Positions 1-64,000 of a stretch of 64,000 bases of DNA are shown piece by piece. The DNA lies in NCBI RefSeq assembly GCF_009177095.1, contig NZ_AP021861.1, positions 1,426,001 through 1,490,000 of the forward strand, in the 5' to 3' direction. Within the stretch, counting starts at the first letter, position 1. Each line of letters begins with the position of its first letter. Under the pieces are notes generated by a model. That model saw nothing but the letters and a program-made list of their open reading frames with translations. It was not told the origin of the DNA and did not search any database. The stretch comes from Lacipirellula parvula (GTDB lineage: Bacteria > Planctomycetota > Planctomycetia > Pirellulales > Lacipirellulaceae). The translations under genes were made by a program, and so were the position numbers.

Positions 1-1
1 C

Positions 2-256
2 ATCGTCGTGTTTGACATGCCCGATAGCTTCCGCCATCCGACCCGCTGGCATGTGCGAACCTACGGCCTGTTCGCGGCGAATCCGTTCGGCAACAGCGAC
101 TTCCCCGCGGGCGACTCACCGCAGGGCGAGGTGCGACTCGCCCCGGGAGATGAGCTGACGCTTCACTACCGCGTGCTTTTCTACAGCGGCAAGCGAACAG
201 CCGAGCAGATCGGCGCAATCTACCGCGAGATTACCGCCAAGCCAACGGCCCCTTAA
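2..256 (+). CDS. DUF6807 (PmoA-like) family protein, C-terminal part
   Basis: The frame is open from the window edge, so only the last 84 or so residues are present. The segment RHPTRWHVRTYGLFAANPFG followed by a short Asp-Phe stretch, and the closing LTLHYRVLFY strand, match the C-terminus of the DUF6807 family that planctomycetes often annotate as PmoA. These are probably secreted proteins of the carbohydrate-related repertoire, and no enzymatic activity can be read from this fragment. Its TAA stop overlaps the TAA of the convergent NTase-HD gene. The family call rests on the NPFG motif region and length; function is unknown. Confidence 0.7.
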   Translation: MVVFDMPDSFRHPTRWHVRTYGLFAANPFGNSDFPAGDSPQGEVRLAPGDELTLHYRVLFYSGKRTAEQIGAIYREITAKPTAP

Positions 257-1356
257 CTGCACATGCGGTCGAGTTCCCTCAGGTACTCAATCGCCTCTTC
301 CAACTCGGAAGCAATGACGCCCGGCTTCCTGCCGCCGCGATCGCACTTGCCCAGCAGGATCAAATCGTCGTAGTGCTCGCTCTCTCGCAGACGCTTGTGG
401 GCCCGATGGCCAATCGTCTGATCGGCAATGCCGTGCGCGAGCATGTGATGCTCGATCAGCCATCGCGTCCGTTCCGGGATGAAATCTTCGAGCGCTTCGA
501 GTCCCGCTGCCACGTGGTCGTGCGGGTCGATCGCCTTACCAATGTCGTGTAGCAGCGCCGCCAGCAGAAACTCCTCATCGTAGGGCAATTCGTTGCGGGC
601 ACGATCGAAGACCTGCAGGCTATGGTAGAGGGCATCGCCTTCTGGATGATACTTGAGATTCTGCTTGACGTTTTCGAGCGGCAAGAGCAACGCCTGATAA
701 ACCTGAAAGCGATCAACCTGTTCGCGAGCCGCGTCGAGCGCTTCGTCGAGGTCGACGTCGGGATACTCCGCCGCCAGGAACTCGCGCAGTTCCGCGATGC
801 TCGCCTTCTCGATCGGCTTGCCGGTGATCGAGCTCTTGAACACAAAGTGAGCTTCCTTCGTCGAGTAGATCGTCAGTTCGAACGTAAACTCCGCGTCGAC
901 GTGAATGTGCGTGTAGGTGCGCGACTCATCATGCTTGCGGACGAGCTTGCGCTCGACCTCGTAGGGGAGGCCATGCTGTTCGAGGATATGCCCCACGCCC
1001 TCGACTGAATCGGCGAACAGATGAATATCAACGTCCGACCCTTGGCGCACGTGCCCTGTAAGGACGCTGCCGATTAGCCGCGGCCGGAATCGTTCGAGCC
1101 GCTCCATCATCGCGAGCGCCGAGAGTCGCATGTCACGCAGCCGATCGGTGCGCGACGCCCCTTCATGAACCCGGGCGAGCATTTGCACCTGGTCACGGAT
1201 CTCGGCGTTCGACGGCAAGTCGGCCGGCTTCGTCCAGCCGTGGCCGAGTCGCTCTGCCGCTTTGCGTTTGGCACGAAAGTACTCAGATTCTTGCCGCTCG
1301 TACATGAGGCGCGCGGCTTCCCAAGCGATCTGCTGTCGCAGCTTGGAGTTTGGCAT
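253..1356 (-). CDS. Nucleotidyltransferase-fold plus HD-domain protein
   Basis: The protein has 367 residues from the chosen ATG at 1356; the frame stays open a further 40 codons upstream, but that part is Pro/Arg-rich and looks untranslated. A nucleotidyltransferase signature (GSVLTGHVRQGSDVDIHLF, about residues 96-114) gives the Gly-Ser and Asp-x-Asp metal ligands. An HD phosphohydrolase signature follows, with His near 245 and LLHDIGK near 269-275. The architecture recalls tRNA CCA-adding or GlnD-like enzymes, but it is too short for either and lacks their other domains. The substrate is therefore unknown. It converges on the DUF6807 gene with overlapping stop codons. Confidence 0.75.
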   Translation of the reverse strand: MPNSKLRQQIAWEAARLMYERQESEYFRAKRKAAERLGHGWTKPADLPSNAEIRDQVQMLARVHEGASRTDRLRDMRLSALAMMERLERFRPRLIGSVLTGHVRQGSDVDIHLFADSVEGVGHILEQHGLPYEVERKLVRKHDESRTYTHIHVDAEFTFELTIYSTKEAHFVFKSSITGKPIEKASIAELREFLAAEYPDVDLDEALDAAREQVDRFQVYQALLLPLENVKQNLKYHPEGDALYHSLQVFDRARNELPYDEEFLLAALLHDIGKAIDPHDHVAAGLEALEDFIPERTRWLIEHHMLAHGIADQTIGHRAHKRLRESEHYDDLILLGKCDRGGRKPGVIASELEEAIEYLRELDRMCS

Positions 1357-1575
1357 GAGAGGTGCGCCGAATAGCCCGATGGATTGGCGCGGCGGGCGGG
1401 AACGAGGGAATGGAGACGGACGGAGAAGCATCCGTCTGACCTCGCTATTGTAGGCAGTCATTGGCTCAAGGGCCAATCCCGCTGTGAGATGCTACTCGGC
1501 GGGGCGCAGGTTCGTTAGAATCAGCCTTCGCGGATAGCCTTTTCTCCAAGATCCAGCAGGTATGCGGAGCTTCTG

Positions 1576-2472
1576 ATGTTGCAACGTCGATTTTTTTCTT
1601 CGGCAGTTCTCGCCTTAACGTGCGTCGTGATTGGAGTTGCAAACCACGCGATCGCCGCCGATGCCGAGAAACTAAAAGTGCTGATCATCGACGGCCAAAA
1701 CAATCACGAATGGCAGAAGACGACGCCGCTGCTCGATCAGATGCTGCAGAAGTCGGGCCGCTTCGTCGCCGATGTGACCACGGCGCCTAAGTCAGGCGAG
1801 GACATGAGGTCGTTCCACCCGAAATTCGCCGACTACGACGTCGTGGTGAGCAATTACAACGGCGACCGTTGGCCCAAGGAAACCGAAGCCGATTTCGTCG
1901 AGTACCTGAGGAACGGCGGCGGCTTCGTCAGCGTCCATGCCGCCGACAACGCATTCGCCACTTGGCCCGAGTACAACGAGGCGATCGGCCTCGGCGGCTG
2001 GTTCGGCCGCGATGAAAAGTCTGGTCCGTACGTCTACTACAAGGACGACAAGCTCGTCCGCGACGACGGCCCCGGCCGCTGCGGCGGGCACGGCAAACAA
2101 CACGAGTTCGTCGTCCGTACCCGCGAGGCGGAGCATCCGATCATGAAGGGAATCCCCGAGCGTTGGCTTCATGCTCAGGACGAACTTTACGACACCCTCC
2201 GCGGCCCCGCCAAGAACATGACGGTCCTCGCCACCGCTTACTCCGATCCCGAAACCGGCGGCACCGGCCGCGATGAGCCGAGCCTGATGGTGCTCGACTT
2301 CGGCAAAGGCCGCGTCTTTCATACGACGATGGGGCACGCGGACTACTCGATGGATTGCGTCGGCTTTGTCACGACGCTTCTCCGCGGAACTGAGTGGGCC
2401 GCGACAGGCGAAGTAACGATTGATGTGCCGGAGGATTTCCCGACGGCCGAGAAGTCGAGCAAGCGGGAGTAA
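1576..2472 (+). CDS. ThuA-like domain protein, exported
   Basis: The 298-residue protein starts with a signal peptide (basic MLQRR, hydrophobic core, AIAA cleavage region near residue 28). The ThuA-like glutamine-amidotransferase fold follows: KVLIIDGQNNHEW near the start, DYDVVVSNYNG, GGGFVSVHAADNAF in the middle and GRVFHTTMGHADYS near the C-terminus. ThuA-domain proteins are linked to sugar (trehalose) utilisation and are highly expanded in planctomycetes, usually exported. No catalytic Cys of the amidotransferase type is seen where expected, so the activity is uncertain. It appears to be a single-gene unit. Confidence 0.85.
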   Translation: MLQRRFFSSAVLALTCVVIGVANHAIAADAEKLKVLIIDGQNNHEWQKTTPLLDQMLQKSGRFVADVTTAPKSGEDMRSFHPKFADYDVVVSNYNGDRWPKETEADFVEYLRNGGGFVSVHAADNAFATWPEYNEAIGLGGWFGRDEKSGPYVYYKDDKLVRDDGPGRCGGHGKQHEFVVRTREAEHPIMKGIPERWLHAQDELYDTLRGPAKNMTVLATAYSDPETGGTGRDEPSLMVLDFGKGRVFHTTMGHADYSMDCVGFVTTLLRGTEWAATGEVTIDVPEDFPTAEKSSKRE

Positions 2473-2590
2473 GCTTGCGGTTTTTTAACGCGTTAGTTCG
2501 TGCCTAAACCGGCAGTCTGCTTAACTGGCGTCTCTCTCGAAACGTAGAATAAAATAGAGACAGAACGCTAGCCAAGTAGGAGGCAAACTC

Positions 2591-2791
2591 ATGGCACACG
2601 AGATCTCACGCGAGACGTTAGAGCGTCTGAAAGCCGACCACAGCGACGAGGCCGCCACGCTGCTCAACGACTACAAGCGAGCGGTGAAGTGCAGCGAAAT
2701 GGTCGTCGTCGACGAGCCCGACGGCACGAAGTCGCTGGTCGAGTTCAACGAGCAGGGCGAGTGTTGTACTCGTCCACTGAAGCCACGGTAG
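2591..2791 (+). CDS. Small conserved-looking protein of unknown function (66 aa)
   Basis: A good ribosome-binding site (GTAGGAGGC) ends about seven bases before the ATG, which makes this short frame believable. The product is acidic and charged (MAHEISRETLERLKADHSDE at the start), with a helical N-terminal half and a Cys-Cys pair (GECCTRP) near the end. I recognise no family. Its last codons and TAG stop lie inside the left arm of a palindromic repeat (2786-2810), so the repeat supplies the natural end of the frame and the true ancestral C-terminus may have been different. Confidence 0.65.
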   Translation: MAHEISRETLERLKADHSDEAATLLNDYKRAVKCSEMVVVDEPDGTKSLVEFNEQGECCTRPLKPR

Positions 2792-2916
2792 GTTGGGCTT
2801 TCAGCCCGACAAGCACCGCCGTTGGGGATGGAATAGCCACAAGTCGCTGCTGCTCAGCCGTTTTAGAGTAGTTAACTAACTTGTAACGCCCGTCGGGCTG
2901 AAAGCCCAACCTACGG
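2786..2916. repeat. Inverted repeat pair, GTAGGTTGGGCTTTCAGCCC type
   Basis: Two 25-base arms (2786-2810 and 2892-2916) are exact reverse complements, each built around GGGCTTTCAGCCC, separated by about 80 bases. This has the look of a small non-autonomous palindromic element. The left arm contains the stop codon of the 66-residue gene, and the right arm ends ten bases before the TTG start of yjbQ. Confidence 0.85.
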
Positions 2917-2925
2917 AGACGCCGT

Positions 2926-3348
2926 TTGAAGTCCTTGACCCGCGAACTTTGGATGAACGTCTCTCAACGGCGGGCGATCGCGTCGATCCACGACGACGTC
3001 GAACGCCTCGTCCGCGAAAGTGGCGTGCAGGAAGGGCTCGTGCTCGTTAATGCGATGCACATCACCGCGTCGGTGTTCATCAACGACAACGAGTCGGGGC
3101 TTCACAGCGACTACGACAAATGGCTCGAAGGGCTCGCCCCGTTCGATCCATCGCCGGAGCGCTACCGCCACAATCGCACGGGCGAGGACAATGCCGACGC
3201 GCACCTCAAACGCCAGGTGATGGGCCGCGAGGTGGTCGTGGCGATCACCGAAGGGAAGCTCCACCTTGGGCCGTGGGAGCATCTCTTCTACTACGAGTTC
3301 GACGGGCGTCGCAAGAAGCGGATCTTAGTGAAGATCATCGGCGAGTAG
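2926..3348 (+). CDS. yjbQ: YjbQ / UPF0047 family protein
   Basis: The 140-residue protein spans the whole UPF0047 fold: TREL.. at the N-terminus, [20 protein letters not shown] with the conserved His, a [20 protein letters not shown] segment, and [13 protein letters not shown] near the end. Family members show weak thiamine-phosphate synthase activity, but the physiological role is unsettled. A TTG start is chosen because it gives the usual family N-terminus; the next ATG (2953) would remove the first strand. It follows the palindromic element closely, so the promoter may lie within or before the repeat. Confidence 0.85.
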
Positions 3349-3372
3349 TGATCGCTCCCCTGCCCTGCCCCG

Positions 3373-4200
3373 CTAGCGCCGAATCGCTTGGGAAAAATCG
3401 TCCCGGTTCGCGGCCACAAGTGCCTTCGCATTGACGTACGCCTGCTGCTTCGTCTGTTCGAAGGTTCCCGCGCGGGCGATTAGCCCTTCGTCGAACGCCA
3501 GTTGGTCGGAGTAGCCCGGCAGCAGCACGCGGTAGTCGTACTTCACCCGTTGCGGCTGAATGCGGTTGATGTGATCGACGAGGTTCGTCGTGCAGTTATT
3601 CGTGAGCGTGTCGTAAAACTCGGGCCGGCTGGCGAGTTGGTTCGTGCGAGCGAGCACGTCGACCAGCAGCAGTCGCGTCTGTTCCGGCGTCGCCGTCGTG
3701 GGGTAGCGGTAAACGTTCTCGTTGCGAATGTTCGTGCGGACCTGCACGACGTCGCGCTCGTCGGCCAGCACGTACATTAGCTCGTACTGCCGGGCGCTCC
3801 CCTTCCAAGCGGCGTAGGTTTCGCCCTGCTCTTTGCGGATCTCGATGCTCACGGCTAGGTATTGCGGCGGCCCGTCGGGCGGCGCGAACTCGAAGCTCAG
3901 CATCGTGTGCGCCAACCGCGGCATGTTGTCGAACGGCACCATGAAGAAGTCGACGCTCCGCAGATGGCTCAGGTCGTACGTGCGGTCCTCGTGCTCGACG
4001 ACGTAAGAGTCGTCGTCGAGGTAGCGGCAGTAGCGGACGTTGTGAGCGACGAACTGGTTGCCGCGGAACTCGACGTACGGCAACGTCGCTTGGTCAGGTT
4101 CCCAATTGCGATAGTTCGACGGCGCGAGCATCTTCGTCGCGGTCGAACAGCCCAGCGAAGCGAGCAGCGCGCAAGCCAGCAGTAGTCGAGCGTATGACAT
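3373..4200 (-). CDS. DUF4105 (Lnb-like) lipoprotein
   Basis: The 275-residue protein begins MSYARLLLACALLASLGCS, a lipobox signal peptide with the lipidated Cys at residue 19, so it is probably membrane-anchored. The C-terminal half carries TNNCTTNLVDHIN, the Asn-Asn-Cys motif of the DUF4105 family. That family includes Lnb, the lipoprotein N-acyltransferase of low-GC Gram-positives, where Cys and His act in catalysis. Whether this homologue acylates lipoproteins cannot be told from sequence. The start at 4200 is chosen over 4296 because it places the signal peptide at the N-terminus. Confidence 0.75.
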   Translation of the reverse strand: MSYARLLLACALLASLGCSTATKMLAPSNYRNWEPDQATLPYVEFRGNQFVAHNVRYCRYLDDDSYVVEHEDRTYDLSHLRSVDFFMVPFDNMPRLAHTMLSFEFAPPDGPPQYLAVSIEIRKEQGETYAAWKGSARQYELMYVLADERDVVQVRTNIRNENVYRYPTTATPEQTRLLLVDVLARTNQLASRPEFYDTLTNNCTTNLVDHINRIQPQRVKYDYRVLLPGYSDQLAFDEGLIARAGTFEQTKQQAYVNAKALVAANRDDFSQAIRR

Positions 4201-4310
4201 GCGCGTGCAGGGACTAGTGGGGCCGCAATAAGGGACGAGAGAAGCGGCGGAGTCTAGCGAGCGCCGGCAGATGGCGGCAAGAGACGCGCGGGGCATGCTA
4301 GCACCGCAGC

Positions 4311-4330
4311 CTGAGGCAAGCTTGCCTCAG
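4311..4330. repeat. Perfect 20-bp palindrome downstream of hisG
   Basis: CTGAGGCAAGCTTGCCTCAG is a perfect inverted repeat without spacer. It lies between the start of the DUF4105 gene and the stop of hisG. It could form a cruciform or serve as a protein-binding site. There is no T tract on either side, so a classical terminator is unlikely. Confidence 0.8.
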
Positions 4331-4368
4331 ATGAGCACCAAGCAGGAGTTCCAATGCTTGCAACTCGG

Positions 4369-5223
4369 TTACAGCCGGCAGTTGCTGATCGCAGTCTCAA
4401 GAATCGCCGCGGCGCCGAGCTGCTCCAGCCGCTCCATGATGTCGATCACCTCGCCCCGCTTCACCATCGCCCGCACGGCGAACCAGCCCGGTTGTTCCAG
4501 GCGGTTGATCGTGGGGGAACTGAACCCAGGGGTGATCTGCTCAGCCTCGGCGAGCTTCGCTTCGGGGATGTTGTACTCCAGCAGCGACCAGGCGCGGGCG
4601 ATTACCACGCCCTCGAGGCGGCGGGCGACGCGGTCGGCGATGTGGCCGTGCGGCGTGGCGGGATTTTGCACGAGCACCGTCTCGTAGCTGCCTAGCTCGG
4701 CGAGCACATGCAGGCGATTCGCCGCGAGCGTGCTGCCCGTCTCGACGAGGTCGACGATCGCATCCGCGACGCCGAGCGCGATCATCACTTCCACCGAACC
4801 GGAGAGGTTGACGATGTGCGGCGTCGCCTTATGGCCGGCGAGGAAGCCGGTGGTGATGTGCGGGAAGCTGGTGGCGACGCGCTTGCCGTCGAGATCGGCC
4901 GGGCGTTTGACGCCGCTGTCGTCCGGCACGCAGAGGGCGAGCCGACACTTGCCGACGCCGAGCTTGAGCCGCGTTGTCACGACGGCGCCGCTCTCGTTCA
5001 CCAAGTCGCTGCCGGTGATGCCGAGATCGATGGCGCCTTCGGCGCATAATACCGGAATGTCGTCGGTTCGCAGGAAGGTGATATCGATCGGCATGTCGCG
5101 CACGCGAGCGAACAAGCTCCGCTCTTGCCGGCGGAAGCTGAGGCCGGCGTCGGCGAGCAGCTCCGTCGAGATCTCAGAGAGGCGGCCCTTGCTGGGAATG
5201 CCGATGCGAAGGTTTTCAGCCAT
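4369..5223 (-). CDS. hisG: ATP phosphoribosyltransferase, long form
   Basis: This is the first enzyme of histidine biosynthesis, joining ATP and PRPP. The 284 residues match the long HisG form, which has a C-terminal regulatory domain (about residues 210-284) and needs no HisZ. Visible motifs are IGIPSKGRL at the N-terminus, DLGITGSDLV near 66-75 and ALGVADAIVDLVETGSTL near 149-166, the PRPP-binding loop. The downstream end is followed by a 20-bp palindrome. hisE lies upstream on the same strand, but a 111-bp inverted-repeat element separates the two, so they may or may not share a transcript. Confidence 0.96.
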   Translation of the reverse strand: MAENLRIGIPSKGRLSEISTELLADAGLSFRRQERSLFARVRDMPIDITFLRTDDIPVLCAEGAIDLGITGSDLVNESGAVVTTRLKLGVGKCRLALCVPDDSGVKRPADLDGKRVATSFPHITTGFLAGHKATPHIVNLSGSVEVMIALGVADAIVDLVETGSTLAANRLHVLAELGSYETVLVQNPATPHGHIADRVARRLEGVVIARAWSLLEYNIPEAKLAEAEQITPGFSSPTINRLEQPGWFAVRAMVKRGEVIDIMERLEQLGAAAILETAISNCRL

Positions 5224-5245
5224 GGCGTTGTAAGCTTTTTGAATT

Positions 5246-5356
5246 GAACCACTACGGCACGACGAGCACGACGAAATACTAATGAATCGGGAGCTTACTC
5301 GCGATTGAAGTAGATTGAGTGAACTCTTCGTCGTGTTCGTTGTGCCGTCGTGGTGA
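5246..5356. repeat. Gene-less short copy of the GTCGTG inverted-repeat element
   Basis: The left arm (5246-5276) and right arm (5327-5356) are near-reverse complements and closely match the arms that bracket the GxxExxY gene at 44863-44893 and 45327-45356. Here only about 50 bases lie between the arms. The layout is that of a non-autonomous (MITE-like) relative of the larger unit. It sits in the hisE-hisG gap. Confidence 0.85.
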
Positions 5357-5370
5357 GTCTACTTGGATTG

Positions 5371-5706
5371 TTATTGGTTGACGGGCCCGCGGGAGGCTTT
5401 CTCTTCCAAGCCGGACATGCCGAACCTGCGGGCAAGTTCGCACTCGACTTCGGCGAGTTCGACGCCACGGGCCGCCATCAGGACCATGAGGTGGTAGACC
5501 ACATCGGCCGCTTCGCGAATCGTGTGCTCGCGGCCCGCTTCATCGGGTTCGGCGGCGGCTTCGACGACCTCGGCCGCCTCTTCCGTCACCTTGGGGCCGA
5601 TCTTGGCCACGCCGCCGGCTAGCAGCTTGGCGGTGTACGACTTGTCGGCCTCGCCGGCTTGTTGCCGTTGGCGGATCGTCGCTTCGAGTTGATCGAGGGG
5701 TCGCAT
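5371..5706 (-). CDS. hisE: Phosphoribosyl-ATP pyrophosphatase
   Basis: The enzyme hydrolyses phosphoribosyl-ATP to phosphoribosyl-AMP, the second histidine step. The 111-residue protein has the MazG-like all-alpha signature: SYTAKLL, KVTEEAAEVVEAA, and EAADVVYHLMVLMAARGVEL, giving the metal-binding Glu and Asp residues. A start at 5706 (MRPLDQLEATI) gives the normal family length; the frame stays open 22 codons further upstream without family similarity. It is transcribed toward hisG. Confidence 0.94.
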   Translation of the reverse strand: MRPLDQLEATIRQRQQAGEADKSYTAKLLAGGVAKIGPKVTEEAAEVVEAAAEPDEAGREHTIREAADVVYHLMVLMAARGVELAEVECELARRFGMSGLEEKASRGPVNQ

Positions 5707-5825
5707 GGCGGAGACGCGTTGCGGGGCGGCGTCTTCCCAGTGAGGCCCGCAGACCCCACAATGGAGGGCCACGAATGTTCAGTAATCCCGTAGTTTAAGC
5801 CGCCTCCCAGGGCGAAGCAACCGCC

Positions 5826-6770
5826 GTGCCTAGCGAGCTCCCCGCCCTCGATTGTTGGTTCCTCACCGGTGTGACCGCGACGGGCAAAACCCGCATCGCG
5901 CTGGCCCTGGCCGAGCGCCTGAACGCCGAGATCATCTCGCTCGATTCGATGGCGATTTATCGGGGAATGGACGTCGGCACGGCGAAGCCGACGCCCGAGC
6001 AGCAGGCGGCCGTGCCGCACCACCTGATCGACGTGGTCGACGCCGACGAGGACTACAGCGTCGCCCAGTACGTCGACGCCGCACACGCCAAGATTGCGGA
6101 GATCCGCGGCCGGGGGCGCGAAGTGCTGTTTGTCGGCGGGACGCCTCTCTATCTCAAGGCGTTATTACGGGGGCTGTTCGAAGGGCCGCCAGCGAACTGG
6201 GAGTTGCGGCAAGAGATCGAGCGTGAAGTGGCCGAGGTCGGCAACGAAGCGCTCCACGCTCGGCTCGAGCAGATCGACCCCATCGCGGCGTCCGCGATTC
6301 ACCCGCGCGATACTCGCCGGCTGATTCGGGCGCTCGAAGTCTTTCGCGCCACGGGGCAGCCGATCAGCCATCAGCAGATGGAGTTCGACGATAGCCGTCG
6401 CGCCGAGGATTGCCGGGTGTTCGTCCTCCGCCGGCCGAAGGAAGAGCAGAACGCGCGGATCAACGAACGCGTGGAGGAAATGGTCGAGCGGGGGCTAATC
6501 GAGGAAGTCGAGCGGCTCACCGCCGACGGCCGGCAGCTGGGCCGCACCGCGAGCCAAGCGGTTGGCTATCGCGAAGTGATCGAGTTCCTTGCCGGCGAGC
6601 GCGACCGGGCTTCAATGCTTGAGCGGATTAAAACGAGGACGCGGCAGTTCGCGAAGCGGCAGGGCGTCTGGTTCCGCAGCCTGCCGGAGTGCCGGTTCGT
6701 TGATATCGAGGGCGACGTCGACGCGGATACGCTTGTCGAGCAGATCGTTGCCTTAGCCCCCGGTCAGTGA
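5826..6770 (+). CDS. miaA: tRNA dimethylallyltransferase
   Basis: MiaA transfers a dimethylallyl group to A37 of tRNAs reading UNN codons. The 314-residue protein has the P-loop GVTATGKTR at residues 14-22, DSMAIYRGMDVGTAKPT, HLIDVVDADEDYSV and the FVGGTPLYLKALL loop; the C-terminal basic segment RQFAKRQGVWFR contacts tRNA. The start is GTG at 5826. It is divergent from hisE. The P-loop reads Thr-Ala-Thr where many homologues have Thr-Ala-Ser, a minor difference. Confidence 0.95.
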   Translation: MPSELPALDCWFLTGVTATGKTRIALALAERLNAEIISLDSMAIYRGMDVGTAKPTPEQQAAVPHHLIDVVDADEDYSVAQYVDAAHAKIAEIRGRGREVLFVGGTPLYLKALLRGLFEGPPANWELRQEIEREVAEVGNEALHARLEQIDPIAASAIHPRDTRRLIRALEVFRATGQPISHQQMEFDDSRRAEDCRVFVLRRPKEEQNARINERVEEMVERGLIEEVERLTADGRQLGRTASQAVGYREVIEFLAGERDRASMLERIKTRTRQFAKRQGVWFRSLPECRFVDIEGDVDADTLVEQIVALAPGQ

Positions 6771-6790
6771 TGCCAACTCTGTAGCTTTTG

Positions 6791-6888
6791 GCTCCCTCCC
6801 CCTGGAGGGGAGGGCTGGGGAGGGGGGAAGAACGCTGGTACCCGCTGCCGTCACCCCTCCCTAACCCTCCCCCTCAAGGGGAGGGGAC
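6791..6888. repeat. G-rich/C-rich inverted repeat element, gene-less copy
   Basis: A G-rich arm (6791-6828) and a C-rich arm (6851-6888) are near-reverse complements separated by about 22 bases. The C-rich arm and the inner spacer are almost identical to those at 34861-34915. The G-rich arm has four G tracts separated by one or two bases, the pattern of an intramolecular G-quadruplex. It lies between the convergent miaA and polyprenyl synthase genes. Confidence 0.85.
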
Positions 6889-6901
6889 CTCAAGGTCGTG
6901 A

Positions 6902-7906
6902 TTACGCATTCCGAGCAATCACGAAACGGGCGATCTCCGCTAGCATCTGCTTCGCTTCCGAATCTCGCAGCGTTGAAAGTTCCGCTGCCGCTTCTTCAGC
7001 AAACTCGACCGCCGTGCGGCGGGCTTGCTCCAAAGCGCCCGAAGATTCGAGCCAATCGACTAGCATGCTGTTGTGCGTTGCGTCCGATTCCTCGTACAGC
7101 GACTGCAGCCGTTCGGCGTCGGCGGCGGCAGCCTGATCGCGGAGAATGATCAGCGGCAGGGTCATCTTGCGATGGGCCAAGTCGGTGCCGAGCGATTTGC
7201 CGGTCGACTGCTCTTCGCCTTCGAGGTCGAGCAAGTCGTCGACGATTTGGAACGCCATCCCCAGCTTGCGGCCGTAGCTCGTGAGGCGATCGACGGTCGC
7301 TTCGTCGGCGCCGGCGTAGTGGGCGCCGAGCCGGCAGCAACAGGCAGTCAGCTCGGCGGTCTTCGCGTCGATGATGCCGAGGTACTCGTCGCGGCTAAGC
7401 CAGAAATTGCCGCTGCTGTTCGTTTGGCGGAGCTCGCCTTCGCAAACGGTATTCGTCGACTCGCCAATCGCGCGGCAGCCGAAGGTCGTCTCCAGCGTGC
7501 TCGCCATGTAGAACGCGTGCGAGAACAGGTAATCGCCCAGTAAGACGCTTGTATTGTTGTCCCAGCGGGCGTTGACCGTATCGAGATGGCGGCGGACGTC
7601 GGCCTCGTCGAGGACGTCGTCGTGGACGAGGGTCGCCGTGTGGACCATCTCGACCACTGCGGCGAGCGTGTGGTGCTCGGGCGTCACTTCGCGGACGGCC
7701 TGGGCGGTGAGCAGCAGCAGGGCAGGGCGAAGCCGCTTGCCGCCGATGCGGAACGAATGCTGGGCCAACTCGTCGATGAACGGGTCGGAGTGCCGCAGTT
7801 CCTGCTGCAGCCGGCGATCCACCAGCGCAAGGTCAGCCGCTATCGGCGCAAACAGCCGGCTAAGTGCCTGTCGTGCATCGGCGTCGGTATGGCGAACCTG
7901 GCTCAT
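6902..7906 (-). CDS. Polyprenyl diphosphate synthase (long chain trans-prenyltransferase)
   Basis: The 334-residue protein elongates farnesyl- or [25 protein letters not shown] with isopentenyl units, probably for the quinone side chain. It has both Asp-rich motifs: LVHDDVLDEADVRR (first, DDxxD) and FQIVDDLLDLEG (second), plus GGKRLRPALLLL near residue 55. Residues before the first motif are not bulky aromatics, which fits a long-chain product of the IspB/HepT type; exact chain length cannot be read. The ATG at 7906 gives the usual N-terminus. Confidence 0.9.
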   Translation of the reverse strand: MSQVRHTDADARQALSRLFAPIAADLALVDRRLQQELRHSDPFIDELAQHSFRIGGKRLRPALLLLTAQAVREVTPEHHTLAAVVEMVHTATLVHDDVLDEADVRRHLDTVNARWDNNTSVLLGDYLFSHAFYMASTLETTFGCRAIGESTNTVCEGELRQTNSSGNFWLSRDEYLGIIDAKTAELTACCCRLGAHYAGADEATVDRLTSYGRKLGMAFQIVDDLLDLEGEEQSTGKSLGTDLAHRKMTLPLIILRDQAAAADAERLQSLYEESDATHNSMLVDWLESSGALEQARRTAVEFAEEAAAELSTLRDSEAKQMLAEIARFVIARNA

Positions 7907-7966
7907 CGATCCCTATTCCTGTTGCTGTATCCTAAGCCAAACACGTCTGCGGGCACGAGGGGGGAG

Positions 7967-8464
7967 TTACTCAGACTTCTGCAGGGCCTCGGCGGAGCGG
8001 GCGAAATCGCCGCTGGCGCCTCCCGACTTGCTCTCGAGCTGAATCCGCTCGATCGTCATGCCGCGATCCATCGATTTGCACATATCGTACACAGTGAGCG
8101 CTGCGACGCTCACCGCGGTGAGGGCTTCCATCTCGACGCCGGTTTTCGCGGTGATTTCGACGGTCGCCTCGATCTGTAAACCGTCATCCCCGCGGGGAGT
8201 TAACTCAAGCCGTACGGAATCGAGCGCCAGCGGGTGGCACAGCGGAATGAGGTCGCCGGTGCGCTTGGCCGCCATGATTCCGGCCAGCCGGGCGACTTCG
8301 CGGACGTCTCCCTTGGCGGTTTCCCGATCGCAGATTGCTCGCAACGTTGCCGGGGCCATCCGCACCAACCCGCTGGCTCGCGCTTGGCGGCGGGTGACCG
8401 GCTTGGCGCCGACGTCGACCATGCGACTGGCGCCTGCGTCGTCGAAATGAGTGAACTGGCTCAA
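7967..8464 (-). CDS. moaC: Cyclic pyranopterin monophosphate synthase
   Basis: MoaC forms cyclic pyranopterin monophosphate with MoaA in molybdenum-cofactor synthesis. The 165 residues contain the family hallmarks: [31 protein letters not shown] with the conserved Cys-His, and a [20 protein letters not shown] helix ending in Lys-Ser. No other moa gene is adjacent. It is followed by the polyprenyl synthase gene on the same strand with a 60-base gap, so co-transcription is possible. Confidence 0.96.
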
Positions 8465-8610
8465 TGCGGGGGCGTCCTGGCGGTTCGAGGACGCTCGATC
8501 CAGAGGGCGGGGGCGTAACCCTCATCATTCTAAGGAATGAGCCGCGATCGTCGAGACGGCAGAAAAAGCCACCCGCGCCGCGGCTTCCGGCCTGTTAAGG
8601 CGCGATATGG

Positions 8611-8637
8611 AAGCCACCGGCTCCGCCGGTGGCTTTT
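8611..8637. terminator. Hairpin with T run, likely terminator
   Basis: AAGCCACCGG and CCGGTGGCTT pair around a short loop, with TTTT on the plus-strand side and AAAA on the other. It lies between the stop of the WD40 gene and the start of moaC, both minus-strand. On the minus strand the hairpin is not followed by a T run, so it would act as a stem-loop 3' end rather than a textbook terminator. Confidence 0.5.
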
Positions 8638-8673
8638 ACGCCGGCAGTTTGCTGGCAGCGTCCCCGAATAGCG

Positions 8674-11043
8674 CTACCGGATTTCCAGCGTCGAAGCGGG
8701 CCGAGCCGCGGTACGGGGCTCGGCGTCGGCCTCGTGGCGTTTGACGATCGACCGCACCGGCCATTCATGGTTAAGGGCCGGACGTGGCTTGACGACCTCA
8801 GACTCCGGCGGGGCGACCACCAGCGATGGCTTCTCGTCCGGCGCCGGTAGGATCGCGGGCTCACTGGTTGGAGCAGCCGGCGGCGCGGGGTCGACCGACG
8901 GCATGTCTACGTCGCCGAATTCACCCAGTTCATTCAGGCGCGGCCCGCGGGCCATCTGCGGTTCGGCGGCGGGCACGGCTTCCGGCCGCTTGAGTTGGTC
9001 CAGCATCCAGACCTTCCAGTTGGCCTGCACCCGCGGGGCATGCCACTGGACGGCCGACCAAATGAGGCCGGGAGTCGTCGCTTCGGTCAGTTCACGCGGG
9101 TCGAACAACGCGAGCGTGCTCTCGAGGAGCGACTGGTTGGAAACTTGCTGAGCCGTTTCGAGTTGCACCTTCGCCAGCGTCTCTGCTTGGGCGGCGAGTT
9201 GGGCGATGTCGAGGTTCCAAAGGCGAGCGGTCCAGTCGTCACCAGCGGCGGCGAGCCAGCGGCCGTCGGCGGTGAAAGCCAACGCATTGATTGCCTTATC
9301 ACTGGCGGCGAGGACGACCGGCTGCGGTTCGACGCCGGCGAAGTTCACCCGCCACAAGAAAACCTTGCCTGACGCATCGCTCGCAGCGAGCCAATCGCCC
9401 GCCTTGCTGACGGCGACGGCCGTGATCTTCGCGGCGCCGAGCGGGAGGAGCGTCGGCTCCGTCTCGGTAGAGACGCCTTGCAGGTTCCAAACGCGAAGCC
9501 GCTGATCGTCGCCGGCGGCTACAAGGTAGCGGCTGTCGGCGCTGATGGCGGCGGCGCGAACAGGGCCGTCGAGACCCTTGAGCAGCAGCGATTCGCTGGC
9601 GTCGCGACTGTTGAGATTCCACAGGCGGACAGCCGGTTCGCGGCCGGCGCCGCAGGTGACGAGCCATTTGCTGTCATTCGAGAACAGGATCGCCGTGACG
9701 TGACCGTGGCGGCATTGCCGTTCGACTGAGGCGGCGGCCGGGTCGCGAGCGGTGAGGTCCCATAGCTTCACGACGTCGTCGACGCCCAGGGCGAGCCAAT
9801 GGTTGTCGGGGCTGATCGCCATCGCTTGGATTTGGCCAGCGTGGCCAGTGAGAGCCATCGACGTGGCTTTGCCGGCGCTACCGGCGAGATTCCAAAGTTG
9901 GCCGAGGCCGATGTCGGCGCCCGCTTCGGTTGAAACGGCGGCGAGCCAGTCGCCGTTCTCGCTCAGCGCCATCCGCGAGATCGGTTGGCTCCGCCCGGGC
10001 AGGATGACGGGGATGGCGGCAGGAGCGTCGGCGCCGAGCGACCAGACGCAGGCGGTCGCGTCGCGGCTGCCGGTGATCAATGAATCGCCTTCGCCGCTGA
10101 ACAGCACGCTGGTGACCGGCTTCTGATGGATGTTGAGCGTGCTTGCCGTGCGCTGCGGATGGTCGGCGCGAAGGTCCCAAACGCGTGCGGTGCGATCGAC
10201 GCTGCCGGTGGCAAGCCAGCGGCCGTCGGGGCTCACGGCGAGCGTCGTGATGGGGCCGGCGTGGCCGCGGAGTTCAATGGCGTCGATGTCGTGGCTGCCC
10301 GAGCAGCGGAGGAGCGAATCGCGGAGGCTTTGGTGAGCTTCGGGGAGTACGATGCCGTCCACATCGAGCGTTGAGCGGATCGCGTTGGTCGAAACCGACA
10401 CGCTGCGCCAAGGCTCGGCGGCGGCCAGCTCTTGCGACTGGGCGGCGAGGTACTTGGCGGTCACAGCGCGAACATCGCGCTGGGCGGCGAGCCGCTTGGC
10501 TTCGGCGTCGGTTCGCTGGAGTTCCAGCCGCTGCTGCTGTTCGAGCAGCCGCTGCGTCTCGGCTTGTTGGCGGGATTCGACGGTTTGCTGCTGGAGGGCG
10601 AGCTTATCGCTGGCCGTGTGGTAACCGAAGTAACCCGAGAGCATTGCAATGGCGAGGGCCGCGGTACCGGCCACTCCGCCCGCGAGGGCCAGCTGGCGGC
10701 GGCGAGCCGAAGCTTGCTTGGCGGCAAAGTCGGGCGCGGGCAAGATTGGGCCGGGCGACTTCTGCAGCCAGTGGATGGCGTCGTCGTTGTCGCTCGCGGC
10801 AGGCGGGGCGATGGCGAAGTCTTCGATGTCTAGCTTGGGACGTTGCGGCGACGCGTCGATCGTGCAGGCTAAGCCGCAAGCATCGCAGACGACGACCTGT
10901 GGGCTCGACTGCGGGTCGAACTCCATCAGCTCGTTGCAGAGCGGACAGCAGCGAACGATATGCAGCTCCGGCGCGTCCGGGCGGCGACTGCTATCAGAGG
11001 AAGCGTTGTTCGAGCGGCCTGCCATATCTCGGCTACTACCCAT
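8674..11043 (-). CDS. Membrane-anchored WD40-repeat protein with zinc ribbon
   Basis: The 789-residue protein has four parts. A Cys-rich N-terminus holds CCPLCNELMEF and CDACGLAC (about 32-60), a zinc-ribbon pattern. One membrane segment follows at about 118-140. A Gln/Glu/Arg-rich coiled coil covers about 145-215. Then come at least seven WD40 blades (about 255-620), with repeats such as AVSPDGRWLATGSVDRTARV. The C-terminal tail is Pro/Ala-rich and disordered. The layout resembles planctomycete Ser/Thr kinases that join a kinase to WD40 blades, but no kinase domain is present. Role unknown, probably a protein-interaction scaffold. M1 or M7 could be the start. Confidence 0.85.
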   Translation of the reverse strand: MGSSRDMAGRSNNASSDSSRRPDAPELHIVRCCPLCNELMEFDPQSSPQVVVCDACGLACTIDASPQRPKLDIEDFAIAPPAASDNDDAIHWLQKSPGPILPAPDFAAKQASARRRQLALAGGVAGTAALAIAMLSGYFGYHTASDKLALQQQTVESRQQAETQRLLEQQQRLELQRTDAEAKRLAAQRDVRAVTAKYLAAQSQELAAAEPWRSVSVSTNAIRSTLDVDGIVLPEAHQSLRDSLLRCSGSHDIDAIELRGHAGPITTLAVSPDGRWLATGSVDRTARVWDLRADHPQRTASTLNIHQKPVTSVLFSGEGDSLITGSRDATACVWSLGADAPAAIPVILPGRSQPISRMALSENGDWLAAVSTEAGADIGLGQLWNLAGSAGKATSMALTGHAGQIQAMAISPDNHWLALGVDDVVKLWDLTARDPAAASVERQCRHGHVTAILFSNDSKWLVTCGAGREPAVRLWNLNSRDASESLLLKGLDGPVRAAAISADSRYLVAAGDDQRLRVWNLQGVSTETEPTLLPLGAAKITAVAVSKAGDWLAASDASGKVFLWRVNFAGVEPQPVVLAASDKAINALAFTADGRWLAAAGDDWTARLWNLDIAQLAAQAETLAKVQLETAQQVSNQSLLESTLALFDPRELTEATTPGLIWSAVQWHAPRVQANWKVWMLDQLKRPEAVPAAEPQMARGPRLNELGEFGDVDMPSVDPAPPAAPTSEPAILPAPDEKPSLVVAPPESEVVKPRPALNHEWPVRSIVKRHEADAEPRTAARPASTLEIR

Positions 11044-11223
11044 GCTGTCGCGCGATCCCGCAAGAACCGAGCCTCCGTCAAATACGGAGCGTTCGTCTCA
11101 ACGATCATCGGCTGCATGGCGCCGGCGCCCGCCGAAAAATGCATGAGGCCGGTAGATTCGCTAAAACCGGACCACGTTTAGGGGGATTGTCGCATCTTGG
11201 GCGTCGCGCAGCGCGACGCGCGT

Positions 11224-11253
11224 GCGGTTACCCACTGACACGCGGTTACCCAC
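11224..11253. promoter_or_regulatory. Direct repeat upstream of the WD40 gene
   Basis: GCGGTTACCCAC occurs twice, at 11224-11235 and 11242-11253, start to start 18 bases. It lies in the 243-base gap between a hypothetical gene and the start of the WD40 gene, beside a short GTCGCGCAGCGCGAC palindrome. The spacing is near two helical turns, which would suit a dimeric regulator. No regulator can be named. Confidence 0.3.
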
Positions 11254-11286
11254 CGCCGCGAACGCATCGATCGATCGTCGAACCGC

Positions 11287-11667
11287 TTAGGCGGCGCGAC
11301 GAATTGGAATGATCCGCTCTTCCTTGCCGCGGAGGCGATCGACCGCTTCAGGCCGCTTGGTCGCGGTCGGCGCCTTCGGGGCGCTGAGCGAATCGATCAG
11401 TTCGTTCATCGAGAGCGAACGGTTGTCGATTTCGAGCGGGGCCTCGCCCTGCGGATCGCAGAAGAGGTCGACCGTCGTTTCGTCGAGGCGAAGGACGTCG
11501 AGTTCGCGGAGCAGGCCGTCCATCACCGCCTGGCGAACCAGGTGGCCGCGCGTGGCTTGGGCGTCGGCTCCGCCTTCGCCGAGGGAATCGAGGGCGCGCT
11601 TGGCGAGTGCGGGAAGATACTCGGTCGGAATTTCAATCGTCCGGGGGACGTAGATTTTCAGTTGCAT
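11287..11667 (-). CDS. Hypothetical protein (126 aa)
   Basis: A start at 11667 is chosen because a GAGGG ribosome-binding site sits six bases upstream; the 51 codons before it are Pro/Arg-rich and look non-coding. The product begins MQLKIYVPRTIEIPTEYLP and is predicted alpha/beta without signal peptide or membrane segment. The C-terminal 40 residues are basic (KRPEAVDRLRGKEERIIPIR). I recognise no family. The opening strand followed by helices is reminiscent of small DNA-binding proteins, but there is no firm motif. It precedes the WD40 gene on the same strand. Confidence 0.6.
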   Translation of the reverse strand: MQLKIYVPRTIEIPTEYLPALAKRALDSLGEGGADAQATRGHLVRQAVMDGLLRELDVLRLDETTVDLFCDPQGEAPLEIDNRSLSMNELIDSLSAPKAPTATKRPEAVDRLRGKEERIIPIRRAA

Positions 11668-12225
11668 CGTTCCCTCACGAAATCGAGGCGGCCCTGGCTG
11701 AACGGTCCGCACGCAATGAGATGTATGGAGCAGGCGAGCGGCCTTGGGCCGATCCCGACGCGCCTCCAAAAGTGGGCCGTCGGAAATGAGTATCGGCTGA
11801 GCAGGTTGTAGGGATTGCATCGAAATCGATGAAATCGTTGAACTGCCAGCGAGCGGCTCGCTGTGCGTCGATCATCATGCGGCGGGTGTTTTGTCGTTTT
11901 CTGTAGTTCCGCGGGGCGAGTGTAATTTTTGGCGACAGAATTAAAACGCTGTTAAGTCCTTTCTGTGTAATTGGTTGCGCGTTTTGTTGTCGCGAATTTT
12001 GTCGTTTCTGTCGCGATAAAATGGTGTTTTCACCTCAGTTCGCTGGGCGGCCTTCTAGGAAAGGCCTCCACCGTTCCATGCGGTGAGCGGAATCGGCGTC
12101 GGAGACGCCTCCCACAAGGAGGTGTTTCGCAGGCTGGGCCCTTCACCGCGCAGTTAGAACGCGCCGGATTGTATACGGACGTTCAGTGTAGCGGGCTGGG
12201 TGGCCAATTGCAAGTCGATTGGCGC
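11668..12225. other. Intergenic stretch with AT-rich block and one REP copy
   Basis: No convincing gene is present. Positions 11885-12045 are clearly more AT-rich than the surroundings and contain repeated TGTCG/TTTTGTCG words, probably the promoter region of the minus-strand hypothetical gene. A single REP copy lies at 12089-12119. Confidence 0.5.
12089..12119. repeat. REP sequence, family of the RAYT gene
   Basis: This copy (GGCGTCGGAGACGCCTCCCA core) matches the REP sequences that bracket the RAYT transposase gene at 40056-40084 and 40598-40628. GGCGTC and GACGCC form the palindromic core. Upstream bases 12045-12070 resemble the inner spacer of the pair at 13580-13676. Confidence 0.85.
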
Positions 12226-12693
12226 CTAATCGAGCGGATTCTCGCGAGAAGCTTGCTGCCCGAGTTGTTCGGCGAGGCCGATGAGGATGCCTTCGGGGCC
12301 GCGGATGTAGCAGAGGCGGTAGACGTTCGCGTATTGGACGACTTCGCCGATGACTGTGGCGCCGTGCTTCGCGAGGCGGGTTAGCGTGTCGTCTAAGTTT
12401 TCCACGGCGAACATCACCCGCAGGTAGCCGAGCGAGTTCACGGGGGCTGTGCGGTGATCGGCGACGACCGGCGGGGCGTCGAAGCAGGAGAGTTCGAGCC
12501 GGCTGTGGCCGTCGGGCGTTCGCAGCATGGCGATTTCGACCCGCATGTCTGGCAAGCCGGTGATGCGATCGGCCCACTCGCCGGCGATCGGGGCGCGGCC
12601 TTCGAGTTCCAGGCCGAGCTCGACGAAGAACTCGATGGCGGCGTCGAGGTCAGCGACGACGATGCCGAAGTTGTCCATGCGTTTAATGGTCAT
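12226..12693 (-). CDS. VOC (glyoxalase/bleomycin-resistance fold) family protein
   Basis: The 155-residue protein shows the paired beta-alpha-beta-beta-beta units of the vicinal oxygen chelate fold: MDNFGIVVADLDAAIEFF at the start, SRLELSCFDAP in the first half, VMFAVENLDDTLTRLAKHGA in the second, ending YIRGPEGILIGLAEQLG. The second-half Glu and the first-half Glu are in metal-ligand positions. The substrate is not predictable. The gene stands alone. Confidence 0.85.
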   Translation of the reverse strand: MTIKRMDNFGIVVADLDAAIEFFVELGLELEGRAPIAGEWADRITGLPDMRVEIAMLRTPDGHSRLELSCFDAPPVVADHRTAPVNSLGYLRVMFAVENLDDTLTRLAKHGATVIGEVVQYANVYRLCYIRGPEGILIGLAEQLGQQASRENPLD

Positions 12694-12718
12694 GTGTGCC
12701 TTCTTTGGAACATAAGGA

Positions 12719-12910
12719 ATTAACCGCCAAGGACGCCAAGGACGCCAAGGACACCAAGAGCGCCAAGGGAATACAAGGAGATGTAAGGAACCGCGGATGA
12801 ACGCAGATAGACGCGGATGAAGAAGAATGATCTGCGTTCATCTCCGTCCATCGGCGGTTTCATATCCCCCGTACTTCCTTGGCGCTCTTGGCGTCCTTGG
12901 CGGTTCAATT
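12719..12910. repeat. Nested palindromic element with 9-mer tandem repeats
   Basis: The outer arms (12722-12770 and 12875-12904) are imperfect inverted repeats of CCAAGGACG units, repeated in tandem in the left arm. Inside lies a second inverted pair (about 12790-12828 and 12830-12861) built on GCGGATGAACGCAGAT. The right outer arm runs into the stop codon of the transporter gene. No gene lies inside. Confidence 0.8.
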
Positions 12911-14248
12911 CTTTTCGCCTGCTTTCTCTCGAACGGTTTGTTCTCGGCCTAGCCACGCGCCTAGCGCCATCCACACGCCGACGAGCGGGAGGATCGCCAT
13001 GGCGGCGGCGCTTGCGGAGAAGCGGCCGAGGGCGTCGACGACGTTGGCCGCGGCGACGTCGCTGCCGCGGAAGACGGCCGTGTCGATGAACGCTTTTGAT
13101 TCGTACTTTTCGGTGCGGCTCACCACGGTGAACAGCACTTGCTGCGCGGGGACGAGCAGGCCGTAGCCGACGATTTCTTGGACGACTTTGGCGACCATGA
13201 GCGGCCAGAGCGTGGCGTCGATCGACAGCCAGACGAACAGGCCGACGATGACGCCGCAGGCCGCGGCGAGCGTCGCGCCGACGCCGACGAGTCGCATCAG
13301 CGCGGCGGCGAGAAGGGCTTGGAACGCGAGCGTGCCGGTTTGGGAGTAGAAGTTCATCGCGGAGAACAATTCGGTGCGTTCGGCGACGGCGAGTCCTTCC
13401 TCGCGGAGCGTGTGTTGAAAATTGTTGTAGACGAAAGTCGCGGAGAATTTGCCGATGGCGGTGAACGCGCAGATCATCAGCAAGTAACGCGACGAGAGCA
13501 CGGTGCGGAGGCCGGCGAGGAGCGAGCCGCTGGAAGGGGGCTTGCTGGCGGTGTTGTTTGACTTGTGAGCTTGTTGTGATTTGTGGGAGGCGTCTCCGAC
13601 GCCGATTTCGCGCTCCACTTCAGTTCTCTGCGGCCCGCTAACCGGCTTCGGGGTCGGAGACCCCTCCCACAAAGAGCATCTTGCAAACTCTTCGCGCGAG
13701 GCGAACCGCAACAAGAGCCAGGCCGTGGCGATCGCGAGTTCGAGGGCGACGATCGCGACGACCATCAGCCACTCGAGCCCCAGCCGCTGCGCGGCAACGT
13801 GGCCGACGAGCGACGCGACGATCGAGCCGACGGTGCCGGCCGCGGCCATGGCGCCGAACCAGCTCTTCCCCTCCTCGGCGGAAAAGAGGTCGGCCATCAC
13901 GCTCCAGAAGACGGCGACGACGTAGAGGTTGAAGACGCTCACCCACACGAAGAAGGCGTTGCGGAGCCATTCGGTTTCACCCTCGCCGCGGGCGAGCAGC
14001 AGGGCGAACGCGACGAGGCAGGCGACGAAGAACTGGTAGACGCCGAAGACGAGTTGCCGCCGCGTGGTGCGGGCGACGATTCGCCAGTAGAGAGGGAGGG
14101 CGGCAGAGGCGGCGAGGAACGTGGCGAGGTAGAGGGGGCCGAAGAGGCGGGTTTCGGTGGCGAGGGCGTCGCGGACTGGTTTTAGGACGTAGTAGGAGAA
14201 GAGAACGAGGAAGAACCAGAGGGCGGAGAGTAGGAGGCGGGTGGGCAT
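12905..14248 (-). CDS. NTP/NDP exchange (Tlc)-like MFS-type transporter
   Basis: The 447-residue protein has about 10-12 hydrophobic helices. The opening YYVLKPVRDALA, a motif of the ATP/ADP translocase-related family in bacteria, and FWSVMADLFSAEEGKSWFG in the first half, support a Tlc/NTT-like membership in the MFS fold. The substrate in free-living planctomycetes is unknown, and nucleotide exchange should not be assumed. About residues 195-235, the central cytoplasmic loop, read CSLWEGSPTPKPVSG and then IGVGDASHK. These residues are encoded by an inverted pair of REP sequences (13580-13676), evidence of an in-frame insertion that leaves both membrane halves intact. Confidence 0.8.
   Translation of the reverse strand: MPTRLLLSALWFFLVLFSYYVLKPVRDALATETRLFGPLYLATFLAASAALPLYWRIVARTTRRQLVFGVYQFFVACLVAFALLLARGEGETEWLRNAFFVWVSVFNLYVVAVFWSVMADLFSAEEGKSWFGAMAAAGTVGSIVASLVGHVAAQRLGLEWLMVVAIVALELAIATAWLLLRFASREEFARCSLWEGSPTPKPVSGPQRTEVEREIGVGDASHKSQQAHKSNNTASKPPSSGSLLAGLRTVLSSRYLLMICAFTAIGKFSATFVYNNFQHTLREEGLAVAERTELFSAMNFYSQTGTLAFQALLAAALMRLVGVGATLAAACGVIVGLFVWLSIDATLWPLMVAKVVQEIVGYGLLVPAQQVLFTVVSRTEKYESKAFIDTAVFRGSDVAAANVVDALGRFSASAAAMAILPLVGVWMALGAWLGREQTVREKAGEKN
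13580..13676. repeat. REP inverted pair inside the transporter reading frame
   Basis: The left arm (13580-13608) carries GGGAGGCGTCTCCGACGCCG, identical to the REP beside the RAYT gene. The right arm (13648-13676) is its reverse complement with a few changes (GGGGTCGGAGACCCC core). Together they form a REPIN-like doublet of 97 bp within the central loop of the transporter, without disrupting the frame. Confidence 0.9.
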
Positions 14249-14332
14249 GAGGGCCCATGATAGCGGGGGAGAGTTGAGGGGGGATACCGGTGTCGTCGCG
14301 ATGGTTACACCAGGGAGGCGGACATAAGAATG

Positions 14333-14842
14333 TCAATCACCCGCGATGGCCCATGCGTCCGACGCTGTTCCCCGCAACCGTGTTAATTTGTGCGAGAGTC
14401 GATGGAATATCGACTCCGTTTTACATTCGCCGCAGACGACAGTACTACACCCGAAGTCATCCACGAGGAAGTCATCCACGAGCATGTCGGAAGGCTCCGA
14501 TAGTGGGTTGAAGGCCTCCTCAGCGGCGGAAATTCCGAACGCCGCGCCGCAGGCCGGACATACTAGGTCTGCCAGCAGGCGTTGAGATTCGCGCATTCGC
14601 CGTTGATGCCGCATGTCCGAGAGGACCGCCGCAATGAAGATCGCAGCGAACAGCGCGAAGCACGGATAGGCGACGTAGGGAAAGCTACGCGCGAAGCGGA
14701 GCGCGCCGTAAAGAGTCAGCAATGCAAGCGGCGTCCAAATTGCTCCGGCGATTAGGTGTGGTGCAAATCGCTTTAAAGTTGCCGAGGGATGCATAACAAC
14801 GAAGCTCTTGGCTAGCCTGAAGTTGGTTTTCTGCGTAAGCAA
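14333..14842 (-). CDS. Hypothetical membrane protein with zinc ribbon (169 aa)
   Basis: Two hydrophobic segments (about 27-50 and 55-75, with PHLIAGAIWTPLALLTLYGA in the first) are followed by a soluble part with CPACGAAFG and CGECKT, a four-Cys zinc-ribbon pattern about 40 residues apart. An acidic insertion (DDFLVDDFG) lies between. No family name is recognised. The start may be M1 or M17; the second would begin just before the basic HPSATLKR segment. It is a stand-alone minus-strand gene. Confidence 0.55.
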   Translation of the reverse strand: MLTQKTNFRLAKSFVVMHPSATLKRFAPHLIAGAIWTPLALLTLYGALRFARSFPYVAYPCFALFAAIFIAAVLSDMRHQRRMRESQRLLADLVCPACGAAFGISAAEEAFNPLSEPSDMLVDDFLVDDFGCSTVVCGECKTESIFHRLSHKLTRLRGTASDAWAIAGD

Positions 14843-14905
14843 GTGTAATTGATGTGAGCTAATGAAGCTAAGTGGTGAGCCGTTGAAGGCGTGTACCCGC
14901 TTCGT

Positions 14906-15067
14906 CCCCCCTCCCTAGCCCTCCCCTCCAGGGGGAGGGGACCAGATGATTTAGGGTCGGGTGGTGCTCTGCGGCATGCTCCCTGTCGTTTTCTGCTGCT
15001 CGCACTCTAACTCTACTCAGTCCCATCCGGCTCCCTCCCCCTGGAGGGGAGGGTTGGGGAGGGGGGC
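14906..15067. repeat. G-rich/C-rich repeat arms downstream of the DUF559 gene
   Basis: A C-rich arm (14906-14943) preceded by the GTGTACCCGCT-like inner sequence, and a G-rich arm (15030-15067), are inverted copies of the family seen at 6791-6888 and 34821-34915. The G-rich arm overlaps the last 18 or so codons of the DUF559 gene. Confidence 0.8.
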
Positions 15068-15468
15068 GGCAGCGGCGTTGGCGTGGCCACTTCAAGCGCC
15101 TGCCGAATCGCATCGACCACGCGGTGCACGTCCTCGTCGATCTCGTGATTGCGGAAGCGAATCACACGGTAGCCGCGTTCGGCAAGCCAGGCGGTGCGGC
15201 GGGCGTCGTGCTCGGCGACTGCTGCTTCGAGATGTTGCGGGCCGTCGAGTTCGACGATGAGTCGTTGCGCGAGGCAGATGAAGTCGACGATGTAGGGGCC
15301 GAGCGCGGCTTGGCGGCGGAACTTGTGGCCGTTGAGTTGGCCAGCGCGTAACAGGAACCACAGACGTTTTTCAGCGCCGCTTGGCTCATTGCGGAGCCGG
15401 CGGGCGAAATCTCGCTGGTCTTCGTCGCGGTACATGAGGGGGATTGTAACCTCATGGGGCGACTTCAT
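15013..15468 (-). CDS. DUF559 endonuclease-like protein
   Basis: The 151-residue protein matches DUF559, a PD-(D/E)XK-superfamily group related to Vsr-type very-short-patch repair nucleases. Visible motifs are ARRLRNEPSGAEKRLWFLLR, FRRQAALGPYIVDFICLAQR with the motif Asp, LIVELDGPQH with the Glu-x-Asp, and GYRVIRFRNHEI. The last 20 residues (PLPPPSPTLPSRGRE...) are encoded by a repeat arm and are not part of the fold. Repeat arrays of the same family lie on both sides (14906-15067 and 15507-15609), so the gene looks like cargo of a repeat element. Its biological role is not established. Confidence 0.85.
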   Translation of the reverse strand: MKSPHEVTIPLMYRDEDQRDFARRLRNEPSGAEKRLWFLLRAGQLNGHKFRRQAALGPYIVDFICLAQRLIVELDGPQHLEAAVAEHDARRTAWLAERGYRVIRFRNHEIDEDVHRVVDAIRQALEVATPTPLPPPSPTLPSRGREPDGTE

Positions 15469-15506
15469 GCTTGCTTGTCGCGAACACTCCGGAAAATAGA
15501 CCCCTG

Positions 15507-15609
15507 AGGTCCCCTCATCTTGAGGGGAAGAGTTAGGGAGATGTACTTGGATCTGGCGCCAAGGTTCAGCACCCCCTCCCCAGCCCTCCCCTCAAGGGGG
15601 AGGGAGCCA
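15507..15609. repeat. G-rich/C-rich repeat arms upstream of the DUF559 gene
   Basis: A degenerate G-rich arm (15507-15544) and a well-preserved C-rich arm (15570-15609) repeat the inverted layout found on the other side of the DUF559 gene. They fill most of the gap between DUF559 and the PEP-CTERM gene. Confidence 0.75.
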
Positions 15610-15613
15610 GAGG

Positions 15614-16546
15614 TCATCCATGCCTCCTGCGGCTGCGCCGCCCAGGTAGGCGAGTACGCCAACCTGGGCCACCCGTGATTGCGATCAACGCGGTCGCCAT
15701 TAAAAGCAGGGCGGCTGGCTCGGGGACGGGCGTCGCTGCGGATGCGGTTGATGCTCCGGCGCCAAAGTTGGCCTTCCAATCGTCGAGGCTGCCGACGCTA
15801 GGATTGCGTTGCCACGCGAGGAAGTCGGCGCCGTCGACGAGGCCGTTGAGATTGAAATCGCCAGCAAGTGGATCGGGCGCGGGGGCGGCAAGCGTGCCGG
15901 TGACGCTCCATTCGTAGCGGATGTTGCCATTGCCGGCGTACGTTTGATACAGCGGGCTGAAGGCGGTATCGTCGACGGCTAACGTGAAGGCGTTGTTCAC
16001 GACGTTGAAGACGCCCGTGTAAACGAGTGCGTCGTCGACGTCGGATTCGATGGTGAACTTGATCTCGCTCGTGAGATTGATCGTGGGCGCGGCGGCGCCG
16101 TTGAGCGTGACGCTCCCGGAAAAGGCGCCGAACGACGTGGCGTATGGGGAGGCCGACGCGATCGCCTGGTAAAAGGTGAAGCGGCCGGGCGCGACGTGGG
16201 GGGAGAAGTTGAACGTGAGCTCCGTGACGGCGCCGGTGCTGGAGTCGTACTCGATGGCGCCGAGGTCTTGGAAGTTCTGCTTGTTGGGGAACGCGGTTCC
16301 GCCGCCGCCTTGCGGCACGTAGTTTGGCAGGGAGGCGTAGTTGAACGCGCCGTCTGGGAACGGGACGCGCGAGCTTGCGCGCGTTTGGCCGAGTTCCCAG
16401 AAGGCGTCTTGGACGTGCTCGATGAAGCGGCTGCCGTTGTTCGCGGTGGCGTTGATTTCCAGCGTGGCGCCGATGGCGGAGCTCGCGACTACGATGGCGA
16501 GCGTGGCGCCGGCGAAGGCTCGAAGTTGCATGCGTTTTCCCTTCAT
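15614..16546 (-). CDS. PEP-CTERM sorted protein with dockerin-like repeat
   Basis: The 310-residue exported protein has a signal peptide (MQLRAFAGATLAIVVASSAIGA), a beta-rich body, one dockerin-type segment (DFNLNGLVDGADFLAWQR) and a PEP-CTERM tail beginning VPEPAALLLMATALIAI. PEP-CTERM proteins are cut by an exosortase at the Pro-Glu-Pro motif and sent to the cell surface or matrix. The normal short Arg tail is replaced by 17 residues (GGPGWRTRLPGRRSRRRHG region) encoded by a dispersed repeat (15619-15677). The tail is still Arg-rich and perhaps functional. No function of the body is recognised. Confidence 0.8.
   Translation of the reverse strand: MKGKRMQLRAFAGATLAIVVASSAIGATLEINATANNGSRFIEHVQDAFWELGQTRASSRVPFPDGAFNYASLPNYVPQGGGGTAFPNKQNFQDLGAIEYDSSTGAVTELTFNFSPHVAPGRFTFYQAIASASPYATSFGAFSGSVTLNGAAAPTINLTSEIKFTIESDVDDALVYTGVFNVVNNAFTLAVDDTAFSPLYQTYAGNGNIRYEWSVTGTLAAPAPDPLAGDFNLNGLVDGADFLAWQRNPSVGSLDDWKANFGAGASTASAATPVPEPAALLLMATALIAITGGPGWRTRLPGRRSRRRHG
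15619..15677. repeat. Dispersed repeat at a PEP-CTERM gene end, copy 1
   Basis: This about 57-base sequence, containing GCCCAGGTAGGCGAGTACGC, recurs almost unchanged at 21869-21925. Here it encodes the final residues of the preceding minus-strand PEP-CTERM protein. It contains the imperfect inverted arms CCCAGGT and ACCTGGG. Confidence 0.85.
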
Positions 16547-16825
16547 TGATGAAGGTTTAAGCCTAGGCGACGCTTGGCGCCAGAAAAAGGGTCAACCTTG
16601 CAGTGGACGGCATCTGCGCGAGTTTTGTCGGCGCGTAATGGCAGCGGCGTCGGTCTCGCAATCTCTATCGCGTGAGTGCGTGTCGGATTCATCGACGGAC
16701 GTGTCGGTAGGAGCGACGCCAGGCAGTCGGCAGCGGTGGGGCAGCAGAAGAAGTCTTCGCATACAATGGGCGAGCCGTCGTGACGCGGCTTCGATGTTGG
16801 CCCAACGCTGCGCCTGATCCCAAGT

Positions 16826-17767
16826 ATGTTCGAGCTGCAATCTACAACTTACGGAGCTCGCACGCCGGCGCCAACGAACTCTCAGCGCGGCTTTACGCTG
16901 ATCGAGTTGCTGGTCGTGATTGCGGTGATCGGTCTGCTCACGGCGCTACTGCTGCCTGCCGTGCAGGCGGCCCGCGAGTCGTCGCGCAAGGCGACCTGCG
17001 CGAACAACATGCGGCAGATGGGACTTGCGGCCTCTCAGTTCGCCACGGCTCGCGGGACGTATCCGTGCAGCTGGCCCAATGGGGATGCGTCGATCACTTG
17101 GGCGCGGGAGTTGTTGCCGTACCTTGAGCTGCGCTCGCTCTGCGATGCGTGGGACGACCGCCTGGGATTCTTCGAGGGCGCGAACGGCGACTTGGCGGCG
17201 ACGATCGTGCCGACGTACAAGTGCCCCACGGCGCCCAGCGACGATGTGTACGAGTATGAGAAGATTGGGCCGCAACCGACGCGGATGGCGACCATCGACT
17301 ACAAAGGATGCCAGGGGGCGAACTCCAACGACCCGATCGTGAAGCATTGGGGGAGGACCGGCTGGGCGGCCGGAATCATCAGCCGCGAGTACACGAGTCC
17401 CGGCAAGATTACCGACGGGCTATCGCAAACAGTTTTGCTGGTGGAATCGGCGGGGGGCTCGGAGCTCTATGGTCCTGAGCGAAGCGCGTGGACGCCGGCG
17501 CGCATCTGGTACCCCGAGGATGGGTCGTGGGTGGGCCGCGCACTGAGCAGCGTTTCGCCAACCGCCTACGCAGCTATCAAACGCGTGAGCCGCTGCACGG
17601 TGAACTGTTCGAACTCGTACGACTACGGGCCCTACGCGTTTCACGACGGGGGCGCCTACGCGGTGTTGGCGGATGGGAGCGTTCGGTTTCTTTCCGAAGA
17701 GATTGAGCCGGTGATTTTGCTGGGGCTCTATTGTTATGACGATGGGGACGCGCTGTCGGGGTTTTGA
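16826..17767 (+). CDS. DUF1559 pseudopilin-like protein
   Basis: The 313-residue protein opens with a prepilin cleavage and methylation site (QRGFTLIELLVVIAVIG, Gly-Phe at 22-23) and the LLPAVQAARESSRKATCANN segment of the DUF1559 family. The C-terminal HDGGAYAVLADGSVRFLSE is the family's H-x9-DG signature. DUF1559 proteins are numerous in planctomycetes and probably form extracellular pseudopili, processed by a prepilin peptidase. The gene is divergent from the PEP-CTERM gene, with a 279-base shared upstream region. Confidence 0.93.
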   Translation: MFELQSTTYGARTPAPTNSQRGFTLIELLVVIAVIGLLTALLLPAVQAARESSRKATCANNMRQMGLAASQFATARGTYPCSWPNGDASITWARELLPYLELRSLCDAWDDRLGFFEGANGDLAATIVPTYKCPTAPSDDVYEYEKIGPQPTRMATIDYKGCQGANSNDPIVKHWGRTGWAAGIISREYTSPGKITDGLSQTVLLVESAGGSELYGPERSAWTPARIWYPEDGSWVGRALSSVSPTAYAAIKRVSRCTVNCSNSYDYGPYAFHDGGAYAVLADGSVRFLSEEIEPVILLGLYCYDDGDALSGF

Positions 17768-17861
17768 CGGCGTCGCCGTTTGATCGCGCGTTTGCCAAGA
17801 ATGCGGCGCGAAGCGGCCGCATGCTTACGATGGTGCGGCGATGTCTTGCGGAATGGTAAGC

Positions 17862-17889
17862 GACCCCCGGGCGGAGCCCGGGGCTAGGG
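17862..17889. repeat. CCCCGGGC repeat, single copy
   Basis: GACCCCCGGGCGGAGCCCGG and the following GGCTAGGG form one arm of the family found as inverted pairs at 24235-24320 and 32599-32689. It lies between two convergent genes and could act as a stem-loop 3' end for either. Confidence 0.8.
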
Positions 17890-17915
17890 AAGACGCGACG
17901 CGCTGGAATGGGGGG

Positions 17916-20900
17916 CTAGAAGTCCAAGTGCGAGCCGGCGAGGTTGGCGAAGGCGTGGTCGAGCGAGTTCAACGCGTCGGGGTTCGCTGCTGCTGCTTCT
18001 TCGTCGTCGTTGTAACTTAGTCCGAAGTCCTCGGCGTCGCTGTGTGCTGAGCGCTTGAGCCCGGTCGGCGAGAAGCTCGACCAGAACGCGTGCCGCGATG
18101 GCGTGGAGTAGTTATCGGCGTCTTGTTGCGTTGCGGCTGCTCTTGGCGAGGCGGCTCGCGTTACGAGGCCTTCGCCGGCTAGCCAGAACCAGTGTTGAGT
18201 TACCGGAGTCGCAGCTGAGCTTTCGCTGGCGGGCGGCGACGGTTGATCTTCGCTGTTCGTGATTGCGAGCGTTGTGGGCGCTATCGCAGGCATAGCGAAC
18301 GTGGCGCTGGCTGGGGCCATCGCGGGCGCGGCGGCGGGGGCCGCAGCGGTGACGGCTCCGCTTGTGCCGAATTGCGTTTTCCAAACGGCTAAGTCGGCGG
18401 CGTTGACGGCGCCGTTGTTATCGGCGTCGCCGTTGGCTTTCGTCGCGTTTGACGCGATGCCGAAGCCGCGTTGCCAGGCGAGGAAGTCGCGGCCGTCGAC
18501 TCGGCTGTCGGCGTTGAAGTCGGCGGAGGCCGCGACGCTGGCGACGCCTTCGTAGGCGCCGACGTCGATGCGGCCGTTGAGCACTCGCGCGAACGCGCCG
18601 CCGCGTTGGTCGACGCTGGGCGGAGATGCGTAGCCGGGGTTGCCGGCGTCGATGGCGGGGCTGCCGGTAAGGAGGGCCATTGTCGGCGTGGGGCCGCCGT
18701 TGTTTTGCAGCGGGCCGAGCTTGGGATCGGCGCTGCTCACGACGGCGCCGGCGAAGCCGCTGAAGGTGCGGATGAGGTTGTAGCTGCCGGAGGTGGCGTT
18801 GACGCCGTTGCCGATGGTCGCGCCGGTGAAGTCTTCGCCGGCGGGGGCGCTGGCTTGGCCGATGATCGTGTTGTTAATGACGGCGTCGGCGGTGATTGAA
18901 TCTGTGGTGGCGTATCCGTCGTCGCCGAGATTGTAGACGCCGCGGCCGGCTTGGGCGGCGATGTTGGCGAAGATCGTGCTGCTGGAGATGGTGATCGTGC
19001 CGTTGTGATTGTAGAGGGCGCCGCCGATTCCGGAGCCGCCGACGTCCCCTACCCCGCCGACAGCCGTGTTGGCGGCGAGCGTGCTATTGCTGATGATGAC
19101 GATGCCGGCTTCGTTGAAGATGGCGCCTCCCATGCCCGAGCCGCCATTGCCGCCGATGCCGCTATTGCCGCCCGCGCCGCCGCCAAAGCCGCCGGCTCCG
19201 CCGATGCCGGGGAATGACGAGGCGTACCCGCCGCCGCCGCCCCCGCCGCCGTAGCCGCCGATGCCGCCGGGTTGACCGCCGGAACTGCTGCCATCGCTCG
19301 CTCCGCCCGCGCCGCCGCCGCCGAAGCCGCCATCTTCGCCGTAGCCGCTACTGCCCGCGCCGCCGTTGGGCCCACCGCCCGAGCTGCCGTTGTTGTTGGC
19401 GACGTTGGCGCCTTTGACGTTCAGGCCGCCGCCGCCTGAGCCGCCGTTACCTTCGAGCGTTTCGTTGAACATGCCGCCGGCGCCCCCTTGGGCGATGTTG
19501 GCGGTGAGCGTGCTATTGAGGATTTGTAGCGTGCCTTGGTTAAAGACAGCGCCGCCCAGGCCGGCGCTGCCGCCGCCGCCGCCGCCGAGGAAGAAATCGC
19601 CGCCGGCGAAGCCGCGAGCCGTTCCCCCAGTGAGCGTCAGGTTTTGTAGCGTGAGATTTCCGCTGTTCGTGACGTCGAAGAGTCGCATCGTAGTTCCGGC
19701 CGCGGTAACGGTGACGCCGCTGTTGCCGGCGGGGCCCGTGACGACGATGTTGCTCGTGATCGGCAGCGCCGTGGGACCGACGCGGCCGGAGCCGACGGTC
19801 GTCAGCGTGATCGTTTTGCCGTTCAGATTGCTGGCGAAGGTGATCGTGTTCGAGATGCCGCCGACGAGCGTGACCTGGGCCTTTTCGCTCGCGGAGAGGG
19901 CGTCGTAAGAGCGCGTGCCGTTGGCGAGTTCGATCGCTTCGCGGAGCGAAAGCGTGGCGGCGACGTTGGTTTCGTCGATTTCAGCGTTGACGATCATGCT
20001 GGCGACGAGGCGGTACTCGAAGGCGCCGACGTCGATGTTCGTCGGATCGCGCGGCAGGCCGCGCTGATCGGTCGCGGGGACGCCGTTGCCGGGGAGCAGG
20101 TCGATGCCTTGATTGATGGCCGGACTGCCGGCGAGCAGCGCCATCGTGCGGGTGAGGCCGCCGTTCTCTTGGAGCGGACCGAGTTGCGGATCGGCGTTGC
20201 TGGCTCCGCCAAGAAACCCAAACTGTACGCCCATCAAGTTACCATTGCCGGTGCTGGTATGACCGGCGCCGACGGCGAAGGAGGTGTAGTCGTCTACCGT
20301 CGGCGCGCCAACATGACTGATGATCGTGTTGTTGATGTGCGCGGCGGCCAAGGTCGTGTCGGAGATGCTGAAGACGCCGCTGCCGGCCCGCGCCAGCGTC
20401 GAGCCGTCGCCCTGCGTGACGGTGTTCGAGGCGATGGTGCTGTTGGTGATCGTGATCGTGCCGCTGCGATTGAAGATCGCGCCGCCGAGGCCTTGGCCGG
20501 CGCCGCCGTTCCGGGCGGGATCAATCGCCGTACCGCCGGCGCCGCCGACGGCTGCGTTGGCGGTGAAGGTGGAGTTGACGATGGTGACGGCGCCCGCTTC
20601 GTTGAAGATGGCGCCTCCCATGCCGGCCCCGCCGCCGCCAGCGCCGCTTTGCGATTCGAAGGTCGCGCCGCCCCCCGCGTGCCCCGCGCCGCCGCCATAC
20701 CCGGCCGCGCCGCCGACGCCCGCGTGATCGGCTCCGCCGCCGCCGCCGCCGCCAAAGCCGCCGGCGCCGCCAGCGCCCTTGTACGATCCGCCGCCGCCGC
20801 CCCCGCCGCCCAGGGTTCCTTTGCCGCCCGTTCCGCCGATGATGGAGGGATCGAGGCCCGCGCCGCCGCCCCCGCCGCCGCTGCCGATCAAGCCGGCGTT

Positions 20901-21683
20901 CATGCCGTTGTTCCCGCCCGATGCGCCGCCGTTGCCGCCGCCATTGCCGCCGCCGAAGCCGCCTGTGTTCGAGTTCGCCGATTGTCCGACGTTGGTCATC
21001 CCGCCGCCGCCCCCGCCGCCGCGGCCGGTGAGACTCGCGAGGTACGAACCGCCGGCGCCCCCGACGGCATCGTTGTCGTCGAGCGTGCAGCCCTCGATGG
21101 TGAGGTTGCCGCGATTGAAGATGGCGCCCCCCATGCCGGCGCTGCCGCCCCCGGCGCCGCTAAGCGCCGCGTTGCCGCCGGCCAGGCCTTGCGCGAGACC
21201 ATTGGTGAGCGTGAGCCCCTTCAGCGTGAGGTTGCTGCCGACGTCGACGTAGAAGAACCGAAAGGCCGCGCCGCTACGGGCGATGTTGACGCCCTGCGAC
21301 ATGCCCGTCACGCCATCGATGGTCAGCGTAGTGTTGTTGCGAACTTGAAACGCGGTGGCGCCGACGTTCGTTGCAAACGGATTGACGAAGTCGCCGGCGA
21401 GCGAGATTGTGCCGCCGTCGAGTGCCGGTGCGAACTGAATGACATCGTCGCCCGTGCCGCCGTTGATGCGGTTGACGCTGGAGTTGATGACGTAGGCCAA
21501 GGAACCGACGCCAATTTCGTCGGCGGTGGTGACGGTCAGCACGGCGAGCAGGCGGCGATCCTCGAGTAAGAACACTTGCGGCACGTAGCCGCGCTGTGAA
21601 GAACGCCGCGGCTGGCGGCGGCGAGCGCGAGACGACTGCATGCGGGGGAGGATGGAATCATGCAGCCACTTTTTGAAGTTCAT
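17916..21683 (-). CDS. Giant secreted Gly-rich protein, choice-of-anchor-Q type, with dockerin repeat
   Basis: The 1255-residue protein has the planctomycetal extracellular N-terminus: basic stretch, then QVFLLEDRRLLAV (about 37-49). Two long similar halves follow (about 50-560 and 565-1060). Each has parallel-beta-helix-like strands (LTLTNGLAQGLAGGN, LTLTGGTARGFAGGD), Gly-rich blocks, AGGGGAGMGGAIFNEAG-like units, and ends in a SPAINQG / SPAIDAG ...DVGA.FE(Y) choice-of-anchor-Q signature. A dockerin-like segment (DFNADSRVDGRDFLAWQRGF, then DADNNGAVNAADLAVWKTQF) follows near 1090. The protein is probably a surface-associated adhesin. The reverse frames give long Ala/Pro-rich ORFs that are only shadows. 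Confidence 0.85.
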   Translation of the reverse strand: MNFKKWLHDSILPRMQSSRARRRQPRRSSQRGYVPQVFLLEDRRLLAVLTVTTADEIGVGSLAYVINSSVNRINGGTGDDVIQFAPALDGGTISLAGDFVNPFATNVGATAFQVRNNTTLTIDGVTGMSQGVNIARSGAAFRFFYVDVGSNLTLKGLTLTNGLAQGLAGGNAALSGAGGGSAGMGGAIFNRGNLTIEGCTLDDNDAVGGAGGSYLASLTGRGGGGGGGMTNVGQSANSNTGGFGGGNGGGNGGASGGNNGMNAGLIGSGGGGGGAGLDPSIIGGTGGKGTLGGGGGGGGSYKGAGGAGGFGGGGGGGADHAGVGGAAGYGGGAGHAGGGATFESQSGAGGGGAGMGGAIFNEAGAVTIVNSTFTANAAVGGAGGTAIDPARNGGAGQGLGGAIFNRSGTITITNSTIASNTVTQGDGSTLARAGSGVFSISDTTLAAAHINNTIISHVGAPTVDDYTSFAVGAGHTSTGNGNLMGVQFGFLGGASNADPQLGPLQENGGLTRTMALLAGSPAINQGIDLLPGNGVPATDQRGLPRDPTNIDVGAFEYRLVASMIVNAEIDETNVAATLSLREAIELANGTRSYDALSASEKAQVTLVGGISNTITFASNLNGKTITLTTVGSGRVGPTALPITSNIVVTGPAGNSGVTVTAAGTTMRLFDVTNSGNLTLQNLTLTGGTARGFAGGDFFLGGGGGGSAGLGGAVFNQGTLQILNSTLTANIAQGGAGGMFNETLEGNGGSGGGGLNVKGANVANNNGSSGGGPNGGAGSSGYGEDGGFGGGGAGGASDGSSSGGQPGGIGGYGGGGGGGGYASSFPGIGGAGGFGGGAGGNSGIGGNGGSGMGGAIFNEAGIVIISNSTLAANTAVGGVGDVGGSGIGGALYNHNGTITISSSTIFANIAAQAGRGVYNLGDDGYATTDSITADAVINNTIIGQASAPAGEDFTGATIGNGVNATSGSYNLIRTFSGFAGAVVSSADPKLGPLQNNGGPTPTMALLTGSPAIDAGNPGYASPPSVDQRGGAFARVLNGRIDVGAYEGVASVAASADFNADSRVDGRDFLAWQRGFGIASNATKANGDADNNGAVNAADLAVWKTQFGTSGAVTAAAPAAAPAMAPASATFAMPAIAPTTLAITNSEDQPSPPASESSAATPVTQHWFWLAGEGLVTRAASPRAAATQQDADNYSTPSRHAFWSSFSPTGLKRSAHSDAEDFGLSYNDDEEAAAANPDALNSLDHAFANLAGSHLDF

Positions 21684-21868
21684 CGGGGGCTCGGCGCGTT
21701 GCGTTTGAAGAGAGATTTACGCGGGATTTCAGCCGTGTGTCAGCGGTGCGGCTGGCACATTCTGGGTGCGCGCGGGGAGAGAAGTCAACGAGAATCGTGA
21801 AAAGTCGCGCGGAGATGACGGGCGCGTCAGCAATTCTCTGCGGGGAGAGGCTTCGTGGCCTGCAGAGT

Positions 21869-21925
21869 GCCTCTTGCGGCTGCGCCGCCCAGGTAGGCGA
21901 GTACGCCAACCTGGGCTACCCGTTA
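21869..21925. repeat. Dispersed repeat at a PEP-CTERM gene end, copy 2
   Basis: This copy is nearly identical to 15619-15677. It lies just downstream (minus-strand sense) of the stop of the PEP-CTERM gene at 21942, rather than inside it. Confidence 0.85.
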
Positions 21926-21941
21926 GGGACTGCGTGCGGTG

Positions 21942-22925
21942 CTAGCGCCGGCGGCGGAGGGCGAGGCTGGCGAGGGCAAACGCTAGGAGCGTTGCGGCGG
22001 CTGGTTCCGGGACGCTGCTTGCGGCGGCGAGCGCTGGCGGCGTACCGAGGCCGAACTCGCGTTGCCAGGTGAGAAAGTCGGCGCCATCGACGGCGCCGTC
22101 GTCGTTGGCGTCGCCTTGGTTCTTGGTCGCTCCCGACGCGATGCCCATGCCGAGCTTCCATTGGGAGAGGTCGGCGCCGTCGATGTAGCCGTTGCCGTCG
22201 AAGTCGGCGGCGTAGACGGGAGGCGGAGTCGTCGTGACGCTAGAGATCACGCCGCTCCAATCCCACTCCATCGCCGGGTCGTAGTTGCCGAAGAACGCGT
22301 TGTCGGCCGTCGCCGATACCTGAAACGCGTTGCCCGCAATTGAAAATGTTCCGCTCCCATTTGCCGGGACGGAACCAAAGTAGCCGACCGAGTTGTAGTT
22401 GGCCGTGAGGTTGATTCCGGTCACTGCGCCGTTCGCAACGGTCACCGAGCCTGAGTAGCTTTGCAACTCGGTGGTGAAGCTGAGCCAGCTGCCGTTCACG
22501 TAGTTGGCGTTGAGCGGATCACGTTCGATGCCGAGGGTGAGGCCGGTGATCGTCGCTGAGCCGCTGCCGCCGACGAGGCTGGCGTCGTCGTACGTGAAAT
22601 TGCCGAACTTCATGACGCTGTCGTTCGGAAAGAAATCAAAATTGTTGTTGTAGGTTTGCGAGAGGTTTTGCGTGTTCCAGAACGGTTGCCGCGTCGTGCC
22701 GGGGTAGGTCATGTTGAGTTGGCAGATGCCTTCGGACCAATAGGCAATGAAGTTGGACGTGGGGTCGGCGACGGCGTCGAGCGACACGGCGACGGTTGCT
22801 GCGTGAATATCAGCGCGACTTGCTGCAGCGAATATTGCAGTGCTCGCGAAGACGATTCGAAAGCAGTGGATGAATGCGGCGCAGCGTGGCATGAGGATCA
22901 GTAGTCTTAGTGACTCGTCGTGCAT
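21942..22925 (-). CDS. PEP-CTERM protein with dockerin-like segment
   Basis: The 327-residue protein has a signal peptide (from M12, MPRCAAFIHCFRIVFASTAI, cleavage near ASRADI), a beta-rich body with no recognised domain, a two-part dockerin-like segment (DFDGNGYIDGADLSQWKLGM, then DANDDGAVDGADFLTWQREF) and a complete PEP-CTERM tail (VPEPAAATLLAFALASLALR then Arg residues). The intact tail contrasts with the repeat-altered tail of the gene at 15614. Either M1 (22925) or M12 (22892) could be used. Surface-exposed after exosortase processing; function unknown. Confidence 0.85.
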   Translation of the reverse strand: MHDESLRLLILMPRCAAFIHCFRIVFASTAIFAAASRADIHAATVAVSLDAVADPTSNFIAYWSEGICQLNMTYPGTTRQPFWNTQNLSQTYNNNFDFFPNDSVMKFGNFTYDDASLVGGSGSATITGLTLGIERDPLNANYVNGSWLSFTTELQSYSGSVTVANGAVTGINLTANYNSVGYFGSVPANGSGTFSIAGNAFQVSATADNAFFGNYDPAMEWDWSGVISSVTTTPPPVYAADFDGNGYIDGADLSQWKLGMGIASGATKNQGDANDDGAVDGADFLTWQREFGLGTPPALAAASSVPEPAAATLLAFALASLALRRRR

Positions 22926-23323
22926 GAGAACTTCGCAGCCACTCCATTGAGCGGCTGCGAACGAAATTGAGTCTACCTAAACATGCTGCGGAACGCGCTC
23001 GAATCGATGCGCGGTTTGTCGCGAGAGCGATTCGAGCCGACTCGTCGACATGCCATCGTTCAGCTGGGGATCAGCTAGGTACAAAGTGCGTGTCGCAGTG
23101 TGCGACATGTGTTGTCGTGGTTTTCGACGCTGCGCCGCCGGTACGTAAGCGCATCGTATTCGTACGGCGTGATGAGATCGTGCAAGCGACGAAATAGCCT
23201 GCTTTTACCGGCAAATCAGCTAGCGACGCTTTTTGCAGCCAAGTACTCTGTTCATGTCGCGGTGCGGCATACGCCGCTAGAGTTATCGTCTTCTGAAGTT
23301 TCACCCCCACCCAGGTCAGCCTC
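22926..23323. other. Divergent upstream region of two PEP-CTERM genes
   Basis: No gene seen in this 398-base gap. It should hold promoters for both flanking genes. A small GTCGCAGTGTGCGAC hairpin lies near 23090-23107. No other clear signal. Confidence 0.4.
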
Positions 23324-24148
23324 GTGAAAATCACAACTCGTTGTACGGCGCTTCTTGCCGCCGTATGCCTTCTGGGCAACGCTGCCTCTGCAGCGCCCAT
23401 CACGTTCAACGTCATCGATAGCTTGAGCTCGCTCAGCATCACTCCCGCCGCCGGCTTCTCTCCCGGGTCGGCTCCGACGCAGCCCCAAGGGCTCGGCGCT
23501 TGGTCGACCAAGTATTCGGGCATTGTCGTCGCCGACGTCACGTCCTCGACCATTCAGTTGCTGCCGACGACGCAACTCGTTGCCGGCATCAGCGGCAATT
23601 GGAGCCCGGGTCTTAACTACCCGTTACCAGCCGATTCGACCCGTGCGGAAACAGTGCCCGCGTATGTCAATTCAAGCGTCTTCGCAAACTACGGCACCAC
23701 GACGAATCTCAGTTCGATCGGCGGCCCCGCCGCTTCGAATTCGGCGATTCGCAATCTGCAGATTTCGCTCGCCGACAGCGCTCCGAAGCCGCTTACCGCG
23801 GGCCTCTTCGATGAAGCAGGCAGCACGCCGTCGTTCAAATCGGGGATTATTTACCTCAGCTACGGATCGACGTCGCCGAACGGGCCGCTCACGAATCTGG
23901 CGGGCGCCGGGATCGTGATCAACCCGACCACCGATTACACCGGCACTGGCTCGCTCGTGCGAACCGGCAACTTGCTGACGTTGACAGTTCCTGTGCAGTT
24001 CAGTGAGTCGCACTTCTTCGGCATGACGACATTCTACGGTACGATTGTCGCCACGGCGAACGTGCCTGTGCCGGAACCGGCGACGTTCGGCCTGCTGGGC
24101 GCCGCCGCTCCGCTGGGGCTGATGGTTCGTCGTTCGCTGAAGAAGTAA
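23324..24148 (+). CDS. PEP-CTERM protein, GTG start
   Basis: The 274-residue protein begins with a signal peptide (MKITTRCTALLAAVCLLGNA, cleavage near ASAAP) and ends with VPEPATFGLLGAAAPLGLMV followed by RRSLKK, a standard PEP-CTERM tail. The body is Ser/Thr/Gly-rich with no recognised domain and no dockerin. The GTG start at 23324 is required to keep the signal peptide. A clear terminator follows at 24183-24219, so it is a one-gene transcript. Confidence 0.85.
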   Translation: MKITTRCTALLAAVCLLGNAASAAPITFNVIDSLSSLSITPAAGFSPGSAPTQPQGLGAWSTKYSGIVVADVTSSTIQLLPTTQLVAGISGNWSPGLNYPLPADSTRAETVPAYVNSSVFANYGTTTNLSSIGGPAASNSAIRNLQISLADSAPKPLTAGLFDEAGSTPSFKSGIIYLSYGSTSPNGPLTNLAGAGIVINPTTDYTGTGSLVRTGNLLTLTVPVQFSESHFFGMTTFYGTIVATANVPVPEPATFGLLGAAAPLGLMVRRSLKK

Positions 24149-24182
24149 CGCTGGCGATCGCCGTCAAAGTTATCAGATACAG

Positions 24183-24219
24183 AAGCGAGGGCTGAGCGTT
24201 ACTCGGCCCTCGCTTTTTT
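24183..24219 (+). terminator. Rho-independent terminator of the PEP-CTERM gene
   Basis: AAGCGAGGGC and GCCCTCGCTT form a 10-bp stem with a 13-base loop, followed by a run of T (six T in total from 24214). It lies 35 bases after the stop at 24148. Confidence 0.9.
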
Positions 24220-24234
24220 GATGCGCTGGCGTTT

Positions 24235-24320
24235 TAGCCCCGGGCTCCGCCCGGGGGTAGCATCACGCGCGGCGATGCCTACCGGAATGGCGACCTACCC
24301 CCGGGCGGAGCCCGGGGCTA
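24235..24320. repeat. CCCCGGGC inverted repeat pair
   Basis: The arms TAGCCCCGGGCTCCGCCCGG (24235 on) and its reverse complement (ending 24320) enclose about 34 bases. The right arm encodes the last residues and TAG stop of the HTH gene. The same family occurs at 17862-17889 and 32599-32689. Confidence 0.9.
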
Positions 24321-24549
24321 AAAGCGGCGCCGAGTCGGCTTCGTATTCCAGAATATCGCCAGGCTGGCACTCGAGCGCTTTGCAAATGGCTTCGAGCGTC
24401 GAGAAGCGGATGGCTTTCGCTTTGTCGTTTTTGAGGACCGAAATGTTGGCCATCGTGATGCCGACCCGCTCGGCAAGCTCGGTGACGCTCATCTTGCGGC
24501 GCGCCAGCATGACGTCGATGTTGATGATGATGGCCATGCCCGCTTTCAT
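24295..24549 (-). CDS. YozG-like XRE-family HTH regulator
   Basis: The 84-residue protein is a single helix-turn-helix of the Cro/CI type: IIINIDVMLARRKMSVTELA, GITMANISVLKNDKAKAIRF, STLEAICKALECQPGDILEY. This matches the YozG-like group that is normally encoded beside a DUF2975 membrane protein, as here. The start codon overlaps the DUF2975 stop by one base (TAATG), implying translational coupling. The final residues (APLLAPGSARG) and the stop come from a palindromic repeat and are outside the fold. Confidence 0.9.
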   Translation of the reverse strand: MKAGMAIIINIDVMLARRKMSVTELAERVGITMANISVLKNDKAKAIRFSTLEAICKALECQPGDILEYEADSAPLLAPGSARG

Positions 24550-25025
24550 TACACCGTGAAGTCGTTTTCGGATTTGATGTCGACGGCGTTTTGCAGAACT
24601 CGTTCTAACATCGCTGCCGCGGCGGCGGCGACGATTGTGGGGAAGATCACCAGCAGCCGCAACATGACGCCTGGCGGGCCGTCGTCTCCCTCAGCGAAGG
24701 GGACGAAGGCGAAGCTGAACAGGGTGAACCCGATCATCGCGATCGCGCAGTACTTGATTGTGCGCAAGGCGTGAACGGCTGCGGGTGAGAAGACTTGGTT
24801 CTGCCCTGCATACCCAAGCACCTTGAAGGCTTGGTACAGCGCGACAAAGAACGGAACCGACGCGAGGTAGACGTACGCCAACAGCGGATCGTTGAAGTAG
24901 ACCTCGAAGGGCGTGGCGTGCGCGTTGCGACCTTCGAGGTGGGGCTCGCCGAGCAAGAAGGCGAGGACGGCGAGGCCGAACATGACGACGGCAGCTTGCA
25001 GAATGAAGATGGAGCTGCGTTTCAT
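24549..25025 (-). CDS. DUF2975 membrane protein
   Basis: The 158-residue protein has four hydrophobic segments (about 8-25, 52-70, 88-110 and 125-145), matching DUF2975. A conserved-looking GYAGQNQVFSPAAVHALRTI segment lies between helices two and three. DUF2975 proteins pair with small XRE regulators, and such pairs are thought to act as one-component membrane-linked regulation units, but the signal is unknown. The upstream 100 bases are AT-rich (25110-25170), the likely promoter. Confidence 0.88.
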   Translation of the reverse strand: MKRSSIFILQAAVVMFGLAVLAFLLGEPHLEGRNAHATPFEVYFNDPLLAYVYLASVPFFVALYQAFKVLGYAGQNQVFSPAAVHALRTIKYCAIAMIGFTLFSFAFVPFAEGDDGPPGVMLRLLVIFPTIVAAAAAAMLERVLQNAVDIKSENDFTV

Positions 25026-25526
25026 GGCAATGCACCTTCAGAAACGTTTGAAGGGAGTAAAACCGTACGCCCGGATCTAGAAGGGGCCACGGCGAGGCGT
25101 TGCCGAGTGGCCTTCATGTGATTGATTTTACTCGCTAATTTATCGTTTGTCAATAAATAATTATTGCTTTGCGTGGGGCGTGGCTCCCCTTAAAAGGGGA
25201 GGACGGTGAAGGGGGCGGGAGCCTTTTGCCACCCGGCAATCGTCAATTCAGCAGAAAGCCACCAGCGGCAGAGGGCTCTCAACCCATTGGCGCAGCGCAA
25301 CAAAAAAAGGCCCCGTCGACCGAAGTCGACGGGGCCTTTTGAGCGGGGACGCTACGGCGAAGACGGGAGATCCGCGCCGCAGCAGCTTGTTGAATCTTTC
25401 AACAAGCCCCTTTAATTATCTGAATCCGCGAGCATTCACGAGCGCCACGGGTTATTCGCTCGGGCCGGACGTTTGGGGCGTCACGGCGCCTCCATCGTTC
25501 GAACGCAAGTCTAGCGGAGTTCAGGC
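25026..25526. other. Intergenic region with AT-rich promoter block and terminator
   Basis: No gene. Positions 25110-25170 are strongly AT-rich and probably contain the promoter of the DUF2975-HTH pair. A degenerate G-rich repeat lies at about 25188-25230, a strong bidirectional terminator at 25303-25340, and a second hairpin (GCTTGTTGAA / TTCAACAAGC) at 25385-25407. Confidence 0.6.
25303..25340. terminator. Bidirectional rho-independent terminator
   Basis: AAAAGGCCCCGTCGAC (25305-25320) and its reverse complement (25325-25340) form a 16-bp stem with a CGAA tetraloop, with A and T runs on both ends. It is positioned to end the minus-strand HTH-receiver gene at 25527. Confidence 0.9.
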
Positions 25527-26102
25527 TTAGACCAACTCTTTCTTGGCGCCAACCAGCGTCCGAAGGCGTTCGGCCAGCAGGGCGGCGTCGAACGGCTTCT
25601 TGAACGTTTCGTTGATGCTTGAGCGATCGAAGCTCGCCGTCGCGCCATCGTCTGGCAGCAGGGCGATCAGGATCGTCTCAGCGAAGTCGCTGGAGCGACG
25701 CAGATTTTGGCAAATCTGCAGGGCTTCAACTTGGCCGATCGAGAAATCGACCACGATGCAGTCGGGGTGGAAGCTTTCGGCTTGGATGCCGGCTTCGAAT
25801 CCGCTGGCGGCGGTGCTGGTGCGGAAGGAACGTTCGAGAGGCAGCTCGCGCTTGAGGTTCTCGATCAGCACTTGGTCCTGCGCGACGATGAGCACTTTGG
25901 CCATCGCCTCGTCCTCTAGGTCGCCCAGCGGCATGCCGTGCTCCTTGAGGAACCGGATCAGGTACTCGCGGGGGATCCGACGGTCTTGCGAACCGGGGAT
26001 GCGGTAGCCCTTGAGTCGACCCGAATCAAACCACTTGCTGACCGTGCGCGGGGCCACCTTACAGATCTTAGCGACCTGACCAGTAGTAAAGACCTTCATC
26101 AC
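25527..26102 (-). CDS. HTH (excisionase-type) plus receiver-domain regulator
   Basis: The 191-residue protein has an N-terminal MerR/excisionase-type helix-turn-helix (FTTGQVAKICKVAPRTVSKW at 5-24, then GSQDRRIPREYLIRFLKEHG) and a C-terminal receiver domain (about 67-185). The phospho-accepting Asp is in CIVVDFSIG, and the KKPFD Lys is present. The order HTH then receiver is the reverse of common response regulators. No sensor kinase is adjacent. The initiator may be M1 or M2. A terminator follows at 25303-25340. Confidence 0.88.
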   Translation of the reverse strand: MMKVFTTGQVAKICKVAPRTVSKWFDSGRLKGYRIPGSQDRRIPREYLIRFLKEHGMPLGDLEDEAMAKVLIVAQDQVLIENLKRELPLERSFRTSTAASGFEAGIQAESFHPDCIVVDFSIGQVEALQICQNLRRSSDFAETILIALLPDDGATASFDRSSINETFKKPFDAALLAERLRTLVGAKKELV

Positions 26103-26923
26103 GGGTACTCCAAAATTGACTTGCGTGAACGCTCACTCGCGGCCCACGCTCCCAACGAGCGTGCGACCTGGTCGGCCCCTGGCAATTTGCAACGCGTTAC
26201 AGCGTTAACTCTCCCTAAACGCCGCTCTTCTGGGTCGAGAGGCGCGTTGCTCTTCGCCTGGGTCGGGGCACGGAATCAAAAAATTGCATGCGGCTTCGGT
26301 TCAGGTCCTTCTGATCCTCTGCTGTCATGTACGCTATTCGGCAGTGCAAGCACTCGGAGATTGGCGAAAGTCGTTAAATTGGAGAACTTCGCAGTCAGTC
26401 CATCCAATCGTTACAATCGCTTTTTCCCACGAGCAAATGCGCGGCCGGTAGGCTCGCGGTTTGCAACGGGTTCGTTGCGCAGGGGAAGCTCCAGACGGCG
26501 CGCAGCGGCCCTTCCAATCAAGGGCGCAACGCGGCACCAAAGCGGCGTGCAGTGTCAGGCAGGCTCCCCCCTTCAATGGAATCCCTGGGCCAGCGTTGCC
26601 GCCCCCTCGATGAAGGGGAAGCGCTGGTGGAGGGAACTCCATCCGCTACTTATTTCGAGTCGAGAGGGGGGTCGACTTTAGAAACTTTCAACCGTTGCAC
26701 CGTTCTCGACGGTTGATCCGCCCGTTCCGGAGGCGAAAAGTGGTCCGACAGTGCCGCCGGCGACGGTTGGAACGGTTGCGACGGCCCGATTGTCAGTCGT
26801 CAGTTGCTGAAACGCGGGGAGAGTTGATTGGCTGAGCAGCTCCTGCTGTGGCTGCAAGCAATCAATCCCCCAGCAACTGACGACTGACGACGGACCACTG
26901 ACGCCGTGATCCCGTCGAGGCCG
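26103..26923. other. 821-base intergenic region without a recognised gene
   Basis: Frames here (for example 25938-26681 plus strand) are low-complexity and overlap a real gene, so I reject them. Visible structure: a CACGCTC/GAGCGTG hairpin at 26145-26163, and an imperfect palindrome at 26791-26888. I looked for tmRNA, SRP RNA and RNase P RNA core motifs and did not find any. Confidence 0.5.
26791..26888. repeat. Imperfect palindrome, GTCAGTCGTCAGTTGCTG type
   Basis: The outer arms GTCAGTCGTCAGTTGCTG (26792-26809) and CAGCAACTGACGACTGAC (26871-26888) are exact reverse complements. An inner pair, AGTTGATTG and CAATCAATC, is nested inside. It is a separate repeat family from the others in the window. 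Confidence 0.8.
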
Positions 26924-29900
26924 CTAGGCAGCCTTGAGCGCCGACGGCGCGATGTGGCCGTCTTCGCTGACGTCTTCGAATCTTACCGACACCCGCTTCG
27001 ACACGCCCGACTCTTGCATTGTTACCCCGTACAAGGTGTCGGAACAGGTCATCGTCCGCTTGGAATGCGTGATGACGATGAACTGCGTCGTTTGCATGAA
27101 CTGCTTGAGGACTTCGACGAAGCGATCGATGTTCGCTTCGTCGAGCGCAGCATCGACTTCGTCGAGGACGCAGAACGGGCTGGGACGGCTGCGGAAGATC
27201 GCTAGCAAGAGCGCGACGCAGGTGAGCGTCCGTTCGCCGCCTGACAGCAGCGAGATGTTGCGCGGTTGTTTGCCTGGCGGGCGGGCGATGATCGAGATGC
27301 CGGCTTCGAGCACGTCGCCGCTGGCGTCGTCCTCCAAAATGATGTCGGCCTCGCCGCCGGCGAACAGGCCGCGGAAGATCTCTTGGAAGTGGCGGCGGAT
27401 GTTGTCGACCGACTCGGTGAAAAGCTGCCGGCTCTCGCCGTTGATCTGCTGGACAATCTGTTCGAGCCGCGCCTTGGCCGACTGCAAGTCTTCGTACTGC
27501 GATGCCAGCGTGCCGTAGCGGCTTTCAAGGCCTTCGAGCTCGGCGAGGGCTTCGACGTTCACCGGGCCGACGGCTTGGAGGCGGTTCTTCAGGTCGCGAA
27601 TTTCGACTTCGATGGCGGCGCGGTCGCCGGGGATGCCTTCGACTGGTTCCTCGACGGCGTGTTGTTCGGCCGCTAGCGTAGCCAAATCGAGTTGGTAGTC
27701 CTCTCGCAAGCGTTCAGCGGTCGCCGAGCGCTGCTGGACGAGTTGCTGGAGTTCAAGCTGGGCGGTTTGCAGGCGACGTTGCCGCGAGAGGAGTTGTTCG
27801 CGGATGGCGTCGGCGGCGGCGACGGCGGCGGTGCGGATGCCTTGGCGACCTTGGCGAGCGGCGTCGAGTTCGGCGAGTTTGGCGCTGAACTCGTCCTTGC
27901 GAGTGACAAGCTCGGTGCTTTCAGCCGCAAGGTCGAGCACGAGTTGCTGCAAGCGGGCACGTTGCGTTTGGCACTCAGCGGCTCGCGTACGCGTTTCCTC
28001 GAGCAGCGTGTCGCGTTCGGCGTGATCGCGGCGGAGTTGCTCCATTTGCCGCTGCAAGCCTTCCAGACGTTGCTCGCTGCGGGCAAGCTGAACGCGTTGT
28101 TCGGTGACGGCGTGGCGGAGTTGTTCAACGGCGGCTTCGAGTTCGGCCTGACGTTCGACTGCACCGGTGCTGGCAGCGTGGGCCGCTTCGATGCGCAGGC
28201 GTAGTTCTTCCGCGCGGTTGAGCGAGCCGTTGCGATGTTGCGCGAGTTCTTGCAACTGAGCCGCGGCGGCTTCACGGGCGGCGGCGATCGCGGCCATACG
28301 GCCGTCGAGTTGGTCGAGTTTGTCGGTCACCGAGGCCGCTTGCAGTCGCGCCTCGTTGTGGGCGTCGCTAGCAGCGGTTTGGCGCGAGGCGAGACGCTGC
28401 AGGCCAGCTTCAGTGGTTGAGATGCGTCGTTCGAGCTCTTCGCGATCGCGTTGCGAGTCGGCGGCGGCCCGTTCCATTTCCTCAATCTGCTCACGGAGAG
28501 CGCGCAGCTCGCTGCGACGGGAAAGGAGGCCGGCGATGTTTTGGCGCGGGCCGACGGTGAGCGTGCCGTCGGCGAGCACGGCTTCGCCCGAAGCGGTGAT
28601 AAAGTTCAGTCCCCTGCCCTGCCCGTTTGCCAGACGAATCGCCGTCGCGAGCGTGTCGACGAGCCAGTGGCGGCCCAGCAGGCGGCGGACCATCGGCTGC
28701 AACTCTTCGTCGGCGTCGACGAACATGTCGGCGCGGCCCATGACGCCCGGTTCGTCGGCGAGATCAATCCGATCGACGGCGCTGGCGGGCGACGGCACGT
28801 CGAGCCGCAGAAAGCTCGTGCGGCCGGGCCAGCTGCCAGGTTCGCCGGCGAGGGCCGAGGCGAGCGACTTGGTTTCGGTGACGACGAGATAGTTAGCCCG
28901 TTCGCCGAGGGCGATTTCGATGAGTGGCGCCGAATCGGCGTCGACGTGCAGCAAATCGGCGACAACGCCGCGGACGCTGCGGAACGGCCCGTCGGGATCG
29001 GCTTGCGCCTGGCGGAGAACTTCCTTGGCGCCGGAGGTGAGGCCTTCGAGGCGGCGCTCGAGTTCTTCGAGGACGACGGTCCGCTCGCGGGCGCCGGTGA
29101 GACGGCCTTCGAGATCGGCGACCAGCTTGTGGAGCGCGGCGATCTTGGTGCGATCGGCGGCGAGTTCCGACTGGGCGCGTTGGTGAAGCTGAGTCGCCTG
29201 TTCGAGTTCGGCTGCGAGCGTCGCTAGGCCGGCGGCGGCGCGTTTCTGCTCGCCCAGGAGCCGCTCGCGCGACGCAGCGAGGGGCGCCAGTTCGTCGTCA
29301 AAGCGGCCGAGCGAGCCTTCGGCCGTTTGCAGCTTCGCTTCTAGCAGCTGTTCGTCGTTCTGCACTTGGGCAAGTTCGCGCTCGGCCTGTTGCAGTTGCG
29401 ACTGCGTCTGAGTCGCTTGCGCGGCGATGTTAGCGAGTTCCGCTTCGGCGGCCGCGAGTTCTTGCTGGCGCCCAGAGATAACGCCGGCGCCGGCGTCGAA
29501 CTGCGTTTGCGAGGCGGCCAGCTCCGCGGCCGTTTCAGCGACCAACTGCTGGGCGTCGCCGGCCCGGGTGGTCAGCACGAGCAGCTGCTGGCCGAGGCGT
29601 TGGGTTTCGAGTTCGAGCTCGTCGACGCGGGCGAGATGGCTGCTGCGAGTCGATTCGCATTGGGCGAGGCGTTCGCGGACGGCCGACTCGGCGATGGCGG
29701 TTTGGCGATAGCCTTGTTGGAGTTCGTCGTTCTGGCGGTCGACCTCGGCGACGCGAGCATCGCATTCAGCGAGTTCGCGTTCCATGCCGCTGACGTCGGT
29801 TTCTTCGGCACCAGCGGTGGTGCGTAAGGCGTCGATGCGGGTGGTGAGCTTGCGCCAATCCTCCAGCCCGACGTGCGTGCGGAGTAGTTGCAGTCGCTTG

Positions 29901-30553
29901 GAGACTTCGGAGTACTTCTGCGCCCGCCCGGCTTGCGAGCGGACGGTTTTCAAGCGCGCTTCAAGTTCCTCGACGATATCGGCAAGGCGGAGGAGGTTTT
30001 GCTGGACCTTTTCGAGGCGGCGGGCCGCTTCTTCGCGTTTTATGCGGAAACGACTCACTCCGGCGGCTTCTTCGAAGATGAGACGGCGTTCTTTGGGCGA
30101 CGATTGCAGAACGGCGTCGACCTTGCCCTGCTCGATGATGCTATAAGCGCCGTTCGACATGCCGACGTCGGCCAGCAGGTCGCGGATGTCGCGAAGTCGA
30201 CAAGGCTGCCGGTTGATGAGGTACTCGCCCTCGCCGCTGCGGTAGACGCGGCGGGTGATTTGGATCTCGGCGGCGTCGTGGTCGAAGATGCCGGCGCGAT
30301 TGTCGAAGATAAGCGACGCTTCGGCGGCGTTGGCCGCGCGGCGGGAACGCGAGCCGCTGAAGATGACGTCGGTCATCTCCTTGCCGCGGAGGGCTTTCAC
30401 GCTTTGGGCGCCGAGGACCCACTTGATCGAGTCGACGACGTTCGACTTGCCCGAGCCGTTCGGCCCAACGACGACGGTGATGCCGGCCGGGAACTCGAAC
30501 CTGGTTCGCTCCGCGAAGCTCTTGAAACCGTTGAGTTCGAGGGCGGAAAGCAT
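26924..30553 (-). CDS. smc: Chromosome segregation protein SMC
   Basis: SMC is the ATPase that, with ScpA and ScpB, organises and segregates the chromosome. The 1209 residues give the complete family layout: N-terminal head with Walker A ([20 protein letters not shown], about 27-46), long coiled coil, hinge (about 520-640, [17 protein letters not shown]), returning coil, and C-terminal head with signature [20 protein letters not shown] and Walker [20 protein letters not shown]. The start [13 protein letters not shown] is standard. scpA and scpB are not nearby in this window. Confidence 0.96.
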
Positions 30554-30575
30554 GGCGTGAAATCGAAGAAGTTTT

Positions 30576-30715
30576 AACCGCGAATCACGCGACTAGACGC
30601 AAATGAAGATTTGGGTGGCGAGGCCGCTGCATGGATGCTTGACTGTTATGCCGGAGAAATCTGGATGGCGTTGCAGTGTTTCATACTTTGCTGTTGATTC
30701 GCGTCATTCGCGGTT
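30576..30715. repeat. Inverted repeat pair, AACCGCGAAT type
   Basis: AACCGCGAATCACGCG (30576-30591) and CGCGTCATTCGCGGTT (30700-30715) match as reverse complements at 15 of 16 positions. They fill most of the gap between the FlgI-like gene and smc. Confidence 0.75.
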
Positions 30716-30745
30716 CCTTCCCGTCGCATCGAAGAAGCTGAATTC

Positions 30746-32458
30746 CTAGCCGCCGCTCGCGACCAGATGGGCTCCCTCTTTGGAGTCCGACTTCGAATCG
30801 CTGCGATCGGGCGTGCGTCCCACTTCCGGCAAGGCGTTTTCGCAGTAGCGGCTGGGCAGGGCGCCGGTTTCTTTGGCCTTGCGCAACATCTGGACCACGT
30901 CGGGGTAGTCGCCGCCGAGGTCGATGATAGCGCGAATCACCTCGTCGACGTTCGCCGAGACGATCCGCTGCTCGGTCGGATTGTTCGGCCCGAAGCGGCT
31001 GACCGTAATCTTGTCGCCCTTGAGGCCGTTGACCAGGATTCGCGGACCGGCGTCGAGGACGAGCGGCAGTTTGAACTGGTGATCGGGGCCGAACAGTACG
31101 ATTTCGGGGCGATGGCTGCTGGTGACGTGAATCATCGGCGGGCCGCCGACGTCGAGGCGATGGTATCTGAACTTGCCGTTCAGGCTTTCGCCGCGAACGA
31201 GGGGGTCGACGACCGCCATGGTCGAGAGCGCGCGGAAGGCGCCGTATCGGGTTTCGGCGCTCTTCACGCCGAGGAGTTTGGTCAACGCCTCGGACGACGC
31301 TCCGTCTTCCATGGCGCCGAGGGCCGAGAAGGCGGCGACGCGGTAGGCGGGCTCGTCGGTGGCGGCCTTGGCAAGCGGCTCGACGGCTTCGGTCACGTCG
31401 AGGTAAGCAAGCGCTTCGGCGGCGTAAAAACGGACTTCCGAGTCGCTAGCTAGCGAGCCCTTTTTGAGAATTTCAATCGCTTCGGCGCCGCCGATCGCTT
31501 CCAAGCGAAGAGCGGCCGTTTCCGAGGTGACCGGGTCAAGCAGCTGGCCTTCGAGCAGTTTGAGACGATCGAGCCGCTGCTGAGCCGATTCGCGGATGGC
31601 AATGCTGCGAACAACGCGCATGTAGCGGCCGATGTTGTCCTTGTAGCGGGGATGAATGATCAGCTCGATGTATTCATCAGTTTGCGGCGTGGCGACGCCC
31701 GTGCGACGGCCGTCGACGTACGTGTGGAAGCGATCGCTGACCGCTTTGGCCGTCATTTGGCTGAGCCGGATCGACTGGTGCGAGTGATCGAGGATCAGGC
31801 CGAGCTGCCGTGACTTGGTGGCGACGCCGCCGTTCAGCACGCGTCCCTGGACCATCAGGGCGGGGTTGTTCTCGATGTCGGCCGACGGGTCGACCAAGAT
31901 GGCGCCCTGGCAGACGGCAATGTCGTGGCCGTTGCGGAGCGCGCCGCCGAGAACGGCGACTTCGCTCAGCTGCGTTTCCATCAACCAGCCGCCGCGGAGG
32001 CTGGTGGTATCGGTGCGCGACGGCGTGCGGACTTCGATGTCGAAGCGATCGCCTGCTTGAATGCCGGGGCGCAAGTACCCGCGAACGAGCACCAACGCCG
32101 TGTTGGGGGAGCTGAGGATCTCGTTGGGATTGGCGATTTCTCGGCGGTTGAGTTCGGCGAGCAATGCGGCGCGTTGCGGCGAGGGGGCGGGGTCTTCGCC
32201 AGTGCCGGCGAGGCCGGTAACGAGGGCGACGTTTTCGACTTTCACGAAATTCATGCCGTACGGATGGGCGACGGCGCTGACGAGCTGAGAGCCGTCGAGG
32301 GCGCCGTCCTCAATCGTCGAAAGGGCGGCGTCGGGGCTCTGCGGGCGGAAAATCGGGCCCATGCAGCCTGTTGCCAGCGGCGAAACGACGCAGAGGGCCG
32401 CTGCCTTCAGCACCGCTCGTCGGGAGATGGACTGGCTGCGGCGATTTTGATTCGACAT
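30746..32458 (-). CDS. FlgI-like lipoprotein interrupted by HEAT-like repeats
   Basis: The 570-residue protein begins with a twin-arginine-type lipoprotein signal (SRRAVLKAAALCVVSPLATG then Cys). Residues about 60-290 resemble the flagellar P-ring protein FlgI (VALVTGLAGTGEDP matches the family's VVGLNGTGD region). Alpha-helical HEAT-like repeats follow (about 310-420: AAEALAYLDVTEAVEPLAKA). The C-terminus, VDEVIRAIIDLGGDYPDVVQ and the following MLRKAKETGALPSR, is again like the FlgI end. It may be an envelope ring or scaffold protein rather than true FlgI. Start at 32458 is chosen for the signal peptide and a GGAG site upstream. Confidence 0.72.
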   Translation of the reverse strand: MSNQNRRSQSISRRAVLKAAALCVVSPLATGCMGPIFRPQSPDAALSTIEDGALDGSQLVSAVAHPYGMNFVKVENVALVTGLAGTGEDPAPSPQRAALLAELNRREIANPNEILSSPNTALVLVRGYLRPGIQAGDRFDIEVRTPSRTDTTSLRGGWLMETQLSEVAVLGGALRNGHDIAVCQGAILVDPSADIENNPALMVQGRVLNGGVATKSRQLGLILDHSHQSIRLSQMTAKAVSDRFHTYVDGRRTGVATPQTDEYIELIIHPRYKDNIGRYMRVVRSIAIRESAQQRLDRLKLLEGQLLDPVTSETAALRLEAIGGAEAIEILKKGSLASDSEVRFYAAEALAYLDVTEAVEPLAKAATDEPAYRVAAFSALGAMEDGASSEALTKLLGVKSAETRYGAFRALSTMAVVDPLVRGESLNGKFRYHRLDVGGPPMIHVTSSHRPEIVLFGPDHQFKLPLVLDAGPRILVNGLKGDKITVSRFGPNNPTEQRIVSANVDEVIRAIIDLGGDYPDVVQMLRKAKETGALPSRYCENALPEVGRTPDRSDSKSDSKEGAHLVASGG

Positions 32459-32598
32459 GGACGTAGCTCCGACAGGTCGCTGCGCGCAGCCTTGCGCGCA
32501 GCCCGGTTCCGAGACCGAGAGGCCGCGGAGGGTAGGGACGCTGGCGGATTGGGTCAAGAGCTAGAGGGTCGTAGACCGACAGTGCGCGAGCTAGCGTC

Positions 32599-32689
32599 TA
32601 GCCCCGGGCTCTGCCCGGGGGTCGGCGTGAAGTAGAGGCGACGCACCACCGTATGGTGCGCGACCCCCGGGCGGAGCCCGGGGCTAGGG
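32599..32689. repeat. CCCCGGGC inverted repeat pair, third location
   Basis: TAGCCCCGGGCTCTGCCCGG (32599 on) and GACCCCCGGGCGGAGCCCGG (32662 on) are inverted arms about 38 bases apart, enclosing a short GCACCACCGTATGGTGCG palindrome. They lie between yidD and the FlgI-like gene. Confidence 0.88.
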
Positions 32690-32705
32690 GAACGTCGCCG
32701 CGCTT

Positions 32706-32945
32706 CTAAGGCGGGTCGTAGCCGCTGCCGCCCCAAGGATGGCACCGACCTATTCGCCGTAGTCCCCGCCAAGCGCCGCGGATGGCGCCATACTTTCGAA
32801 CGGCTTCGATGAAGTACTGGCTGCAGGTCGGTTCATACCGACAGAGGGGGCCAAGAAAAGGACTGATGCAAAGCTGGTAGCCGCGGACGGCGGCAATCAT
32901 GAGATAGCTCGGAGCGGCGACGAGATGTTTCCAGAGACGGTGCAT
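32706..32945 (-). CDS. yidD: Membrane protein insertion efficiency factor YidD
   Basis: The 79-residue protein matches YidD throughout: [40 protein letters not shown] and [15 protein letters not shown]-like end ([20 protein letters not shown]). It assists YidC in inserting inner-membrane proteins. It starts nine bases after the rnpA stop, the usual rnpA-yidD pairing, but yidC is not next to it here. Confidence 0.95.
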
Positions 32946-32954
32946 GCGGCAGTG

Positions 32955-33305
32955 CTAGCGAAGCTGGCGGGCCAGTCGCTGGGCAAGCGTGCGGAGCGAT
33001 TGTTGAATGCGCGGCATTGTCGGTTCGGCGCCGGCGCGCGGCAGCGCGACCAGATCGACTCCGGTAGGTAGTTCGTGCTGAGACAGGCGGAAGGCTTCGC
33101 GAAGACAGCGCTTCCAACGATTGCGGACGACGGCGTTGCCAACCTTCCGCGAGACAACCAGCCCGATGCGCGGATGGTCGAGTTCGTTTTCGCAGGCGTA
33201 AAGGATGAGCATGCCGTCGCCTTGCGAGCGGCGGCGGGCGAAGACGCGGTCGAACTCCGCTTTCTTCAGAATTCGTCGCGAACGGTGGAAGGAAAAGTCG
33301 CTCAC
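32955..33305 (-). CDS. rnpA: Ribonuclease P protein component
   Basis: RnpA binds the catalytic RNase P RNA and helps mature tRNA 5' ends. The 116-residue protein has the RNR motif region (GLVVSRKVGNAVVRNRWKRC, then LREAFR) and FDRVFARRRSQG near the N-terminus. The start is GTG at 33305, immediately after the TAA stop of the upstream hypothetical gene. The usual upstream partner rpmH is missing; a dnaJ-like gene stands in its place. Confidence 0.93.
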   Translation of the reverse strand: MSDFSFHRSRRILKKAEFDRVFARRRSQGDGMLILYACENELDHPRIGLVVSRKVGNAVVRNRWKRCLREAFRLSQHELPTGVDLVALPRAGAEPTMPRIQQSLRTLAQRLARQLR

Positions 33306-33650
33306 TTAGCTGATCGTTTCGTCGCGATTGATCGGCGGCGCCTTGACGGTGTCGACGCCTGCTTGCGAGCCCGAGATCTTAGCGTCCGACGCCGTTGGTT
33401 CCGCATCGGTGCTGCGGCGCAGGGGAAGTCGATCAGGGGGAACGGACGGACCGCGGCGGAACTTCCCTTGCTTGCGGACCCAATTCCCGCCTAGGAGGAT
33501 GACCACCACGAGCAACATTCCGAGCAGGGCGATGCCAAGCAGAGCCATTAGCACGGCTGCGCTCGCGGGGGGCGAGAGTTTCTGCGGCGGCGCCGTCTCA
33601 GCAAGAGCTAGGCAACAGCGCGTGGTCACGTTGATTGCTGCGCCGATCAC
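33306..33650 (-). CDS. Hypothetical single-pass membrane protein in the dnaJ-rnpA run
   Basis: The 114-residue protein has one strong membrane segment (ASAAVLMALLGIALLGMLLV, about 29-55) and a basic then polar C-terminal tail. It is unrecognised. The start codon overlaps the dnaJ stop (ATGA), and its stop directly abuts the rnpA GTG. This tight spacing supports real expression as part of one transcript. Position between a chaperone gene and rnpA-yidD hints at membrane-protein biogenesis, but that is inference from context only. Confidence 0.65.
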   Translation of the reverse strand: MIGAAINVTTRCCLALAETAPPQKLSPPASAAVLMALLGIALLGMLLVVVILLGGNWVRKQGKFRRGPSVPPDRLPLRRSTDAEPTASDAKISGSQAGVDTVKAPPINRDETIS

Positions 33651-34618
33651 CAGCGAAGCTCCGTGCGCGGGTTGTCGTTGTGGCGCTGGGCGATCTCGAC
33701 CAGTTGCTGACGTTCTTCGTCGCTGAGATCTTTCGGCATCACAATCTGCAGTTCCGCGAACAGATCGCCGGGCTCGCCGGAACCCGCCTTCACCCCCTGC
33801 CCTTTCACACGCAGCTTTTTGCCGCTCGACGTGCCGGGCGGGACGGTGAGCGTGATTGTGCCGTGGGGCGTGGGGACGTCGATCTTGCCGCCGCCGATGG
33901 CTTCAGCGAGCGTGATCGGCACGGTGATCTCTAGCCGCTTGCCGTGGCGACGAAACTGCGGATGGGGTGCAATGGCGACGCGGATGAGGATGTCGCCCGG
34001 TTCGCCGCCGTTGGCGCCTGGTTCGCCCTGGCCGCGCAGGCGGATTTTTTTGCCGTCTTCGATGCCAGCGGGAATTTTGACGTGGATGGTTTCTTGGCGT
34101 CCGTCGCCGCGCTGGACGGCGATCTGCGCTTCGCCGCCGAGGATGGCGCTGGCGAACGGGATCGCGAGTTCGTGTTCGAGGTCGGCGCCTGATTCAGGCA
34201 CGGGCCGCCGCCGGCCGCCCCCGCCGCCGCCGCGATTGCCGAATTGTTTGAAGAAGTCGCCGAAGCCGCCTCCCCCTGCCCCGCCTCCGCCGCCGAACAG
34301 ATCCTCGAAGTTGACTTCGTACGAATCTTGCCCGCCGCGACCGCCCCCGCCTGCACCGCCCGGCCAAGGACGCGGATTCGGGCCGCCGGCGCCCATCGAC
34401 TCATAGGCGCTCCCGTAGCGGTCATACATTTCCCGCTTCTTCGGGTCGTTCAGCACGTCGAACGCGTTTTGAACCTGTTGAAACTTTTCCTTCGCCTTCG
34501 GATCATCGGGATGAAGGTCTGGGTGGTTTTCGCGCGCGAGCTTGCGGTACGCCTTCTTGATCTCCTCGGCCGACGCGGCGCGAGCGACTCCAAGCGTTGC
34601 GTAGTGATCTTCTGCCAT
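33647..34618 (-). CDS. DnaJ-class J-domain co-chaperone (CbpA-like)
   Basis: The 323-residue protein has an N-terminal J domain (YATLGVARAASAEEIKKAYR, HPD at 33-35), a Gly-rich linker (about 75-140, including RGGGGGGRRR) and two C-terminal substrate-binding domains (about 145-305) with KIPAGIEDGKKIRLRGQGEP and VPPGTSSGKKLRVKGQGV. The four-fold CxxCxGxG zinc domain of classical DnaJ is absent, so it is a type II/CbpA-like Hsp40. It stimulates a DnaK. It leads a tight gene run: dnaJ-like, hypothetical, rnpA, yidD. Confidence 0.92.
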   Translation of the reverse strand: MAEDHYATLGVARAASAEEIKKAYRKLARENHPDLHPDDPKAKEKFQQVQNAFDVLNDPKKREMYDRYGSAYESMGAGGPNPRPWPGGAGGGGRGGQDSYEVNFEDLFGGGGGAGGGGFGDFFKQFGNRGGGGGGRRRPVPESGADLEHELAIPFASAILGGEAQIAVQRGDGRQETIHVKIPAGIEDGKKIRLRGQGEPGANGGEPGDILIRVAIAPHPQFRRHGKRLEITVPITLAEAIGGGKIDVPTPHGTITLTVPPGTSSGKKLRVKGQGVKAGSGEPGDLFAELQIVMPKDLSDEERQQLVEIAQRHNDNPRTELRW

Positions 34619-35000
34619 GAATGCGGAGCGTTTGATTTAGAGGCGCGCGGGGGAAGTATTCAGCGGGAGAGCCCCATTTTAGCGGTCGCGCGCGAGCTGG
34701 GTAGTGACAGTAGCCAGAGGGCAAATTTGAATCACGACGAAGATTTCGCTTGGATTTAATCTTCAGAGTCGGTTGAACCGGTATTTGCCGAACTGCTAGA
34801 CGCGCCTCCTAAATGTTGTGGCTCACTCACCTTGAGAGGGAGGGCTGGGGAGGGGGGGATCCTGGTACACGCTGCCGTCACCCCTCCCTAACCCTCCCCC
34901 TCAAGGGGAGGGGACCACAGCAATTCAAAAATTAACTCCGTGCTACTTTTTCGTCGGGGTTGGGGCCAACTTGCTGAGTAAGGAAAGGTTGCACGACCAC
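34619..35000. other. Intergenic region holding a G-rich repeat element
   Basis: No gene. The main structure is the inverted repeat at 34821-34915. The part near 34619-34740 should carry the promoter of the dnaJ-like run; no clear boxes are visible. Confidence 0.4.
34821..34915. repeat. G-rich/C-rich inverted repeat element, gene-less copy
   Basis: A G-rich arm (34821-34858) and a C-rich arm (34879-34915) closely match 6791-6888, including the spacer word CTGGTAC(A/C)CGCTGCCGTCA. The G-rich arm again has four G tracts of the quadruplex type. It lies downstream of ppk1. Confidence 0.88.
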
Positions 35001-37196
35001 TTACGCCCCTTGTTTCGACTTCTGGCCGGCATTCTTCGCCTTGCCGGCGACGTCGGGCTCCGTGACGCTGGCTGGCGGCGTCGCCAATTTGGGAATCGGC
35101 ACGCCGCTGCTGGCTGCAAGCAGTTCGCGTTGAGCGCGATGCTCTGGCTCGTCGTGCCAGGCCGCTGCACGAACGTAGGCCCCGTCGGGCATCAGGACGC
35201 GTGCCCGGGAATTGTCGCGGAGGTACGTCGGAATGATTTCTTCGCAAACGCGGCGTTTCAATTCAGGCGCTTCGATCGGGAACATCACCTCGACGCGGCG
35301 TTCGAAGTTGCGCGGCATCCAGTCGGCGCTGCTGAAGTAGACGTGCTCCTTGCCCGCATCGCCGAAGACCATAATGCGGCTGTGCTCCAAGAAGCGATCG
35401 ACGATGCTGCGAACGCGAATGTTGTCGGAAATGCCGGCCAGCCCTGGCCGCAGGCAGCAGATGCCGCGGATCACGAGGTCGATCGGCACGCCGGCCTGGC
35501 TCGCCTGGTAAAGCGCTTCGATCGTTTCGCCGTCGACCAACGAGTTAAGCTTCGCGAAGATGCGTGCGTTCTTGCCTTCGCGGGCGCGGGCGGCTTGCTC
35601 GTCGATCAGTTCGATCGTGCGGCGGTGCAGATCGGTGGGGGCGATCACCAGCTTCTTCCACTCGTGCCCTTGCGAGTAACCAGTGAGGAAGTTGAAAAGC
35701 GCCGTGCAATCGTCGGCGACGAGCTTGTTCGACGTGAACAACGCCGTGTCGGTGTAGAGGCGAGCTGTCGACGGGTTGTAGTTGCCCGTGCCAAGGTGAC
35801 AGTACCGACGGACCTTCGCGCCTTCCTGCCGCACGACCATCGCGAGCTTGCAGTGAGTCTTCAGATCCATGAAGCCGTACACGACGTGGACGCCGGCCCG
35901 TTCCATTTGCCGCGACCAGCTGATGTTATTCGCTTCGTCGAAGCGGGCCTTCAATTCGACGAGGGCGGTGACGTGCTTGCCGTTCTCGGCCGCTTGGATG
36001 AGCGATTTGACGATCGGGCTGTCGCCGCTGGTGCGGTAGAGCGTTTGCTTGATCGCGAGAACGTGCGGATCTTCAGCGGCGCTCTGGATGAAATCGACCA
36101 CCGGATCGAAGGAGTCGAACGGGTGGTGAAGCAGCACGTCGCGATCGGCGATTTCGGCGAACAGGTTGTCGCCGCGGCGCATCCCCAGCGGCTGACGCGG
36201 GGTGAACGGGGCGTCGCGGAGAGCGTCTTTGCCAGGTAGGCGGGCGAGTTCGTTGAGGGCCGTCATGTCGAGCATGCCATCGACGCGGTAGACCTCGGAG
36301 TACTTCTCGCCTTCGACGAAGAAGTTTTCTTGCAACTGCTCTTCGCCGATGAGCGTTTCGAGCAGATCGCGACTCATTTCCTTGTGGACTTCGAGGCGAA
36401 CGGCTTCGGAATGCTGGCGATCGCGGAGCCGCGACTCAATCGTCCGCAGCATGTCGTCTGACTCTTGCTCGAGCATGTCGACGTCCATGTCGCGCGTGAG
36501 CCGGAACGTCGCGTGGTGGGCGCTTTCGTAGCCGCCGAAGAGTTCCGACAGCTTGCAGGCGATGATGTCTTCGAGCAGCACGAGCTTGTTCTCGTGCGGT
36601 CCGCCAACGTCGATGAATCGCGGCAGCACCTGCGGCAGTTGGACCACGGCGAAGAGTTCCGCGGGGCCCAGGCCGCTCGTCCGCTGCAAGAGCGCGGCGA
36701 GGTAGAGGCCGCGATTGTGGAACCGGGGGCTCGGATGGCTGGGGTCGATCGCCATCGGCGTGAGGATCGGGAACGCCCGCTGGCGGAAGAATTCGTCGAC
36801 GATCTTCCTCTGGGCTTTGTCGAAGTCGGCTTCTTTGAGCAGCAGAATTTGCTGTTCGGCGAGGGCTGGAAGGATCGCCTTGTTCCAGCAGCGGTATTGT
36901 TGCTCGACCAACTCGCGCGTCCGCTGCCAGATGCGCTGGAGTTGCAGCAGCGCGTCGAAGCCGTCGGCCGCGACGTCTTGCGGGGCCACGCCGCCGAACG
37001 CTTGTTCGCGCAGGCCGGCGACGCGGACCATGAAGAACTCGTCGAGGTTCGAGCTGAAGATCGAGAGGAACTTCACGCGCTCGAGAAGCGGGTTCGACGG
37101 ATCCTGAGCCTCTTCCAACACACGAGCGTTGAACTCCAGCCAGCTCAACTCGCGGTTGATGAAGTGCTCGGGCTGGTAGACGACGGGCTCGGACAT
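35001..37196 (-). CDS. ppk1: Polyphosphate kinase
   Basis: PPK1 makes inorganic polyphosphate from ATP reversibly. From the chosen ATG at 37196 (MSEPVVYQPEHFINRELSWL) it has 731 residues, slightly longer than the 690-700 of many homologues because of a polar tail (about 700-731). Family motifs: FINRELSWLEFNARVLEEA at the N-terminus, SFDPVVDFIQSAAEDPHVLA, and RYCHLGTGNYNPSTARLYTD, whose first His is the autophosphorylated residue. The gene appears monocistronic. Confidence 0.96.
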   Translation of the reverse strand: MSEPVVYQPEHFINRELSWLEFNARVLEEAQDPSNPLLERVKFLSIFSSNLDEFFMVRVAGLREQAFGGVAPQDVAADGFDALLQLQRIWQRTRELVEQQYRCWNKAILPALAEQQILLLKEADFDKAQRKIVDEFFRQRAFPILTPMAIDPSHPSPRFHNRGLYLAALLQRTSGLGPAELFAVVQLPQVLPRFIDVGGPHENKLVLLEDIIACKLSELFGGYESAHHATFRLTRDMDVDMLEQESDDMLRTIESRLRDRQHSEAVRLEVHKEMSRDLLETLIGEEQLQENFFVEGEKYSEVYRVDGMLDMTALNELARLPGKDALRDAPFTPRQPLGMRRGDNLFAEIADRDVLLHHPFDSFDPVVDFIQSAAEDPHVLAIKQTLYRTSGDSPIVKSLIQAAENGKHVTALVELKARFDEANNISWSRQMERAGVHVVYGFMDLKTHCKLAMVVRQEGAKVRRYCHLGTGNYNPSTARLYTDTALFTSNKLVADDCTALFNFLTGYSQGHEWKKLVIAPTDLHRRTIELIDEQAARAREGKNARIFAKLNSLVDGETIEALYQASQAGVPIDLVIRGICCLRPGLAGISDNIRVRSIVDRFLEHSRIMVFGDAGKEHVYFSSADWMPRNFERRVEVMFPIEAPELKRRVCEEIIPTYLRDNSRARVLMPDGAYVRAAAWHDEPEHRAQRELLAASSGVPIPKLATPPASVTEPDVAGKAKNAGQKSKQGA

Positions 37197-37313
37197 GGAA
37201 TGCGACGGTACGGCTGGGGATGCGCGGGGAGAACGCCAGCGCAATTATAGCGTACCGAGGCCCCGCTGCCGGGGCGGGGAAAAAGACTCAAGTTTTGCCG
37301 GCGGCAGGTTCAG

Positions 37314-37338
37314 GACCCCCGGCTTAAAGCCGGGGGCT
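37314..37338. repeat. CCCCCGGCTTAAAGCCGGGGG palindrome
   Basis: A near-perfect palindrome (core 37316-37336) lies between the Dabb gene stop and the ppk1 start. It resembles in design, not sequence, the CCCCGGGC family. It may work as a stem-loop 3' end for the Dabb gene. Confidence 0.6.
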
Positions 37339-37362
37339 CGCTTTGGGTTTGCGTGCGTCGTT

Positions 37363-37677
37363 TTAGGCGAGGGCGTCGAAGACGCGGACTTTCGACCAGT
37401 TGGGCGACTGCTCGGCGATGAATTCTTTGTGCCGCGGAGCGACCTGGTATTGGTCGTGGGATTCCTTGCTGTCGAACACGGCGACCAGGGCGACGTCGAA
37501 GTCTTGATCGTTCACGGGGCGTTGGTAGGAAGGTTCGCGGGCGCCTGCGCTGTAGTGGACCGTGCCGGGGTGATCGGTGAGGTATTTGTCGCAGGCGGCG
37601 ATAAACGATTTAACCGACGCTGGCGATTGGTCTTTGAGCGTGAAGAAGACGACGTGGGCGAGGCCGGGGGCGGACAT
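37363..37677 (-). CDS. Dabb (stress-responsive A/B barrel) protein
   Basis: The 104-residue protein is a single dimeric alpha/beta-barrel (Dabb) domain: HVVFFTLKDQSPASVKSFIA, YSAGAREPSYQRPVNDQDFD, VALVAVFDSKESHDQYQVAP and RHKEFI. Family members serve varied small-molecule roles, and the substrate here is unknown. It is complete, with a normal length and an ATG start at 37677. Confidence 0.88.
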   Translation of the reverse strand: MSAPGLAHVVFFTLKDQSPASVKSFIAACDKYLTDHPGTVHYSAGAREPSYQRPVNDQDFDVALVAVFDSKESHDQYQVAPRHKEFIAEQSPNWSKVRVFDALA

Positions 37678-37744
37678 ATTTCGATCCTAGTTCGATTGGA
37701 TGGGAGTCAAGCGACTTACAGCGACTTGAGAGGCCGCGCGGCGG

Positions 37745-38524
37745 CTACTTAGGAGCTTCGCCTGGGGCGATGCGCTGATTGTCTTTGAAGAACTGCTCGC
37801 TGACCGTGCCGTCGGCGGCCCAGCGGCTGAGCTTGCCGTTGAGCTTGCCTTTGGAGAAGGTCGCTTCGCCGACCTTCCGGCCCGATTGGTCGTATTCGGT
37901 CATCAGGCCGTCGAGAGCGCCGTCAACGAAGATCGACTCTTGGCGAGGCTTGCCGCTCTCGTAGAAGGTCTTGCGAGCGCCGGCCAGCTGATTCTCGGCA
38001 AAGCTTTGTTCGATCTTGGGCGTCTTGCCGTCAGCGAAGTAGCTGGTCCAAGCGCCGTCGCGTTTGCCGGCTTTGTAACCTTTCTTCGACTGCAGCGTAC
38101 CGTCGGCGCGGAAGACTTCCCACTGGCCGTCGGGAGCGCCCTTCTTGAAGATGACCGTCTTGGCAAGTTGGCCGTTGTCGTGCCAGTAGCTCCAGGGGCC
38201 TTCGTGAACGCCGTTGTCGAAATTCCCCTCGGCGAACTTCTGGCCGTTGCGGTAGTACTCGGTGTATTGGCCGTGGTTGACGACTTGATTGTCAGAGAGG
38301 ATTCGCACCTGGCGGCTGACGCGCGGTTTGCCGTCGTCGTACTTTTCGCTGACGGGGCCTTCTTGCGCGACCGTCGGCTCTGGCGCCGGGGTCGGTTCGT
38401 CGAGGTAGATCGGCGCGGCCTGCGGCGCCGCCGCGTCTTGTGCGACCGCGACGTTATCGGCGAGGAGGCGCCCGCCGACGCAGGCGGCCAAGGCGAAGTA
38501 GCGAAGCGAACGCAGAAAAGTCAT
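37745..38524 (-). CDS. Exported MORN-variant repeat protein
   Basis: From the ATG at 38524 the protein has 259 residues, with a signal peptide (MTFLRSLRYFALAACVGGRL, cleavage near ADNVAVAQ). It has at least six MORN_2-type repeats such as YYRNGQKFAEGNFDNGVHEG and YWHDNGQLAKTVIFKKGAPD. Databases often label this repeat as YwqK-type antitoxin, but nothing here suggests a toxin. It is probably an envelope or periplasmic scaffold. The frame continues 40 codons upstream without signal-like features. Confidence 0.82.
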   Translation of the reverse strand: MTFLRSLRYFALAACVGGRLLADNVAVAQDAAAPQAAPIYLDEPTPAPEPTVAQEGPVSEKYDDGKPRVSRQVRILSDNQVVNHGQYTEYYRNGQKFAEGNFDNGVHEGPWSYWHDNGQLAKTVIFKKGAPDGQWEVFRADGTLQSKKGYKAGKRDGAWTSYFADGKTPKIEQSFAENQLAGARKTFYESGKPRQESIFVDGALDGLMTEYDQSGRKVGEATFSKGKLNGKLSRWAADGTVSEQFFKDNQRIAPGEAPK

Positions 38525-38680
38525 CGAAACTACTCTCCGGAGATCCTGCCCGCCGGGGCAGGTTGGCTTGTGGGGCGAACCTTCAGTATGCCGGTCGACT
38601 GCGTCCCAGCCTAGCAATCGTCGCGGACTTGCCGCCGGGGGCAAGTCGCTTTCTGTAGCCGGCGGGTGCGGCTTTGCGGT

Positions 38681-39997
38681 TTAGGCCGATTCGGGGGCCT
38701 TTTTGCCGCTTTCGAAGTACCAGTCGGGGGGCAAAATTGTGTCCTTGCCGACGACGATGATCCCGTCGCGGATGGCGACGCAGTCGCCCGACACGTCGTC
38801 GAGCTGGGCGTCGTTAATAATACGGACCCGCTGGCCGATACGGCAATTCTTGTCGACGATGGCGCCTTCGATGACGGCGCCGGCTCCGATGCCCATCGGT
38901 GGTTCCTCGGCGAAATCGCTGGCTGCCACGGCTTCCGGCGATTCGTAAAAGTCGGCGCCCATCAAGATCGAGTTGCGAATCGTGACGTCGCGGCCGATGC
39001 GGCAGCGTAGGCCGATGACGCTGTTTTCGATGCGGGCGCCCGGCTCGATGATGCAGCCGTCGGAAATCAGGCTGCCGGTGACCATCGCGCCGTCGATCCG
39101 CGACGGCGGCAGGAAGCGGGGGCGGGTGTAGATCGGTGCGCTCGCGTCGTTCATGTCGAACGGCGGGTTCGGCTGAGCGAGCTGTAGGTTCGCTTCGTAG
39201 AACGAACCGATCGTGCCGATGTCTTCCCAGTAACCGTCGAATAGGTGGACCTGCACGCGGCGGGTGCCGATCGCGTGGGGGAAGACTTCGCGGCCGAAGT
39301 CTTGGTGGTTGTCCTGGGCGAGCATCTCGGCCAGCACCTTCGCGCTGAAAACGTAGATACCCATGCTGGCGAGGCAATCGCGGCCGCCGCTGGCGACGCC
39401 GCGGCTGTCGATCCAGCCCGGGTCCATGCGGACGGGGGCGATTTGCTCTTCGGTTTTCGGCTTCTCGACGAAGCCTTCGACTTGCCCCGAAGCGTCGACG
39501 CGCATGATGCCCATCGCCGCGGCTTCGCTGGCGTGGACAGGCTTTGCGGCGATGGTGATGTCGGCCTTCGAGTCGATGTGCGTTTGGATCATCGCGGCGA
39601 GATCCATCCGGTAGAGCTGGTCGCCTGACAGGATTACGACGTAATCGACGCCGAGTTGGGTGAAGTAGCGGAGATGCTTGCGCACCGCGTCGGCGGTCCC
39701 TTGGTACCAGCCGGTGCCCTCGGACATCGTCTGTTGGGCGGCCAGGATTTCTACGAAGCCGCCGCTGAAGTTGTCGAAGCGGTAGGTGCCGCGGATGTGG
39801 CGGTGGAGACTCACTGAGAGGAATTGGGTGAGAACGTAGATGCGGTTGATGCCGCTGTTGAGGCAGTTGGAAATCGGAATGTCGATAAGGCGGTACTTGC
39901 CGGCGAGCGGCACGGCCGGCTTCGACCGGTAGTTCGTTAGCGGCTGCAACCGCGTTCCCTGTCCGCCGCCTAATACGACTGCTACCGCATTCTTCAT
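38681..39997 (-). CDS. glgC: Glucose-1-phosphate adenylyltransferase
   Basis: GlgC makes ADP-glucose for glycogen synthesis. The 438-residue protein has the nucleotidyltransferase opening (VVLGGGQGTRLQPLTNYRSK, PAVPLAGKYRLIDIPISNC), SGDQLYRMDL with the metal Asp, FVEKPK and a C-terminal left-handed beta-helix (VIGLRCRIGRDVTIRNSILM) typical of the allosteric plant/cyanobacterial type. It has normal length. No other glg gene is next to it. The RAYT repeat unit lies just upstream. Confidence 0.96.
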   Translation of the reverse strand: MKNAVAVVLGGGQGTRLQPLTNYRSKPAVPLAGKYRLIDIPISNCLNSGINRIYVLTQFLSVSLHRHIRGTYRFDNFSGGFVEILAAQQTMSEGTGWYQGTADAVRKHLRYFTQLGVDYVVILSGDQLYRMDLAAMIQTHIDSKADITIAAKPVHASEAAAMGIMRVDASGQVEGFVEKPKTEEQIAPVRMDPGWIDSRGVASGGRDCLASMGIYVFSAKVLAEMLAQDNHQDFGREVFPHAIGTRRVQVHLFDGYWEDIGTIGSFYEANLQLAQPNPPFDMNDASAPIYTRPRFLPPSRIDGAMVTGSLISDGCIIEPGARIENSVIGLRCRIGRDVTIRNSILMGADFYESPEAVAASDFAEEPPMGIGAGAVIEGAIVDKNCRIGQRVRIINDAQLDDVSGDCVAIRDGIIVVGKDTILPPDWYFESGKKAPESA

Positions 39998-40055
39998 GAT
40001 GGATCTTCCAGCTGAGTGGATAAGTATTGTGGAAGCGAGCGTGTGCTATCTCAGT

Positions 40056-40628
40056 TTTGTGGGAGGCGTCTCCGACGCCGATTACGGCCACCATTCGCGA
40101 TCGAGCATGTGGCGACAGTTCTGACTGGCTGAGGAGTAGGGCCATTCCTCGGCTGCTTGCACCAACCCGGCCCTTACCGGATTGTGCTCAATGTACAGCG
40201 ATAGGTCATGTAGTTCAGCCTCGCTCCTGCAGCGGTGGTCTAGGAAACCTTCCTGCCAAAACGTTCCCTCACGCTGACAAAGCTTATTGAGTTCTCGAGC
40301 TGTGAACTTGTTGCTGTCGAGCATCAGTTGAGAGAGGTTCTCTCCCGGCATCAAACATAGCGTCATGTGATAGTGATCTGGCATAACGCAGAAGGCGAAT
40401 AATTTGATTCGATCGCGCGAGCGAAGGTAATTCCAGCTGTCTAGAAGTATTGCGGCGGCCCGCTCGTTCGCGAGTACCGAGCGGCGCTGATCGACGACTT
40501 TGGTGATGAAGTAACAAGCGAACGCCTCGGAGATTCTTCCTTGGCGAAGCGATTGAGAATTGCCTTTGATTGGGGCTCGATCGTTCACTTGCGGCCTGAA
40601 TCGGCGTCGGAGACGCCTCCCACAAAGA
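40056..40628. mobile_element. RAYT gene with bracketing REP sequences
   Basis: The left REP (40056-40084, GGGAGGCGTCTCCGACGCCG) and right REP (40598-40628, its reverse complement) enclose the transposase gene with almost no other sequence. The left REP contains the gene's stop codon. More copies lie at 12089-12119 and 13580-13676, consistent with mobilisation of REPs by this enzyme. The unit separates glgC and leuS. Confidence 0.9.
40082..40588 (-). CDS. REP-associated tyrosine transposase (RAYT)
   Basis: The 168-residue protein is a Y1/HUH-type transposase: FCVMPDHYHMTL holds the His-Tyr-His metal motif, NKFTARELNK and GTFWQEGFLDH follow, and LYIEHNPVRAGLV carries the likely catalytic Tyr. 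The family cuts and rejoins single-stranded DNA at REP palindromes and is usually single-copy and domesticated. Length and motifs look intact. It is bracketed by inverted REP copies. The presence of REP copies within 30 kb agrees with activity, past or present. Confidence 0.93.
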   Translation of the reverse strand: MNDRAPIKGNSQSLRQGRISEAFACYFITKVVDQRRSVLANERAAAILLDSWNYLRSRDRIKLFAFCVMPDHYHMTLCLMPGENLSQLMLDSNKFTARELNKLCQREGTFWQEGFLDHRCRSEAELHDLSLYIEHNPVRAGLVQAAEEWPYSSASQNCRHMLDREWWP

Positions 40629-40641
40629 AATCGTTGCTCCG

Positions 40642-43296
40642 CTACTTAACAGCCAGGATAACCAACCGTCCCGGAACGACCTTTTCCTGGGCGATGGTCT
40701 TGCCGACAAGTTGCTCGGCGACTTTCGGCTCCGCCTTAGCGGCCGCAAGAATTGTTCCGTTGTCGGCGTCGGCCGCGACGGTGATCTTGCCGCGGACTTT
40801 GCCGTTCACCTGCACGGCCAATTCGACGGTCGATTCGGCGATCAGCGACTCATCGAACTTCGGCCATGGTTCGTAGGCGAGCGTCTTGGCGTGGCCGAGC
40901 GCGTGCCACAGTTCCTCGGCCATGTGCGGCGCAAACGGCGCCAACAGCAGGATGAAGGGTTCCATGCAAGCCCGCGGGCGGCGTTCTTGCTTCGTGAAGA
41001 AGTTGGTGAACTCCATCATCCGGGCAATCGCCGTGTTGAACGAGAGCTTGGCAACGTCTTCGGTGACGGCTTTGATCGTCTTGTGGAGAACGCGGAGTTC
41101 GTCGGCGTTCGGGGCGTTGTCGGAGAGGGCAGGGCTGAGCGCCATTTCCTCGGCGCGATCGTCGATGATCATCCGCCACGCGCGGCCGAGGAAGTTGTAG
41201 ACGCCGTTGACGCCCTCCATGCTCCAAGGCTTCGTCGCTTCGAGCGGGCCCATGAACATCTCGTAGAGCCGTAGCGCGTCGGCGCCATATTCCTTCACGA
41301 CTTCGTCGGGGTTGATGACGTTGCCGCGGCTCTTGGACATCTTCTCGTTGTTTTCACCGAGAATCATGCCCTGATTCACCAGCTTCTGGAACGGCTCGAC
41401 CGTGCTGACGACGCCACGATCGTACAGGACTTTATGCCAGAAGCGTGCGTAGAGGAGATGAAGAACCGCATGCTCGGCGCCGCCGATGTAGAGGTCGATC
41501 GGCATCCACGCCTTTTCGATCGCGGGATCGATCGGCGCTGCGGCATTCTTCGGGTCGAGGAACCGCAGGTAGTACCAGCAACTGCCGGCCCATTGCGGCA
41601 TCGTGTTCGTTTCGCGTTTGTATTTCACGCCGTCGATGACGGGGTAGAGCCATTCGTCGGGCGCCTTGTCGAGCGGCGGCTCGGGGCGGCCGTGCGGCTT
41701 GAAGTCGTCGAGGTGGGGGAGGTCGACCGGTAGTTGGTCTTCCGGCACGGCGCGAACGCGGCCGGTCTTGTTCCCGGCGGCGTCGAGTTCGTGCAAGATC
41801 GGGAACGGTTCGCCCCAGAACCGTTGCCGGCTGAAGAGCCAGTCGCGGAGCTTGTAGTTGACCGCTTCGCGGCCGACTTCGCGCTCGGTGAGATCGGCAA
41901 TGATCTTGCGTTTGAATTCGGCAGTGGGAAGGCCGTTGTACTTGCCGGAGTTGATCGCGACGCCCGCGCCGCCGAAGCAGCGTTTGCCGGCGAGGACTTC
42001 TTCGCGCTCTTCCGGCGTGACAGCTTCGCCTGGGTCGACCACCGGGATGATCTTCAGGTTGAATTGCTGGGCGAATTCAAAGTCGCGCTCGTCGTGGGCC
42101 GCGACGGCCATGATGGCGCCGGTGCCGTAGGAGGCGAGCACATAGTCGGCGACCCAGATCGGGATGTGCTCCTCGTTCACCGGGTTCACGGCGTAGCTGC
42201 CGGTGAAGACGCCGGTCTTTTCCTTCGAGAGCTCGGTTCGCTCCAGGTCGCTCTTGCGGGTGGCTTGCTCGCGATAGGCGAGCACCTTGGCGGCTTCTTC
42301 CTTCTTGGTGAGGCGGTCGATGAGCGGGTGTTCCGGCGCGATCACCATGTAGGTGGCCCCGAAGAGGGTGTCGGGCCGCGTCGTGTAGACGTCGAGGCTC
42401 TCCTCGACGCGGATCTCCGTGGTGACGAAGAGCGATTCGGTCGTCCCTTCCTCGTCGGGGACGAGAACGTCCTGCACGCCGGGGAGGGGGAAGTAGACCT
42501 CGGCGCCGGTGCTTTTGCCGATCCAGTTGCGCTGGAGGGCTTTGATCCCATCGTGCCAGTCGAGCCCGTCGAGGTCCTTTTCTAAGCGGTCGGCGTAGGC
42601 GGTGATGCGGAGCATCCACTGCCGCAGCGGCATACGGACCACGGGGTGGCCGCCGCGCTCGCTCTTGCCGTCGATCACTTCTTCGTTGGCGAGCACCGTG
42701 CCCAGGGCAGGGCACCAGTTCACCGGGGCTTCGCTCTGGAAAGCGAGGCGGCGTTCGTCTTGGTAATCACGCACCGCCTCCGTGCCGAGGGCCGCGACTT
42801 CGGGCGGGATCGGCAACTCGGCGATCGGCCGGCCCTTTTGCAAGTCGGCGTCGAACCAAGTGTCGTAAATCTGCAGGAAGATCCACTGCGTCCAGCGGAA
42901 GTACTCCACGTCGGTCGTGGCGATTTCGCGGCCCCAGTCGTAGCTGAAGCCGAGGCTCTTCAGCTGCCGCCGGAAGGTCGAGATGTTTTTCTCGGTTTGG
43001 ATCCGCGGGTGGACGCCCGTTTTGATGGCGTGTTCTTCCGCGGGGAGGCCGAAGCTATCGAACCCCATTGGGTGGACGACGCTCTTCCCCTGCATGCGGG
43101 CAGCCCGGCAGACGATGTCGGTCGCCGTATACCCTTCGGGATGGCCGACGTGGAGGCCGTCGCCGCTGGGGTAGGGGAACATGTCGAGGGCGTAGAGCTT
43201 CTCGCCCGCCGGCATCTTCGGGGCGGCGAACGTCGCGTGCTGCTCCCAGTAGGCTTGCCACTTCGGTTCGATTGCAGCGGGGTTGTAGCGTGGCAT
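40642..43296 (-). CDS. leuS: Leucyl-tRNA synthetase
   Basis: LeuS charges tRNA-Leu and edits mischarged tRNA. The 884-residue class I enzyme has the HIGH-type motif [17 protein letters not shown] (near residue 52), the CP1 editing domain with [20 protein letters not shown], the [20 protein letters not shown] motif near 640, an anticodon-binding domain and a C-terminal part ending [13 protein letters not shown] and VNGKVRGK. It is longer than many bacterial homologues only slightly. It is monocistronic and divergent from hom. Confidence 0.97.
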
Positions 43297-43536
43297 ATCG
43301 GGAGTTTTGGTCGCGGGCGGTAAGTGGGGAATGAGTGGCGCCGGGGCCGGGACGGCCCGGCTCGCTGGTGGGGAGCAGGGCTAGAATCGCTGATTCTACT
43401 CGCCCTGCCAAGCGGCGCAAACCTGTCGCCCGTTGACGTTTGCGCACCTCGCGATTTACCATGGCGTGCTTGTTTCGGCCCGAACTTCCCGCACAGGGAG
43501 GCCCCTCCTCCACGGTAGGCCTGCCCTTTCATCGAG

Positions 43537-44847
43537 ATGACGCCACGCCCCATGGAAAAAACCAAAGTCGCCATTATTGGTCTCGGCACCGTCGGTAGCG
43601 GCGTGGCGCGTTTGCTGCTCGACCATGGCGATCGCACGGCCCGGCATGCGGGACGGGTGTTGTGGCTGGAGAAGGGAGTGGTTCGCGACCTGAAGAAGGG
43701 CCGCGATTGCGATCTGCCAGCCGGCGTGCTGACCGACAACGTCGACGACGTGATCAACGATCCGACGATCAAGGTCGTTGCCCACTTGGTCGGCGGTTTG
43801 GAGCCGGCCCGTACGATCATGCTGAAGCTGCTGGAAAGCGGCAAAGACGTCGTCACGGCGAACAAAGCGCTGCTGGCCGAGCACGGGCCCGAGTTGTTCG
43901 ACCGTGCCCGGGAGTTGGGCCGCTCAATCGCGTTTGAGGCGTCGGTGGCCGGCGGCATTCCGATCATCGCCAATATCAGCACCTGCCTGTCGGCGAACCA
44001 GATCGTTTCGCTGCACGGCATTCTCAACGGGACGAGCAACTTCATCCTCTCGAAGATGAGCGACGAAGGCGCCCCCTACGCCACGGTGCTCGCCGAGGCC
44101 CAGCGGCTCGGGTACGCCGAGGCCGATCCGACCATGGACGTCGACGGCAGCGACGCGGCCCAGAAGTTGGCGATCCTCGCGCAACTTGCCTTCGGCGCCC
44201 GCGTCGATTGGAAGGATATTCCCCGAGTCGGCATCGATAAGCTCGATGTGGCCGACGTGCGCTATGCGAAGCAGCTCGGCTACCAGATCAAGCTGCTCGC
44301 CACCGCCGACTTGGTGGACGACTACCTGGAACTCGACGTTTCACCGGCGTTGGTCCGTTCAGGCAGCCCGTTGGCGGAAGTGAGCGGCCCCTTCAATGCG
44401 ATTCGCTTGAAGGGCGACGCGGTCGGCCCGCTGTTTTACTTCGGCCAAGGCGCCGGGCAGATGCCGACCGCCTCGGCGGTGGTGGCCGACATGATCGACA
44501 CGGCCGTCGGTCGCACGGCGATCACGTTCAATACGCTGGAACTCTGGTCGAACCGTCAGGCGCGCGTGACCACGGCGCCGAACGACGCCGCGAAGGCGAA
44601 GTTCTACCTGCGGGTGATGGTGAAAGACACGCCGGGCGTGCTGGCCCAAGTGGCGACGGTGCTCGGCAAGCATGACATTTCGATCGCTTCGGTGCTGCAA
44701 CATGAACCGTCGCTGATGGAAGGCATCGTGCCGCTGATCATCATGACGCACGAAGCGAGCGAAGGCGACGCCGCCCGCGCTTGCGAAGAGATCGACAAGC
44801 TGGCAAGCGTCCGCGGCGAGACGGTTCGCATGTGGGTGCGTGGATAA
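43537..44847 (+). CDS. hom: Homoserine dehydrogenase
   Basis: This enzyme reduces aspartate semialdehyde to homoserine, the branch to threonine and methionine. The 436-residue protein has the NAD-binding GLGTVGSGVARLLLDHG near residue 12-28, VTANKALLAEHG, SVAGGIPII, the ILNGTSNFILSKM substrate loop, EADPTMDVDGSDAAQKLAIL, and a C-terminal ACT domain (about 350-436, YLRVMVKDTPGVLAQVATVL) for threonine feedback. M1 or M6 (43552) may be the start. It heads a plus-strand run with the apgM-like gene and lysC. Confidence 0.96.
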   Translation: MTPRPMEKTKVAIIGLGTVGSGVARLLLDHGDRTARHAGRVLWLEKGVVRDLKKGRDCDLPAGVLTDNVDDVINDPTIKVVAHLVGGLEPARTIMLKLLESGKDVVTANKALLAEHGPELFDRARELGRSIAFEASVAGGIPIIANISTCLSANQIVSLHGILNGTSNFILSKMSDEGAPYATVLAEAQRLGYAEADPTMDVDGSDAAQKLAILAQLAFGARVDWKDIPRVGIDKLDVADVRYAKQLGYQIKLLATADLVDDYLELDVSPALVRSGSPLAEVSGPFNAIRLKGDAVGPLFYFGQGAGQMPTASAVVADMIDTAVGRTAITFNTLELWSNRQARVTTAPNDAAKAKFYLRVMVKDTPGVLAQVATVLGKHDISIASVLQHEPSLMEGIVPLIIMTHEASEGDAARACEEIDKLASVRGETVRMWVRG

Positions 44848-44862
44848 GCGAATAGATGAGTT

Positions 44863-45356
44863 GAACCACGACGACACGACGGACACGACGAAAGTACGAA
44901 GGATCGAATTTATTGGGAGAGATCGTACATGATTCAACCAATTCCGGCGTCGACGGAAGAGGCGGTTTCTCGATTTCTGGATGCGGCCTTCGCTGTCCAT
45001 CGTGAGTTGGGGCTAGGGTTGCTGGAGTCTGTGTACGAAGCATGTATTTGCCATGAGCTCCAACTTTCGGGAGTTCGGGTTCAGCGGCAAGCAGCGTTAC
45101 CGGTTGTTTACCGCGGGATGCAAATTGAATCTGGCCTGCGGATTGATTTGATTGTGGAAGACGAGGTCATCGTCGAACTGAAAGCAATTGAAGCCCTACT
45201 GCCAATTCACGAAGCTCAGTTACTCACTTACTTGAAAATATCTAAGAGGCGCGTCGGACTGTTGGTTAATTTCAACGTGTCGTTGCTGAAGCAGGGCATC
45301 AAACGCATTGCCCTCTAGCTTTTGCATTTCGTCGTGTCCGTCGTGCCGTCGTGGTG
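44863..45356. mobile_element. Inverted-repeat unit carrying a GxxExxY gene
   Basis: The left arm (44863-44893) and right arm (45327-45356) are near-perfect reverse complements rich in CGTCGTG words. They enclose only the GxxExxY gene. A gene-less short version with matching arms lies at 5246-5356. The unit splits the hom-apgM-like gene run, so it looks like a later insertion. Confidence 0.82.
44929..45318 (+). CDS. GxxExxY protein (PD-(D/E)XK superfamily)
   Basis: The 129-residue protein shows the family name motif GLGLLESVYEACICHELQL (Gly-x-x-Glu-x-x-Tyr) and nuclease-fold residues LRIDLIVEDEVIVELKAIEA (Asp, then Glu-x-Lys). It ends LKISKRRVGLLVNFNVSLLK, normal for the family. No biochemical role is established for these proteins. 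It lies alone between inverted-repeat arms, in a gap between hom and an apgM-like gene. Base composition is lower in GC than its neighbours, which agrees with acquisition. Confidence 0.93.
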   Translation: MIQPIPASTEEAVSRFLDAAFAVHRELGLGLLESVYEACICHELQLSGVRVQRQAALPVVYRGMQIESGLRIDLIVEDEVIVELKAIEALLPIHEAQLLTYLKISKRRVGLLVNFNVSLLKQGIKRIAL

Positions 45357-45370
45357 AGATTTAAAGAACT

Positions 45371-46594
45371 ATGAAATACGCAATCATTATCCCCGACGGC
45401 GCCGCCGATGAACCGCAGGAATCGCTTGGCGGGAAGACTCCGCTGGAAGCGGCCCACACTCCGGCGATGGATGCGCTCGTCGCCGCCGGCGTGATCGCTC
45501 GAGCCTGCCACACGCCGAAGGTGCTGCCGGCCGGGTCGGAAGTCGGCAACATGAGCCTCTTGGGCTACGACCCGCTGAAGAACTTCACGGGCCGGGCGCC
45601 AATCGAAGCGGCTGCGCAGGGGATCGAACTCGGCGCCGAGGATTGGGCGGTTCGCTGCAATCTGGTCACGGTGGAAGACCAGACGATGCGCGACTTCACG
45701 GCCGACCATATCGGCACCGACGAAGCGACGAAGCTGCTGGCGACGATGCAGGAATACGTCACAGCCGACACTGAGTTGAGCCAAGTGCTGCATTTCGTCC
45801 CTGGCGTCAGCTATCGCAACCTGATGATCTGGCGCGGCGTCAGCAAACCGGCGCCGTTCAGCATGGAGACGCGGGCGACGCCGCCGCACGATCTCACCGA
45901 CAAGTCGATCACCGAGGACTTTCCGCGCGGCCCCGGCAGCGACGTGCTCGTCTCGCTGATGGAAAAGTCGGTCGAGCTATTCAAGGATCATCCGGTGAAC
46001 GTCGTTCGCCAGGGCTATGGAAAGCTGCCGGCGACGAACGTTTGGCTGTGGGGCCTTGGCCGGGCGCCGTCGCTGCAGCGGTTCGACCTCGCTCATGGCG
46101 TCCATGGGGCGATGATCACTGCCGTCGACCTGCTCCGTGGCTTGGCGACGCTCGTTGGCTGGAAGCGAATCGAGGTCGAAGGCGCCACCGGCTACACCGA
46201 CACCGACTATGCGGCGAAGGGCAGAGCGGCGATCGAGGCGCTCAACGACGTCGACCTCATTTGCGTGCACATTGAAGCTCCTGACGAGGCTTCCCACGAA
46301 GGCGACGTACAAGGAAAGATCAAGGCGATCGAAGAGATCGACCGCCATGTGGTCGCTCCGCTGGTTGAGGCGCTGAAGGCTCGCGGCGACTGGCGGATGA
46401 TGATCTCGCCCGATCACCCGACGTTCGTGCGGACGAAGACCCACACGCACGGCAACGTCCCCGTCGCGATGGCTGGTACGGGCATCAAGCCGGACGAGTT
46501 CACCAGCTACGGCGATACGAACGCCGCGAAGTCATCGCTCGCCTTCGACGAAGGCTGGCGGACGATGGAATGGTTTATCAAGAAAAACGTTTGA
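45371..46594 (+). CDS. ApgM-type phosphoglycerate mutase-like enzyme, possible homoserine kinase
   Basis: The 407-residue protein belongs to the alkaline-phosphatase-superfamily group annotated as cofactor-independent (archaeal-type) phosphoglycerate mutase. Motifs: IIPDGAADEPQESLGGKTPL, GSEVGNMSLLGYDP with the active Ser-region, and IEAPDEASHEGDVQGKIKAI with metal ligands, then MMISPDHPTFVRTKTHTHG. Such proteins next to hom and lysC may instead supply the missing homoserine kinase; related proteins have been proposed as such from genetics. No thrB is in the window. Glycolytic mutase activity remains the alternative. Confidence 0.85.
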   Translation: MKYAIIIPDGAADEPQESLGGKTPLEAAHTPAMDALVAAGVIARACHTPKVLPAGSEVGNMSLLGYDPLKNFTGRAPIEAAAQGIELGAEDWAVRCNLVTVEDQTMRDFTADHIGTDEATKLLATMQEYVTADTELSQVLHFVPGVSYRNLMIWRGVSKPAPFSMETRATPPHDLTDKSITEDFPRGPGSDVLVSLMEKSVELFKDHPVNVVRQGYGKLPATNVWLWGLGRAPSLQRFDLAHGVHGAMITAVDLLRGLATLVGWKRIEVEGATGYTDTDYAAKGRAAIEALNDVDLICVHIEAPDEASHEGDVQGKIKAIEEIDRHVVAPLVEALKARGDWRMMISPDHPTFVRTKTHTHGNVPVAMAGTGIKPDEFTSYGDTNAAKSSLAFDEGWRTMEWFIKKNV

Positions 46595-46618
46595 GCGGCC
46601 AAGGCCTGTGAGAATGTC

Positions 46619-46694
46619 CAAATGACGAAATCCGAATGACGAATGGGTAAGCAGCAGAGTTCATTCGTCATTCGTCATTTGGGAATTCGTCATT
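46619..46694. repeat. Inverted repeat, AATGACGAATG type
   Basis: CCAAATGACGAAATCCGAAT (46618 on) and CATTCGTCATTCGTCATTTG (46662-46681) are imperfect inverted repeats, with a further ATTCGTCATT copy at 46685. It fills the gap before lysC. Confidence 0.75.
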
Positions 46695-46737
46695 GCCCTC
46701 GCTCTAGGCGTTCAATCTCATAGGGTTTAAATAACAC

Positions 46738-48516
46738 ATGTCGCTCATCGTGCAGAAGTTCGGCGGCACCTCGGTCGCCAATAGCGAAAAGATCATGGCT
46801 GCCGCCCGCAAGGCGATTCGCGCGCAGCAGCAGGGGCATCAGGTCGTCATGGTGGTGAGCGCCATGGGCAAGCAGACCGACGTGCTCGTCGACCTCGCTC
46901 GCCAGATTACTGAGCAGCCGCCGGCGCGTGAGATGGACATGCTCCTCTCCACCGGCGAGCAAGTGAGCGTCGCGCTGATGGCGATGGCGATTCACGCCCT
47001 CGGCGGGCAAGCGGTCAGCCTCACCGGCGGCCAGATCGGCATCAAGACCGACAGCTCGCACACGAAGGCCCGTATTCAGTCGATTTCCGCCGACCGGATG
47101 AAGAAGCATCTCGATGACGGCCACATCGTCATCGCGGCCGGCTTCCAAGGGGTCGACGAAGACTACAACATCACGACGCTCGGCCGCGGCGGCAGCGATA
47201 CGACCGCCGTCGCCCTCGCCGCCGTGTTGCGGGCTGATTCGTGTGAAATCTACACCGACGTCGACGGCGTCTTCACCACCGACCCGCGGATCGTCCCCTC
47301 GGCCCGCAAGATGGAGCGGGTAAGTCACGACGAGATGCTGGAACTCGCCAGCCTCGGCGCCGGCGTCATGCACAGCCGCTCGATCGAGTTCGGCAAGAAG
47401 TTCGACGTGCCCATCCATGTGCGTAACAGTGCGAGCTTCAGCGACGAGCCGGGGTCGATCATCGGCAGCCTGCCGGAGAGCAGCGATCGCGCGGTGAGCG
47501 GTTGTGCGCTCACGAAGAACGAAGCCCGTATTTCGCTCACTGGCGTCCCCGATAAGCCGGGCACGATGCACCGCATTTTCTCGCGGCTGGCGACGGTGAA
47601 CATCGCCGTCGACATGATCGTGCAGAACATTGGCGCCGGCGGCGTCGCGGATATCGCGTTCACCGTTCTCGAGTCCGACCTGCCTGTGGCGTTGAAGACC
47701 GTCGGCGAAGCGGCCCGCGAACTTGGCGGCGAGGTGTCGCACGACGCCAACCTGTCGAAGGTGTCGGTCGTCGGACTCGGCATGGCGACGCAAACCGGCG
47801 TCGCCGACCGGATGTTCCGCGCCTTGGCCGACGCTCGCGTGAACATTCAGGCGATCAGCACCAGCCAGATCAAGATCTCGGCGCTCGTCGAACGCTCGCA
47901 GGGAATGGAAGCGCTCCGTGCGGTGCACGACGAGTTCGAACTTGAAAAGCCGCCGCAATCGCGGGCCAGCTTCGGCGAAGGCGCGACCAAGGTCGAGCGT
48001 CCCAGCCCTGTCGACGTCGTCTCGCGGTTGCAGCGGATGGAAGATCTTACCATCGACGACATTCGGCTCGATCAGACGCAGGGCCGGATTACCATTTCGC
48101 AGCTGCCTGACTCGCCCGGCATTGCGGCCGAGATCTTCGAAGCGGTCGCCGCCGAGAGCCTGCTGGTTGACATGATCGTCCAAGGCGCCGGCCGCGACGG
48201 GCAGGCGAATCTTAGCTTCACCGTGCCGCGCGACGCGGTGCTGCAAGCCGTCGGCATCGCGATGGAAGCGGCCGACCGCCTCGGTTGCGGTCCGGTGAGC
48301 AGCGACGCGACGATCGCCATCTTGAGCGTCTTCGGCGTTGGCATTCGGACGCACGTCGGCGTCGGGGCGCGGATGTTCAAGGCGCTGAGCGAGGCGGGGA
48401 TCAACGTCGAGATGATCAACACCAGCGAAGTGCGGGTGAACGTCGTCGTCGGCGCCGACAAGGGCGAAGCGGGGTTGAAGGCCCTGCGGACGGCGTTCGC
48501 GGACGTGATGGGGTAA
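46738..48516 (+). CDS. lysC: Aspartate kinase with four ACT domains
   Basis: This is the first enzyme of the aspartate family (lysine, threonine, methionine). The 592-residue protein has the kinase domain (1-about 250: VQKFGGTSVANSEKIMAAAR, GRGGSDTTAVALAAVL, DVDGVFTTDPRIV) and two tandem ACT pairs (about 262-400 and 430-592, e.g. GVPDKPGTMHRIFSRLATVN and SQLPDSPGIAAEIFEAVAAE). The common form has two ACT domains in about 400 residues; four are known in cyanobacteria and some other groups. It follows the apgM-like gene and should be feedback-regulated by lysine and threonine. Confidence 0.95.
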   Translation: MSLIVQKFGGTSVANSEKIMAAARKAIRAQQQGHQVVMVVSAMGKQTDVLVDLARQITEQPPAREMDMLLSTGEQVSVALMAMAIHALGGQAVSLTGGQIGIKTDSSHTKARIQSISADRMKKHLDDGHIVIAAGFQGVDEDYNITTLGRGGSDTTAVALAAVLRADSCEIYTDVDGVFTTDPRIVPSARKMERVSHDEMLELASLGAGVMHSRSIEFGKKFDVPIHVRNSASFSDEPGSIIGSLPESSDRAVSGCALTKNEARISLTGVPDKPGTMHRIFSRLATVNIAVDMIVQNIGAGGVADIAFTVLESDLPVALKTVGEAARELGGEVSHDANLSKVSVVGLGMATQTGVADRMFRALADARVNIQAISTSQIKISALVERSQGMEALRAVHDEFELEKPPQSRASFGEGATKVERPSPVDVVSRLQRMEDLTIDDIRLDQTQGRITISQLPDSPGIAAEIFEAVAAESLLVDMIVQGAGRDGQANLSFTVPRDAVLQAVGIAMEAADRLGCGPVSSDATIAILSVFGVGIRTHVGVGARMFKALSEAGINVEMINTSEVRVNVVVGADKGEAGLKALRTAFADVMG

Positions 48517-48538
48517 GCGTCGCCATTAGCGATGTTGT

Positions 48539-49450
48539 TTAATTCGCGTTCGGTCGCCCTTGCGCCGCGATGAGCTTTGCCAAGTCGCCGAAAGTCTGCA
48601 CTTCCTTTGGGAGCGGATCGTGAACTCGCTCCGCAATGCGGCTGATGGCAAGCATCACCAGGCCGGCTGCCGTTACGCCAAGAGCCGGGCCAAGCCAAAA
48701 AGAGGATGTATTAGGCTCCGCGTCAAAGGCTGCAAACGCTGCGAAAACGCTGACGATGAAAGTTGCAAATCCTCCGAGGCCGAATGCAACCATTCGAACG
48801 TGTTGGATGAGATTTTGAGGCCGGCACAAGCGCAGCTGTTTCACTGCTGGTAAGCGAGCGCCGGAAATCCACTCGGCCCGCGCCCACAGTTTGCAGATGC
48901 GGGTAGAACCGCCAAGAGCTCGAAGCGGCGTTGATGGGGCGTAACGGCCGTTCCTAGATTCTGGGAGCCCGCACAGCCCCAGAAAGATCCCGGCTGGTTC
49001 GCAGTGGCTTCCGAGAATGGTCACGGGTTCGAATGAAGGGACGCTTGCCTTTCTCGCCATCAGTTCGGCGAGGCACCGCACGGTGAATTGCGGGGCGACG
49101 TCACTCTTCCAGCTGCTCCAAGTTGCTTCTCGCTGTGCTTTGGTCATCGCCTTAAGCGATTTGTTTCGTAATTTCAGCCAAATGGCCCAACGATTTTCAC
49201 TCCATTCGAACTGGAAGTAGCTCGCGAGATCCGCCAGGAACTCAAGAGGGCATTCATGACTGCCGATGGCTGGCAGCATGTAGGTGATTAGCGGCTCGTC
49301 GAGCGAGAGGACGACCTCATCGCCGCAGTTCTCGGTGACGAAGGCCTGAATGCCGCGAAACGCCTGCTCGATCGTGTACTTGGTCTTGCGGCGATCGTTG
49401 GCGAGAGGCTCGAACATGCGCGGACCCTCCGACTGGTACATGCCTAACAC
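48539..49450 (-). CDS. Hypothetical protein with C-terminal membrane segments (303 aa)
   Basis: The N-terminal part (about 12-190) looks like a soluble alpha/beta domain with FLADLASYFQFEWSENRWAI; two hydrophobic helices follow (about 222-240 and 248-270). It is unrecognised. The GC content and codon use look lower than in neighbours. M1 or M12 (MFEPLANDRR) may be the start; the second is preceded by a more purine-rich sequence. It is convergent with lysC, 22 bases apart. Confidence 0.55.
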   Translation of the reverse strand: MLGMYQSEGPRMFEPLANDRRKTKYTIEQAFRGIQAFVTENCGDEVVLSLDEPLITYMLPAIGSHECPLEFLADLASYFQFEWSENRWAIWLKLRNKSLKAMTKAQREATWSSWKSDVAPQFTVRCLAELMARKASVPSFEPVTILGSHCEPAGIFLGLCGLPESRNGRYAPSTPLRALGGSTRICKLWARAEWISGARLPAVKQLRLCRPQNLIQHVRMVAFGLGGFATFIVSVFAAFAAFDAEPNTSSFWLGPALGVTAAGLVMLAISRIAERVHDPLPKEVQTFGDLAKLIAAQGRPNAN

Positions 49451-49486
49451 AGGGATGCGTTCAGCGCCTTCTATTAGCCCGGAGCG

Positions 49487-49891
49487 TCACCCGCCGTTTA
49501 CGTCGTGCAGGACGTCTTCGTTCACGAAGATCGGCAACTGCGGATCGCAGGTGACGGCCACGGCGATGGCGTCACTCGGGCGGGCGTCGATCTCGATCAG
49601 CTCGCCTTCGTGGCGCACTCGCAGGACCGCGTAATAGATGTGGTCCTTTAGTTCGTTGATGACGACGTCTTGGAACTGGCCGCCGAGCTGTTCGACGGCG
49701 CTTACCAGCAGATCGTGCGTCAGCGGCCGCGGGGACTCCTGGCGTTTGACGTGTCGATCGATGCTGTTGGCTTCGAAGAGCCCGATGAGGATCGGGAAGG
49801 TTCGCGCGCCGTCGATTTCCTTAAGGTAGATGACTTGCTCGTTGTTGATCTCGCTGATGATGATGCGAGAGAGCTCCATCGCGACGGGCAT
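49487..49891 (-). CDS. Bifunctional nuclease (BFN/DUF151) family protein
   Basis: The 134-residue protein matches DUF151: MELSRIIISEINNEQVIYLK, RTFPILIGLFEANSIDRHVK, RPLTHDLLVSAVEQLGGQFQ, and ARPSDAIAVAVTCDPQLPIF. Plant and some bacterial members show RNase and DNase activity; here activity is inferred from family only. It may be translated from M1 or M5. It precedes the hypothetical gene at 48539 on the same strand, so they could share a transcript. Confidence 0.9.
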   Translation of the reverse strand: MPVAMELSRIIISEINNEQVIYLKEIDGARTFPILIGLFEANSIDRHVKRQESPRPLTHDLLVSAVEQLGGQFQDVVINELKDHIYYAVLRVRHEGELIEIDARPSDAIAVAVTCDPQLPIFVNEDVLHDVNGG

Positions 49892-50510
49892 GGGGAGAAC
49901 GTCCTAATGTGCGGAGGTCGTCGATCGCGGCCGAGGCATGGGGCCGCTCGATGTGGGCATTATAGGAAGTTTGAAACGGCGGTGGGAAGAGTTTGTCGGG
50001 AGTCTCGGCAAGCAATTCGAACTGAGAAGCCCGAAGATTCGCCGAATCGCAGTTGTGGGACTCGCGGGATGAGGTTTGAGGCGCCTCCGGCGAGCAGCGT
50101 GAATAGGGCCGCGCGGCAGGCTGACAGGAGGCTGCCGAAAGGCGACTAATTTGATTGCAATCGAGGAGCGGCGAGTGGTATAGTAGCGATGGCTCGTTTC
50201 TGGAACACAGGGGCAAACGGGCCGTTGGAAGAGGCATGTTTGAAATCTTGTCGCGTCGCGCCGACGGCTTCTGGCCGTGGGCGGCGGCGATTCTGTTGAC
50301 GCGATCTGCGTTCCTCGGGGAATTTATTTCCACTTGCGAGGAACTGCTAGGCATTGGTCCTCCGGCAAGCCTAGGCGTCTTCGTTGATCGCGGTGGATCG
50401 GCTGACGATCTCTCTGCGCGGTCACTTTGCTCGATTTCTTTCGCGGCCAATTCGGCTGCTAGTCATTTTGAACGTTATTCAGTTCATTTAATTGCGGCGG
50501 AGGCGAGGCG
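49892..50510. other. Upstream region of the ELWxxDGT protein with a candidate promoter
   Basis: This 619-base gap has no convincing gene. A plus-strand frame at 50155-50622 overlaps the next gene and is discounted. The candidate promoter at 50155-50184 is listed separately. Confidence 0.45.
50155..50184 (+). promoter_or_regulatory. Candidate sigma-70-type promoter
   Basis: TTGCAA (50155-50160) and TATAGT (50179-50184) are 18 bases apart. They lie about 330 bases before the ELWxxDGT gene, leaving a long untranslated leader if used. Consensus match is 4-5 of 6 per box; this is a weak claim by itself. Confidence 0.35.
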
Positions 50511-53500
50511 ATGGGACGTAAAGCATGGAGAACGAATGAGTCGGCACGACTCTCGACGACGCGGAGTCAGTGGGCTCCTTGCCAACTGCAACTTGAGCGG
50601 CTCGAAGATCGGTTGGCACTAGCTGGCATGCCGGAAGTCATCGGCGACTTCCACGCTAACCTGCCGATGAGCGGGTTGAATCCGACTGCCATGGTCGAAG
50701 CCAACGGTCTGGCTTACTTCGCAGCCAAATCCGGGACGACGACGAACGCGCTGTGGAAGAGCGATGGCACTGTCGCCGGGACGATGCTGGTGCGAGACCT
50801 CTACTCGGGGAACTCGATCGAGAGTTTGACGAACGTCGGCGGAAGACTTTTTTTCGTTAGCGATCAGACGCTGTGGACGAGTGATGGGACGGCGGAAGGA
50901 ACGCAGTCGCTCGGCGTCAATTTGCGGACGCTGACTTCAGGCACCTCCGATGCCTACTTGATGACGAATGTTGGCGGGACGCTGTATTTCAACGGTTACG
51001 ATGCCCTGCATGGGAGTGAACTTTGGAGAAGCGACGGCACCGTCGCAGGAACTTCCATGGTGGCGGATCTCAACCCCAACCAAGCGAGCGGAAACCCGAC
51101 GGAGATCGTCGACGTCGGCGGCATTGCCTATTTTGCGGCTAGCGATGCAGCTGGGAGAGGTTTGTGGAAGACTAACGGCTCGCTTGCTGGCACGAGTTTG
51201 GTCGTCGGAAAGACGGCGGGCGTAAATAACGTTCTCAACCTGACAAGTTCCGGCCAGCACGTCTACTTCGCGGCTCACAGCGGGGCTATGTACCGACTAT
51301 GGCGAAGCGGCGCCGAAATCAACGGGGCGGAGCTCGTCGTTCCAGCTAGCGGCATGGGAGCGTTTACTTACACCGGTGGCTTGACCAACGTTAACGGGTC
51401 AATCTACTTCGTCGGGAATGAAACCGCGACGCTCGATGAAATCTGGCGCATCGACGGCTCGTCGAACGAGGCAAGCCTGCTGAAAGATATCCATGCCAAT
51501 TCGCCGTTCGCGCTCCCCCTGCGTCGACCGGGAATCCTCACGAACGTGGGAGGAACGCTCTATTTTACTGCCGGTGACGCCGCTCAGCAGCTTTGGAAGT
51601 CAGACGGCACTGAGGCCGGAACCGTGCCGATTGCTCAGTCGGGCATCATCGAGGACAGGCGAATCATTGGCGTTGGCGATCGTCTATTCTACCGAAGCGG
51701 TACGGCGCTCTGGACGAGCGATGGTACGGCCGCGGGAACGATCTCGTTAGGGCACCGCAACCCAAAGCTTTTGACGGCGGTAGGTTCCAGCGTGATGTTT
51801 AGCAGCGTCGGAAGCTCCGGCGCTGCTGAACTATGGCAATCCGATGGGACGCTCACTGGCACCGCGGAAATCGGTTACAGAACGCTCGCTCTACCTTACT
51901 ACGGGCCGTCGCTAGTGACTTTTCACGAGCTTGGCTACTTCAGCAAGGGAAACTCGCTATGGCGAACCGACGGTACAGCTGCGGGTACCTATTCTGCGTT
52001 CGAGATCAATCCAGGCTCGACGACCCAAATCCGGAGCCTTGTCGAAGTTGGCGATGCGCTCTACATCGGAGCTGCCAACGGTAATGACGAGTACCAACTT
52101 TGGAAGAGCGATGGCACGCCCGCGGGGACAGAGCTAGTCCACTCGATTCATGAGGTCGGCGCAGGGTTGAATGCCTCCGAATTCTATAATGTCGACGGGA
52201 CGCTCGTATTCGTTCATGCCATCGCAGGGCCGATCGTCGCGCTGCCGAACTATCGGCTATGGAGCAGTGACGGAACCGAGGCAGGGACGTTCGTCATGCG
52301 AGGGCTACCGAACTACCGAAATTACGGAGGTTCGCAAGTTCTGCTTCAGGGTAAGAAGTTGTACTTATTGTTGCCGAGCGAAGCCGAACAGCTGTGGCAG
52401 ACCGACGGAACCCAAGCGGGGACGATGCCGGTCAGACAGGCGTTGGGAGTGCCTGCAGGGGTGCAGCTAGGCATTCCAGTGCAAACTGGCGATTCGCTGG
52501 TGTTTCCCGCGAATGACGGCGTGCATGGCTGGGAGCCCTGGAGAAAAGTCGGCGCGAACTTGCCGTACCTGTTGGCGGATATCAATCCTGGTCCCTCTAA
52601 CGGCCTTTCGTACTCCGTCTCTTCTTTTAGCGTCAAGTTTTATGTCGCCGGTGAAACATTTTATTTCGGCGCCAACGACGGCGCTCACGGAAGTGAGCCA
52701 TGGCGAAGTGATGGGACGCACGCAGGAACCTACATGCTGCGAGACGTTTATCCTGGAAGCACTAGTTCGTCTCCGACGCAGTTTGTGCCTGGGGAAGAAG
52801 TGGTCTACTTCCGCACATTTGAAAGTGATCAACGGAAGGGAATGTGGACTTCCGACGGTACGCTCTTGGGCACGAGACGTGTCGAGCCATATGGTTTTTC
52901 TCGGCTCACTGGTGCCGAGCGAAGCTTCGTTTTCGACGGAATGCTCTATTTCACTGCGACCGACGTTGCACACGGTCTCGAGTTGTGGCGCAGCGATGGC
53001 GTCTCGTCGATGGAGTTCCTCGGCGACTTGGCCGTAGGCGACTCATTTGCCCGTGGATTCACAGAAATTGACGGCAAGCTGCTGTTTTTCGCAACTAACG
53101 ATCAAACGGGCATTCAGTTGTACGCTATTCGCACGGAAGCCGACGGCGGCGACTACGACGGCAATGGCATCGTCGACGGCGGCGATTTTCTGAGTTGGCA
53201 ACGGCAGTTTGGTTCGACAGCGACGCCCGCTGGGAGCGGCGCCGACGGCGATGAAGACGGCGTCGTCGGCGCGGGAGATCTCGACCTGTGGCGTGCGAAC
53301 TTCGGACTGAAAGCGCCGTTGCCTGCAACGAATCAGTCTGACGAAAAATTCGCCGCAGCGGCGTCACCCGCGCTGCCTAGCGTTAACGTCGAAACTGCTG
53401 CGATTATTTTCGCAGATCTTGAAGAAGTCCGGCCGACGGAGTCCTCGGCAGCGAACGCTACGATTGGCGAGCGAGCTGAATCAATTCGCGGAGCAAGTTC

Positions 53501-53777
53501 GTGGGCTGATCGCAACATGCGTCCGCTCGATGTGGCGCCGCACATCCATCAAAAGGATGAGGACGATCGGCGGTCACTGTGGTTGAAACGGAACCAAATC
53601 GCCACGACGGCGGCGAAGCGCGTCGCGCTGCTAAACCTCGCCTTTGCAGACCCTGCGCGAGACGTGGCTCCTATAAGACCGCCCGTTAAGATTGTGGCAG
53701 CGGCGAGCTTCGATGATCTCGACGATCGTTCGTCTAGCGCGATTGCGCTGGAAGAGACGGAGTTTTGGCGAGAGTAA
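50511..53777 (+). CDS. Secreted ELWxxDGT-repeat protein with dockerin-like segment
   Basis: The 1088-residue protein starts with the planctomycetal extracellular signal (QLQLERLEDRLALAG, about 26-40) and then has about 17 repeats of about 50 residues with the signature LW.SDGT.AGT (for example LWKSDGTVAGT). These probably fold as a beta-propeller or solenoid. Near residue 880-930 a dockerin-like pair follows (DYDGNGIVDGGDFLSWQRQF and DEDGVVGAGDLDLWRANFG). The last 150 residues are Ala/Ser-rich. A strong GGAGGCGAGG site precedes the ATG. Surface protein, ligand unknown. Confidence 0.9.
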   Translation: MGRKAWRTNESARLSTTRSQWAPCQLQLERLEDRLALAGMPEVIGDFHANLPMSGLNPTAMVEANGLAYFAAKSGTTTNALWKSDGTVAGTMLVRDLYSGNSIESLTNVGGRLFFVSDQTLWTSDGTAEGTQSLGVNLRTLTSGTSDAYLMTNVGGTLYFNGYDALHGSELWRSDGTVAGTSMVADLNPNQASGNPTEIVDVGGIAYFAASDAAGRGLWKTNGSLAGTSLVVGKTAGVNNVLNLTSSGQHVYFAAHSGAMYRLWRSGAEINGAELVVPASGMGAFTYTGGLTNVNGSIYFVGNETATLDEIWRIDGSSNEASLLKDIHANSPFALPLRRPGILTNVGGTLYFTAGDAAQQLWKSDGTEAGTVPIAQSGIIEDRRIIGVGDRLFYRSGTALWTSDGTAAGTISLGHRNPKLLTAVGSSVMFSSVGSSGAAELWQSDGTLTGTAEIGYRTLALPYYGPSLVTFHELGYFSKGNSLWRTDGTAAGTYSAFEINPGSTTQIRSLVEVGDALYIGAANGNDEYQLWKSDGTPAGTELVHSIHEVGAGLNASEFYNVDGTLVFVHAIAGPIVALPNYRLWSSDGTEAGTFVMRGLPNYRNYGGSQVLLQGKKLYLLLPSEAEQLWQTDGTQAGTMPVRQALGVPAGVQLGIPVQTGDSLVFPANDGVHGWEPWRKVGANLPYLLADINPGPSNGLSYSVSSFSVKFYVAGETFYFGANDGAHGSEPWRSDGTHAGTYMLRDVYPGSTSSSPTQFVPGEEVVYFRTFESDQRKGMWTSDGTLLGTRRVEPYGFSRLTGAERSFVFDGMLYFTATDVAHGLELWRSDGVSSMEFLGDLAVGDSFARGFTEIDGKLLFFATNDQTGIQLYAIRTEADGGDYDGNGIVDGGDFLSWQRQFGSTATPAGSGADGDEDGVVGAGDLDLWRANFGLKAPLPATNQSDEKFAAAASPALPSVNVETAAIIFADLEEVRPTESSAANATIGERAESIRGASSWADRNMRPLDVAPHIHQKDEDDRRSLWLKRNQIATTAAKRVALLNLAFADPARDVAPIRPPVKIVAAASFDDLDDRSSSAIALEETEFWRE

Positions 53778-54231
53778 GAGTAGAAGACTGGGGCGAGTTT
53801 GCGGTGATTCGCTACCAACTGGCGCCTTGTTTGCATCCAGAGAAGAGACTTCGCGCTGGGGCGAATGCTCCTGATGACTGCAAAGTTGCCGGAATCTTGC
53901 CGGCTCTGGTTCATGACTTTGCAAATTGCGGCAAATAGGATGGCCGGTTTGAATGCGGGTGCCCGCACGTCGGCGTGCAGATCAGGGAGAGATTTCGCTT
54001 GTGAGTGTCGGCGCGAGTTCTTGCGCTGACGCGCTGTTTTTGTTCGCGGCTATACAGCAGTGTTGCGCGCTCGCGCTACAGTGTGGTGCAGCGCGAGCAT
54101 TGTGTTTGGGAGGCGGCTTGAATCCTCCCCTGGCCCCTCCCCGCAAGGGAGGGGAGTTTAGGAGGCGGCGGCATCTGGAACGTGTCGGCGACCTTGGTTT
54201 GGCAACAGAGAAGAATGTACGAGGCAACGAG
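53778..54231. other. Intergenic region with a G-rich repeat
   Basis: The frame upstream of the next gene is open from 53953, but the sequence looks non-coding. A single C-rich/G-rich repeat copy lies at 54118-54156. Nothing else is recognised. Confidence 0.45.
54118..54156. repeat. C-rich/G-rich repeat, single degenerate copy
   Basis: AATCCTCCCCTGGCCCCTCC followed by CGCAAGGGAGGGGAG is a short form of the family at 6791-6888. The G tracts are shorter, so it is the least preserved copy. Confidence 0.6.
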
Positions 54232-54885
54232 ATGGATCGCATCGACGTGGAGATTGAATTGGCCCTGGAGACGCTGCGCACCGAACTCGCGGACGCGGCG
54301 TCCCGGCATACTGGTGGGGACTTCCTGGCGAGGATGTTGTCGCTGCGCGTCGCGATGTCGCGAGCCATGCGGCGGCGATATCGGGCGTTGGCGACGCAGT
54401 TCGACTTGGCGGGGCAGGGGGGCGTTTGCCGTTTGCTGGAGCAGTGGGGCGATAGTGCGGAACTGCACGAGCGAGAAGCGGAGTGCGAATTGTGGGCCGC
54501 CGACGCGGAGCCGTTGCCGGCGCCGCTCGATGCTCGCTTATGGAACGCCTATTTCGACGAAATTTCGGTCGCGCGGTCGTGCGAGGCGCTCGGCGCCGCG
54601 GCGGCTTGGGAATCACTGAGCGGCGCCGCCGTTGCGCTAGGGCGGCAGCAACTGGCGGCGTCGCGTTTTGCTACGAGTCCGCGGCGTGCGGAGGACGCCC
54701 GCGGCGCCGAGTTGCTGACGGCGATTCGGAGCGAGGCTTGGGACGCCGAGCAATTGGCAGAACTCGCGGAAGGCGCCGTTGCGGGGCGCGTCATGGCGTT
54801 GCGAATGACGCGGTGGGCGCTGGGGCGTTGCGAGAGCGAAGCGGCGGAACGTCGGGCGCCGCGACGGGGAGCGCGATTGGCGTAA
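54232..54885 (+). CDS. Hypothetical alpha-helical protein (217 aa)
   Basis: A start at 54232 (MDRIDVEIELALETLRTELA) is chosen over the longer frame because a GAGGC site precedes it and earlier codons lie in repeat and non-coding sequence. The product is Ala/Arg/Glu-rich and almost all helical, with no membrane segment. I recognise no family. A bidirectional terminator follows at 54927-54966, which supports a real transcription unit. Confidence 0.55.
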   Translation: MDRIDVEIELALETLRTELADAASRHTGGDFLARMLSLRVAMSRAMRRRYRALATQFDLAGQGGVCRLLEQWGDSAELHEREAECELWAADAEPLPAPLDARLWNAYFDEISVARSCEALGAAAAWESLSGAAVALGRQQLAASRFATSPRRAEDARGAELLTAIRSEAWDAEQLAELAEGAVAGRVMALRMTRWALGRCESEAAERRAPRRGARLA

Positions 54886-54926
54886 GCTGTTGGTGAGCTC
54901 TGCTTGCCCTGATCTAACGCCAAAAT

Positions 54927-54966
54927 AAAAGCCGCGGCTAGTCGAGAGTGACTGGCCGCGGCTTTT
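54927..54966. terminator. Bidirectional rho-independent terminator
   Basis: AAAAGCCGCGGC (54927-54938) pairs with GCCGCGGCTTTTT (54954-54966) around a short inner TAGTC/GACTG pair, with A and T runs at the ends. It lies between two convergent genes and can serve both. Confidence 0.9.
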
Positions 54967-54989
54967 TCGTTCTTCATCCGAGCGCGGAA

Positions 54990-55313
54990 CTAGCCCTGGG
55001 CGGGGCGGTTCACGACGCGCTTGTTGACGTCGGTTTCAAGCACGCCGAAGGCTTGTTCGTGACGTTGGACCGACAGGTGCAACGCGTGCAGCAAGCGCTT
55101 GGCGGTGAAGTAGTTCGTGACCAGCCGCTGGGTGATGACGACGGCTTCCTGCGGGACGCCGAACGGCTGGGCGTTCAGGCCGAAGTCAATGATCAGCTCT
55201 TCCGGCGTGCCGGTGACGCGGCAGAAGTTGGCGTAGGAGGTGACGGCGTGCTTGTCTTCAACCTGCACGCGTTGGCCTTCTTGCACGGCTTCGGGCTTCT
55301 TTTCTTCGGACAT
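54990..55313 (-). CDS. DUF3467 family protein
   Basis: The 107-residue protein, from the ATG at 55313 (MSEEKKPEAVQ), matches DUF3467: ANFCRVTGTPEELIIDFGLN and ITQRLVTNYFTAKRLLHALH. The family is small, widespread and without a known function. The frame extends 45 codons upstream, but that part has no family similarity, and an AGGA site precedes 55313. A bidirectional terminator follows at 54927-54966. Confidence 0.85.
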   Translation of the reverse strand: MSEEKKPEAVQEGQRVQVEDKHAVTSYANFCRVTGTPEELIIDFGLNAQPFGVPQEAVVITQRLVTNYFTAKRLLHALHLSVQRHEQAFGVLETDVNKRVVNRPAQG

Positions 55314-55651
55314 GGTGTGATCCTGGGTTCCGTAGGTGACTGAATTCTGTTGAACCGCAAAGAACGCGGGAGCGTCAAAGCGGACGGCCAAGAAGGGGCG
55401 AATCGCGAACGAGACGTTTGGATAAGGAATCGTCGTGCGCCGATGCACCTCCGTGGGTATCGGGTTGAACCGTGGATTTTAGGGGATCGTCTACCGGGGG
55501 GCCATAGGCCGGTGGGGCAAACCTGACCGACTGCCAGGATTTTCGGACGGGAGGTAGGAAATGTGCGGAAAGTCCGGAGTTGGGCGCACGTCGCGATGAG
55601 CCGGCGGTTGTTTTCGCTCGTCCACCGGCGGAGCCAGTGGCTTTTATGGGG
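55314..55651. other. Upstream region of the DUF3467 gene
   Basis: No gene seen in this 338-base gap between two minus-strand genes. It should hold the DUF3467 promoter; no distinct boxes are visible. Confidence 0.4.
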
Positions 55652-56335
55652 CTAGTCGTCTTGGTCGCCCGACCCCTTAGGGGTGAGGCGGAGAATGACG
55701 CTTTGCCCCGGAGGATCGCCGGGCATCACGTAGTCGACAATTTTGCGAAGGTCGATTTTTTTCAGCAGGCCGCGATGGCGCGCTTCGCCTCGTTCATCGA
55801 CCCAGCTTTGCCCTTTGATAAGGAGCAACTCGTCGAAGGCTTGCCAATGCGCGTCGAGCCAGAACAGGATCTTCCACAGCGGAGCCACGGCGCGAGCGAC
55901 GATGACGTCGAACGTCCGCAGGTCGAGCAGTTCTTCGACGCGTACGCCGAAGACTTCGGCGCTGAGGCCAAGTTCGTCAACCAGCGATTGCAGCACCTTC
56001 GCCTTCTTGCCGACCGAGTCGCAGAGGGTGACGCGTAGGTCGGGACGGCAGATGGCAATGATGATGCCAGGCACGCCGCCGCCGGAGCCGAGATCGAGGA
56101 CGCGACGCCCTTGCGGCAGTTGCTTCGCGAGTTCGAGGCTATCAAGCACATCGCGGGCGACGAATTTTTCGAACGTCGTATGGCGCGTGAGGTTGATCTG
56201 CTCGTTCCAGCGCCAGAGAGCCGTGCGGTAGCGATCGAGCAGTTCGATCTGCGCGGGTTCGAGCTCGATATGATGAGCAGCGAGTGCGGCGGCGAGGTTG
56301 GGATGGTCGGCGATGGGCAGGTCGGCGTCTGACAC
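55652..56335 (-). CDS. rsmG: 16S rRNA (guanine-527-N7)-methyltransferase
   Basis: RsmG methylates G527 of 16S rRNA, the streptomycin-linked site. The 227-residue protein has the SAM-binding VLDLGSGGGVPGIIIAICRP near residue 80-100 with GSGGGVPG, NLTRHTTFEKFVARDVLDSL earlier, and ARAVAPLWKILFWLD later. The ATG at 56335 gives the normal length. It is divergent from truB. No parA, gidA or other usual neighbour is present. Confidence 0.95.
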   Translation of the reverse strand: MSDADLPIADHPNLAAALAAHHIELEPAQIELLDRYRTALWRWNEQINLTRHTTFEKFVARDVLDSLELAKQLPQGRRVLDLGSGGGVPGIIIAICRPDLRVTLCDSVGKKAKVLQSLVDELGLSAEVFGVRVEELLDLRTFDVIVARAVAPLWKILFWLDAHWQAFDELLLIKGQSWVDERGEARHRGLLKKIDLRKIVDYVMPGDPPGQSVILRLTPKGSGDQDD

Positions 56336-56469
56336 GAAGTTGGGGGTGCTCTGCTAATCGTGGGCAAGGGGTTGGGAATTCGTCATTATCGTGGAAAATG
56401 GGGGCGGGGGGAATGGGCCAACCGCACACCTCCCATTCACCAATTCCCCCCACCAGTCACCAGTTCCGC

Positions 56470-57369
56470 ATGTTTGGCGTCATCAACATCAACAAACCGC
56501 AGGGGTGGAGCTCGCGCGCGACGCTCGCGCGGGTCGAACGGCTGCTGCGGCCGGTGAAGGTGGGGCATGCGGGAACGCTCGATCCGCTGGCCGAAGGAGT
56601 GCTCGTGGCCTGCCTCGGTCCGGCGACGCGGCTGATCGACCGTGTGCAGCGGATGCCGAAGGAGTATGACGCCACCTTTTTGTTGGGGCGTCGCAGCCCC
56701 AGCGACGACGTCGACAGCGATGTGGAATTGCTTGCCGCTCCGCCACAGCCGACGCGGGCGGAGATCGAGGCGCTGCTTCCGCAATTCACTGGCGTGATCG
56801 AGCAACGGCCGCCGGCGTTCTCGGCGGTGAAGATCGAGGGGCAGCGTGCGTACAAGCTGGCCCGGAAGGGGAGGGAAGTCGAGACCTCGCTGCGAAAGGT
56901 CGAGGTCTACGAGATCTCGCTCGGCCGCTATGAGTACCCGGAATTCGAGTTGGCGATCTGCTGCAGCAGCGGCACCTATGTGCGCAGCATCGGTCGCGAT
57001 CTGGCGGCGCTCCTCGGAACGGCGGCGGTAATGTCGGCGCTCGTGCGGACGGCGGTCGGGCCGTTCCGCGTCGCCGACGCGATGAATCCGCGGGCGCCCG
57101 ACCTCGAGCGTTTGCAGCAACACTTGCAGTCGCCATTGGCGGCAGTGCCTGACCTGTCGCTCCTGACGCTGACGGCGAGACAAGTCTTCGACGTGCAGCA
57201 TGGCGGGTTGATCAAGGTCGATCTGCTACCGCCGGAATTGCAGGCGTACGTCGCCTGCGACGAGGGGCTGATTGCCGGCGTCGATGAAGGTGGCGAATTG
57301 ATCACGCTTCTGAAAGAGGTTCGCCCAGGATTGCTGCGACCCTCCCCCAACTTTCTGCAGCCGGCATAG
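56470..57369 (+). CDS. truB: tRNA pseudouridine(55) synthase
   Basis: TruB makes pseudouridine-55 in the T loop of tRNAs. The 299-residue protein has NKPQGWSSRATLARV, the catalytic-Asp segment KVGHAGTLDPLAEGVLVACL, FLLGRRSPSDDVDSDVE and CSSGTYVRSIGRDLAALLGT. The ATG at 56470 (MFGVINI) is standard; 62 codons before it are non-coding in character. rbfA, infB and rpsO, common neighbours, are not present here. Confidence 0.95.
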   Translation: MFGVININKPQGWSSRATLARVERLLRPVKVGHAGTLDPLAEGVLVACLGPATRLIDRVQRMPKEYDATFLLGRRSPSDDVDSDVELLAAPPQPTRAEIEALLPQFTGVIEQRPPAFSAVKIEGQRAYKLARKGREVETSLRKVEVYEISLGRYEYPEFELAICCSSGTYVRSIGRDLAALLGTAAVMSALVRTAVGPFRVADAMNPRAPDLERLQQHLQSPLAAVPDLSLLTLTARQVFDVQHGGLIKVDLLPPELQAYVACDEGLIAGVDEGGELITLLKEVRPGLLRPSPNFLQPA

Positions 57370-57826
57370 GCGGCAAGTCTTCTCGCCGTTGGCGGAGTTT
57401 GCGGGGCGATTCTTGCGTGGTGGTGCGCGCCTTCCTTCTGCTCTCGGGAAGAATTGATAGTGGCGTTGCTGGAGGACACGTTCGCTATGACAACGCCGCA
57501 CTAGCCCCGACCTAGCTAGGTCGGGGCTGTTGACCAAAGCTCGGGCCAGATTGGCGCGGTTGTACCAGCGGCGCTGGTCGCTCGCGTTGTTTGCCGCGGG
57601 TAAGGGCTAGCACTGCCAGCCGAGAGGTTGAATGCCGCGAGCCGCCGGAGTCGAAGAACTGAGTAGAGAAGCGGTTCGCCGTCGCGGATGACGGTGCGCT
57701 TCCCCACGATCGAAAAACCTACGGAAGACTTTTGGGCACGGATGCGCCCAGCGAACGCGCCTCGCGGTCATGACGACTGCGCGGCGTCCGACCAGTTGTT
57801 TCGGATCGCCCACGCATCAGTTGCCT
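57370..57826. other. truB-ftsK gap with a long palindrome
   Basis: No gene seen. A perfect 26-bp palindrome at 57503-57528 is the main feature. The ftsK promoter should lie in the later part; no clear boxes seen. Confidence 0.45.
57503..57528. repeat. Perfect 26-bp palindrome
   Basis: AGCCCCGACCTAG is followed directly by its reverse complement CTAGGTCGGGGCT. It may form a hairpin ending truB transcripts, but there is no T tract. The absence of a loop also fits a protein-binding or cruciform site. Confidence 0.8.
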
Positions 57827-60802
57827 ATGTTTGAGAACCGTAGCTTAAAGCTCGATCTCGTTGCGCTCGCGCTCTTGGCGTGTTGCGCCTTCTTGGTGAC
57901 CGCGCTGGCGACGTACGACCCAGCCGATCAGCCGGGGACGCTCGTTTACCCGCCGCGGCCGGAGTACTCGAACGCCTGCGGTCCGATTGGCGCCTACGTG
58001 GCGCATGCGCTCTACGCTGGCGTTGGCTATGGCGCCTATTACTTACTCGGTTCGCTGGTAACGCTCAGCGTGCTGCTGCTGAAGCGGCGTGAGATTGATC
58101 AGCCGGTGCTGCGCGGCGTCGGTTGGGCGATTTCGCTCGCCGCGTTCGCGACGTTGTTCTCGATGCTCTTTCAGCAAAGCTCGCCGGGCCCGGAAGTCGG
58201 CGCCGGCGGCTATTTGGGAGCCATGGGCTTCGCGCTGCTCGAATCGAAGTTCGCGCTCGTGGGAGCGTTCATCCTGGCCCTCAGCGTGCTGATGGCCGGT
58301 CTATTGTTGTGTACCGACTACCTGCTGTTGCGGTTTGCAGCGAAGACGACCGTCGTTTCGGGCGCCGGGCTGATGCAGCTCGGCCGCGTGGGGCAACGCG
58401 TCGCGACGATGGGCACGACTTCACGTCGCTTGAGTGATCTCGAAGACGGGATCGAAGAGGAAGAGGAATTCGACGAAGCCGAAGCTGAGGAATCCGCTGA
58501 GGAAGAGTGGGAAGAGGAAGAAGCGGCTGAAGGCGACGATGAGGCCGAGGAAGAACTCCATTCGCTGCGGGTGAAGACCCCCAGCAGCAAGCAAGCGGCT
58601 GCCGAGGAAGAGGTTAGCGCCGACGTCGTGGCGCTCGCCGACGACGACGAGGATGCAAAAGAAGACGCAGACGAATCAGCAGCAGCCGGTGAAAAGCCGC
58701 TGGGGATGCGCGCCAAGGTCGCGTCCGCGCTGAAGATCACCAACAACCGCGTCGCCAAACCGAAGCCGAAGTCGGAACGCGAAGAGGTGATGGAGCAACT
58801 CGACGCCGCCGAAAACCAAGGCGCCGGCGAGTTCGATTACCAATTGCCGCCGCTTGAACTGCTGCTCCCCTCGGACGAGGTGAGCTACGAAGAGCACGAG
58901 AAGGAAGTCCGCCGGAAGGCGAAGATCCTGGAAAAGACCTTCCAGAACTTCGGCTTCAACGTGAAAGTCGTCGAAATCGAGACCGGCCCGGTCATCGCTC
59001 AGTTCGAAGTCGAGCTCGAAGCGGGCTTGCGGCTGTCGAAGATCACCGGCCTGGCCGACGACTTGGCGATCGCGCTCCGCGTGCCGAGCGTCCGCATCGT
59101 CGCGCCGATCCCCGGCAAGAACACCGTTGGCATTGAAGTGCCGAACGAGCATCGCCAGCTCGTGCGCATCCGCGAGGTGATCGAAGAGACAGACAGCCGC
59201 GCCAAGCGGATGAAGATTCCGATCTACCTTGGCAAAGACGTTGCCGGCAATTCGATGGCGGTCGATCTCGCGTCGCTGCCGCATCTGCTGATCGCCGGTC
59301 GTACTGGTACGGGTAAGTCGGTCTGCCTCAACTCGATCATCGTCTCGATGATCATGAGCCGCGGGCCGGACGAAGTACGGATGCTGATGATCGACCCGAA
59401 GATGGTCGAACTCAGCGGCTACCGCCAGCTGCCGCACCTGATGCATCCGGTGGTGACCGACATGAAGAAGGCCGAGGCGATCCTCGGCTGGGCGGTCGAG
59501 AAGATGGAAGAGCGTTACGCGATGCTGGCCCGCGCCGGCGTGCGGCACGTGACGGTCTACAACCAGCTCGGCGAGGAAGAGCTGCGCGAGCGGGTCAAAC
59601 CGACCAGCGAACTCGAGTGGGAGAATATTCCGCGGAACTTGCCGTTCATCGTGATCATCGCCGACGAAATGGCGGATCTCATGATGACCGCCGGCAAGGA
59701 AGTGGAACAGCACATCATCCGCCTCGCCCAAAAGAGCCGTGCGGTCGGCATTCACCTGATTCTCGCCACGCAGAAACCGACGGTCGACGTTATCACCGGT
59801 TTGATCAAGTCGAACTTGCCGGCCCGCATCGCGTTTCAGGTGGCGAGCCGCACCGACAGTCGCGTCGTGCTCGACGAGAATGGCGCCGACAAGCTGCTCG
59901 GCAACGGCGATATGTTGTTCCTCTCGCCAGGGACGAGCCAGTTGCTCCGCGGCCAGGGAACGTACCTCTCCGACGACGAAATCACAAAGGTCACCGAGTA
60001 CGTGGCGACCGACGCGCCGCAGTTCGCTCGCGAGTTGATCGACTTGAAGTCGAAGGACGAAGCCGCCGCTGAAATGCCGATGCCCGGCGCCGAGATGAAG
60101 AGCCGCGACGACCTGTACGAAGCGGCGGTCGACATTGTGGTGCGCGAACGGCGCGGCAGCGTGTCGTTGCTGCAGCGGTGCCTTGGCATCGGCTACGGCC
60201 GCGCGGCGCGTTTGATCGACTACATGGCCGAGGATGGCATCGTCGGCGAGTACAACGGTTCGCAGGCCCGCGAAGTGGCGATCTCAGTCGAAGACTGGGA
60301 AGCGATGTCGAGCGCCAACAAGGCCGAGGCCAATGGCGAGGAGCCAGAGGCCGCGTCGCCGGCGGCTCCCCCTGCGCCGCCGATCGCGGCGAGTGCTCCG
60401 TCGCAGGAACGCCGCAAGACTAACAAGATCCTGCCGGGCTCCGACGAGCCGAGCGATTTGGAGGACGAAACGCCGCCGCCGAAGAGCCGCGCGTTACGCC
60501 TCGGCCGCGACGCCGATGAGGAAGAAGAGGAAGAAGAGGAAGAAGTCGAAGAGGCAGAAGACGACTCCGAGTGGGAAGAGGAATCCGAAGCCGAAGAGGA
60601 CGAGGAATACGACGAAGAGGAATCTGAGGAAGCCGACGACGAAGAGTGGGATGAAGAAGAGGAAGGCGAAGAAGCCGAAGAGGGCGAGGACGAACTGTGG
60701 GAAGAGGATGAAGAGGAAGAGTCGGAGTGGGATGACGAGGAGGAAGCGGAAGAGGACGACGATGATCTAGAGGACCACGGAAAGCGGGCCGCGAGTGCTT
60801 AA
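57827..60802 (+). CDS. ftsK: DNA translocase FtsK with long acidic C-terminal tail
   Basis: FtsK pumps DNA at the division septum and aids dimer resolution. From the ATG at 57827 it has 991 residues: four membrane helices (about 8-170), an acidic linker (about 200-300), the motor domain with Walker A IAGRTGTGKSVCLNSIIVSM and Walker B FIVIIADEMADLMM, and the winged-helix gamma domain (VSLLQRCLGIGYGRAARLID, about 800-850). A tail of about 140 residues follows gamma, its last 100 almost only Glu and Asp. Most FtsK proteins end at gamma. Start choice puts MFENRSLKLDL before the first helix. Confidence 0.93.
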   Translation: MFENRSLKLDLVALALLACCAFLVTALATYDPADQPGTLVYPPRPEYSNACGPIGAYVAHALYAGVGYGAYYLLGSLVTLSVLLLKRREIDQPVLRGVGWAISLAAFATLFSMLFQQSSPGPEVGAGGYLGAMGFALLESKFALVGAFILALSVLMAGLLLCTDYLLLRFAAKTTVVSGAGLMQLGRVGQRVATMGTTSRRLSDLEDGIEEEEEFDEAEAEESAEEEWEEEEAAEGDDEAEEELHSLRVKTPSSKQAAAEEEVSADVVALADDDEDAKEDADESAAAGEKPLGMRAKVASALKITNNRVAKPKPKSEREEVMEQLDAAENQGAGEFDYQLPPLELLLPSDEVSYEEHEKEVRRKAKILEKTFQNFGFNVKVVEIETGPVIAQFEVELEAGLRLSKITGLADDLAIALRVPSVRIVAPIPGKNTVGIEVPNEHRQLVRIREVIEETDSRAKRMKIPIYLGKDVAGNSMAVDLASLPHLLIAGRTGTGKSVCLNSIIVSMIMSRGPDEVRMLMIDPKMVELSGYRQLPHLMHPVVTDMKKAEAILGWAVEKMEERYAMLARAGVRHVTVYNQLGEEELRERVKPTSELEWENIPRNLPFIVIIADEMADLMMTAGKEVEQHIIRLAQKSRAVGIHLILATQKPTVDVITGLIKSNLPARIAFQVASRTDSRVVLDENGADKLLGNGDMLFLSPGTSQLLRGQGTYLSDDEITKVTEYVATDAPQFARELIDLKSKDEAAAEMPMPGAEMKSRDDLYEAAVDIVVRERRGSVSLLQRCLGIGYGRAARLIDYMAEDGIVGEYNGSQAREVAISVEDWEAMSSANKAEANGEEPEAASPAAPPAPPIAASAPSQERRKTNKILPGSDEPSDLEDETPPPKSRALRLGRDADEEEEEEEEEVEEAEDDSEWEEESEAEEDEEYDEEESEEADDEEWDEEEEGEEAEEGEDELWEEDEEEESEWDDEEEAEEDDDDLEDHGKRAASA

Positions 60803-60812
60803 GCACTCGCGG
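60789..60812. repeat. 24-bp palindrome over the ftsK stop codon
   Basis: CCGCGAGTGCTT and its reverse complement AAGCACTCGCGG meet without spacer; the TAA stop is at 60800-60802, in the centre. It is placed to form a stem-loop at the mRNA 3' end, again without a T tract. Confidence 0.8.
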
Positions 60813-60845
60813 GAAGCCATTCCCAACCCCGCAAACCTCCCCAAT

Positions 60846-60874
60846 TTGACAGGCCCCAGTCGCGCCTTTATCCT
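60846..60874 (+). promoter_or_regulatory. Near-consensus promoter of the cimA leader
   Basis: A perfect -35 box TTGACA (60846-60851) lies exactly 17 bases before TATCCT (60869-60874), a four-of-six -10 box. The transcription start would be near 60881, about 30 bases before the leader-peptide ATG. This is the best sigma-70-type promoter in the window. Confidence 0.75.
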
Positions 60875-60911
60875 TAAGTGACTCGACCCGTGACGTTTGG
60901 ACCCCGTTTTA

Positions 60912-61004
60912 ATGCCCGCAAAGCAGCCGCTTTCGAAGATTCGCCTCACGACGCCGCACGGCATCGTCGCGATTAGCATTATTATTCGGGAGGTCCGGCC
61001 TTAG
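60912..61004 (+). CDS. Isoleucine-rich leader peptide of cimA (30 aa)
   Basis: The frame begins ATG at 60912 and reads M-P-A-K-Q-P-L-S-K-I-R-L-T-T-P-H, then GIVAISIIIREVRP and TAG at 61002-61004. Six of 30 codons are Ile, including three consecutive ATT (60978-60986), plus two Val and two Leu. It sits between a strong promoter and a terminator, 150 bases before citramalate synthase. This is the design of an attenuator leader peptide, as in ilv and leu operons. The ribosome-binding site is weak (TTGGA). It is too short for normal gene calling. Translation is untested. Confidence 0.72.
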   Translation: MPAKQPLSKIRLTTPHGIVAISIIIREVRP

Positions 61005-61068
61005 GGGTTGATGATCGAAACCTTCGATTTACCAAAACCCTGAGGCCAAAAGGCCCCAGGGTTTTTTT
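60997..61068 (+). promoter_or_regulatory. Isoleucine attenuator: antiterminator/terminator switch
   Basis: Terminator: AAAACCCTGAGGCC (61034-61047), loop AAAA, GGCCCCAGGGTTTTTTT (61052-61068), giving a 13-bp stem with one mismatch and seven T. Antiterminator: GGCCTTAGGG (60997-61006), which overlaps the leader stop codon, pairs with CCCTGAGGCC (61038-61047) over 10 bp with one G-U pair. The two structures share 61038-61047 and are exclusive. A ribosome stalled on the ATT run leaves 60997-61006 free, giving read-through into cimA; a ribosome at the stop codon covers it, giving termination. A small ATCGAA/TTCGAT hairpin (61014-61028) lies between. Confidence 0.75.
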
Positions 61069-61074
61069 ATTGGA

Positions 61075-61148
61075 AGCGGTCAGCATTCAGCGATCAGCAG
61101 TCAGCAAGACTGCATTGGCTGAAAGCTGACAGCTGAACGCTGAAAGCT
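61075..61148. repeat. Inverted repeat before cimA, AGCATTCAGCGATCAGC type
   Basis: AGCGGTCAGCATTCAGC (61075-61091) and GCTGAACGCT / GCTGAAAGCT words near 61119-61148 form imperfect inverted arms. It separates the attenuator terminator from cimA and leaves little space for a ribosome-binding site. Confidence 0.65.
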
Positions 61149-61153
61149 ATTCG

Positions 61154-62716
61154 ATGCACATCCAGATCTACGACACGACGCTACGCGACGGGGCCCAGGG
61201 CGAGGGCGTGAGCTTTTCGCTCGAGGACAAGATCCTCATTGCGCGGCGGCTCGACGAGCTGGGGTTCGATTATATCGAAGGGGGCTATCCTCTTTCGAAT
61301 CCGAAGGACGCTGAGTTTTTCCAACGGCTCGCCGCCGAACCGCTCAAGCGGTCGAAGCTGTGCGCCTTTGGCATGACGCGGCGCCGCGGGATGAAGCCGG
61401 CCGACGACCCGGGGATGAAGTGCCTTCTCGATGCGCGGACGCCGGTCGTGACGATCGTCGGCAAGACGAGCGATTTCCACGCCACCGAAATCCTCGGCGT
61501 CTCGCTCGAAGAAAACTTGGCGATGATCAGCGAGACGGTCGCTTACCTGGTGAGCGAAGGTCGCGAGGTCATCTACGACGCCGAGCACTTCTTCGATACT
61601 TGGAAGTCGAACCCCAAGTATGCTGCTGAAACGATCCGCGCCGCGGCGAAGGCGGGAGCGTCGCTTATCGTGATGTGCGATACCAACGGCGGCACGCTGC
61701 CGGAGGAGATCGAGCGGGTCACCAAGGAAGCCTCGGTCACGGTCAACGTCCCGCTCGGTATCCATTGTCACAACGATTGCGAACTGGCGGTTGCCAATTC
61801 ATTGGCAGCCGTGGACGCCGGCGCCGTGCAAGTGCAGGGCACAGTCAACGGCCTCGGCGAGCGTTGCGGTAACGTTGACCTCATTTCGGTGATGGGCAAC
61901 CTCGCCCTCAAGAAGAAGGGCTACGAGGTCCTCGCCGGCGACGACGTGCAGCATCTCACTGAGCTGTCGCGCTACGTCTACGAAGTCGCCAACATGAACT
62001 TCCGCAACGGCCAGCCGTTCGTCGGCGCCAGTGCGTTCGCCCACAAGGGAGGCATGCACGTCCACGCGGTGGCGAAGGCGGCCCACAGCTACGAGCACAT
62101 CGACCCCGCCGCCGTCGGCAACGAACGCCGCATCTTGGTGAGCGAACTCTCTGGCCGGTCAAACATCATCGCTCTGGCGACGAAGCATAACCTCGCTCAA
62201 GACAAAGAACTAATGACCCGCGTGCTCGACGAGATCGTCGACCGCGAAAACCGTGGCTATCAATACGAAGCGGCCGAGGCGTCGTTCGAACTGTTGGTTC
62301 GCCAACTTGCGGGCGACTTCCATCCGCACTTCAAGCTCGATCGCTATCGCGTCTCGGTCGGTAGCCAGTCGAATGAAACTGTCACGGAAGCGACGGTGAA
62401 GCTCGCAATCGGCGACGATGTGTTCCTCGAAGTCGCCGAGGGCGACGGCCCGGTGAACGCTCTCGATGCCGCCTTACGCGGAGCATTGGTAAAGCGGTTC
62501 CCATCGGTGGCGACGATGCACCTCAGCGACTACAAGGTCCGCGTCATCAACGGCGAAGCGGGCACCGCCGCCCGCGTGCGGGTGATCATCGAAAGCCAGG
62601 ACGACGAGGATAGCTGGACCACCGTCGGCGTCCACGAAAACGTCATCGAAGCGAGCTGGGGCGCCCTCGTCGACAGCATCGAGTACAAGCTGTGCAAGGA
62701 CGACGGCGGTAAATAG
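61154..62716 (+). CDS. cimA: (R)-citramalate synthase
   Basis: CimA condenses pyruvate and acetyl-CoA to citramalate, opening the threonine-independent route to 2-oxobutyrate and isoleucine. The 520-residue protein belongs to the DRE-TIM group: YDTTLRDGAQGEGVSFSLED, FDYIEGGYPLSNPKD, the GIHCHNDCELAVANSLAAVD metal site and NGLGERCGNVDLISVMGNL. The C-terminal LeuA-type allosteric domain (about 390-520) is present. The Glu-Gly-Gly-Tyr-Pro substrate loop and length separate it from LeuA. Control by an upstream Ile-leader attenuator is proposed from sequence. Confidence 0.93.
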   Translation: MHIQIYDTTLRDGAQGEGVSFSLEDKILIARRLDELGFDYIEGGYPLSNPKDAEFFQRLAAEPLKRSKLCAFGMTRRRGMKPADDPGMKCLLDARTPVVTIVGKTSDFHATEILGVSLEENLAMISETVAYLVSEGREVIYDAEHFFDTWKSNPKYAAETIRAAAKAGASLIVMCDTNGGTLPEEIERVTKEASVTVNVPLGIHCHNDCELAVANSLAAVDAGAVQVQGTVNGLGERCGNVDLISVMGNLALKKKGYEVLAGDDVQHLTELSRYVYEVANMNFRNGQPFVGASAFAHKGGMHVHAVAKAAHSYEHIDPAAVGNERRILVSELSGRSNIIALATKHNLAQDKELMTRVLDEIVDRENRGYQYEAAEASFELLVRQLAGDFHPHFKLDRYRVSVGSQSNETVTEATVKLAIGDDVFLEVAEGDGPVNALDAALRGALVKRFPSVATMHLSDYKVRVINGEAGTAARVRVIIESQDDEDSWTTVGVHENVIEASWGALVDSIEYKLCKDDGGK

Positions 62717-62795
62717 CTGTCTGTAAACGCTGAAGCGACTCGGCCGGCGACCAGCTTTCGCTAAATTCTGGGCCAATTTGGGCCCCCTTTGCGCC

Positions 62796-62848
62796 TTTGC
62801 GCCTTTGCGTGAGAATCTTCTAGATCACATCTCACGCAAAGGCGCAAA
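62796..62848. repeat. Inverted repeat before valS, TTTGCGCCTTTGCG type
   Basis: TTTGCGCCTTTGCGTGAGA (62796-62814) and TCTCACGCAAAGGCGCAAA (62830-62848) are exact reverse complements with a 15-base loop, preceded by an extra tandem CCTTTGCG unit. It lies in the cimA-valS gap, 28 bases before the valS start. Confidence 0.88.
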
Positions 62849-62876
62849 GAATACATCCACAAGTAGATACGACGAT

Positions 62877-64000
62877 ATGAGCGACGATTCCCTCTCCGCC
62901 GCCGGCGAACTCCCCTCGCAGTACGACCACGAAGGCGCCCAGCGGCGTTGGTATAAGGTTTGGGAACAGCGCGGCTATTTTCATGCTGAGCCCGGCGCCA
63001 AAGATAAGGACGGCAAAGTAAAACCGCCATACACGATCGTCATCCCGCCGCCGAACGTCACGGGCGCCCTCCACCTCGGCCACGCCCTCAACAACACGCT
63101 GCAAGACATCCTCATTCGCATGAAGCGGATGCAAGGGTTCAACGCCCTCTGGATGCCGGGGACCGACCACGCGGGGATCGCCACCCAGGCGGTCGTCGAG
63201 CGGCGGTTGCTCGAAGAGCAAAAGCTGTCGCGGCACGACCTCGGCCGCGAAGGGCTCATCGAAAAAATCTGGGAATGGAAGGCCCAGTACGAAAAGCGGA
63301 TCATCGGCCAGCTGAAGCAGATCGGCTGCAGCTGCGACTGGGAGCGGCTGCGGTTCACGCTCGACGAGACGTGCGCGCGGGCGGTCCGCGAGACGTTCTT
63401 CCGTCTGTTCCAAGATGGAAAAATCTACCGCGGCAAGCGGCTCGTCAATTGGGATACCTATCTGCAAACGGCCGTCAGCGACGATGAGGTCTTCAAGGAA
63501 CCGGTGAAGGGCCACTTCTGGCATTTCAAGTACCCGGTGGTGAAGGATGCGAAGTGGAAAAAGGGCGAGCCCGAGTTCGTCACGATCGCCACGACGCGGC
63601 CCGAGACGATGCTCGGCGACACGGCGGTGGCAGTGCACCCCGACCCGGCGGCGGCGTTCGATAAGGTCGGCGCCGAATTGCGCGAGCGGATGCTCGCCGC
63701 GCCGGCCAAAGAAAAAGGTGCCCTCGAAGAGGAGGCGACGCTGCTGCTCGAACGCCGCGCGCGGATGCTCCCGCATCTCGAAACGCTGCGCGACATGGCG
63801 CAGCGGGGCGTGATGCTGGAACTCCCCCTCACCGGTCGCCAGATTCCGCTCATCGCCGACGAATGGGCGAAGCCGGAGCTTGGTTCGGGCTGCGTGAAGA
63901 TCACGCCGGCCCACGACGAGAACGACTACGCGGTTTGGCAGCGGAATCTCGAAATCGGCGCGATCAATATCATGACGCCTGATGGAAAGCTTAACGAAAA
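62877..64000 (+). CDS. valS: Valyl-tRNA synthetase, N-terminal part
   Basis: The frame is open from the ATG at 62877 (MSDDSLSAAGELPSQYDHEG) to the window edge, 374 codons. Class I features: VIPPPNVTGALHLGHALNNT (HIGH-type motif), WMPGTDHAGIATQAVVERRL and the CP1 editing segment TIATTRPETMLGDTAVAVHP. An extra stretch of about 50 charged residues (from FDKVGAELRERMLAAPAKEK to ETLRDMAQRG) sits within the editing domain. It continues beyond the window. It follows cimA after a hairpin repeat. Confidence 0.96.
   Translation, partial: MSDDSLSAAGELPSQYDHEGAQRRWYKVWEQRGYFHAEPGAKDKDGKVKPPYTIVIPPPNVTGALHLGHALNNTLQDILIRMKRMQGFNALWMPGTDHAGIATQAVVERRLLEEQKLSRHDLGREGLIEKIWEWKAQYEKRIIGQLKQIGCSCDWERLRFTLDETCARAVRETFFRLFQDGKIYRGKRLVNWDTYLQTAVSDDEVFKEPVKGHFWHFKYPVVKDAKWKKGEPEFVTIATTRPETMLGDTAVAVHPDPAAAFDKVGAELRERMLAAPAKEKGALEEEATLLLERRARMLPHLETLRDMAQRGVMLELPLTGRQIPLIADEWAKPELGSGCVKITPAHDENDYAVWQRNLEIGAINIMTPDGKLNE

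Follow-up and report, generated by a model that had tools for sequence, protein, structure and literature searches.

A probable ribosome-mediated isoleucine attenuator upstream of cimA in Lacipirellula parvula, with related leaders in other planctomycetes

The trp, his, leu and ilvGMEDA attenuators of Escherichia coli and Salmonella share one set of parts: a promoter, a short frame enriched in end-product codons, a terminator and an antiterminator that exclude each other, and a stop codon near the antiterminator. Amino-acid attenuators have also been modelled (PMC1183508, available part). For Actinobacteria, the available part of PMC1262725 describes candidate leader peptides and attenuators of trp, ilvB and leuS and a LEU element of leuA; cimA and planctomycetes are not mentioned in that part of the text. 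In Corynebacterium, the ilvB-II uORF motif has a branched-chain-enriched uORF and a terminator/antiterminator, with reporter support (PMC10272879, available part). In the open-licence PubMed Central literature, we found no described leader for cimA and no account of such an element in planctomycetes; an earlier prediction may exist in the two most relevant surveys, Vitreschak 2004 and Lopatovskaya 2010. This kind of attenuation is already known, and its occurrence before cimA and in planctomycetes is the part for which no earlier description was located.

We analyzed a 64,000-nucleotide stretch of the Lacipirellula parvula genome, called the window here. A sequence-only reading of this stretch had proposed an isoleucine attenuator in front of a citramalate synthase gene. 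Positions 60846-61068, upstream of cimA, read as a promoter, a leader frame, an antiterminator and a terminator, in that order (Table 1). We estimate a probability of about 0.94 that this element is a classic ribosome-mediated transcription attenuator, which would sense charged tRNA-Ile and control cimA. All the parts that the sequence-only reading had named were recovered: the promoter boxes with their 17-base spacer, the 30-codon frame with six Ile codons, the seven-T terminator, the antiterminator lying over the leader stop, and cimA itself as the downstream gene. The three consecutive ATT codons occupy 60978-60986. The antiterminator strands GGCCTTAGGG and CCCTGAGGCC form 10 pairs, one of them G-U. 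The terminator stem spans 61035-61065 with one A.C mismatch, and the seven T are at 61062-61068. A promoter scan returned two sites in the surrounding kilobase, one per strand, where 0.2 were expected.

Table 1. Features of the cimA leader region in the window, and of two further leaders in the same genome (G000)
Feature	Position	Strand	Basis
Sigma-70-type promoter-like pair, TTGACA-17-TATCCT	60846..60874	+	10/12 consensus letters
5' leader strand, predicted protector ('1:2' helix) with about 60988-61012	60883..60906	+	predicted from folds
Leader peptide frame MPAKQPLSKIRLTTPHGIVAISIIIREVRP, 30 codons, ATG 60912, stop TAG 61002-61004	60912..61004	+	sequence, conservation
Control codons ATT AGC ATT ATT ATT (Ile Ser Ile Ile Ile)	60972..60986	+	sequence
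Antiterminator 5' strand GGCCTTAGGG, holds the frame's stop codon	60997..61006	+	sequence, alignment
Small hairpin inside the antiterminator loop	61013..61029	+	fold, z -3.5
Antiterminator 3' strand CCCTGAGGCC, also terminator 5' arm	61038..61047	+	sequence, covariation
Intrinsic terminator hairpin and seven-T tract	61035..61068	+	sequence, fold, covariation
cimA, citramalate synthase, presumed regulated gene	61154..62716	+	TIGR00977 equivalog, 675 bits, cut-off 450
valS, valyl-tRNA synthetase, runs past window end	62877..64000	+	valine--tRNA ligase families best
Leucine attenuator before leuA (L060)	C1:1958142-1958254	-	second-best R1 hit
Aromatic-rich leader frame and terminator before DAHP synthase (L061)	C1:4134954-4135010	-	R1

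If the element works as a classic attenuator, RNA polymerase would start near 60881 and a ribosome would follow on the leader frame. With ample Ile-tRNA, the ribosome would reach the TAG at 61002 and cover 60997-61006. The strand 61038-61047 would then be free, the terminator would form, and most transcripts would end near 61068. With Ile-tRNA in short supply, the ribosome would stall on the ATT codons between 60972 and 60986 with its leading edge at about 60997. The strand 60997-61006 would then capture 61038-61047, the terminator would not form, and cimA, perhaps with valS, would be transcribed. Without translation, the strand 60883-60906 would probably cover the antiterminator strand, and termination would be the default.

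The spacing of the parts was compared with this scheme. A ribosome on the last ATT (60984-60986) would cover the RNA to about 60998; of the ten bases in 60997-61006, eight would then remain accessible, whereas all ten would be hidden under a ribosome at the stop codon. In alignment A1, 26 of the 28 leaders have their last Ile codon starting 13 or 16 nt ahead of the antiterminator strand; in the remaining two, this distance is 10 and 19 nt. The rows of A1 were picked after their Ile-rich frames had been seen, and the covariance model R1 is biased accordingly; the promoter, spacing and codon counts given here rest on these 28 rows. At these loci, ATT accounts for 81 of 109 Ile codons in the leaders and for 121 of 699 in the cimA genes (odds ratio 13.8). 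ATT and ATC are normally decoded by one tRNA. This strong bias towards ATT may stem from decoding speed or from a requirement for unpaired RNA at that point, and it poses a clean question on codon choice in sensing.

The protector is the one part that stands apart. Long protector-like helices were also predicted in three congeners (L010, L011 and L039), and 79.6% of the cells were paired, with no double change in the four congeneric sequences. Folding suggests that the 60883-60906 strand may act as a protector of the antiterminator strand. Given a promoter-like pair, end-product codons, a terminator, an antiterminator exclusive with it and control codons placed as described, the parts fit classic attenuation wherever sequence can test it, the protector helix excepted.

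The element was also compared with chance. The leader RNA fold had a z-score of -5.7, and none of 200 shuffles was equally stable. The small hairpin in the antiterminator loop was partly conserved (z < -1 in 14 of 28 leaders). Both strands of the 64000 bases were scanned for a terminator together with an antiterminator and a short-frame stop touching that antiterminator; amino acids were ignored, two stem mismatches were tolerated, and the antiterminator had to use the 5' arm of the terminator. The scan returned a single place, the 61 kb element, at all three threshold settings, including the loosest, at which nine terminators were available. The frame at this place has five Ile in its last 15 codons. 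A simple terminator scan found no site in the element's kilobase versus 1.5 expected in shuffles, presumably because of the A.C mismatch.

To place the element among relatives, CimA was searched at E 0.001, and matches, leuA-like ones included, were obtained in 58 of 59 genomes, the own genome counted. Upstream DNA was read at 50 Pirellulales cimA loci, namely 49 of the 52 full-length ones and a two-piece locus of genome G001. The attenuator element was found by hand upstream of 37 of the 50 genes. These comprise the 28 rows of A1; six loci with R1 E < 1e-7 (L041, L043, L048, L053, L054 and L057); L050 (R1 E 2.2e-5), whose peptide ends in RIIIIPA; and L029 and L030 (also recorded as L105 and L106), where the element lies about 2 kb 5' of cimA with other sequence between. 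The weakest leaders are L043 and L048, each with two Ile among its last 15 codons. No leader was found at the other 13 loci (L015, L018, L021, L022, L023, L027, L028, L034, L035, L038, L040, L047 and L049) within the 1500 bases or less of upstream DNA on which they were judged; two leaders sat about 2 kb away, and some may have been missed. That no leader was found near 13 of 50 cimA genes suggests that the element is dispensable in some lineages.

The congeners L010, L011 and L039 keep the promoter, the frame (ending in IIREVRP or IIRKVRP), the stop within the antiterminator and the terminator. Leaders of the window's genus also hold Val codons, and the peptides of L010 and L011 carry GVVVIG ahead of the Ile run. 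A promoter-like pair with at least 8 of 12 consensus letters precedes 27 of the 28 aligned leaders, 24 of them with a spacer of exactly 17, versus 5.4% of shuffles. Conservation of the short frame among close relatives, set as a test by the sequence-only reading, was thus observed in the three congeners and, with the rest of the element, before most Pirellulales cimA genes.

The same reading had also expected co-varying pairs in both hairpins. In A1, the terminator behaved in this way: 91.1% of its cells were paired and 8 of its 13 pairs showed double-sided changes, a number reached by 0 of 500 shuffles. The antiterminator showed little covariation within the order. Its cells were 88.9% paired, a percentage reached by 17 of 500 shuffles; three pairs showed a double change, and shifting the helix by +1 to +3 columns gave a covariation score as high. 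Low variation in the antiterminator is expected, since its strands double as stop-codon carrier and terminator arm, and by itself it is no evidence for the helix.

Across orders, TGA was the stop in all 13 leaders with a CTCAG-type arm and in 4 of the 63 with other arms; related species in this sample are not independent, and most of the 13 may come from a single clade. In L070, for example, GACCTGAGG lies opposite CCTCAGGTC. In three of the 13 (L076, L110 and L113), the TGA lies outside the pairing stretch. Rows were kept with at least three Ile (cimA) or at least four Leu (leuA), and the arm bins were drawn after inspection. L068 and L115 look like a single record, as do L018 and L107. Support for the antiterminator improves across orders, where stop and arm change together.

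The codon specificity was analyzed with leaders picked by structure alone, which avoids the bias of the A1 rows. Twenty-five of the 50 cimA loci qualified, and over the last 15 codons of their leaders the mean was 3.6 for Ile and 0.4 for Leu. For leuA, upstream DNA was fetched for 40 of the 56 leuA-like places with E < 1e-41; 27 of the 40 qualified, with means of 6.81 Leu and 0.04 Ile. Rank tests between the cimA and leuA leaders gave p values of 1.3e-10 for Ile and 1.1e-9 for Leu. Two outliers were kept in these counts: L056, a cimA locus where a frame other than the Ile-rich one was picked, and L191, a leuA locus whose pick has zero Leu in its final 15 codons. Ile before cimA and Leu before leuA, within the same RNA architecture, support the isoleucine attenuator that had been proposed.

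The window's own genome contains both kinds of counterpart listed in Table 1. The frame of L060, MPALNLNSLLLLLLAEGKA, has six Leu in a row, and its stop lies in GGCTTAGGGTT, inside the antiterminator; the following gene is leuA, 2-isopropylmalate synthase (NF002086, 710 bits, cut-off 532). The frame of L061, MMTTYLYYFWFSFTDAFFFRTGVVAGGCA, has a GTG start, precedes a DAHP synthase gene (NF006421, 484.9 bits, cut-off 335) and has comparable frames in eight other genomes. L061 matches R1 only in the terminator half (56-111 of 111). Of the R1 hits examined, all nine that precede DAHP synthase had 7 to 11 aromatic residues in the last 30 codons, an upper bound as the most aromatic frame available was used. 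A plain terminator was considered for five of these hits (L061, L083, L089, L092 and L093) and rejected, as they have DAHP synthase downstream and aromatic-rich frames. Elsewhere in the genome, inspection of the DNA 5' of ilvB and of an ilvA-like gene (316 bits, under the family cut-off of 378.75) revealed no comparable leader, and a script found no terminator ahead of hisG, trpE or a trpE-like gene.

The attenuator might instead read branched-chain supply broadly, through both Ile and Val, which would suit a cimA-valS transcript. The GVVVIG segment before the Ile run in two congener peptides and the position of valS downstream of cimA in many relatives speak for this. The valS piece in the window is partial and scores below the full-length family cut-offs. 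A valS match lies 3' of cimA at 24 of 30 Pirellulales loci, the window's counted, and at 10 of 18 named loci searched. From this arrangement, valS is a possible second gene of the cimA transcript and perhaps falls under the same attenuator. However, Val averages 1.36 per 15 codons in the structure-only cimA leaders, against the 3.6 for Ile, and is absent from 9 of the 30 leaders listed; in the window, the repeated codons closest to the antiterminator encode Ile. We consider a joint Ile and Val sensor unlikely, and prefer the attenuator that would respond to Ile.

The region between the terminator and cimA differs among loci. In the window, about 61070-61152 is a dispersed TCAGC-type repeat that matches 27 other places in the genome; none of these matches includes the leader, and the repeat lies outside the element. 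The congeners have different sequence in its place. In L039, a frame for a four helix bundle protein (L039:1561-1950; TIGR02436, 113.7 bits), flanked by short repeats, lies between the attenuator and cimA. Comparable inserted frames between terminator and cimA were recognised by eye in L020, L025 and L033.

A second alternative is that the leader peptide acts in trans, or that the terminated RNA serves as a small RNA, for which the trp leader peptide peTrpL is a precedent (PMC7298713, available part). In Pirellulales, however, what is conserved in the peptide is chiefly its Ile codons and its end, which the antiterminator dictates, and the remainder varies, which argues against a function in trans; we regard this alternative as highly improbable and keep to an attenuator acting on cimA.

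The hairpin could also be a mere terminator of ftsK, with the short frame arising by chance. The ftsK gene is the upstream neighbour and ends at 60802 on the same strand as cimA, and R1 does score apparent plain terminators of upstream genes: L034 reached 39.1 bits and L038 reached 25.3 bits, with frames judged non-leader. However, ftsK and the hairpin are separated by a promoter-like pair, and the conserved Ile codons and their conserved spacing argue against a chance frame. Moreover, an ftsK match was found in only 7 of the 50 fetched cimA loci, and 4 of these have a leader (L009, L013, L039 and L041); L010 and L011 have a leader with no ftsK match in the fetched upstream DNA. Most leaders found stand without an upstream ftsK match, and a plain ftsK terminator was rejected as scarcely credible. 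A T-box or other ligand- or tRNA-binding riboswitch with an incidental frame was likewise rejected and has very little chance of being correct: the leader does have strong secondary structure, and some Actinobacteria have a T-box ahead of ileS (PMC1262725, available part), but eight leader loci matched no Rfam family at gathering score, the window leader gave nothing credible (lowest E 0.17, a microRNA family), no T-box was found in window positions 60700-61300 at E up to 10, and the control codons become Leu before leuA and aromatic before DAHP synthase.

The spread of the isoleucine attenuator and its counterparts beyond the order was examined with R1. R1 also picks up plain terminators, so downstream genes and peptides were used alongside; besides L034 and L038, such terminators were L062, L063, L065 and L066 in the own genome, and L085, L088 and L097. 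R1 matched 278 of 396 genomes in the order (E 0.01), 161 of 397 in the class (1e-6) and 43 of 294 in the phylum (1e-6), in samples that overlap and tallies that mix leuA, DAHP synthase and plain terminators. Eighteen further fetched hits in the own order stood before cimA (9), leuA (3), DAHP synthase (3) or none of these (3); one of the last three, L087, has an Ile-rich frame where its contig ends. The 22 fetched hits in other orders of the class gave 10 cimA, 10 leuA, 1 DAHP synthase and 1 none, and the 20 in other classes of the phylum gave 2, 3, 4 and 11, respectively. Counted over the last 18 codons in the order and class sets, Ile numbered 2 to 6 in the 19 frames before cimA and Leu 4 to 9 in the 13 before leuA, upper bounds given that the frame richest in the sought residue was chosen.

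We also looked at 80 named cimA loci. Twelve matched R1 at E 0.01, and 19, an upper bound, had a terminator and a frame with at least three Ile. Among these candidate loci are those of Gimesia MAGs, Planctomycetota strain ZRK32, and Phycisphaerales and Phycisphaeraceae MAGs, and outside the phylum those of a Syntrophus MAG, other deltaproteobacterial MAGs and one Acidobacteria MAG. No leader was found at the named cimA locus of Bythopirellula polymerisocia (L107), and no Ile-rich frame at the one named Gemmataceae cimA locus looked at (L117). The Ile leader for cimA that the sequence-only reading had put forward stands, and its scope was set too tightly: other orders and classes of the phylum also have related leaders, along with Leu and aromatic counterparts. 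One further hit, L231 in genome G793, scored 51.3 bits with R1 and has a terminator and a stop/antiterminator like GGACCTTAGGGC; no cimA, leuA or DAHP synthase gene was found downstream, and no clear control codons were seen.

We incline to the view that attenuation is an old, phylum-wide control of the enzymes that open the isoleucine (cimA), leucine (leuA) and aromatic (DAHP synthase) pathways in Planctomycetota, and comparable Ile leaders precede cimA in deltaproteobacterial MAGs. The Ile switch may act on valS as well, by way of the conserved pairing of cimA with valS. If this holds, its conservation would be genomic evidence of coupled transcription and translation in planctomycetes, whose cells have long been argued to be compartmented. 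A conserved attenuator makes such coupling testable, because the mechanism needs a ribosome close behind RNA polymerase. It would also extend a textbook mechanism, described mainly in Proteobacteria and Actinobacteria, to a phylum with little-known gene regulation. At the entry genes of three pathways, the switch between Ile, Leu and aromatic codons offers a natural experiment on specificity.

Compared with the E. coli and Salmonella attenuators, the cimA element has the same part list and is likened to them by architecture; it differs in its gene, cimA, in its phylum, Planctomycetota, and in having no Rfam match. Like the actinobacterial set, it was predicted from conserved leader peptides and terminators, whereas the actinobacterial LEU element of leuA is a pseudoknot with no terminator/antiterminator pair (PMC1262725, available part). 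It shares with the Corynebacterium ilvB-II motif a uORF with branched-chain codons and a terminator/antiterminator, but that motif, in another gene and phylum, has mixed I/L/V codons as far as the available part of PMC10272879 describes it, whereas here Ile stands before cimA and Leu before leuA. The leuA and DAHP synthase leaders of the same genome differ from it in their control codons and genes, and like it they consist of a short frame with the codons of the pathway, followed by a terminator.
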